Positions 1 to 32,733 of a DNA stretch of 32,733 bases are shown piece by piece. The DNA is from Oligoflexia bacterium (lineage in GTDB: Bacteria; Bdellovibrionota; UBA1018). The notes under the pieces are model-generated. The model was not told where the DNA came from. It ran no database searches and worked only from the letters and a program-made list of their open reading frames with translations. The DNA is taken from assembly GCA_903881565.1 (NCBI GenBank), contig CAIRTR010000307.1, positions 1-32,733 on the forward strand, given 5' to 3'. The translations under genes and the position numbers were made by a program. Position 1 is the first letter of the stretch. Each line of letters starts with the position of its first letter.

Positions 1-120
1 ATGCGCGCAGGTTATGCGGGCGTTGATAACGCGCTCTTTTATTATGACAATTGCGCTCTTGTATTCGGAGATGCAAAAGCCGTGACTGAAGGGATGATCA
101 AAGCCCTCAAAGAAGGATAA
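1..120 (+). CDS. pntB: NAD(P) transhydrogenase beta subunit, C-terminal end (partial)
   Basis: The window opens inside a gene whose last 39 codons are readable. The end matches the C-terminus of PntB, the membrane subunit of proton-translocating NAD(P) transhydrogenase, which couples hydride transfer between NADH and NADP+ to proton movement across the inner membrane. The visible part belongs to the NADP-binding domain III: it has the conserved [14 protein letters not shown] block, then [17 protein letters not shown], which lines the NADP site and ends the protein in the family. The ATG at position 1 is an internal methionine, not the start. The pntA and upstream pntB sequence must lie to the left. 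Identification rests on a short but very characteristic tail. Confidence 0.85.
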
Positions 121-183
121 AGAAGCCTAAGCCACACGGCAGTTTCGGCTTCAACATCGGGCAAGTTGTGTTATTCTCGTTCA

Positions 184-642
184 ATGATTAACGCATCAAC
201 CATAATGACCAAGTCCCTAATGACACTCAATTCAACTGAAGATGTCGAAACCGCATTACAATTTTTCATGGAAAAAAAAGTCACTTCAATTCCAGTCGTC
301 AGTCCGAGCGGAAGTGTCTTAGGAATGCTCACCGAGCTCGTCCTAGCGAAGATTGTCTACCAAAGCAGGGCCGCAAAAAAGAACGATAAAATGGGAACTC
401 ACCTCTCTGCGCTTGTTCCTCCCCAATTTATTCACAAAGAAGCGCCGCTTGCGGAGGTAGTCAAATGCCTCGTGACAAGCCCTACCAATCGGCTGATTGT
501 CCAAGATGCCACCAGCAAACCCATCGGAATGATTAGCCCAAAAGACATTCTAAAGCTTTTCGCAGACGCTTCCCCCGGGGGGACGCATGGAGCAACGCCG
601 GCTGCAACGCCCACCACACCACCGGGCGCCGCACAGAGCTAA
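184..642 (+). CDS. CBS-domain pair protein
   Basis: A small cytoplasmic protein of about 152 residues made almost entirely of one tandem CBS pair (Bateman module). CBS1 is recognisable by IMTKSLMTLNSTEDV, then TSIPVVSPSGSVLGMLTE; CBS2 by the HKEAPLAEVVKCLV segment and RLIVQDATSKPIGMISPKDIL. Such modules bind adenine nucleotides or S-adenosylmethionine and act as energy or ligand sensors; no enzymatic or membrane domain is attached, so the partner is unknown. The last 25 residues are a low-complexity Ala/Pro/Thr tail. I chose the ATG at 184; an in-frame TTG at 166 would add six residues, and neither has a clear Shine-Dalgarno sequence. It lies 63 bp after pntB and 74 bp before eno, on the same strand. 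Confidence 0.8.
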   Translation: MINASTIMTKSLMTLNSTEDVETALQFFMEKKVTSIPVVSPSGSVLGMLTELVLAKIVYQSRAAKKNDKMGTHLSALVPPQFIHKEAPLAEVVKCLVTSPTNRLIVQDATSKPIGMISPKDILKLFADASPGGTHGATPAATPTTPPGAAQS

Positions 643-715
643 GGCCTAAGAATAAAGAATTAAGTTGCCGGAGTTCTGTGCTTTTAATAATCTAAGAGGC
701 AAAGAGGAACTCCTT

Positions 716-2011
716 ATGAAAATCAAAAATATCCACGCGCGAGAAATTTTGGACTCGAGAGGGTTTCCCACGGTTGAAGTTGAACTCACACTGGATTCAA
801 CCACCGGACGTGCGATGGTCCCCTCAGGGGCTTCTACCGGTGAAGGCGAGGCCTTAGAACTTCGCGACGGCGATAAGAAACGTTTTCATGGCAAAGGCGT
901 CTTGCTGGCCGTAAAAAATGTACGCGAAAAGATCGCACCTGCCCTCATCGGAAGAGACTTTCCGCTTCAAACCCTTTTAGATGATGCCCTCAAAGAATTG
1001 GATGGAACCCCCAACAAGTCAAAACTCGGAGCCAACGCACTCCTTGGGGTAAGCATGGCCTTCGCACGCGCCCAGTCCCACGCGCAGAACATCCCGACTT
1101 ACCGTAATATCGCGACAACCTTCTCCACCAGTGGGGTGACCTTGCCCGTTCCCCTGATGAACATTCTCAACGGCGGAAAACATGCCGATAACGGCCTGGC
1201 CGTTCAAGAATTCATGATCGTGCCTGCGGGCTTTGATCGCTTCTCAGACGCCCTACGCGCCGGATGCGAAGTGTTTCATTGCCTCAAAAAAATCCTGCAC
1301 GCCAAAGGGCTCTCCACCGGCGTGGGCGATGAAGGCGGTTTTGCTCCGATGTTTGAGGGCGAAAAACCCCACGAACAGGCGCTTATGGCCATTATGCGCG
1401 CGATATCGGATGCGGGCTATCGCCCGGGCACCGATATCTTTTTAGCGCTGGACTCCGCAGCCAGTGAATTTGTAGACAAGCAGCAAGGTTATCGTTTCGA
1501 AGGCGCCCATCGCTCTTCAGAAGAGATGGTCAAGATTTACGCGCAATGGACCGAGGCCTACCCCATCATTTCCATCGAAGACGGACTCTCCGAACACGAT
1601 TGGGATGGCTGGGCACTTCTCACCCAGAAGCTGGGCTCGCGCGTGCAAATCGTGGGCGATGACCTGTTTGTGACCAATCCTACGTTCCTCAAAAAAGGAA
1701 TCGAACACCAGGCCGCCAATGCGATTCTGATCAAACTCAATCAGATTGGAACGGTGACAGAAACTCTTGAAACCATGAAGCTTGCAGCCCAGGCAGGCTT
1801 TCAATCCATCGTTTCTCATCGCAGTGGTGAGACCGAAGATACCTTTATCGCTGATCTTGCGGTCGGCACCGATTGCGGTCAGATCAAAACGGGCTCTGCC
1901 TCTCGAACGGATCGAGTCGCGAAATACAATCAGCTTCTTCGCATTGAAGAGCAACTGGGCGATCGCGCCAAGTTCCTGGGGACGGCCGTTTATAAGAAAC
2001 TAAAGCGATGA
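716..2011 (+). CDS. eno: Enolase (phosphopyruvate hydratase)
   Basis: Enolase interconverts 2-phosphoglycerate and phosphoenolpyruvate in glycolysis; it is cytoplasmic and Mg2+-dependent. The 431-residue product has the normal family length and all signature blocks: the N-terminal [16 protein letters not shown], the [15 protein letters not shown] loop, VGDEGGFAP with the catalytic glutamate, metal ligands in [24 protein letters not shown] and [11 protein letters not shown], the catalytic lysine in [10 protein letters not shown], and [18 protein letters not shown]. The ATG at 716 is preceded by AAGAGGA about 10 nt upstream and starts exactly where enolases start; the open frame goes back to 665 without homology. 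Its stop overlaps the next start (ATGA), the eno-ftsB order seen in many proteobacteria. Confidence 0.97.
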
Positions 2012-2298
2012 AGTCTCACAAGTTTTGGCTCGTGGTTTTCAGCATCTGGACGATTCTGCTTTCGGGCGCTTTTTCAAGCATTGTGGGCTCGCCTGGGATT
2101 TTGGATTGGATGCGCCTGGACTCACTGCTCTCTGAAAAGGAAAAGCAAATTGCAGGAGTCGAATCCGAAATTGAACACCTCAAATCCGAATCCCACCTGC
2201 TTGAGAGCAGTGCCGCTCTTCAACAACGAGAGATAAGGCGTGTTTTGGGTTATGCGGGTAAAGACGAGCTGATTTTTGATTTCACCGCAAATCCGTGA
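2008..2298 (+). CDS. ftsB: FtsB/DivIC-like septum formation protein
   Basis: A 96-residue bitopic membrane protein: a short N-terminus, one membrane segment at about residues 7-28 ([19 protein letters not shown]), then a coiled coil at about 38-75 rich in Glu/Lys/Leu ([19 protein letters not shown]) and a tail containing [19 protein letters not shown]. That layout, and the 'R..LGY...DE.IF.F' end, are typical of FtsB/DivIC, which joins FtsL and FtsQ in the divisome to activate septal peptidoglycan synthesis. It starts inside the enolase stop codon (4-bp ATGA overlap), so it is probably translationally coupled. It ends one base from the convergent cpaF stop. The protein alone is low-complexity, but membrane topology and the position after eno support the name. 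Confidence 0.8.
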
Positions 2299-2299
2299 C

Positions 2300-3439
2300 T
2301 CAAGCGGCAGTTTTTTGCGCGTCGGGCATTCTCAAATACCACTCAGGCGCCGCAAATTTTTCCCGCCCAAAAGGCAGGCGATTGATTTCAATTTCGCTCA
2401 TGAAGCTTGGGATGTTTCCTAGCGTAATCATCTCACCCACGATTTTCCCCTCCGCCGTTCGGCCTCGCTGAATAAACCGGTACAGATCATGAACCTGATA
2501 TTTGCCCTGCTCATCCACCTCGGGAGTTACTTCAGCAATGTTGGTCACTTTTCGAGACCCATCGGCCATACGCTTGATCTGCACGACGAGATGAATCGCC
2601 GAAGCTATCTGCCTGCGAATCGCGGCCACGGGAATATTCGTATCCCCCATCATCGCCAGCGTCTCCAAACGAACCAGGCCATCGTAGGGTGTATTCGCAT
2701 GCGTCGTGCCCATCGAGCCCCCGTGCCCTGTATTCATGGCGGTAATGAGATCCAAGGCTTCAGGCCCTCGAACCTCTCCCACGATAATGCGATCAGGCCT
2801 TAAACGCAGGGCGGATTTAACGAGATCTCGAATTTCAATACGCCCCTTGCCTTCGGCATCTCCCGCTTTCGTCTCAAAAAACACGACATGGTCCGTATTA
2901 ATCTTAAGCTCCGAAGCATCTTCAATCACCAAAAGCCGCTGAGTGCCCGGAATTCGAGAGGCCACAATATTCAGAAGGGTCGTTTTACCAGAACCCGTAC
3001 CACCCGAAATAATCATATTTTTACCGAGGTAAACGCACACATCCAAAAACCGAGCCGCGTCTTTTGAAATACTCCCACGATTGATCAAATCCACGAAAGT
3101 GGGGTTCCCTTTTGAGAATTTACGAATGGAAAGCGTCGTCCCTTTTCGAGAGCAAGGGGGCAGAACTGCGGCTACGCGACTCCCATCCGGGAGCCTTCCA
3201 TCTAGGATCGGGTGTTCTTCATCAAAACGTTTGCCCACAAACTGCGCGATGTTTCTCACGGCGGATTGAAGGGCCTGTTCGTCGTGAAACTTGACACCCA
3301 CGGCCCGCTCAATCAGTCCTTTGCGCTCGACGAAAACTTCATTCGGGCCATTGATCATCACTTCACTCACCGTCTCATCGGCAAGCAAATCCTTAACCGG
3401 CGCAAGGAAAGTTCCTACTGAGTCTTCAAATACACCCAC
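2300..3439 (-). CDS. cpaF: CpaF/TadA-type secretion ATPase
   Basis: A 379-residue cytoplasmic hexameric ATPase of the GspE/VirB11 superfamily, CpaF/TadA branch, which powers Flp (Tad) pilus assembly or related export. The N-terminal half carries the family block VSEVMINGPNEVFVERKG (20-40) and FDEEHPILDGRLPDGSRV; the core has Walker A GGTGSGKTT at 146-154, the Asp box VIEDASEL, Walker B with IIVGEVRGPEALD near 218-230, and the His box GHGGSMGTTHAN near 238-249. Length is close to the CpaF core; there is no N-terminal FHA or receiver extension. It follows the cupredoxin-like gene by 12 bp. No TadB, TadC, RcpA, pilin or prepilin peptidase lies in the window, so it looks like an orphan ATPase here. 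The role in pilus or secretion is inferred from family. Confidence 0.88.
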   Translation of the reverse strand: MGVFEDSVGTFLAPVKDLLADETVSEVMINGPNEVFVERKGLIERAVGVKFHDEQALQSAVRNIAQFVGKRFDEEHPILDGRLPDGSRVAAVLPPCSRKGTTLSIRKFSKGNPTFVDLINRGSISKDAARFLDVCVYLGKNMIISGGTGSGKTTLLNIVASRIPGTQRLLVIEDASELKINTDHVVFFETKAGDAEGKGRIEIRDLVKSALRLRPDRIIVGEVRGPEALDLITAMNTGHGGSMGTTHANTPYDGLVRLETLAMMGDTNIPVAAIRRQIASAIHLVVQIKRMADGSRKVTNIAEVTPEVDEQGKYQVHDLYRFIQRGRTAEGKIVGEMITLGNIPSFMSEIEINRLPFGREKFAAPEWYLRMPDAQKTAA

Positions 3440-3451
3440 CTGTGTAGCTCC

Positions 3452-4102
3452 TTACCCGTTGTTACTAAGTTCTTTGACGATGAGCGCACCTTCCATTCCA
3501 TTGATGGGGCAATAGAAGCGGAATTTGCCGGGAATATTAGGAATAAACGTAATCTCCTCAATTTTCTGCGAGCGAATCTGTTTGCGCACCTGAAAAGAAT
3601 CCATCATCACACACAAAGTATTTTTCGAAGCGCCCGTCACGTAGAGCCGCACCGGAACATCACGGGTGACAAAAACGGTTTTAGGGAAAAATCCCAAGTC
3701 GCTTGCGATGAGTGCAATCTCCTGCACCCCCTTTCGCGAAGAGGCGCCTGAGAATTCTTGGCCGGAGGACTGCGAAGAAGGCGCTGGAGGCGCCGCGGCC
3801 TCGGACTGAGCAGCACCAGCGCTCGCAATGGAGCGCGAGCCTTTTCTTGAACCGCGATCCTCGCTTGCGGATTCTGAATCGCCCTCAACATCTTGGACCA
3901 TCCGCGAGGCATACCCAGGGGTCACGCCCACATCAAGATGCGCGGGCGGAAAGCCAAAACGGGATTCAGGATAATCCTCGGGCACGGGACGCCCCCGGGA
4001 GTGATCCGTCATCACCGTGTCGCTGAGGCCTGGAGGCCCCAAGAACAGAATTCCTCCCAGAATTGATATGCTAAGACAAAGCGTTCTAAATCGCGCACCC
4101 AT
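3452..4102 (-). CDS. Exported cupredoxin-like protein with an altered copper site
   Basis: About 216 residues. A hydrophobic N-terminal stretch (LCLSISILGGILFLGPPG) looks like a signal peptide or anchor. Residues 60-120 are a low-complexity Ser/Ala/Pro/Glu linker. The last 95 residues resemble the cupredoxin-1 fold: DLGFFPKTVFVTRDVPVRLYV, then a strand with NTLCVMMDSF, and FIPNIPGKFRFYCPINGMEGALIV. In copper-binding relatives the first ligand is a His in the middle strand and the last loop reads C-x-x-H-x-x-M-like; here the first His is absent and only the Cys and Met of the loop remain. The ATG at 4102 has AAGGTGG 8 nt upstream; a GTG at 4114 is possible. It lies 12 bp before cpaF and is probably in its operon. 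Fold confident in outline, function unknown. Confidence 0.65.
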   Translation of the reverse strand: MGARFRTLCLSISILGGILFLGPPGLSDTVMTDHSRGRPVPEDYPESRFGFPPAHLDVGVTPGYASRMVQDVEGDSESASEDRGSRKGSRSIASAGAAQSEAAAPPAPSSQSSGQEFSGASSRKGVQEIALIASDLGFFPKTVFVTRDVPVRLYVTGASKNTLCVMMDSFQVRKQIRSQKIEEITFIPNIPGKFRFYCPINGMEGALIVKELSNNG

Positions 4103-4213
4103 AAGAGGATCCACCTTCTCAAACTCTTATCGAGCAATGGGGGGTGGAACTTGAGGGGTGTTTTCTGACTTGCGGCGCTGACTGCTTGTGCTGACATTTT
4201 TTTGACGAAAACT

Positions 4214-6115
4214 CTAACCCTCGCCCGACACCGAACGCTGCAAACCATCTATAATCACCTTGAGCTCGGTGGCCTGAGCCGCCAACTGGTCTGCGATGTT
4301 GACCGAAGCGGCGGCACTCGCCGCATTATCATTGGTCACCTTATCCATCTCCGCCATGGCCTTATTGATCTCCGCCACCCCTGAGGCCTGCTCACGTGAG
4401 GCCGACGAAATCTCACCCACGGTCTGACTCACGGAGTTCACGTTTTCGACGATCGACGCTAAAACTTCGCTGCAACGCTGCGCCACCTCAACCCCATGAT
4501 CGACCTTAACTTTAGCGCCCCTGAAGGACTCATCAAGCTTTGCGGTCGTGGACGAGATAATCTCCTCCACTTCCTTCGTGCTGTGAGCCAAAAGCTTGGA
4601 GATCTCTTCGGCCGCTTTACCACTCATGCGAGCCAGGTTTCCCACCTCCTCAGCCACGACCGCAAACCCTTTGCCGGCATCACCTGCGCGCGCGGCCTCA
4701 ACGGAGGCGTTAAACGACAGGAGTTTCGTTTGAAACACAATATCGTTAATCACCTTGGTCTTTTCTCCAATCTCATTAATCAATTTTACAATATCAGCCG
4801 TTCTGCGATTTCCTTCGGCCGTGTCCCGCATGATGGTATCGTTACTGTGGTTAATCTCGGCAATCGCCTGGCTCATTTGCGTGACCACCTGCTGCCCCTG
4901 TGTTGCACGCTCTTTTGCGGTGTCCGACTGATCACTCGCATTTTTGGAGTTCTCCGCATTTTTTTGAATCATGGCCGTGATTTCCTCAACGGACGCGGCG
5001 GTCTGCTGTACCGAGGATGCGGCCTCGGTGGCCGCGGCCGCGAGTCTCGAGCCTGCATCTTTTGCAGAACCTGCAAAAGTAGAAATCTGAGAAACCGTAC
5101 CCTGCAAACCAGAGACCGCGCCTTGAATCGAATCGGTAATCCCGCGTACAATGATTCGAATCACCACGACCAGAATCACGGTCATAAGCGCTAAAAATAA
5201 TAGAACGAAAAGAAGCGAACGGAGCGCCTGATTTTTCGTCTCTAACGATTCAGTACGCGTTTCCTTGACCTTGTCCGTCACCAAAACTCCCAGGCCATCA
5301 ATCACAGTCGTTACGGTTTGAAAAAAAACTTTGGGATCTCGGCCAAAGCCCCCCTTATCCGCAAGTTTAATGACGCCTTGAAAAACCTCTCCGATTTCCT
5401 GCCAATTTTTACTTTTAAAAAATTCATCGATCCGAGCAAGAAGCTCTGGTGCCATGTGCAAAGCAGGAGAACGCAAACTCAGTTCCACCCCCGCCTTCAA
5501 GGCGATCACTTTTTCGAGCTGAGCATCTCCCACAGGCTTATCCGCAGCCAAAATGCTGGCAATATTCGCCCGCAAGCGGCCGGCGCTTTCCTTGGATACC
5601 TCCAAGACTGCCACGGTTCGAACATCCCCGCCCAACTCCGAAAGATCCGCAAGATCAGCGACAGACTTCTGAGCAGCGAGTGCCTTCTCAATAAACGCCG
5701 TATACCCCGCAATCGCCTCGGCCGAGGTAATACTTTTTGCACTTACCTTCTCTCTCAATAACGGGAAACCCTTTAAATCCTCCAAGACATTTGATTTATG
5801 CTCAACAGAAACACTCGAACTCTGAAACGTTTTTTCTAACCCTGCACTTTTTGAATCAACGAGCTCCCGCTGCTTTTGAACCTCTGAGAGTTCAAGACCC
5901 CCATTCAAAAATGTCGCCGATTTGCCTCGCTCTTTTTGAAGCTCATGCACCAGTTCGGAAACGACTTGAACCATGCCCGTGTCATTATAGGTGACCGAAG
6001 CATTGCGATAGCTTTTGACGCTTTGGAAGAGACTCATAAATGCCAAAACAAGCAAAAACGGCAAGGGCACTCCTGCAGCGAGGATGATCTTTTTAGCGAG
6101 GCTCAAGTTCTTCAT
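4214..6115 (-). CDS. Methyl-accepting chemotaxis protein with NIT-type sensor
   Basis: A 633-residue inner-membrane chemoreceptor. A first membrane segment at about 10-30 (IILAAGVPLPFLLVLAF) is followed by a periplasmic helical region of about 270 residues opening with VSELVHELQKERGKSATFL, the hallmark of nitrate/nitrite-sensing NIT domains (PF08376 type). A second membrane segment lies at about 303-325. I see no HAMP module after it; helices run directly into the signalling domain, whose tip contains INDIVFQTKLLSFNASVEAARAGDAGKGFAVVAEEV, the CheA/CheW-binding hairpin. The C-terminus (LQRSVSGEG) lacks the NWETF-type CheR tether. The receptor should signal to CheA; the ligand is unproven. It stands alone, with its start near a palindromic promoter-like site. 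Confidence 0.92.
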   Translation of the reverse strand: MKNLSLAKKIILAAGVPLPFLLVLAFMSLFQSVKSYRNASVTYNDTGMVQVVSELVHELQKERGKSATFLNGGLELSEVQKQRELVDSKSAGLEKTFQSSSVSVEHKSNVLEDLKGFPLLREKVSAKSITSAEAIAGYTAFIEKALAAQKSVADLADLSELGGDVRTVAVLEVSKESAGRLRANIASILAADKPVGDAQLEKVIALKAGVELSLRSPALHMAPELLARIDEFFKSKNWQEIGEVFQGVIKLADKGGFGRDPKVFFQTVTTVIDGLGVLVTDKVKETRTESLETKNQALRSLLFVLLFLALMTVILVVVIRIIVRGITDSIQGAVSGLQGTVSQISTFAGSAKDAGSRLAAAATEAASSVQQTAASVEEITAMIQKNAENSKNASDQSDTAKERATQGQQVVTQMSQAIAEINHSNDTIMRDTAEGNRRTADIVKLINEIGEKTKVINDIVFQTKLLSFNASVEAARAGDAGKGFAVVAEEVGNLARMSGKAAEEISKLLAHSTKEVEEIISSTTAKLDESFRGAKVKVDHGVEVAQRCSEVLASIVENVNSVSQTVGEISSASREQASGVAEINKAMAEMDKVTNDNAASAAASVNIADQLAAQATELKVIIDGLQRSVSGEG

Positions 6116-6165
6116 CTCTAAATTCTAAAGGAGAATGGAAGATGATCAAGGCAAAAACTGTCTCA

Positions 6166-6184
6166 TTGGCATACACCCTGCCAA
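6166..6184. promoter_or_regulatory. TTGGCA-N7-TGCCAA palindrome; possible sigma-54 site in both directions
   Basis: This 19-bp inverted repeat lies between the divergent chemoreceptor and the 6291 gene. On the plus strand GG (6168-6169) and GC (6180-6181) are exactly 10 bp apart, the -24/-12 spacing of sigma-54 promoters. Because the site is symmetric, the minus strand shows the same spacing, pointing at the chemoreceptor start about 50 bp away. A plain dimer-binding operator is the main alternative. Confidence 0.45.
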
Positions 6185-6290
6185 GTTCTTTTGCAGGCGC
6201 AGCCTGACACCAGGTATGGAATCACACGGAAAAACGGCTTTTTTAATAGCTGCACAAACTGGCATCCCGCTTGCTTAAGTCGCCATCCGT

Positions 6291-6617
6291 ATGAGTAACC
6301 AAACATCAAATGTTGTTTCCATCTTAGCTCTAAAAAAAATCAAGTCCTCGCACTACGAAGACTCCGCTTATGAAGCGCGGGTCCTCGGCATGGACAAGTT
6401 TCAACTTCTTGAAGAAATGGTCAGGTTTCAAGAAGAACGAAGCCAGCTCGGAGAGCTCACGCCTTCGATGATGGTTCGTGGCAAAGTGCTCTTCAAATCG
6501 CTTGAAGATACCGCCGAAACCCGCGAACTGCGACTCTTAACGCGCGCCTACCGCAGACACTTGGAGTGCGAGCTCCAAGACTACTTGAAAAACCCCTTAA
6601 AAAAACGCGCTGATTAG
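6291..6617 (+). CDS. Small conserved-looking protein of unknown function
   Basis: A 108-residue soluble, highly charged and mostly helical protein with no signal peptide or membrane segment. I recognise no domain. The N-terminal 20 residues (SNQTSNVVSILALKKI) look like a short strand or extended leader; the rest carries alternating Glu/Arg/Leu helices such as MDKFQLLEEMVRFQEERSQLGELT and ends LKNPLKKRAD. ATG at 6291 has no strong Shine-Dalgarno sequence. It is divergent from the chemoreceptor across 175 bp that contain the palindrome at 6166, and convergent with the PhoH gene (14 bp apart). Codon use is like its neighbours, which supports a real gene; the long minus-strand frame opposite it is a shadow. 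Confidence 0.65.
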   Translation: MSNQTSNVVSILALKKIKSSHYEDSAYEARVLGMDKFQLLEEMVRFQEERSQLGELTPSMMVRGKVLFKSLEDTAETRELRLLTRAYRRHLECELQDYLKNPLKKRAD

Positions 6618-6631
6618 AGCGCCTTCGGCGT

Positions 6632-7948
6632 CTAGAGCAAGTTACTCGCAAGCTCCGAGAGCTTCGAGCGCTCGCCTTTAGATAGCGTGATATGGGCTGA
6701 AATCGACTCGTCTTTAAACCGATCGACAAGATAGACCAACCCATTGTTAGCCGAGTCCACGTAAGGGTTATCAATCTGATAACTGTCCCCGGTGAGTACG
6801 ATCTTCGTATCATCACCCGCACGGGTGACGATGGTCTTAATCTCATGCGGTGTGAGATTTTGGGACTCATCGACAATGAGATACTGCTGCGGGATGGATC
6901 GACCACGAATATAAGTCAGGGGTTCGATTTGAAGCAGGCCTTGGTTGATCAATTCCTGACAACCCTTTCCGGCCCCGCGACGTCCCTTTGCCCCGGTGGT
7001 CCCAAATAAGAAGTCAATGTTGTCATAAATAGGCTGCATCCAAGGATTAAGCTTCTCCTCTAAAGACCCCGGCAAAAAACCAATATCCTTCCCCAAAGGG
7101 AACACGGGTCTGGAGACGAGTAATCTGTGAAACACGCCCTCATCAACCGTCTTGGCAAGACCGGCGGCGATCGCGAGCAGTGTTTTACCCGTTCCTGCTT
7201 TTCCCAACAAACTTACAAGCTTGATCTCGTCATTTAAAAGCGCATCAATGGCAAAGGCTTGCTCGGCATTCTTGGGGAAAATACCCCAAAGTCCTTCGAC
7301 CGGCTTAAAAATCGGGACCAGGCAATCTAGCTCCTTTGAAAACCGTCCCATCGCCGTATGATTGGGATTTACCGCGTCCTTGAGAATCACATATTGGTTG
7401 GGCTTCAGCGGCGTTTCTTTATAAGGGAGGCGTTTGTTTTGATAAAACTCATCTACCAGGCGAGCTTCAACATTCAAGGTCGCAACACCCGAATAAAGAT
7501 CATCGGGCTCAACGCTTGAAGGCTCGTAATCCACGGCCGTGATTCCGAGAGCGTCCGCTTTAATTCGAAGATTAATATCTTTTGTGACAAAAACCACGGG
7601 GCGTTTGGGTTCATCTTTTTTCAAACCCATCGCAATCGCCAACATACGATTGTCAGCCTTATCCATGGGGAGATCCATCGAGATCGGCTGTCCTGTGCCG
7701 AGCTCTACCCAAAGCAAGCCCCCATTTGCGAGTTTTACCCCTTTAGAAAGCTCACCATCCGCACGCATCTCGTCAATCAAGCGAGAGAAAAGGCGGGCAT
7801 GCCGACCATTTTCACTCATGTCCCTCTTAAAGCGGTCAATCTCCTCGAACACAACGATCGGAATCACAATGTCATTATTGCCAAATTTGTTAATCGCTTG
7901 TGGATCAAAAAGCAGGACATTGGTGTCGAGCATAAACGCTTTACGCAT
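6632..7948 (-). CDS. PIN-PhoH fusion ATPase (YlaK/PhoH2 type)
   Basis: A 438-residue cytoplasmic protein with two domains. The N-terminal PIN nuclease domain (1-140) has MLDTNVLLFDP with Asp8, the VFEEIDRFK glutamates at 35-36, and a later acidic site VTKDINLR. The C-terminal PhoH domain (about 225-438) is a P-loop NTPase with GKAGTGKTLLA (Walker A, 249-259), SRPVFPLGKDIGFLPG, LIVDESQNLTPHEIK (Walker B region, near 357-371) and LTGDSYQID, all diagnostic of PhoH. Family members couple ATP-dependent RNA unwinding to PIN ribonuclease activity; a few act as the toxin of PhoAT systems. No antitoxin-like gene precedes it here, so a housekeeping RNA role is likelier. ATG at 7948 is preceded by AGGGAG. 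It closes the long minus-strand cluster. Confidence 0.92.
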   Translation of the reverse strand: MRKAFMLDTNVLLFDPQAINKFGNNDIVIPIVVFEEIDRFKRDMSENGRHARLFSRLIDEMRADGELSKGVKLANGGLLWVELGTGQPISMDLPMDKADNRMLAIAMGLKKDEPKRPVVFVTKDINLRIKADALGITAVDYEPSSVEPDDLYSGVATLNVEARLVDEFYQNKRLPYKETPLKPNQYVILKDAVNPNHTAMGRFSKELDCLVPIFKPVEGLWGIFPKNAEQAFAIDALLNDEIKLVSLLGKAGTGKTLLAIAAGLAKTVDEGVFHRLLVSRPVFPLGKDIGFLPGSLEEKLNPWMQPIYDNIDFLFGTTGAKGRRGAGKGCQELINQGLLQIEPLTYIRGRSIPQQYLIVDESQNLTPHEIKTIVTRAGDDTKIVLTGDSYQIDNPYVDSANNGLVYLVDRFKDESISAHITLSKGERSKLSELASNLL

Positions 7949-7973
7949 GCTTGGTGTTCTCCCTATTTAGGTT

Positions 7974-9089
7974 TTATAGCCTCAAACTAAAATCAATGCG
8001 AAACATGTATCTGCGCTGCGATTCTAAATTAGCAAACGCCGCCATATCCTCAGCATATGAGAGAGCTCTGATTTTGAAAAGGAATAGATCAACCGTCGCT
8101 CCATAACAAAAGGTCATTTGATTGAGTCCGGCTTGAACGCTGACAATGGGGAGCGAGAGTTCCCAGCCCAAATGGCTCTTCTTGCGCCAGTCGGTCGTCG
8201 TCAGCATATGACGATAATCGTAAGCCACGGTCGTTGAAGCACGCTTAAAATGGTATGACGCAGCCGCCCCTGTCGACAGATTGCTTGGCTGAGAATCCGC
8301 AATTCCTCCGAATTTCGTATCAAGAATATCCGTGTAGGCCGTCCCTGCAGAGAGCCTGATGTGAGGGTCTAAATCAAAAAGATATTGTGCACCAAGATCG
8401 CCTCCCATCCCGCGCTCAAACCCTCCGGTCATATCCCCCAACGTATTAGCGTTGATCTTAAACATATTCATCAGGGGAATCTCATGATAGCCCCCACGAC
8501 GCCAAAGCACCTTTCCCGCTACACCCAACCGAAGCTCGCCTCTTGATTTTCGCTTTTTTCCACCCACGGCAAAGCCGAACCCTGCCTGCATCCCGTTGGT
8601 AGCCTGATAGCCTAGCGTGATATGCGGCAGTGCCATGTTCTTCGCCATCAAAGCCGCCTGATCATCAACCAAAACGGCGAGTCCAAAGCCGGGAAAAGTG
8701 ATCGTAGGCGAAAGCGTCACCCGCCCGTAGATGTCCTTGCCCATCAAAGTATTAATCGTGCCTGCGCCTAATTTTGAAAATGCCCCTAAGTTTTGGCCTA
8801 TCCCAAAAATCAGATCATTCGAGGCCTCAATGTCGGCCGCAAGGTAAGTGATCTTTGTCCGCGTATTGCCGGCCAGGCCTGCGGGATTATAAAAAATAGC
8901 CTCTTCGTCGTCAGCCACCGCGACAAAAGCGTTTCCCATCGCCTGCGCTCTTGAGCCTCGATACAATTCCCTGAGTTCAGAAAGCGCAAAACTCGGGCGT
9001 TCAAAACTCAACATCCCACTCAACATCCCTACGACGCCTATGACGCCCGCCCAGAAAAATCTGAAATAGGAAGCTTTACCGCTGCTCAT
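7974..9089 (-). CDS. Outer-membrane beta-barrel protein (PorV/FadL-like)
   Basis: About 371 residues with an N-terminal hydrophobic signal segment (FFWAGVIGVVGMLSGML) and then LYRGSRAQAMGNAFVAVADDEEAIFYNPAGLA. That 'ARAMGNAFVA.ADD..A.YYNPAGL' opening is shared by the FadL, PorV/PorQ and UPF0164 outer-membrane families. The rest alternates short amphipathic strands with glycines and ends in a strand finishing FRIDFSLRL, as in barrels inserted by BamA. Substrate unknown. The ATG at 9089 overlaps the lipoprotein stop as ATGA, with GGTGG upstream; a GTG at 9101 is also open. The overlap with the lipoprotein gene suggests that the two products work together at the outer membrane. Confidence 0.75.
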   Translation of the reverse strand: MSSGKASYFRFFWAGVIGVVGMLSGMLSFERPSFALSELRELYRGSRAQAMGNAFVAVADDEEAIFYNPAGLAGNTRTKITYLAADIEASNDLIFGIGQNLGAFSKLGAGTINTLMGKDIYGRVTLSPTITFPGFGLAVLVDDQAALMAKNMALPHITLGYQATNGMQAGFGFAVGGKKRKSRGELRLGVAGKVLWRRGGYHEIPLMNMFKINANTLGDMTGGFERGMGGDLGAQYLFDLDPHIRLSAGTAYTDILDTKFGGIADSQPSNLSTGAAASYHFKRASTTVAYDYRHMLTTTDWRKKSHLGWELSLPIVSVQAGLNQMTFCYGATVDLFLFKIRALSYAEDMAAFANLESQRRYMFRIDFSLRL

Positions 9090-10084
9090 AAACTCTGCCA
9101 CCCCACGGGGGCATTATTGATAAAGTTGACAATCCCGGCTGCGGCACAAGAGGGCAAATCATCGGCTTTGCCCGTGCACGCCGTACGGTTTCTCAAAGCC
9201 AACGGGCATTCGGAACAATCTACCGCTGCCGTACACCCTGAAGCTACGCCTCCCCAAAGAGCGGGAGCCCCCAGACATCCTGTGCTACACGCCATATAGA
9301 TCGCCGTGGCAAAGGTGTCATGCAAAGTCTTGATCGTGGTCGAAATCGATCCCTCAACACTCCCGGAGGTCGCGCCCAGGGCATCGACAAAATTTACAAT
9401 AGATGAAGCATAAGCGCAGCCGTCACTATCCATCGTCTCCGCGGTCGCCCAGGGGAGATTCTTTGTTTTAAGAAAAGTGGTAGGATCGGGATCTCCGTTG
9501 CGACTTTGCAATGAACCAATTGTCGCCATGCTCATGAGCACGAGATAAACGTTACTCTCCGCAATTCGATCCGTTGCAAGAGCGGAGCCTATATTGAAAC
9601 CACCGGAATTTTGAATCAAAGAATTGCCCATGAGAATGGTCCCTGGAACCACCGCAGACAAAAGTGCATCGGTTCCCAGGAGCGAAGCCTCCACGATTTT
9701 GTCGCGAAGGGTGGAGGGAAAAAGTTTCGTCATGAGCTTCCAAAATCCGGCACCGGCAAGATCACCCGCATTCTCCCCCAGGGACCCCACGAAATTGAAA
9801 AAATTGATTCCGGTCGTGCAGGCATAGGCCGACGCCATGAGCATTCTCACATCGTTGCTGGTGTTGGCAGAGGCGTAAAGTCCCTGAAGCACAGCAATGG
9901 CATTGGCACACTCGCCCTTTGAAAGCGAAATATTGGCCGAGTCCATTATCGCGGCACGCCCCGTGGGGTTTCCGCCATCATAAGGAGGAGCCGAACAGGA
10001 TATTAAAACTGATCCGAGCATGATGAGGGGACTCAAGAAAAGAAAACGGTGATCTCTAAAAGTTTCTTTAAACAATTTCTTCAA
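9086..10084 (-). CDS. Lipoprotein of unknown function
   Basis: About 332 residues. The N-terminus has basic residues, a hydrophobic core (FLFLSPLIMLGSVLI) and a lipobox ending LISC at about residue 30, so the mature protein should be lipid-anchored. The body is rich in Ala/Gly/Ser and helical, with seven or more cysteines gathered in the last 80 residues (CSTGCLGAP, CTAAVDCSECPLALRNRTAC, LPSCAAAG), suggesting disulfides in the periplasm. The start is a TTG at 10084 or, with better spacing from AAGGGGA, a TTG at 10075; there is no upstream ATG. It follows the aminotransferase by 8 bp and overlaps the barrel gene. The early SANTSNDVRMLMASAYACTTG segment resembles a single TPR-like helix pair, but I do not assign a family. 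Confidence 0.72.
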   Translation of the reverse strand: MKKLFKETFRDHRFLFLSPLIMLGSVLISCSAPPYDGGNPTGRAAIMDSANISLSKGECANAIAVLQGLYASANTSNDVRMLMASAYACTTGINFFNFVGSLGENAGDLAGAGFWKLMTKLFPSTLRDKIVEASLLGTDALLSAVVPGTILMGNSLIQNSGGFNIGSALATDRIAESNVYLVLMSMATIGSLQSRNGDPDPTTFLKTKNLPWATAETMDSDGCAYASSIVNFVDALGATSGSVEGSISTTIKTLHDTFATAIYMACSTGCLGAPALWGGVASGCTAAVDCSECPLALRNRTACTGKADDLPSCAAAGIVNFINNAPVGWQSL

Positions 10085-10092
10085 ATCCCCTT

Positions 10093-11315
10093 CTAAATTT
10101 CTAAGAACCTCACCAATCGCTCACAGCCCGTTTTCAAAGCCTGCTCGTCGGTCGCAAAACTAATCCGAATACACTCCGGCTCGCCAAAGGGAGATCCCGA
10201 CATGACTGCGACTCCAGTCGCCCCAAGCAGCCTTTCGGCAAACCCAGAGGCATCTTCTTGTTCGCCATGATTTTGCTTGAGACATTCAGAAATCCCCACA
10301 AAAACATAAAACGCCCCCTGAGGTGCCACGACTCTTAGTTTGCGTGTTTTTGATAAAATTTCCAAGACAAGATCCCGCCTTGCCTTAAATCGCGCAATTT
10401 GGGGCGTGAATTCACTCTCCGCTATCCGGAGAGCCGCCAGGCATGCATCTTGCGCCAAAGCGTTGACGCCCGAAGTGCACTGTCCTTGAACAATACTCAT
10501 CGCGTCCGTTAGGTCTTGAGGCGCGACGGACCACCCTACCCGCCATCCCGTCATGGCCGCACTTTTGGAAACGCCATTAATGGTCACCGTATTTTGCTGA
10601 AGCTTAGGATTGGCGGCTAGAAACGAACAAAACTTCGAAGGCGCAAAAACAATTCGGTCATAGATCTCATCACTGATGACCCAGACTCCCGTATCCTCAA
10701 GAACCCGACCCAACGCTTGGAACTCTTCAGCCGAATACAGCGCCCCGTCGGGTTGCTGGGAGAATTTAAAATAATCGCTTTCACGCGAGGGCCAAGGCTT
10801 GAGCGAAGTTGTTCGGGCGTAAGCTTAAAACCTTGTTCAAAACGCGTGGGAAGAAACTTTGGAATGCCCCCGGCGAGTTTGACCATCTCCGGATAACTCA
10901 GCCAATAAGGAGCAGGGATCAGAACTTCATCCCCCGGCTCCAGCAGCGCAATAAACGCATTATAGAGCGCTTGTTTGGCGCCATTGGTGACGATCACCTG
11001 GGAAGCGTTCCACGCAATCCCCTGCGCATCAGAAGTCTTGCGCGCAATCGCCTCACGAAGTGGGACGATCCCCGGCACCGCAGTATACTTGGAGTGGTTG
11101 GCGCGAACTCCCTCTAAAACCGCCGCTTTCGCGGCTTCGGGAACATCAAAGTCAGGCTCCCCAGCGGTCAAATTGATTACATCTTCGCCCCGGGCCTTCA
11201 TCGCCTGCACCAGCGCATTGAGCTTCAATGTCGCACTTTCATGAATCCCGTCCAATCGAGAAGAGATCCTCTTTACACCCTGGCTTGCCGCAGGTGTCAC
11301 CTTATCTTTTTGCAT
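10093..11315 (-). pseudogene. aspB: Class I aminotransferase (aspartate aminotransferase, AspB type), frameshifted
   Basis: Two overlapping frames together make one PLP-dependent class I aminotransferase of about 407 residues, normal for the AspB/Ib branch that makes aspartate from oxaloacetate and glutamate. The first part (11315 to about 10747) has NLTAGEPDFDVPEAAK, HSKYTAVPGI, VTNGAKQALYN, and SPSNPTG; the second (from about 10742 to 10093) has WVISDEIYDRI, the PLP-lysine motif NGVSKSAAMTGWRVGW, and the C-terminal ECIRISFATDEQAL with the substrate-binding Arg. Reading breaks right after SPSNPTG: adding one base to the run of four C (plus strand 10743-10746) gives the family-like ALYSAEEFQALGRVLEDTG. 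So this is a one-base deletion, or an assembly error, in an otherwise intact gene. It sits 7 bp after coaD. Confidence 0.85.
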
Positions 11316-11322
11316 TCGCGCC

Positions 11323-11874
11323 TTACCTCTTCTTCCTACCCTGTAGGCCTTTTAGGCCTTTCAAACCTTGCAGCCTCTTCAAAACCCGAGGAGGAACGTA
11401 AGGCGTGATATCCGCCCCATACAGAAACAGTTCCTTGATCATTGAAGAACTCACAAAATAAAGATCCTGTGAGGTCATCATGAACAGGGTCTCGACCTCA
11501 GGATTCAGATTCTTGTTCATGCTCGCCATCATGAATTCGTACTCAAAATCGCTGGCCGCTCGCAATCCCCTGATGACCGCCGAGATCTGATGTTTCCGAG
11601 CGTACTCCATAATAAGTCCCGGCCAGAGATCCACGCGCACCCCCGGTCGATCCTTTGTCACTTCGCGAATCAGCTCAACCCGCTCTTCAGGCGAAAACAG
11701 GGGAGTCTTGTGACCCGTTCCGGCCACGACCACGACGACTTCAGGAAAAATCGCCAATGCCCGATCGAGAATATCAAGGTGACCATGGGTGATCGGATCA
11801 AAGGATCCTGGATAGACGGCACGCTGGGACTTAATCGCTTGGAGTTTTTTCGAGGTCTTTTGGGGTGCTGTCAT
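11323..11874 (-). CDS. coaD: Phosphopantetheine adenylyltransferase
   Basis: CoaD transfers AMP from ATP to 4'-phosphopantetheine, the penultimate step of coenzyme A synthesis, in the cytoplasm as a hexamer. The 183-residue product has the nucleotidyltransferase signature VYPGSFDPITHGHLDI, then SPEERVELIRE, VIRGLRAASDFEYEFMMASMN and VSSSMIKELFLYG, all in the right order. It is longer than the usual 160 residues at both ends: 18 residues precede the first strand, and the tail has a repetitive basic stretch, LQGLKGLKGLQGRKKR, from a short tandem repeat. The only start is the ATG at 11874, so the gene overlaps the end of rsmD by 44 bp. The rsmD-coaD pair is common in bacteria. Confidence 0.95.
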   Translation of the reverse strand: MTAPQKTSKKLQAIKSQRAVYPGSFDPITHGHLDILDRALAIFPEVVVVVAGTGHKTPLFSPEERVELIREVTKDRPGVRVDLWPGLIMEYARKHQISAVIRGLRAASDFEYEFMMASMNKNLNPEVETLFMMTSQDLYFVSSSMIKELFLYGADITPYVPPRVLKRLQGLKGLKGLQGRKKR

Positions 11875-12448
11875 GGGCGTGGGGGCTCTTTCTCCTGTAA
11901 CTCGTTAGAGCGCTCTCCCCATAGATTTTTTCCCGAACTTTAAACAAAAAAGGAAGTTCCTCAGGGAGCGCTTTTGTTTTGGATTGTTGCACACCCCACT
12001 CCAAACAGAAAGTCCCACCTTCAGCTAAGATCTTTTCCCAAGGAAGTTCCAAAAGCAGCCGATGGGTCCAATCTCCCGCATAGGGAGGATCGGCAAAGAT
12101 GAGATCATAGGGCCCTTTTTCGAGAATCAGCCCTAGAACCTCAAAAACGGAACCGCCCAGCACTTGAACTTGTGATTCAAGGTGAAATGCATGAATATTT
12201 TCTTCTAAGATTTTCTGGGCCGGGCGCGACGAATCCACCAGAACGGCACTTGCGGCTCCCCAGGAGAGCGCCTCAAACGCCAAAGCCCCGGAGCCTGAGA
12301 ACAAATCCAAGACGCGCGCGCCTTCGACCACGTTTTGCAGTGAATTAAAAAGGGCCTGCCTTAATCGTGATTGAGTGGGACGTGTCTGATCTCCTTTTGG
12401 AGCTTTAATAAGACGCCCTTTGAAGGCCCCCCCCGTGATGCGGATCAA
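11831..12448 (-). CDS. rsmD: 16S rRNA (guanine966-N2)-methyltransferase
   Basis: RsmD methylates G966 of 16S rRNA in the assembled 30S subunit using S-adenosylmethionine. The 205-residue product has the family opening MIRITGGAFKGRLIKAPKG followed by TRPTQSRLRQALFNSL, the SAM-binding motif VLDLFSGSGALAFEALSWGA, and the catalytic DPPY in IFADPPYAGD. Length is normal. The ATG at 12448 is two bases after the stop of the acidic gene, and the end runs 44 bp into coaD, so the genes are surely co-transcribed. The C-terminal 25 residues (SPHAHDSTPKDLEKTPSD) are hydrophilic and look like an unstructured tail created by the overlap. Confidence 0.94.
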   Translation of the reverse strand: MIRITGGAFKGRLIKAPKGDQTRPTQSRLRQALFNSLQNVVEGARVLDLFSGSGALAFEALSWGAASAVLVDSSRPAQKILEENIHAFHLESQVQVLGGSVFEVLGLILEKGPYDLIFADPPYAGDWTHRLLLELPWEKILAEGGTFCLEWGVQQSKTKALPEELPFLFKVREKIYGESALTSYRRKSPHAHDSTPKDLEKTPSD

Positions 12449-12450
12449 TT

Positions 12451-12948
12451 TCAGGCCACTCGGTGAAGATGACGTCTTGCAACAGGAATCTTAAACTCTG
12501 TGCCATCTGAGAGCTGCACATGAAAGACCTGCCCTGAGAAACTGACTGAGATTTCCTGGCCAAAACACTCATACTGGAGTCTCAGTGTCATATTCCCGGT
12601 TAGTTTCATGGAAAGCGTGCCATCTGAAGTATTTGAGGGGCTTTCAGCTACCGGAGAGGGATCATGATGTCTGATCGCCTCTACATCAGGCTCTACCTCT
12701 TCCGCCTCCGAGCCAGGTGGCGCTTCAATTTCCTGATAATTCTCAAGCTCTTCAATGGCAGCGGCAACTGACAACGCAGCCGGAACCTTATGGGGCTCAG
12801 CTTCTTCGGGGTGATGCGCAGCAGCAATGCCCTCGGGAGCCTCGACCTCTGAGCTCGCGGCTGACGTCGCGGCGTCCGTCGCGTCGATCTTTCCCTCAAG
12901 CTCTTCGATTTCATTGATGATCTTATTGATGTCTTCTTGTGCAGCCAT
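12451..12948 (-). CDS. Acidic protein of unknown function, first gene of the rsmD-coaD cluster
   Basis: About 165 residues. The first 110 are a highly acidic, Ala/Glu/Pro-rich and probably disordered region beginning with a coiled-coil-like segment (EDINKIINEIEELEGKIDA). The last 55 look folded and rich in beta strands: LTGNMTLRLQYECFGQEISV, then VFHVQLSDGTEFKIPV. No signal peptide or membrane segment is visible, so it is likely cytoplasmic. I do not recognise the family. The ATG at 12948 has GAGGTG 5 nt upstream; a GTG or ATG slightly earlier is open but lacks a site. The gene heads the minus-strand cluster, with a perfect TATAAT on its strand about 65 bp upstream. Confidence 0.68.
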   Translation of the reverse strand: MAAQEDINKIINEIEELEGKIDATDAATSAASSEVEAPEGIAAAHHPEEAEPHKVPAALSVAAAIEELENYQEIEAPPGSEAEEVEPDVEAIRHHDPSPVAESPSNTSDGTLSMKLTGNMTLRLQYECFGQEISVSFSGQVFHVQLSDGTEFKIPVARRHLHRVA

Positions 12949-12988
12949 ATCGCACCTCACTATCTAACCATTCGGTAGGAAGGGGATT

Positions 12989-13057
12989 ACACTTTAGTGT
13001 TTAATTTCGCGTCATTATATTTGTCATAATATTTGCCATATTTGTCGGATATTTCTC
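12989..13057. promoter_or_regulatory. Divergent control region: palindrome, TATAAT box and four phased nonamers
   Basis: The AT-rich gap between the acidic gene and the methyltransferase-like gene holds three signals. The palindrome ACACT-TT-AGTGT lies at 12989-13000. A perfect minus-strand -10 box, TATAAT, is at 13014-13019. Four near-identical nonamers begin at 13017, 13029, 13038 and 13049: ATATTTGTC, ATATTTGCC, ATATTTGTC and ATATTTCTC, spaced 9-12 bp, close to one helical turn. For the plus strand a weak pair TTGCCA (13033-13038) and TCGAAT (13056-13061), 17 bp apart, may serve. The repeats would overlap both promoters. Confidence 0.5.
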
Positions 13058-13109
13058 GAATTTATTTTGTTTTTTTTCGCTCGCCAAATAAATTTTGAGG
13101 TTCTATCAC

Positions 13110-15809
13110 TTGGGGCTCTTGGAAAAACGGTTTGAGGGGAAACCAATTAGAACAATGGAACAGAGGAATCGCTCTGCAATTTTGCGATCATTATTAAATG
13201 ACCTTCCTGCTGCTCGCAATAACAGCCAGGCAAGAGAGTTATTGATTCCTCAAAGTGCGCCTTTCAACGCCAGCCTTGCAATTGCGCCAAGTGAAGCGCC
13301 CTCAAGCAACGGACTTTCTGCCTGTTTTCTCACCCTCAGGGATCAGATTACAGAAAAGCTTTTCACCCAACTCTCAAAATTACAGGCACTCAACCCCGGC
13401 AGAAGGATTGCTGTTTTTCGCTATCTCTGTGCCCTTTCCGGGGCTGAGGATACAGAAAACCAGGGCGACCTCACAAACTGGATCGCGCCTTCTCGAACTC
13501 CTACGCAAGAATTGGCCCTGAGAAGATATCTCGAAGAAGTCGCCACGATTTTTCTCGGGCAGTCCTTGGTTCTCAAAACCTGGTCTGACCGGGGCTTGCG
13601 CACCTGGAGCGAACAGGATTTAGGTCGCTTAAACTGGGCCCTCTCGCAAGCCCTCAAACCTTACGTTCCTCTGGACCGAGAGGGATGGTGGCTTACCAAC
13701 CGCAATCTCTATTCATGGTTTAATCCTGAGCCTGAGATGCAGCAACTCATTTGGAATACCCTGGAACCCCAGCGGATTGCCAATGAAGGCCCCGACAGCC
13801 TGCTTGCACTTCTCTCAAGCTCTTCGATTAAATCCCTCAAGCAACGCCCCCAAACCGGGTATGATTCTCGTTTCTTTAGCTCACTTTGGGAAAACCTCGC
13901 TTATGAGGAGCAGAGCCGTTTGCCGACGCTTCGAAAAACCAAAACTTGTTTTTCGCCCACCTTGCGAGATGGCGCGGTCGTGCGCACCGGCTCCGTTTCC
14001 ATGAGCTGGCTGGGCTTTGAAGCCAACCCCTTTCAATTGGCTTTGACAGAACTTGCGCAACTTTGGTGGGGCCCGTCCGCGCCTCCTCTTTGGACGCTCG
14101 GCACGGGCCTCGAAGCTCACCCTCGCGAGCAGATGAGCTTTTCACTGAGCTCCCCCAAACCCACGCTCACTTCTCAAGTGGCCGATATCGAATCGTGTGA
14201 CTTTGCCTTCGTCGTCGAAGAAACCGCCGTTCGCACCCAAGGCCGTTCGCTGGCTTCCCAGCGCTTCAAAGAGGAACTCGAAGGCCTACCCTATTTTGGC
14301 AAACTCAAAGAGGCAGGTACAACACTGGGAGATCTGCAGGCATGCGTGGCCCTGTCAAAAGTTCGCCCGGGCGGATCGTTCTGGTGGGCCAGAGAAACGC
14401 CGCTATCACCCTCGGATGGAAAAAACATTTTAAGCTGTCTTTTGGAAAAAGCGAAACTCGAAGTCGAATGGGATTTTTCAGGCGTCGAAGCTTTGTTTTC
14501 GGTAAAACGTCCGCTTTTCCCCTCGTACCTCTATCTTTTTGTTCGCGAACCCGAAGCCCAAAAGCGCCTCCACCACCGTCCGATAAGAATCGCGGCAAGA
14601 GGAGCGCTTCGCAGTCACGTTGAAGTCGCGCCGCTGCTTAAAGAAGCCCTCAGAGCCCGAAGCTCTGCTTTTGAAAACGCGATCGACGCGGCTTCTTCTC
14701 AACACTCAGGTCAGCTTCCGTCTCAGCTTCCGTGGCGGATTCAAAAGATCCAAAGCCCCACCTCACAGCGAGAATGGCTGGAGCATTGGCCCCTTCCCAC
14801 CTCGATGGAGATTCTGGGAAACCTTGAGAGACTAAAAACCGGATCCGTTCACCTCGCCACACTTGCAACCGTGCGAGCCTTCAATGCCGACACCCCTCAA
14901 GCGACCCTTCCCTCGTGTGGGGTCTGGCTACAGCCCTGCCTAAGCGCAACAGGCGAGCGCACCCTGGATGTTCGCCCCCTTCGAGCAGGGGCGGCGCCCT
15001 TAAGTGGGAGTGGCTTTATCATTTTGTTTCCCAATGAGACTTGGATCGCGCCTTTAACGGCCTATCTCAGTTCAAAAGATGTCGCAATGTGGCTGGATCA
15101 TCATGCGGAACGGAAACAAAAGCTTTGGGTGCTCTCCGAGCAAGGCGTAAGATGGATTCCGATTCCTAAGAGTTTTGCAAATGCCTTAGGCGCACAAACC
15201 ACCTTTGCCACGCCGCTACCAGGCCCGTGGGAACGCATTGCCTCTGAATTGGGAACAAAGCCTCAGGAAACGTTAGCGCTGCTCAACAAAGCCGAACCTT
15301 CAGATGAATCACAAAATGTAAAAGCGATGCTCTATGTGCGCGCATCACGGTTGCTTGAACAGGCAGAAGCTCGATTGTTTCAACTGCGGAGGCTCGTAAA
15401 CCGAGAAGGCCGAATTCAGTGGGCAGAACTTTTGAGAATTCTTCCAAAAGGCGAATCGGTGAGTTTCGCCCTCCATTCAGGAATCACGTTAAGTGGAAAC
15501 CTACCCTCGCACCATCCGATTAGCCAAATTCAGCAGCACAAAGGCTCCCAGCGACAGATCAATCTTTTTACCGAGGCCGGCCAAAATCTCGAAATCCAGG
15601 CTGATCCAGCGATATTGGCTGACATGCTCATGCAGCAGTTTGAAGGGACGAAGCACCCCACCTGGAGCGAGCTGATCGCAGAGATGCGTCTTCCCCGTAC
15701 GCTTGAACTTGCCGAGACCACAGCTTTTGAGGTCATTGAGAACCACAAAGAACAGACGAAAAAAATCGGTCTGCTTCGCGATTTTCTAGGCGGCTGTCCA
15801 CTTTATTGA
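13110..15809 (+). CDS. Large protein resembling an N6-adenine DNA methyltransferase without catalytic motifs
   Basis: About 899 residues, soluble, no signal peptide. No family is certain, but the order of weak motifs follows Eco57I/TaqI/PglX-type N6-adenine methyltransferases. A helical N-terminus runs to WENLAYEEQ and TKTCFSPT (13932-13960), comparable to the 'YTP' block. SWLGFEANPFQLALTELAQL (about 14004-14065) resembles the acidic motif after the SAM loop. CDFAFVVEE near 14200 stands where F-D-x-x-x-NPPY is expected, but NPPY is absent. LSKVRPGGSFWWARE (about 14354) resembles the 'LKPGG' strand. Near 15010-15180, IAPLTAYLSSKDVAMWL and VRWIPIP match the target-recognition ending 'LLNS...LPIP'. 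No glycine-rich SAM loop is visible. I chose TTG 13110, with GAGGT 8 nt upstream; ATG 13155 is the alternative. No restriction partner is nearby. The methyltransferase link is inference. Confidence 0.5.
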   Translation: MGLLEKRFEGKPIRTMEQRNRSAILRSLLNDLPAARNNSQARELLIPQSAPFNASLAIAPSEAPSSNGLSACFLTLRDQITEKLFTQLSKLQALNPGRRIAVFRYLCALSGAEDTENQGDLTNWIAPSRTPTQELALRRYLEEVATIFLGQSLVLKTWSDRGLRTWSEQDLGRLNWALSQALKPYVPLDREGWWLTNRNLYSWFNPEPEMQQLIWNTLEPQRIANEGPDSLLALLSSSSIKSLKQRPQTGYDSRFFSSLWENLAYEEQSRLPTLRKTKTCFSPTLRDGAVVRTGSVSMSWLGFEANPFQLALTELAQLWWGPSAPPLWTLGTGLEAHPREQMSFSLSSPKPTLTSQVADIESCDFAFVVEETAVRTQGRSLASQRFKEELEGLPYFGKLKEAGTTLGDLQACVALSKVRPGGSFWWARETPLSPSDGKNILSCLLEKAKLEVEWDFSGVEALFSVKRPLFPSYLYLFVREPEAQKRLHHRPIRIAARGALRSHVEVAPLLKEALRARSSAFENAIDAASSQHSGQLPSQLPWRIQKIQSPTSQREWLEHWPLPTSMEILGNLERLKTGSVHLATLATVRAFNADTPQATLPSCGVWLQPCLSATGERTLDVRPLRAGAAPLSGSGFIILFPNETWIAPLTAYLSSKDVAMWLDHHAERKQKLWVLSEQGVRWIPIPKSFANALGAQTTFATPLPGPWERIASELGTKPQETLALLNKAEPSDESQNVKAMLYVRASRLLEQAEARLFQLRRLVNREGRIQWAELLRILPKGESVSFALHSGITLSGNLPSHHPISQIQQHKGSQRQINLFTEAGQNLEIQADPAILADMLMQQFEGTKHPTWSELIAEMRLPRTLELAETTAFEVIENHKEQTKKIGLLRDFLGGCPLY

Positions 15810-15874
15810 CAGTCGTTCCCAAGGCATACCACCCCCTCTCTCATTGTTTCCAGCACTTACGCGGCGCGTCTCTT

Positions 15875-15890
15875 TGGCACCCCCCGTGCA
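15875..15890 (+). promoter_or_regulatory. Sigma-54 (-24/-12) promoter for the 15920 lipoprotein gene
   Basis: The site reads TGGCACCCCCCGTGCA. It matches all of TGGCAC at -24 and TGC with a flanking A at -12, with GG (15876-15877) and GC (15888-15889) exactly 10 bp apart. The predicted start of transcription is near 15901, which leaves a leader of about 19 nt carrying a GGAG ribosome site at about 15906 before the ATG at 15920. An NtrC-type activator is encoded 3.6 kb downstream. Confidence 0.65.
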
Positions 15891-15919
15891 TTCATCTCCA
15901 GCAGTGGAGTAGAATTTTT

Positions 15920-16627
15920 ATGAAGAAAATATTAAACAAATTTCCAAAGCATTCGAAGCACCCAAAGAGTTGGACCTGGATCACTCTAAGCCTTGCGACT
16001 GCAGTCTGGGCTTTCGGATGTGCACCTATAGCAGGGCCCCAATCCACGGTCCCCACCCCAAACCAACCGACAATTAGCCATGACACAACGGGCACACTGC
16101 CGCTGCCAACGGCCTCCCCCTATCCAATGGTTCCCATCAGTTCCTTGGACCCTAATGCCACGGATGTCTCGGCAATCTCGGCAGACGCCTTAGCCGCTAT
16201 GGTTGGAACCTTTGGCGGAACGTTGACAAAAACTGAGACCTCCCAGAAACAGGCCTATACCTTCACCATTATAAAAGAACTGCCCGCGGCCCCTGCAAGC
16301 CAATATCCGATGTATTTGAGACTCAGCTTTCAATCCAATGGACCGATCGGCAACATCGCATTTTCTTCAAGGCTTACCATGGGATTCAACGGATTCCCTG
16401 TCAACTTCAACCAATCCTATAGCTTTACGACACTCGCACAGGAGTTTCCGGTGCTGATGGACAATTCATTCCTTGTCCAACTCATCATGTCGGTAAAGAA
16501 CGGCAATTCATTCGATCCGACACAGTCTCAGATTTTCATCAAAGACTGTGGGTTTTCCCAAGGCCTTGTTTGCACAAATACGGCAACAGAGGTCCTTTTT
16601 AACAAGGACTTGGGAAAGCTGCCTTAA
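15920..16627 (+). CDS. Lipoprotein of unknown function, probable sigma-54 target
   Basis: About 235 residues. The lysine-rich N-terminus (KKILNKFPKHSKHPK) is followed by a hydrophobic core and a lipobox ending AFGC at about residue 33, then a Pro/Thr-rich linker (STVPTPNQPTISHDTTG) that may span from the membrane to a folded domain of about 150 residues. That domain is beta-rich and uncharged (LRLSFQSNGPIGNIAFSSRL, MGFNGFPVNFNQSYSFTT) with two late cysteines. No family recognised. The frame is open back to 15806, but the ATG at 15920 has GGAG upstream, a signal peptide and a promoter placed to fit. A strong terminator follows, so it is a single-gene unit between the methyltransferase-like gene and the two-component block. 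Confidence 0.75.
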   Translation: MKKILNKFPKHSKHPKSWTWITLSLATAVWAFGCAPIAGPQSTVPTPNQPTISHDTTGTLPLPTASPYPMVPISSLDPNATDVSAISADALAAMVGTFGGTLTKTETSQKQAYTFTIIKELPAAPASQYPMYLRLSFQSNGPIGNIAFSSRLTMGFNGFPVNFNQSYSFTTLAQEFPVLMDNSFLVQLIMSVKNGNSFDPTQSQIFIKDCGFSQGLVCTNTATEVLFNKDLGKLP

Positions 16628-16651
16628 TCCCCCCCACCCCAATATCCCACC

Positions 16652-16699
16652 GGGGCCCTGAAACTTCGGAATCAGGGCCCCCTCCCTCCCTTTTGTTTT
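16652..16699 (+). terminator. Rho-independent terminator after the lipoprotein gene
   Basis: A perfect 10-bp GC-rich stem, GGGGCCCTGA (16652-16661) with TCAGGGCCCC (16672-16681), encloses a loop containing CTTCGG, a UUCG-type tetraloop closed by C-G. A T-rich run (TTTTGTTTT, 16691-16699) follows after a short C-rich spacer. The spacer makes it slightly atypical, but the stem is strong. It separates the lipoprotein from the regulatory operon. Confidence 0.75.
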
Positions 16700-16741
16700 G
16701 AGAGCCCTCACCAAACTTGTTTTTTAAGGTTTTGCCAGGTT

Positions 16742-17533
16742 ATGCTGGGCGCAGAGATGCGTGAACAGACCTGGAACCTCCGCCAAGCGACGACTCATCA
16801 TTTTCTGAGTTTTCAGAACCTGTTGGATTTTCACGACCTCACTTCTTCCTGGCTTAAAGAGTTGAACATCGAGCGGGCGCCCCATTTACTTTCCAGAGGA
16901 ATCAGTCACCACTATCCCGAAAGCGTTGCCATGCTTGAACTCTTGGCGTCTCGTGAGCTCGGGGCCTTTTTAGATGACACCGCGCCTGAGGACATCTTGG
17001 GCAGACTCGAAAACACCGTTTGGATTGTGCAGGCTTGGACTCTTAAGAGTATCCTTGAACGATCTGGCGAACGATCTGGCGAACGTTCAGGAGATCAGCC
17101 GCAAGACAACGCAACGAGCACGCTCGAGAGCGTGCTTGAGCAAACCTCTTGGAAAGAAGGACGGCGAATCGGAGAGCAACGCTGGTCGAATCGAACCCAT
17201 CGAGGGGAATCCGATTTGCGACCTCTTCGTTCAGCTCTAGCCGACAGTCCGTTCCGGGGAAACACTTTTAATCGCCCTGTTGAAGATCTTTTTATTCTGA
17301 AACGAGCGCTCAGACATGAGGTCAGTTTGGAACTTTGCGCCTGTCCCCATCGCGTCTCGGTTCCTGAAGTCCAATCCGTCGAAGATCTCCTGTGTCGGCT
17401 CCATGGTCAATGGATGCGAGGGTTTCTCTACGCCCTCAACAATCAGATCCATGTCAAAACTGAGTTCGCACGTCCCCGGTGCACCCAGACCTGGTCCCTT
17501 CAGACTCCGCCTGATTTGCAGGGGCCCCCATGA
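16742..17533 (+). CDS. Cysteine-containing V4R-like protein, first gene of a sigma-54 regulatory operon
   Basis: About 263 residues, no signal peptide or membrane segment. The C-terminal 130 residues recall V4R/Bet3-like small-molecule-binding domains and the related thiazoline-carboxylate hydrolase-like family: SWKEGRRIGEQRW (136-148), LELCACPHR (Cys199, Cys201), LLCRLHGQWMRGFLYAL (Cys218) and KTEFARPRCTQTWSL (Cys247). In V4R proteins the last part reads roughly 'G..GF......V...E..C...G...C.F'. The N-terminal half is helical with no match. A 36-bp tandem repeat encodes ERSG three times at 106-117. The stop overlaps the kinase start (ATGA), so translation is coupled. The likely job is to sense or transmit a signal to the kinase and activator; the domain call is tentative. 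ATG 16742 was used; ATG 16757 is possible. Confidence 0.6.
   Translation: MLGAEMREQTWNLRQATTHHFLSFQNLLDFHDLTSSWLKELNIERAPHLLSRGISHHYPESVAMLELLASRELGAFLDDTAPEDILGRLENTVWIVQAWTLKSILERSGERSGERSGDQPQDNATSTLESVLEQTSWKEGRRIGEQRWSNRTHRGESDLRPLRSALADSPFRGNTFNRPVEDLFILKRALRHEVSLELCACPHRVSVPEVQSVEDLLCRLHGQWMRGFLYALNNQIHVKTEFARPRCTQTWSLQTPPDLQGPP
17057..17138 (+). repeat. 12-bp tandem repeat followed by an intragenic hairpin
   Basis: GAACGATCTGGC occurs at 17057-17068 and 17069-17080, with a diverged third copy at 17081-17092, encoding ERSG repeats. Twenty-five bases later AGCACGCTC (17117-17125) and GAGCGTGCT (17128-17136) form a perfect 9-bp stem with a 2-base centre, extendable through G-T and C-G pairs. 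Both lie inside the V4R-like gene. Copy number could vary by slippage without breaking the frame. Confidence 0.8.
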
Positions 17534-19563
17534 GCTTAAAGCCTCCCCCCTTTTCACCGCCTTCGAAAAGCCGCGGCGCCAGTCTTCGCCACCGCATCCT
17601 ATTCTTTGTGGGCGCGCTTATTTTGATTTCTCTTTGTGGGTCCACATTGAGCCTATTTCGCATCACCGAAGTCAGCCGCATGCTCGATCAAGTCAATCAC
17701 ACATCCGTCCCCATCGGACGGCTCTTGTCTCAAGTTCAAACCGACGTCGAAGTTTTTCGAAGCGAAATTGACCGCAACTTGGGACAAAGTCACTGGAAAG
17801 ACCCCCACTGGAAACCTCGCCCGCTGCCCCCATGGATTCAAGACGTTCTGAAGAACGAAGTTGAGCGCATTCAAACCACTTTTTCAAAATCCAAACCGCA
17901 GTGGCAAAGCTTTGCGCAGAATGTTTCTGAAAGTTTCAGCGAACTTCAGAAAAACAGCACAAGTCTCGCTGAAGCGCTCGATCAAAAAGATGAAAAAAGA
18001 TCCATAGAGCTTTATAATTCACTTCTGACTAAAACCGAAGATTGGAAACGCCAGCTTGCCTGGGGGGCTGCCGAATTTGACCGTAACCTCAGACAAGACT
18101 TCGGCCTTGCTGAAACGCGAGTTTCTGAACTCCGAACCGGCTTGGAGATGGTCCTGGCCGTTGTCGTAATGCTCTCACTTCTGCTGCTTTGGCTCGGAGA
18201 GCGTGCCTTAAGACCTCTAGGCGATCTCACCCGTTTTGCGCGCGAAATCACCCGCCGCGGCCTACGAAAAGAAGACAAATCAATGCTCCCCGAAATTCCC
18301 CTTTCGCGGACCGACGAAGTCAGTCAACTCTCTCGGGAGTTTCGTCGAATGGCAACCGCCCTGCTTGAGCGAGAGAAAACAGTGGAGCATCAAAATATCC
18401 GCCTTCAAGATCAAAACCGTCTCTTGCGCGATATCGGCGCCCTCAACGAAAACATTCTACACAGTATTGAATCCGTCTTGATCGTCATGGACCTTGAGGC
18501 CCGAGTCACCCAATGCAATCCAACCGCTTCAGAATGGCTTCAAACCACGCCTGAAAAACTCATCGGATCCCGGTTCTCTGATTGGCCACGACTTTCGCCA
18601 ATTTTAGAGACCCTCCCCGGCGGACTGGGCTGGATTGCCCGCATGAAAGAATCTCCTGAAGCCTGGAAGATCAGCCGTTGCTCAATCGAAGGCCGCATCT
18701 TCGGCGGACAACTGCTACCTCTGCGATCCGAAAAAAATCAGGCGACCGGTGCTCTCCTTATCTTGGCCGATATCACCGAAGAACTCGGCTTAGGTGAGCG
18801 CTTGCGCCGTGCCGAGGATCTTGCGGCCATTGGCAGGCTCTCAGCACAGGTGGCCCATGAGGTACGCAATCCCCTGCACTCGATCGGCCTCGAAGCGGAG
18901 CTCGCTTCAGAACAAGCGGCCTCTTTTGGGGCCGTCGCCTTGAAACAGTCTTTGGACTCCATCCTCACCAGCGTGGATCGCCTGCAGAAAATCACGGAAA
19001 ACTATTTAAAACTTTCTCGACTTTCAACGGGTAATAAGGCCACTTGCGATTTAAGACTGATTTTGAATTCCGTATTGGGGACCTACGGTCCCGCCTGTGA
19101 AGCCCAATCCGTGCGTATCGAAACTCGCTACGAAGTTTCTCAGATTAACGTATTTGGTGATCGAGATCTTTTGGAGCAGGTTTTTGGTAATCTGCTCCGA
19201 AACGCCCTTCAGGCCATCGAATCTCAAGTGGGACGTCGGTTTATTCGATGGGAAATGGGCGTTGCCGAGTCCGGCCGTCTCTGGGTGCGAGTCTCTGACT
19301 CTGGACCGGGAGTCGCTGATGAAGTGAAGGCCAGGTTGTTTGTTCCCTTTGTAACCACACGGGCGCAAGGCACAGGTCTGGGACTTTCGTTTATCAAGAA
19401 GGTCATCGAAGATCACGGGGGCACGATTAGCTACATTGAGCCGACCCTCACTTCAGCGCCTGACAAAGCGCTTGGCGCCTGTTTCGAAATCATTCTCCCC
19501 GCAGATGTTTCCGCGCTACTTCCCTCTGAATTTTCAGAAAATGAGGCCAGACCATGTCTGTAA
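17530..19563 (+). CDS. NtrB-type membrane sensor histidine kinase
   Basis: A 677-residue inner-membrane kinase. Membrane segment one is at about 22-43 (ILFFVGALILISLCGSTLSLF); a periplasmic helical region of about 160 residues follows (with a WKDPHWKPRPLPPW loop); membrane segment two is at about 205-222. Then come a HAMP module (ALRPLGDLTRFAREI to DEVSQLSREFRRMATAL), a coiled coil, a PAS domain near 305-415 (SVLIVMDLEARVTQCNPTA), and the catalytic core: H box VAHEVRNPLHSIGLE with His443, N box NLLRNALQAIE, G1 DSGPGVADEV and G2 GTGLGLSFIKKVIEDHGG. It should autophosphorylate and pass phosphate to the NtrC-type regulator, whose gene overlaps its end by 10 bp. The signal is unknown; its first gene neighbour may be a soluble sensor. 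Confidence 0.93.
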   Translation: MSLKPPPFSPPSKSRGASLRHRILFFVGALILISLCGSTLSLFRITEVSRMLDQVNHTSVPIGRLLSQVQTDVEVFRSEIDRNLGQSHWKDPHWKPRPLPPWIQDVLKNEVERIQTTFSKSKPQWQSFAQNVSESFSELQKNSTSLAEALDQKDEKRSIELYNSLLTKTEDWKRQLAWGAAEFDRNLRQDFGLAETRVSELRTGLEMVLAVVVMLSLLLLWLGERALRPLGDLTRFAREITRRGLRKEDKSMLPEIPLSRTDEVSQLSREFRRMATALLEREKTVEHQNIRLQDQNRLLRDIGALNENILHSIESVLIVMDLEARVTQCNPTASEWLQTTPEKLIGSRFSDWPRLSPILETLPGGLGWIARMKESPEAWKISRCSIEGRIFGGQLLPLRSEKNQATGALLILADITEELGLGERLRRAEDLAAIGRLSAQVAHEVRNPLHSIGLEAELASEQAASFGAVALKQSLDSILTSVDRLQKITENYLKLSRLSTGNKATCDLRLILNSVLGTYGPACEAQSVRIETRYEVSQINVFGDRDLLEQVFGNLLRNALQAIESQVGRRFIRWEMGVAESGRLWVRVSDSGPGVADEVKARLFVPFVTTRAQGTGLGLSFIKKVIEDHGGTISYIEPTLTSAPDKALGACFEIILPADVSALLPSEFSENEARPCL

Positions 19564-20942
19564 AACACACCATCCTCGTTGTCGATGACGACCTTCAGGG
19601 CTTGGAATCAGCGCGCAAGATCCTTGAACTCGCAGGCTACGATGTCTGCACCGCCACCGATGGCCAAGAGGCTCTGGATTTACTTCGCTCAAGTGGAGCG
19701 GCCCTTAAATTCTCTCTCATCCTTACGGACGTCCGAATGCCGAAACTCACAGGCCTTGAGTTTCTTCGTGCACTCTCACTTTGCGGTGATTCAACCCCTG
19801 TCGTCCTCATGACTGCTTTTGGCAGAGTAGAAGATGCAGTTTGGGCCATGAAGTTTGGGGCCGTCGATTTTCTCACGAAGCCTTTCAAGCGCCAAGCGCT
19901 GCTTGCTTCGGTCGAAGCGGCATTGAAACGCGCAAAGCCAGCAACAAAACCACAAGAAAACTTGCAGCGCGATCAACCTTCGGCGCTCCCTTTTATTGGG
20001 ATCTCGCCTCAAATCGAAGCCCTCAAAACAATGATCGCTCAGGTTGCCCCAACCTCGGCCTCCGTTTTACTCATGGGAGAGAGTGGCACTGGAAAAGAAC
20101 TCGTTGCCCGAAGTATTCACGCACAAAGCCCCCGCGCCTCGCGCCCCTTTGTGGCGATCAATTGTGCTGCTGTTCCCGAAAATCTCATTGAGGCTGAACT
20201 TTTTGGCTATGAAAAAGGAGCCTTCACGGGTGCCGGGCACTCCAAAGAAGGATTATTTGAAGCCGCTCATAACGGAACTTTGCTTCTGGATGAAATCGGC
20301 GACATGCCGCTGACGCTTCAAACCAAACTTCTGCGCGCCCTTCAAGAAGGCGAAATTCGCCGCGTCGGCGCGAACCATTCTCGAAAAGTGAATGTTCGAG
20401 TGATTGCAGCCACGAATCGCAATCTCAAAGAAGAAATCCGAGCCGGACGCTTTCGCGAGGACCTGCTCTACCGCCTCGAAGTGGTCAGTCTTCTGATCCC
20501 CCCTCTTCGGCAGCGGCGCGAGGACATTCCGAGGCTGGCAAATTATTTTCTGGCGCAAGCCGCAGCGAAGCACGACAAAAAAATAGACTCGATCTCTTCA
20601 GAAGCCATGGCGGCCCTGCAGTCGCATCCTTGGCCGGGAAACGTGCGCGAGCTCTCGAATATCATCGAGCGCGCTGTTGTTTTCGCGCAAACCAACGAGA
20701 TTCAAATTTCAGAACTGCCCCCCCACTTGTTGGATCAACCCCAAAATCCAAGCGGCCAAGACACCACTGCTTCTCCTTCGCGAATTGAAGTCGCACTGGG
20801 AACACCGCTACGCGAAATTGAAGACATGGTCATCCGCAAGACCCTGGAGGCGACCGAGGGAGACAAAAACCTCACCGCAAAGATCCTGGGGATCAACTCC
20901 CGAACAATTTATCGCTGGCTGGAGCGAGACTCCGACTCTTAG
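19554..20942 (+). CDS. NtrC-family sigma-54 activator (receiver-AAA-Fis)
   Basis: A 462-residue enhancer-binding protein. The receiver domain (1-125) has the acidic pocket VVDDD, the phosphoacceptor Asp59 in ILTDVRMP and the TKPF lysine. The AAA+ domain (about 145-375) has Walker [13 protein letters not shown], the sigma-54 contact loop GAFTGA in [15 protein letters not shown], Walker [11 protein letters not shown], and arginine finger [11 protein letters not shown] Fis-type helix-turn-helix ends the protein ([19 protein letters not shown]). It should be phosphorylated by the kinase encoded just upstream and open sigma-54 promoters. Candidate targets in the window are the promoter at 15875 and the palindrome at 6166. 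The start ATG (19554) lies inside the kinase gene; the stop overlaps the convergent exported-protein gene by 3 bp. Confidence 0.96.
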
Positions 20943-21478
20943 TTATCCAGAGCCATCCGAATCGGATCCGCAAGTGCTTTAAGCCCAATGACATATTCAG
21001 AATTGTGAGACTCGCTCGTTAAGATTCGTCCCTGAGCCTGGACCGAAACCTTCACCCGCATTTTCTGAAACTTGTACCAATAAGCCGTTGGGCCATCCAG
21101 GGGATATCCGGGATCAGTTCGGCGCTTGGAATTCGCAAGCCACGGATGTTCGATAAGATCGACTTCAAAAAAAGCTTTCTCTACCAACGCATTGCCATTA
21201 CCGGTCACGTCGTAAATTGAGCGAATAACTACCTGCCCCACTAAAAGATATTGCTCTCCATCCGCTAATTCGACGCGGTCATTGCTGCTAAGTGGAGTTG
21301 GAATCTCTTCCCCCCCGCCCCCTCTAGAGCCATGCTGAACCTCATTGCGGTCATCGTGACGAATTCCGACGTGGCGACACTTTGCCGAGGCTACAGGGGC
21401 AACGCCAAGAAAGCCCACCAGCACCAGAACAAGCCAAGCTCCGCTTCTCAAACCGTCATTCGAATTACGTGCAGTCAT
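20939..21478 (-). CDS. Exported protein of unknown function
   Basis: A 179-residue protein with a classical signal peptide: basic n-region, WLVLVLVGFLGVAPVASA, and a probable signal peptidase I site at APVASA-K. The mature part begins with a Gly-rich charged stretch (SRGGGGEE) followed by a beta-rich domain (EQYLLVGQVVIRSIYDVTG, KAFFEVDLIEHPWL, KMRVKVSVQAQGRILTSES). No family recognised. The ATG at 21478 overlaps the stop of the TPR-winged-helix regulator (ATGA), so the pair is translationally coupled and the regulator may control or respond to it. The 3' end overlaps the NtrC-type stop by 3 bp in convergent orientation, with no terminator hairpin visible between them. Confidence 0.72.
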   Translation of the reverse strand: MTARNSNDGLRSGAWLVLVLVGFLGVAPVASAKCRHVGIRHDDRNEVQHGSRGGGGEEIPTPLSSNDRVELADGEQYLLVGQVVIRSIYDVTGNGNALVEKAFFEVDLIEHPWLANSKRRTDPGYPLDGPTAYWYKFQKMRVKVSVQAQGRILTSESHNSEYVIGLKALADPIRMALDN

Positions 21479-22704
21479 TGATTCTCCCTCTCCATTTTTC
21501 CAAACGCACCATTGGATGCGTTTTTTCCCAAGAATTCAACTCTCAATCCGGGTGCCAGGCGATAGCCCTCTTTCCAACTGACAAGATATCGCGGCTGCTT
21601 TTGATCGGGTTCGATGAGTTCTCTTAAACGATTGATATTGTAATACAGTTTATTATCGTGTGCCTCAGGTCGATAAGATTCGTTCCAAACCTGCTCGATA
21701 ATCTCGGCTTTGGAGAGGCCACGCTCGTCGTCATTGCCTTCACGAGAATGCGCCGACCAGAGCGCTTCCAGGATATTGAGTAACACCCACTGCTTTCCTA
21801 AAGGGATCTGGCCACTCTCGCGCGTTTTAACCATGCCGCGCCGATTATCAATGAGCAGATCAACCGCGTCTTGTTCGAGCAAGCTTCGCTCACGCTCCAC
21901 GCCTCTGAGAATCAAACCAAATCCGCTGCCATGGCAGGCACGTTTCACAAGATCCAGATACCAATAGGCCTGGACATAGTTTTTCTGCAATCGGCTCACC
22001 CGAGCGTAAGCGGCCAGAACGTGAAGATGATAATACCAATTATGCTCAGACAGATAGGCTGCGTGCGCTTTTTGATAATAACTCAAAGCCTCATCTAAGT
22101 TTCGCTCCTGCTCGGCCAATCGGCCCATGAGCAGGTAAAGCGTTCCATTGATTCCGCGATAATTTTTTTCGCCAAATTGCGAAAGGACACGCAACCCCAG
22201 CCACTTGGCTCGTCTGAAATCATCTTTCTGAAAAGCAACGACCGTAAGCATCGTCCAACCCTTGGCCAGCATGCTTTCGTCTTTAAGTTTCTTGCCTGCG
22301 CGCAAATAGCGGTGAAAATACCGCTGCGCTTTCCGCAAGGGCTTCTCTTGTCTGGCCAGAGCACCTTTGCAATACCAAACCATCGGGGGAATCTGTTTGG
22401 GAAATTTTGCGATACACGCATCCAGAATCAGTTCGCAGCTTTCGATTTTCTGAGGATCCGCAGATAGCGACGCCAAATGCACCAGCCCTGCAGCGGACTC
22501 CATCATTCCTTGCACGTCTGAGAGCACACAGGCTTGACGATAGGCCTTTTCGTAGGATTGCTCGCTCTCGGAGAAGTCGCATTTTTCAAAAGACAGCAAC
22601 GCGATCCGCAACTGCTCTTGAATTTCGGGCAAAGGGAGACCCAGCACCCCTTTTTTGGGTGCGGCTTTGGGCAGCTTTGCTTTTGAGGAATTCTTAATCG
22701 ACAT
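21475..22704 (-). CDS. TPR-repeat regulator with C-terminal winged-helix DNA-binding domain
   Basis: About 409 residues, soluble. An N-terminal helical array of TPR-like repeats fills most of the protein (FSESEQSYEKAYRQACVL, PLRKAQRYFHRYLRAG, NLDEALSYYQKAHAAYL, NYVQAYWYLDLVKRAC). The C-terminal 100 residues contain an OmpR/PhoB-type winged helix: LLNILEALW, then LSKAEIIEQVW and HDNKLYYNINRLRELIEP with RYLVSWKEGYRLAP forming the wing. So sensor and DNA-binding parts are present but no receiver; the TPR array may take the signal through protein contact. I chose ATG 22704, with GGTGGAG upstream; the frame is open to 22848 but that stretch overlaps the divergent hydrolase promoter. Only 49 bp separate it from the hydrolase start. 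Confidence 0.82.
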   Translation of the reverse strand: MSIKNSSKAKLPKAAPKKGVLGLPLPEIQEQLRIALLSFEKCDFSESEQSYEKAYRQACVLSDVQGMMESAAGLVHLASLSADPQKIESCELILDACIAKFPKQIPPMVWYCKGALARQEKPLRKAQRYFHRYLRAGKKLKDESMLAKGWTMLTVVAFQKDDFRRAKWLGLRVLSQFGEKNYRGINGTLYLLMGRLAEQERNLDEALSYYQKAHAAYLSEHNWYYHLHVLAAYARVSRLQKNYVQAYWYLDLVKRACHGSGFGLILRGVERERSLLEQDAVDLLIDNRRGMVKTRESGQIPLGKQWVLLNILEALWSAHSREGNDDERGLSKAEIIEQVWNESYRPEAHDNKLYYNINRLRELIEPDQKQPRYLVSWKEGYRLAPGLRVEFLGKNASNGAFGKMERENQ

Positions 22705-22753
22705 ATTCTCCACCAAGGTGCCGTATGCTATTCTTTTGATGACAGGAGTCAAT

Positions 22754-23620
22754 ATGGAACTTGCTTGGAAACGATGGAATTCGCGTATTCTCACGACCTC
22801 AAATCTTAAGGCTTCCGAGGATTCAACCGCTGATGCGCAGCGGGTCACGTTTCTTCACGGATTGGGCGGGACCGGGGCCCTTTGGCGCCCCATCGCGGCG
22901 GATCTGGAAAATGATTTTGATGTCCTGGCGTTAGATCAAAGGGGGCACGGAAAAAGCCTCGCCATCCCTGCGACGGAGCCCGGCTTTACCCCCGCAGACT
23001 TCGGTCATGACGTCGATCAAACCCTGCGCGCGCTTGAGTTTTACCCCACCTGGCTCGTAGGTCATTCCATGGGGGTGAGAACCGCCTGTGCGACGGCACA
23101 GCTTAACCCCGCCGGAGTGAGGGGGCTGATCCTGGTCGATCTGGGACTCTCCAAGGATTCGGCACGAATTGTTTCGGAAAATCTTTTGGAATTTATAGAT
23201 GAGCTCCCCGCGGTTTTTCCCACGCGCAGGGAGGCTCGCGCTTTTCTTTTGGCGAAGTGCAAGGACCCGTCGATTGCCCAATATCTCATCGCAGTATCTC
23301 AGGTGGGTGCTGAGGGCAGCGTGAGTTTTCCGTTTGATCACGAAGCGCTTGTAAAAACGATACACGCGGCCCGCGATTTTTCCGCATTCGATGCCGTTTG
23401 GGGACTTGGGGCCTCCGGAATGCCGATTTTACTTTTACGTGGCGCCCAGAGCCTGGTCTGGGAGAAGGCGGAGTACGAGCGAGAAAAAGCCCAGTTTGGT
23501 GAGTCTGGTGCGCATGCTTCGGTGGTGTTTGAGGAGATCGAAGGTGCCGGACATGGGCTGCCGTTTGAGAAGAGGCGGGAGTTTGTGGAGCGGGTGAAGA
23601 GGTTTTTAGAGGCTCTTTAA
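22754..23620 (+). CDS. Alpha/beta-hydrolase fold protein
   Basis: A 288-residue cytoplasmic protein of the alpha/beta-hydrolase superfamily. The oxyanion strand HGLGGTGALW, the DQRGHGKSLA loop, the nucleophile elbow GHSMGVR (catalytic Ser) and the late histidine in EGAGHGLPFE are all present. The acid after strand six is unclear: LLLRGAQSLVW has no Asp where many members carry one; an Asp after strand five could take its place. Substrate unknown; esterase, C-C hydrolase and thioesterase roles all occur in the family. ATG 22754 has AGGAG 5 nt upstream; the open frame continues to 22655 without homology. Codon use looks somewhat GC-richer and more G-rich than neighbours, and the 3' end overlaps a truncated acetyltransferase, so it may have arrived by rearrangement. 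Confidence 0.85.
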   Translation: MELAWKRWNSRILTTSNLKASEDSTADAQRVTFLHGLGGTGALWRPIAADLENDFDVLALDQRGHGKSLAIPATEPGFTPADFGHDVDQTLRALEFYPTWLVGHSMGVRTACATAQLNPAGVRGLILVDLGLSKDSARIVSENLLEFIDELPAVFPTRREARAFLLAKCKDPSIAQYLIAVSQVGAEGSVSFPFDHEALVKTIHAARDFSAFDAVWGLGASGMPILLLRGAQSLVWEKAEYEREKAQFGESGAHASVVFEEIEGAGHGLPFEKRREFVERVKRFLEAL

Positions 23621-23841
23621 ACCGTGTACCGCATCAAAAGGGCTCGACTGTTCTTTCCAACCAGAGAGGGATCCCCAATGAGTGGGTCAATTCCATAAAT
23701 ACCCGGGCCTAAGCCGGGCCACCATCCGCTGCCCAAGGCACACTCGGGTTCTTTCCAATAGCGACTCACGTAAGACTGCTTAAGCCATCCTTGCATCGTG
23801 GAAATATCAGATTCCTGAAAAGGTCTAAATTCGATCTGCAT
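23617..23841 (-). pseudogene. Remnant of a GNAT acetyltransferase (AAC(6')-like)
   Basis: About 74 residues. The opening, IEFRPFQESDISTMQGWLKQ followed by SRYWKEPE, is the typical start of AAC(6')-like GNAT proteins. GWWPGLGPGIYGIDPLIGDPSLVG matches the central block around the acetyl-CoA strand that normally lies some 40 residues further on, and the region from the acetyl-CoA loop to the C-terminus is missing: after LVGKNSRALLMRYTV the frame stops in the hydrolase stop codon. So one internal segment and about 50 C-terminal residues appear lost. The ATG at 23841 follows the plus-strand gap. Probably non-functional; a shortened GNAT domain would lack acetyl-CoA binding. Confidence 0.6.
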
Positions 23842-23896
23842 GATGAATGTGATTATCACGGGTTGCGAGGTTGGCCCAGTTTTTACATGGCCCGGC

Positions 23897-23920
23897 GGGC
23901 GGGTGGGGCGGGCGGGCGGG
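23897..23920 (+). repeat. Six G-tracts, potential G-quadruplex
   Basis: Six runs of three or four G (23897, 23901, 23905, 23910, 23914, 23918) separated by single bases give a textbook G-quadruplex pattern on the plus strand. The tract lies in the 170-bp gap between the acetyltransferase remnant and the REP-type transposase. No hairpin-forming REP element is obvious beside it. Confidence 0.75.
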
Positions 23921-24018
23921 TTCAGGTTAAAAAAATACCATAGCCCCGAGAATCAATTTGCAATTACACTTGAATTTTCGTCTTGCCCTCGGCCCCAGTC
24001 TGGGCTACCTTCAACCCA

Positions 24019-24597
24019 ATGAAACAGCTTTCCTTTCTCCCGAAACTTCGCATCGACCATGGAGGCGACCTTCTTAAAGGAAAGCGCAAAGAAGCCCGCC
24101 CCTTCTCTCACAAGAACGCCATTCACCTTGTTTTAAGATCGACCCACGCCAAAGGGGCTTGGTCTTTCCTCACCCCAAAGAACCAATCACGGATAAAACG
24201 GATTCTTGAAAAATGCGCCCGAGCCTATCACATCAAGGTTTACCGATTTACGAATGTCGGCAATCACCTGCATCTTCTCGTGAAGACAGAAACGAAACAA
24301 TATACGATCGCGCAAAAGGAGTTTCACAGCTTTCTCAGGCGCTTCGCCGGCGAACTTGCGTTTCAAGTTACAGGCGCCAAAAAGGGGGAGGCTTTTCGTG
24401 ACTCAGAGACCGGTGAAGGCTTTTGGGATGGGCTTCTCTATTCGCGATTGGTGAGTTGGGGACGAGAGTTTCGAGCACTCTCAAATTATTTTACCAAAAA
24501 CTTTTTAGAGACTTTTGGGGTTGCCCGAGGAATCAATGTCGACATCCTCGCCAAAGTCTTAACTTCACTTCGGGCAGCGGGATTTTCACCGCCCTAG
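24019..24597 (+). CDS. REP-associated tyrosine transposase-like protein (Y1/HUH family)
   Basis: About 192 residues of the TnpA-REP (RAYT) branch of HUH endonucleases. Typical features are the opening MKQLSFLPKLRIDHGG followed by ARPFSHKNAIHLVLRS, the HUH signature NHLHLLVK with its two histidines, and the helix HSFLRRFAGELAFQV that precedes the catalytic tyrosine region; LLYSRLVSWGREF offers a candidate tyrosine. These proteins nick single-stranded DNA at palindromic REP sequences; many are single-copy and domesticated. I found no terminal repeats or target duplication around it, so it is not a complete insertion element. ATG 24019 matches the family start; a longer open frame begins at 23983. 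Ends 2 bp from the convergent exported-protein gene. Confidence 0.85.
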   Translation: MKQLSFLPKLRIDHGGDLLKGKRKEARPFSHKNAIHLVLRSTHAKGAWSFLTPKNQSRIKRILEKCARAYHIKVYRFTNVGNHLHLLVKTETKQYTIAQKEFHSFLRRFAGELAFQVTGAKKGEAFRDSETGEGFWDGLLYSRLVSWGREFRALSNYFTKNFLETFGVARGINVDILAKVLTSLRAAGFSPP

Positions 24598-24599
24598 GA

Positions 24600-25235
24600 T
24601 CAACGAGCTGGCTTGGCGGGTACGGCTGGAGCCGCCGATACCTGAGGCCCGTCACGTCCTTCAACCCCCTCGCCCACCTTGATGGAAGAGGATTGCCCAG
24701 ATACTCTCGGAGTGGTCACCGGACCAGAGTTTTCCCCCAGAGCTTCCTTACGATTAAGCTCTCCGTTACGCACTCCTTCAGCCTTTAAACGACTTTTATG
24801 ATGTTTGGACAAAAAGCCCGAGAGGCTTAGTGTCTTCTTGATTTCAGAATCATAGACCTGCACATCATCTGCTTTCACCAACATTTTCTCGTTCGCGCGC
24901 TGATTTGTGAGTGGGACACTCAGAGTATAGCGACCCTGCTTCTCGAGCAAAAAAGTTTTGAATTCATCGGCATAGCCACAGTTCGAAAGTCCTGCCAATC
25001 CGTCAGTGATGTTGTAAATCAAGTTATCAAAGCCGACCGATAGCCCCACAGAGCCGACGACCCCTTTTTCAATTTCGGCACTTGCGCGCCACTCTCGCCC
25101 CTTTTCGTTTCTGTGGCACAAGACCAGCACAGGTTCCTGTGCTTGAGCCTCTTGAAGCGCATTGAGCGAAGGAAAAAACAGCGAAAGGATCGCAACACTC
25201 ATGAAAAGCATCATCGTTTGATTCCTCATTTTCAT
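24600..25235 (-). CDS. Exported protein of unknown function
   Basis: A 211-residue protein with an N-terminal signal peptide (MFLFMSVAILSLFFPSL-like core, cleavage near EAQAQ-EPV). The mature N-terminal half appears folded, with a strand-rich stretch (PVLVLCHRNEKGREW, SVGLSVGFDNLIYNI, SNCGYADEFKTFLL) and two cysteines that may pair; the C-terminal 70 residues are low-complexity and basic to Pro/Ala-rich (PQVSAAPAVPAKPAR), probably disordered. No family recognised. The ATG at 25235 keeps a basic n-region; an ATG at 25214 has a better GAGGA ribosome site but a weaker signal. It is divergent from the 25381 gene across 145 bp holding a palindrome and a promoter. Confidence 0.68.
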   Translation of the reverse strand: MKMRNQTMMLFMSVAILSLFFPSLNALQEAQAQEPVLVLCHRNEKGREWRASAEIEKGVVGSVGLSVGFDNLIYNITDGLAGLSNCGYADEFKTFLLEKQGRYTLSVPLTNQRANEKMLVKADDVQVYDSEIKKTLSLSGFLSKHHKSRLKAEGVRNGELNRKEALGENSGPVTTPRVSGQSSSIKVGEGVEGRDGPQVSAAPAVPAKPAR

Positions 25236-25294
25236 CTATCTTATCGGTCACTTGCCAAAAATAACTTAGAAACACGGGAAGCGTCGGACAACCG

Positions 25295-25308
25295 CCTGTA
25301 AATACAGG
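25295..25308. promoter_or_regulatory. CCTGTA-AA-TACAGG palindrome in a divergent promoter region
   Basis: A perfect 14-bp inverted repeat with a 2-base centre sits midway between the starts at 25235 and 25381, 34 bp upstream of the -35 box at 25343. Its place suits a dimeric regulator acting on one or both exported-protein genes. It is too short to be a CTG-N10-CAG LexA box. Confidence 0.4.
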
Positions 25309-25342
25309 ACAAAACAGAACATAACGCGATGCGAAAATAGAA

Positions 25343-25371
25343 TTGACCTTACCCCCCCCACCCCTTATAGT
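25343..25371 (+). promoter_or_regulatory. Sigma-70 promoter for a nearly leaderless mRNA
   Basis: TTGACC (25343-25348) and TATAGT (25366-25371) match the -35 and -10 consensus in five of six positions each and are separated by exactly 17 bp, with a C-rich spacer. Transcription should begin at about 25377-25379, only 2-4 nt before the ATG at 25381. No Shine-Dalgarno sequence is seen in that gap. Confidence 0.6.
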
Positions 25372-25380
25372 GCCTCCATT

Positions 25381-26739
25381 ATGACTCGCTTGAAACAAGC
25401 ATTACCGATCCTCACATTGCTTGCCGCCCTCACAACCCTCTCCCTCAGCGCGGCTGCCTCCCCCTCCTCAATTTGGACTGCAAAAAACTTCTGGTCCATG
25501 GAGTGGGAACAACGCTACACCGCATTTGTCCAAAGCGAACTCTCACCCTCATTCTTGAAAGAACTTGAGATCCCCAGCGATTGCGCGGACCTCCCCGTGA
25601 TTGTTCGAGCGATCTTTTCAAGAATCAATGAACTCCCGTTCGCGCTTGAGCAAGGACCAGCACATACACAATCGAGCGCACTCCCCACCACAACTTGGAA
25701 CCCCACAACCTGGAAAAATAACCTTCGCGAAGATCCTCGATTCAAAGCATTTCTGAAAACCATCTCCCAAAACACAAACACCTCAAACCTCGGAAAATCC
25801 CTCTACCCAATCCAAATCAGCGACTCCATTAACGGCAGCGCCTCTCTCGCCTCCAGCGTTCGCCCCGGACTCGTAGCCCTCACCGAGCATCACGCGCGCG
25901 TGATCTGGAAAATCACTCCCAATCAATGGCGATCCATCTGGGAACTAAGCTCCACCGTCCCCTATGCTGTGCGAACACTTCAAATCAACGATCTGAGTAT
26001 CGACGACTACCCTGCATCCCCTCGCGAAGGGGGCCTGCTTGCTTTTCGCTGGCCTGAGGCCTGCGGCAGCAAATGGTGCCTGCGTGCCCCTGATAAAATG
26101 CCCGGATACTCGATGGAACAATACAGGATCCCAAAACCCGACGCGCCTCTTGAGCGATGGTTAGAAGATAGCTTTCGAGACACCGGCGCACTTTTTCAAG
26201 TCGGGACCTTCTCCGACACCCTCCAAGCTCTCGCCAGGATCGCAGGTTACGGCGACCCAACTGAAAAAGATTTCTCCGTGATCTTAGACGAGATCTTCGC
26301 TTCTCTTACGCTGAGGCAAGACACTTTAAAGAAATGCGATGCCCTGCTCACTTCAGGCCGCATTGGGAACCGAGCAGCGTTTGAGTTCAATTGCTCGACC
26401 GAAAATAGGGATGGCGAGCTCGCACGAAAACTTCGAAGGCTCATGGATCTGGGGCACTTCGCCGGGAGAATGGGCGAGATGGAAACTCGGCTCGGACAAC
26501 ACGTGATCCCGATTGACGAGCACAGGAAAACAGACGCCTATCAGTTTTTTCTCGCCAAATCTGAGCACGAAATTTCAGCCGTACCCTACGACTCCGCTCT
26601 TAAGAGGTGGGGCTGGGCGTTTCTCATGAAGCGAGCGCAGGGAATGCTCGCGTTGTCCCAAGAATCTCCGGAACAAGCGCAGGCGCTGGCTTCGGAAATC
26701 AAGACACTCAGAGATTACGGGCAAATTGGAACCCCTTAG
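25381..26739 (+). CDS. Exported protein of unknown function
   Basis: A 452-residue protein with a clear signal peptide (QALPILTLLAALTTLSLSAAA, cleavage near AAA-SPSS). The mature part is mostly helical with a few conserved-looking Trp clusters (WTAKNFWSMEWEQRY, TTTWNPTTWKNN, ITPNQWRSIWELS) and seven scattered cysteines, some close together (ACGSKWCLRAP), which could form disulfides in the periplasm. I see no catalytic signature and no domain I can name. The ATG at 25381 is supported by the promoter 10 bp upstream and by the signal peptide; a leaderless transcript would explain the missing ribosome site. It is followed by two hairpins and then the convergent ppiD-like gene. Confidence 0.72.
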   Translation: MTRLKQALPILTLLAALTTLSLSAAASPSSIWTAKNFWSMEWEQRYTAFVQSELSPSFLKELEIPSDCADLPVIVRAIFSRINELPFALEQGPAHTQSSALPTTTWNPTTWKNNLREDPRFKAFLKTISQNTNTSNLGKSLYPIQISDSINGSASLASSVRPGLVALTEHHARVIWKITPNQWRSIWELSSTVPYAVRTLQINDLSIDDYPASPREGGLLAFRWPEACGSKWCLRAPDKMPGYSMEQYRIPKPDAPLERWLEDSFRDTGALFQVGTFSDTLQALARIAGYGDPTEKDFSVILDEIFASLTLRQDTLKKCDALLTSGRIGNRAAFEFNCSTENRDGELARKLRRLMDLGHFAGRMGEMETRLGQHVIPIDEHRKTDAYQFFLAKSEHEISAVPYDSALKRWGWAFLMKRAQGMLALSQESPEQAQALASEIKTLRDYGQIGTP

Positions 26740-26741
26740 CC

Positions 26742-26789
26742 GAGTAACTTCTCAGAGTGCGAAGTTACTCCCCCACCCTAGCCTAGGGT
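26742..26789. terminator. Two hairpins between convergent genes
   Basis: GAGTAACTTC (26742-26751) and GAAGTTACTC (26761-26770) form a 10-bp stem with a 9-base loop three bases after the 25381 gene stop. Next to it ACCCTAG-C-CTAGGGT (26775-26789) is a second perfect inverted repeat. Neither has a T-run on either strand, so a classical Rho-independent terminator is not proven; mRNA 3'-end protection is an alternative. Confidence 0.45.
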
Positions 26790-26882
26790 AAGCCCCTAAC
26801 TTCGCTACTTCGGAAATTCAGGACCACACCCAACATACCACGGCCCTTGGGTTCAAAAAGTCGCGCTCATCGCGCGACGACA

Positions 26883-28118
26883 CTACCCTTCTTCGTTCTT
26901 CATCACCGAAGGATTCGTATCGATCTTGGCCTTTTCGACGAGCTTCTTAACCCAGCCCTCAAAAACGGCGCGCTCCTTAGCAGACGCGGTTTGCTTGAAG
27001 AGCGTTTCGCGCTCAGCTTCAAACTTGGAAAAGTCAGGTGCCTCAACACGGGTCACAACCGCGATCAAAATCGATCCCGCTGTGGCGTAGCGCTTTGCCT
27101 TCCCACCTTGAGCGATCGCAATCGGTGATTGCTTCTGAAAAGCATCTTTCAACAATTCCTTCACTTCGCCAACCTGAGGAATCTGGGGAGACAAGCGTGA
27201 AATCATCGCCCCGGTTTTGACCGACAAACCAAGAGACTTAAGCACTGCATTTACTTTCGCATCCGATGCTGCGTCTGCGCCCATGAGCGGGAGAACCTGT
27301 TCAGCCATCTTTTCATTTATTTTACTAATTTCATCAACCTTCTGACCTCGAAGCGTCTCACGAGCAAGATCAGCTTGAACTGCCTCAAAAGCCTTACCTT
27401 TATATTCAGTGTCTTTCTTGGCATCAAATCGAGCCTTCACAAGATTAAGTTTGGCAGGGTCTTTTAGGAACTTTTCGATTTCCTCAGGAGTAATAGCCAC
27501 CGCCTTAGCTCCAGCGTCATGACTCAAGAGGACGTACTTAATCTCACGTTTGTCATGAGTGGTTGCGAATTGCTTACGCAGCTCACCTTCAGAGACATGC
27601 AAGCGATTTTTGAAGAAACCTTCCCATTGCTGAAGCGAAAGATCATCCTGCATCATGCGCTCAAAACTGCTGGGCGTGTAATTATTTGAACCTAAAACCT
27701 GTTTGTAGTTCACGACATCGAAGTGCCCGTCTTTTTGAAAAGCGGGAATCTCACGAATTTTGTCCCGAACTTCATCGTCAGAGGCGACCATCTTCCGGCG
27801 CGCGGCTTCTTGGGACATGAGCTTTCGGCGCGCCAACTCTTGAAAAACCCCGTCGCGCAGGTGAAATGCCTGAATTTGCTCGTCAGTGAGCTTCCCGCCC
27901 GTCATGGCTTTGAAGTATTCGATCCGACGGCCCAACTCCCGATTGAAGTCTGCGATTGAAATTGGATCTCCGTTTACCGTCCCGGCGACAGCGCCTTCGT
28001 GTAGGCCGCGCGTTGATTTCGGATTGAAAACTCCAGAAACCACGAAAACGAAGGCGATCAAACCGATGATTCCGCCGATCATCACTTTTCCAAATTTCTC
28101 ACGAATCCAGGTCAACAT
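26883..28118 (-). CDS. PpiD/SurA-like periplasmic chaperone lacking the parvulin domain
   Basis: A 411-residue membrane-anchored protein with PpiD topology: a short N-terminus (MLTWIREKFGKV), a membrane segment at about 13-32 (MIGGIIGLIAFVFVVSGVF), then a SurA-N-like chaperone region (VAGTVNGDPISIADFNRELGRRI, RDGVFQELARRKLMSQEA, SERMMQ-type helices). PpiD assists outer-membrane and exported proteins leaving the Sec translocon. E. coli PpiD is about 620 residues with a central parvulin prolyl-isomerase domain; here no parvulin motif is seen and the chain is some 200 residues shorter, so only chaperone activity is expected. The C-terminal part (FSKFEAERETLFKQTASAKERAVFEGWVKKLVEKAKI) matches the family's closing helix. 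Divergent from mreC. Confidence 0.8.
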   Translation of the reverse strand: MLTWIREKFGKVMIGGIIGLIAFVFVVSGVFNPKSTRGLHEGAVAGTVNGDPISIADFNRELGRRIEYFKAMTGGKLTDEQIQAFHLRDGVFQELARRKLMSQEAARRKMVASDDEVRDKIREIPAFQKDGHFDVVNYKQVLGSNNYTPSSFERMMQDDLSLQQWEGFFKNRLHVSEGELRKQFATTHDKREIKYVLLSHDAGAKAVAITPEEIEKFLKDPAKLNLVKARFDAKKDTEYKGKAFEAVQADLARETLRGQKVDEISKINEKMAEQVLPLMGADAASDAKVNAVLKSLGLSVKTGAMISRLSPQIPQVGEVKELLKDAFQKQSPIAIAQGGKAKRYATAGSILIAVVTRVEAPDFSKFEAERETLFKQTASAKERAVFEGWVKKLVEKAKIDTNPSVMKNEEG

Positions 28119-28135
28119 TTCATTTTACCTTTCGT

Positions 28136-28196
28136 TATATCTTTCATTGGCTATATCTTTCATTTGCTTGATTATCCCACTCGACCTCGTTACGAT
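28136..28196. promoter_or_regulatory. 13-bp direct repeats and a candidate mreC promoter
   Basis: TATATCTTTCATT occurs twice (28136-28148, 28152-28164), 16 bp apart, in the 95-bp gap between ppiD-like and mreC. Just after it, TTGATT (28168-28173) and TACGAT (28191-28196) form a plus-strand pair with a 17-bp spacer; the start would lie near 28203, at the very edge of the mreC AGGAAA ribosome site. The fit to consensus is moderate (four of six each). Confidence 0.35.
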
Positions 28197-28213
28197 ACAC
28201 CCAGGAAAGCCGA

Positions 28214-29089
28214 ATGATCAAATACCTAAAAGAATATCGGTTTTATATCATCTTGTTTCTCTTCATTTTGATACCGGTGATAGCAATCGACACATCCACC
28301 CGGGCTCCGAGAGATTACCGCCTCTATGACCGCGTCGTCGTGGCCATCACCTCTCCAATTCAGACTGCCATCAGCTGGGGATTAGAGCAACTAGTCTCAG
28401 GACTCCAGAATTATATTTTTCTGCTGAGCACCCGCAAGGACAACATTGAACTCTTAGGCGAGAACCGCAGACTCTTGGGTCAAATTGCCAGTCTCAAGGA
28501 AACCCGCGAGGAGAACCTCCGGCTCCGAAAACTTCTCACGTTCCAAGAAAACTTAAAGCTCACGACCACGGTGGCCCGAGTCATCGCCAAAGATGTCTCT
28601 ACGGAGTTTCGCGCCTTACGCATAAATCGTGGGGAAAACGCCGGAATCAAGAAAGATATGGCCGTCGTGACCGCCGAAGGCGTGGTGGGCCGTGTCCTGC
28701 GAACCACCGCTGATTCTGCTGATGTCGTCACGATCTTAGATCTTCTCTCGGCAGTCGATGCCATTGATGAGCGCTCAAGATCCCATGGGGTCGTTGAAGG
28801 CTTAACCGAAGAGATGTGCGAACTCAGATACACCGTTCGAACCGATGATTTGCAGGCAGGTGATACCCTGATCACCAGTGGATTGGGAGGGATCTTTCCC
28901 AAGGGAATTCCGGTCGGGACCGTGACAAAAGTCGACAAAAAGCCGTACGGAATTACTCAGAAAATAGATGTAAAACCTACTGTTGAATTCTCAAAACTTG
29001 AAGAAGTTCTCGTGATCACCACGCGCGAGGAGCGAGACTTTTATACAACGGAGGCCGCACCCCAGAAAACCGAGGGGACGAAAAAATGA
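28214..29089 (+). CDS. mreC: Rod shape-determining protein MreC
   Basis: A 291-residue bitopic inner-membrane protein that links cytoplasmic MreB filaments to the periplasmic wall synthases PBP2 and RodA during cell elongation. After a short cytoplasmic start comes a membrane segment (FYIILFLFILIPVIAI, about 11-26), a coiled coil at about 75-115 (ELLGENRRLLGQIASLKETREENLRLRKLL), and the beta-rich core with family blocks ARVIAKDVSTEFRALRINRGENAGIKKDMAVV, EGVVGRVLRTTADSADVVTI and TSGLGGIFPKGIPVGTV. The ATG at 28214 has AGGAAA 5 nt upstream. Its stop overlaps mreD by 4 bp. No mreB precedes it in the window; instead ppiD-like lies divergent, so mreB must be elsewhere. Confidence 0.95.
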   Translation: MIKYLKEYRFYIILFLFILIPVIAIDTSTRAPRDYRLYDRVVVAITSPIQTAISWGLEQLVSGLQNYIFLLSTRKDNIELLGENRRLLGQIASLKETREENLRLRKLLTFQENLKLTTTVARVIAKDVSTEFRALRINRGENAGIKKDMAVVTAEGVVGRVLRTTADSADVVTILDLLSAVDAIDERSRSHGVVEGLTEEMCELRYTVRTDDLQAGDTLITSGLGGIFPKGIPVGTVTKVDKKPYGITQKIDVKPTVEFSKLEEVLVITTREERDFYTTEAAPQKTEGTKK

Positions 29090-29652
29090 CTCGCCTTCTT
29101 TTTCGCGCCCTCAATGCCCCCGGACTCCTCCTTCTGATGCTGATTGGCATCGGGATCTCGACCTCGTTTTTTGCTCCCTACCCTTTAAACTACTTTCAAC
29201 CCGACGTCATCCTGATGGGAGTTCTCTGGTGCGCCCTCAACCGCAGTTTTACAGAAGGCGGGATACTCGTCCTGATCATGGGCAACATTGCCGAAACCCA
29301 TAGCGCTTCTCCGCGCGGAGTTTTCCTCCTCTCCTACATGCTTGTTTTTCTGCTGGTACGCGCCTCTTCCCGGTATTTTGATTTCTCAACTACACGCTCA
29401 CTTTTAGGGCTGACCTTTGTGAGCTCAAGCGTTCAAAAGTGCACCACGCTTCTTGTCATATCCCTCTTGGGCGTCCCTGCCGTGGGCTTCAAATCTGCTT
29501 TTTTTGCGATCTTCCCAGGGTCTCTTGTCGAAATGGCACTCATCCTCTGGACCTTCAGAGGGTTTGAAAAATTTGATTGGGTGACCTTCAAAAATCCACG
29601 CGCTTCGCAAGACCTCGAACATTCAGGCGAGTTCCAGGACAGGACGCTTTAA
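29086..29652 (+). CDS. mreD: Rod shape-determining protein MreD
   Basis: A 188-residue polytopic membrane protein with about five hydrophobic segments (PGLLLLMLIGIGISTSFFA, VILMGVLWCAL, GGILVLIMGNIAET, GVFLLSYMLVFLLV, CTTLLVISLLGVPAV) and the MreD-type loop YFQPDVILMGVLWCAL. MreD works with MreC in the elongasome. The sequence is not strongly conserved in this family, so placement between mreC (ATGA overlap) and mrdA (1-bp gap) is the main support. The final 35 residues are hydrophilic and cytoplasmic. Confidence 0.88.
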   Translation: MTRLLFRALNAPGLLLLMLIGIGISTSFFAPYPLNYFQPDVILMGVLWCALNRSFTEGGILVLIMGNIAETHSASPRGVFLLSYMLVFLLVRASSRYFDFSTTRSLLGLTFVSSSVQKCTTLLVISLLGVPAVGFKSAFFAIFPGSLVEMALILWTFRGFEKFDWVTFKNPRASQDLEHSGEFQDRTL

Positions 29653-29653
29653 A

Positions 29654-31708
29654 ATGGCATTCTTGGGACAAGAAGAACAGATTAGAGAACTCCAGGACCG
29701 CTTTCGAATGCTCTATGCCCTTGTATTCATCGCACTGGGGATTCTGCTCGCCACGATGATCTACCTTCAAGTGCTCAATGGCGAAAAAATGCGGAACTAT
29801 TCTGAAGAAAACCGGATCCGCCGCATGAAAATCGAAGCCCCCCGCGGTATGATCTTTGATCGCAACCGGAAAATCCTGATTGATAATCGCCCCGCTTTTG
29901 ACCTCGAGATTATTCCCCAGTACCTTTACGAATCCAAGCAAGCGGATCGAGTTTTGAAGCTTCTCGCAGAAGTTGCGGAGATTCCTGAAGTCGACATCCG
30001 CGATGAACTTGAAAAGGCCTCAAATCAGGCTAAATACATGCCGGTAAAGATCAAGACCGACTTAACCCGCGATGAAGTCGCCGCCATTGAATCATGGAAA
30101 ATCTCCATGCCCGGCGTCGAAGTGCGAGAAGCCATCAAGCGCACCAACATCTATGGGGACATTGCCGCGCACCTTTTGGGCTACATCGGCGAAGTCAATC
30201 CTGGAGATTTGATTAATGTTAACAAAAACGCGAAGAATTACAAACTCGGCGACAGCATGGGAAAATTTGGACTCGAACAGCGTTTTGAAACCTATCTCCG
30301 TGGAACAGATGGTGAGGAAATCAGAGAAGTCGACGCTCTAGGACGCGTGAAGCTCGAAAAGGGCAAAACCCGGTCCGGAGACACGATCGTCGGTCGCGAA
30401 CTCGTGCCGGGCAAGAACCTTGTCCTCACTATTGATCAGGATCTGCAACTTGCGGCCACGAAAGCCTTTGGCGACAAAATCGGAGCCGTCGTTGCGCTCG
30501 ACCCCCGTTCTGGCGAAATTCTCTCAATGCTTTCTCGCCCCGCTTTTGACTCGACCCAATTTTCCCGAGGGATTCCCACCGCACTCTGGAACCAGCTGAT
30601 CAACAACGAAAATCACCCCTTGATGGATAAAACCATTCAAGACCATTATCCACCCGGCTCGACGTTTAAGATCGTGACTGCAGTCGCAGGCCTCGAAGAA
30701 GGCGTCATTGATGAGACCACGAAGTTTCATTGCACCGGCTCGCTGTGGGTCGGGAACCGCAAGTACCACTGCCACTTGAAACGCGGACATGGCGAAATGA
30801 ATGTCGTCAGTGCGATCACGCAGTCGTGTGACGTCTTCTTCTATCGCGTGGCTCAACGACTCAAAAGTGTGGATGACATTGCAAAGTGGGCCACTCATTT
30901 GGGCTTAGGGCGAAAAACCGGGATCAATCTTGCGCGAGAGATCCCTGGACTTATTCCGACCGAAGCCTGGAAGAAAAAGCGCTTCAACCAATCGTGGAAC
31001 GCAGGTGAAACGGTGTCGGTGGCCATCGGTCAAAGTTTCGTATTAACCACCGCTCTACAACTGGCCAACCTCTATGCCACAATTGGAAACGGGGGGAAAC
31101 TGTTTCGTCCCTTTGTCGTTAAATCAATCGAAACTTACGATGGCGTCGTCCAAAAAGAGTTTCAACCTGAGCTCATTGAACAGACGAATCTCAAGGCAAA
31201 GACTCAGGAACTGATCAAGCAAGGCCTTTGGGGCGTCGTCAACAGCCCCCATGGGACCGCCTTTTCGCAACGACTCGCAGGTATGGATTTCGCCGGCAAA
31301 ACAGGGACCTCCCAAGTCATTCGAATCGCAGCGGACAAGATTTACCAGAAGTGTGAATCCATGAAGTTTCGCGATCGCCACAACGCGCTTTTCGTAGGTT
31401 TTGCGCCCGCAAAAGACCCAGTCATTGCCGTTGCCGTTGTTGGCGAGCACGCCTGCCACGGCGGCTCGGGCGCCGCTCCGATCGCGAGAGCCATCATTAA
31501 GACCTACCTGGAAAAATACTGGCCTGATGTTTACGGCGATAAAACAATTGCGAAACGAACCGCTAAAGACACCCTTTTGCCAGCACCGCTTCCCGTAAAA
31601 ACCGAAGACGAAGATGTTCTCATCGGGGGAGACTCCCCGTTTCTTCCGGAAAAGCTAAAAGAAGAAAAAGAAGAAGACGAAATCCCAACGGAAGGCACTA
31701 CCGAATGA
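29654..31708 (+). CDS. mrdA: Penicillin-binding protein 2 (elongation transpeptidase)
   Basis: A 684-residue class B PBP that cross-links peptidoglycan in cell elongation with RodA. It has a membrane anchor near 20-40 ([20 protein letters not shown]), the pedestal domain starting [18 protein letters not shown], and the transpeptidase domain with STFK (Ser336), SCD (391-393) and KTGTSQ (549-554). Cys360, Cys373, His379 and Cys392 fall at the positions of the PBP2 zinc site described for E. coli, where two of the ligands are aspartates. The C-terminal 65 residues are acidic and disordered ([28 protein letters not shown]). It starts 1 bp after mreD and its stop overlaps rodA by 4 bp. Confidence 0.96.
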
Positions 31709-32733
31709 CCCATAGTTCAATGGAAAGCCAGATGCCGATGGAGGACATGCCGTTACATAGGGGCATGTATGAAGAAGAACTCAAAAAATTCAATTGGAAC
31801 CTTCTCATTCTCGAGGTTCTCCTTTTCGGCATCGGAATTTTCAACCTCATCAGCGCCACGGCCGTTCAAGACAAATCCTTGGGTCTCTACAAGCATCAGC
31901 TCCTCTGGTTTGGCGTGGGCCTCGGGATGACCGGTCTCGTTTTGCTACTCCATTATTCGTTTTTTTCGCGAACCGCCTACGTTATTTACTTTGCCAACCT
32001 CCTCCTTCTGGTCGCGGTCCTGGTCGCGGGTAAAGCGACCTTAGGGGCAAAACGCTGGGTCGGGTTTGGCGCGTTTCGCATTCAACCTTCAGAGTTCATG
32101 AAGCTGGCGTTGGTCATTTGTCTGGCCAAATATTTTGAAACGGATCGAACCGTCGGGGGGTATCGTCTCAAAGACCTGCTTTTACCTGCGATTCTGGTCA
32201 TCCTCCCCGCAGGCTTGATCATGCTTCAACCCGATTTAGGCACGGCGTTGATTATTCTTCTGACGTCGGCAACGATGATGCTTTTCTTGAAACTTGATCC
32301 CAAGACGCTCATGATTCTCATTGTCTGTGCTGGAGTCTCTTTACCGGTCGCTTACAAATGGGGAATGAAGCCCTATCAACGTCAGCGTCTCGTCTCCTTC
32401 TTAGATCCCGCGGCGGATCCTCGAGGTTCCGGCTACAACTCAAAACAATCCCGCATCGCCGTCGGCAGCGGTCAACTTTTTGGAAAAGGCTACAAAAAGG
32501 GCACCCAAAGTCAGTTGAACTTTCTACCGGAGCATCACACCGATTTTATTTTCTCTGTTTATGCTGAAGAGCACGGCTTTGTGGGGTGCTTTATTTTGCT
32601 CTGCCTCTACCTGGCCTTTTTACTTAATGGACTTTCGGTCGGCTACCAATCCAACGACAAATTTGCGCTCTTGCTTGCGCTGGGCATTATCACGACTTTT
32701 TTTTGGCACATCTTCATCAACATCGGGATGGTG
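31705..32733 (+). CDS. rodA: RodA peptidoglycan glycosyltransferase (partial)
   Basis: The first 343 residues of a SEDS-family inner-membrane glycosyltransferase that polymerises lipid II with PBP2. Visible features are successive membrane helices from about residue 35, [24 protein letters not shown] (the KRWI..G...QPSE.MK signature), [13 protein letters not shown]-like as [12 protein letters not shown], and the [22 protein letters not shown] loop followed by [17 protein letters not shown] with the conserved Asp. The ATG at 31705 overlaps the mrdA stop (ATGA). A hydrophilic 30-residue N-terminal extension rich in Met precedes the first helix, longer than usual; later methionines at 31720-31765 may be the real start. 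The gene is cut by the window edge. Confidence 0.95.

Follow-up and report, generated by a model that had tools for sequence, protein, structure and literature searches.

The closest described relatives of the protein studied here are the Eco57I-type, type IIG and gamma N6-adenine DNA methyltransferases (BpuSI, MmeI, M.BseCI, M.TaqI, CamA and PglX/BrxX), with which it shares the motif order X-I-II-III-IV and, in the predicted fold, a Rossmann core followed by a recognition-like half. Unlike these enzymes, the pseudo-methyltransferase has lost NPPY in all members and the SAM-binding loop in most, has no visible nuclease domain or restriction-modification partner, and is a single-copy core gene at a fixed locus. 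Restriction-type DNA methyltransferases usually come and go between strains. METTL14, which has EPPL in place of DPPW, is a precedent for a degenerate N6-adenine methyltransferase with a non-catalytic, nucleic-acid-binding role (PMC5023411). The likeness to METTL14 lies in the degenerate methyltransferase fold being kept for a presumably non-catalytic role; METTL14, however, belongs to another lineage and pairs with active METTL3 on RNA, whereas the pseudoenzyme has no known active partner paralog. For MocR, the presence of a syntenic, divergently transcribed gene has been taken as a hint that a protein of enzyme fold regulates its neighbour (PMC4944035). The pseudo-methyltransferase has in common with MocR/GntR regulators an enzyme-derived fold and an adjoining, divergently transcribed gene, but MocR has a separate winged-helix domain and the pseudoenzyme would contact DNA by its old recognition half. 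No description of the family was found in the papers searched, and none of the curated families covers the window's clade.

The window (the whole stretch of DNA analysed, 32,733 nucleotides) holds the pseudo-methyltransferase as an open frame at 13095–15809 (+). The original prediction had read this gene as a probable dead N6-adenine methyltransferase with a recognition-like C-terminus. Our data support this reading and extend it to a conserved family of pseudoenzymes that goes back to N6-adenine methyltransferases of restriction type and is kept as a core gene across several families. We regard the methyltransferase ancestry, together with the loss of the canonical motifs, as nearly certain. 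A restriction-type methyltransferase appears to have lost its chemistry and settled as a single-copy gene at a constant chromosomal position in several families of a phylum of predatory and uncultured bacteria, where selection on it matches that on housekeeping genes in strength.

The gene, its motif places and predicted fold

The frame is single copy and uninterrupted, with 904 amino acids from TTG 13095, as expected from the claim that the gene is long and intact. Its codon use, predicted to be like that of the neighbours, correlates with the pooled window genes at r = 0.78 (0.37–0.79 with single neighbours; 0.55 and 0.34 for the wrong frames). A promoter-like element, TTTTTTTTCGCTCGCCAA-N16-TATCAC, is conserved just upstream (13070–13109, +). 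The bipartite pattern, TT..CTCGC[CA] followed 18–19 bases later by TAT[CT] or GGTA, occurs in about 12 orthologs of family f1, and the orthologs sharing it are only about 40–45% identical to the window's protein; judged from its sequence, the element may act as a promoter. In the genome, CTCGCCA-N16..19-TATCA has three occurrences versus two for the reversed control. The element core, TTTTTTCTCGCCAAA, is found exactly at 26545–26559 (+), inside the open frame 25381–26739. Because the conserved element ends at 13109, the start codon is probably the in-frame ATG 13155 downstream of it rather than TTG 13095 or TTG 13110, and the likely coding sequence is 13155–15809 (+), about 884 amino acids.

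The window protein has no match in Pfam, NCBIfam, PADLOC, PHROGs or the PDB sequences. The PDB sequence search gave no match with a 27-member profile either, and the Pfam and NCBIfam methyltransferase profiles have no match in 17 members of the window's class. Viral origin was rejected, the single viral match being weak.

Motif places were defined on an alignment of the 27 closest homologs, with residue numbers counted from 13110, and in this alignment the motif order of Eco57I/TaqI/PglX enzymes, as originally proposed, can be followed along the protein. The N-terminal helical domain has the signature LNPxRR (13389–13406, +; residues 94–99), of which N95 and R98 are invariant in the 27 members and in 17 more distant ones. 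The motif X place, NLYSWF (13704–13721, +; YTP-like, YSWxxP near residue 202), aligns with the stretch preceding motif I in Pfam-positive orthologs; S202 and W203 are invariant to class level. At the motif I place (13953–13979, +), SPTLRDGAV stands instead of DPAxGSGxF, and the SAM glycine loop, already reported as not visible, is replaced by PTLRDG (residues 283–288). The motif II place, WLGFE (14007–14021, +; WxGxE, residues 300–304), retains its acidic residue and is followed by the motif III place, GTGLE (14100–14114, +; GxGLE, residues 331–335). The motif IV place is CDFAFVVEET (14196–14225, +; CDxAFVxEE, residues 363–371). The assignment of CDFAFVVEE near 14200 to the NPPY site proved correct, with VEET (14214–14225) at that place and both E370 and E371 invariant in the 27 members. 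After motif IV comes the LKPGG-like strand KVRPGG (14358–14375, +; KxRPGG, residues 417–422). The entry to the recognition-like half is SPxxQxEWxxxW (14757–14789, +; P550–W560), with P550, Q553, W556 and W560 invariant in the alignment. Its end, SxxVxxWLDHxAERKxxxWxLxEQxxxxIPIP (15072–15167, +), includes a W..H..ER...W.L.E....IPxP tail at residues 661–686 and aligns with LNSxxxxFWYxxxG...LKxIPIR of the Pfam-positive orthologs.

The core is the most conserved region, and T284 L285 R286, E370 E371, Q410, K417, R419 and R428 are invariant in the 27 members. In the window's order, these invariant T-L-R, E-E, Q, K-R and R residues could make up a new active site, the pocket having been rebuilt to serve a different ligand or reaction. 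However, the class families f2, f7 and f8 lack most of them even though the gene is homologous there (in f7 at the same locus), and a rebuilt pocket is improbable. At the other end of the protein, several members of families f5 and f7 (e.g. L025, L026, L028, L074 and L109) finish with G[LMF]LQ, possibly a tail motif common to the two families.

The AlphaFold model built from the 27-member alignment has a mean pLDDT of 82 and a pTM of 0.65. Among PDB structures, Foldseek ranks N6-adenine DNA methyltransferases highest: 7eew (E = 7.7e-11), BpuSI (4.8e-10) and M.BseCI (6.8e-9), then LlaBIII, CamA, M.TaqI and PglX/BrxX. The Foldseek probability is 1.00 for 7eew, BpuSI, M.BseCI, CamA and M.TaqI, at domain level only. 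Whole-chain TM-scores are low (0.18–0.30 by query length) and the rmsd is mostly high; HsdM-like 2okc has a TM-score of 0.55 by target length with an rmsd of 6.6. Such low TM-scores and high rmsd would be expected if the domains are placed differently. For f15, the clade that has diverged most, the model (pLDDT 72.5) matches M.BseCI first, then HsdM, BpuSI, MmeI and M.TaqI. The comparison with methyltransferase folds thus matched both the Rossmann core and the recognition-domain fold at domain level, and the matches run across the DNA-binding half of the solved enzymes.

Ancestry and loss of the catalytic motifs

Intermediate sequences, predicted structure and conserved gene order all support an origin in an Eco57I/TaqI-type (gamma) N6-adenine DNA methyltransferase whose catalytic and cofactor motifs have since been lost. 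The window-clade profile has no significant match to five active methyltransferases of related genomes (probability 0.75%), this direct comparison finding the LRPGG strand only, and the ancestry therefore rests on the intermediates and the fold. The intermediates are orthologs of families f11, f12, f17 and f19. Profile alignment, in which each E-value is that of a single comparison and not of a database search, joins them to the window's class with a probability of 100 and E = 4.9e-58 over 801 columns, and to the 27 closest members with E = 1.1e-39. Orthologs of f11 and f12 exceed the Pfam cut-off for Eco57I (to 4.2e-16), and most also those for N6_Mtase and MmeI_Mtase. The intermediate orthologs align with active methyltransferases in turn (probability 99.3, E = 1.6e-20, 285 columns), with DPAMGSGNF over DPACGSGAF and CCPPE over GNPPY. 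A tblastn search with one of them matched N-6 DNA methylases annotated in Thermus as well as type IIG enzymes from viruses of haloarchaea, and the PDB sequences gave a weak match to BrxX (E = 0.005). Chance likeness of motifs in one sequence was rejected on the family-wide conservation and the intermediates, with homologs in 55/58 genomes of the class.

The proposed recognition-like C-terminus is backed by the end-to-end profile alignment, by structure matches of about 500–770 columns and by weak TaqI_C matches, which occur in orthologs only (E = 0.0012 to 0.034; 15–20 bits against a Pfam cut-off of 26.5), but it is less strongly supported than the core.

Neither NPP[YFW] nor, at the catalytic place, [DNS]PP followed by an aromatic residue is present in any of the 50 aligned members. 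The SAM motif is retained in four of them (L123, L124, L125 and L129). On the earlier question of whether all homologs have lost NPPY and the SAM loop, NPPY is gone throughout, but the SAM loop is kept in these four distant orthologs, with the pattern DP[AT]xG[ST]GNF. The SAM glycines and NPPY are both missing in every tested member of the window's class. The f11 and f12 orthologs keep DPxMGSGNF or DPACGTGNF and have CPPE or APPE at the NPPY place; in f17 and f19 the SAM motifs are partly decayed (NPIAGAGSL, NLCAGSGQF and NLCASSGFF). In an unrooted tree the members of these four families fall outside the window's class. The order of loss is visible because the orthologs preserve intermediate stages, with the SAM motif present and NPPY gone. 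On the simplest reading, the loss of catalysis would predate the divergence of these families, with later decay of the SAM loop in more than one line. The starting point would have been a type IIG/Eco57I-like N6-adenine DNA methyltransferase. It would have lost NPPY first, in the common ancestor of every sampled member, and the SAM-binding loop afterwards, in the window's class, while its Rossmann core and recognition-like C-terminal half were kept.

A still-active methyltransferase using non-canonical motifs would fit the retained fold and the canonical SAM motif of the four distant orthologs. With [NDS]PP plus an aromatic residue in 0/50 members at the catalytic place, and the window's class without a glycine loop, we consider this very improbable; methylation has presumably ceased. 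Because these catalytic and cofactor features were looked for and found missing, the window protein should not, from its sequence, be filed as an N6-adenine methyltransferase.

Distribution, selection and gene order

The pseudo-methyltransferase is present in 36/40 related genomes and in 55/58 genomes of the window's class, nearly always as a single copy; two or three matches occur in a few genomes, mostly because a contig end truncates the gene or one match is split. Two of the three class genomes lacking a match are incomplete assemblies (56% and 75%). The third, G013, likewise gives no match to coaD; its assembly therefore probably lacks the locus. Three phylum searches combined found orthologs in 159 of the 291 sampled Bdellovibrionota genomes: 55 of the window's class, nine of f11, f12, f17 and f19, and 95 of f15. 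The sequence link of f15 to the family is weaker (probability 97.7, E = 1.4e-12 by profile alignment), and its membership was accepted because gene order confirms it. All named homolog records are metagenome-assembled genomes, most of them labelled Bdellovibrionales, Oligoflexia or Bacteriovoracaceae. The f2 ortholog at L095 (2356–5201) is broken into two overlapping frames, probably by a frameshift or an assembly error.

In close pairs dN/dS is 0.024–0.041, similar to or below the values for the aminotransferase, CoaD and RsmD in the same pairs; the ratios are approximate because dS is near saturation in some pairs. The gene had been thought not to be decaying, and decay to a pseudogene is indeed ruled out by a dN/dS of 0.02–0.04 together with near-universal presence in the class. 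Purifying selection of this strength indicates a maintained pseudoenzyme.

Gene order has been conserved through long vertical inheritance. In the window, the divergent neighbour is an acidic protein of unknown family (cluster 4; 12451–12960, −), present in 31 loci; a further family of the phylum has a homolog in the equivalent position (L145). The cluster-4 gene is followed by an rsmD-like 16S rRNA methyltransferase gene (11831–12448, −; Pfam PF03602, 6.7e-45), a divergent neighbour across clades, and by coaD, encoding pantetheine-phosphate adenylyltransferase (11323–11874, −; TIGR01510, 190.8 bits, cut-off 103.3). The window neighbours include RsmD, CoaD, the aminotransferase and two-component genes. 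In class loci, the opposite strand upstream carries the aminotransferase, coaD and rsmD genes and that of the cluster-4 protein; downstream come the cluster-5 protein, often a ChaN-like protein, and a histidine kinase/NtrC pair. The window's class, f12 and f15 all have the gene divergently adjacent to rsmD-coaD-aminotransferase; in f11 and f19 the cluster is nearby, with one to a few genes between. In the two-contig f15 genome G064, the pseudo-methyltransferase is accompanied on its own side by a ChaN-like gene, and the other side carries coaD, rsmD and the gene of a small acidic protein; the PF04187 assignment for f15 was called on the locus sister to that of G064. No restriction, BREX or DISARM genes were found among the scanned neighbours, in line with the earlier statement that none adjoins the gene.

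RsmD acts alone in well-studied bacteria. The families f10, f13 and f18 have the rsmD-coaD-aminotransferase cluster without an adjoining pseudo-methyltransferase, and the recognition half resembles that of DNA enzymes. These points make it quite unlikely that the protein is a non-catalytic partner of RsmD in ribosome or RNA modification, as METTL14 is for METTL3, a role that would suit the divergent position of rsmD in most clades and for which a degenerate partner methyltransferase offers a precedent (PMC5023411).

Downstream lies a conserved protein of unknown family (cluster 5; 16742–17533, +), which has no Pfam match. The gene follows the pseudo-methyltransferase in 30 loci, at a median of 339 bases and mostly on the same strand. 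A large ChaN-like (PF04187) protein follows in f15 and in many class loci (e.g. L144 5214–6845 and L074 9872–11488). The dead fold could accordingly be a protein scaffold that holds the cluster-5 and ChaN-like proteins in a complex and binds no nucleic acid. The cluster-5 gene, the ChaN-like gene (directly after in f15, just downstream in many class loci) and the weak recognition-domain matches would agree with this. The window itself has no adjoining ChaN-like gene, the sole PF04187 match of its genome being on contig C57, and the fold matches extend over the DNA-binding half of the solved enzymes; we therefore consider a scaffold unlikely. It is followed in falling order by the RsmD partner, the rebuilt pocket and residual activity.

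On balance we favour a pseudoenzyme with a non-catalytic nucleic-acid-binding role, which would hold nucleic acid without catalysis. DNA is the more likely ligand, since the fold, recognition-like half included, is that of DNA methyltransferases. The pI is 6–9 across members and not uniformly basic; this mixed pI and the weak TaqI_C matches give no independent proof of DNA binding. A less certain form of the favoured role, suggested by the promoter-like element and by the conservation of the divergent gene pair, is that of a sequence-specific DNA binder regulating the divergent promoter region that its gene shares with rsmD-coaD-aminotransferase. That a restriction-type methyltransferase became such a core-genome regulator before many families diverged is only a tentative and rather unlikely proposal, and a stable position on the chromosome may by itself account for the divergent synteny. 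Should it bind DNA, the protein would represent a novel type of core regulator or chromosome protein.

Three further features of the locus were seen. The cluster-5 proteins (about 235–260 amino acids) have a CP..LC..W..GF..C pattern that by eye recalls V4R or ATC-hydrolase-like domains. A putative lipoprotein frame (15806–16627, +), with a lipobox-like stretch by eye and homologs in seven loci, begins at the stop codon of the pseudo-methyltransferase frame. The aspartate-aminotransferase-like gene (10093–11315, −) is split into the overlapping frames 10617–11315 and 10093–10713, each matching one half of the family, by a frameshift or an assembly error; the orthologous loci have a single frame.
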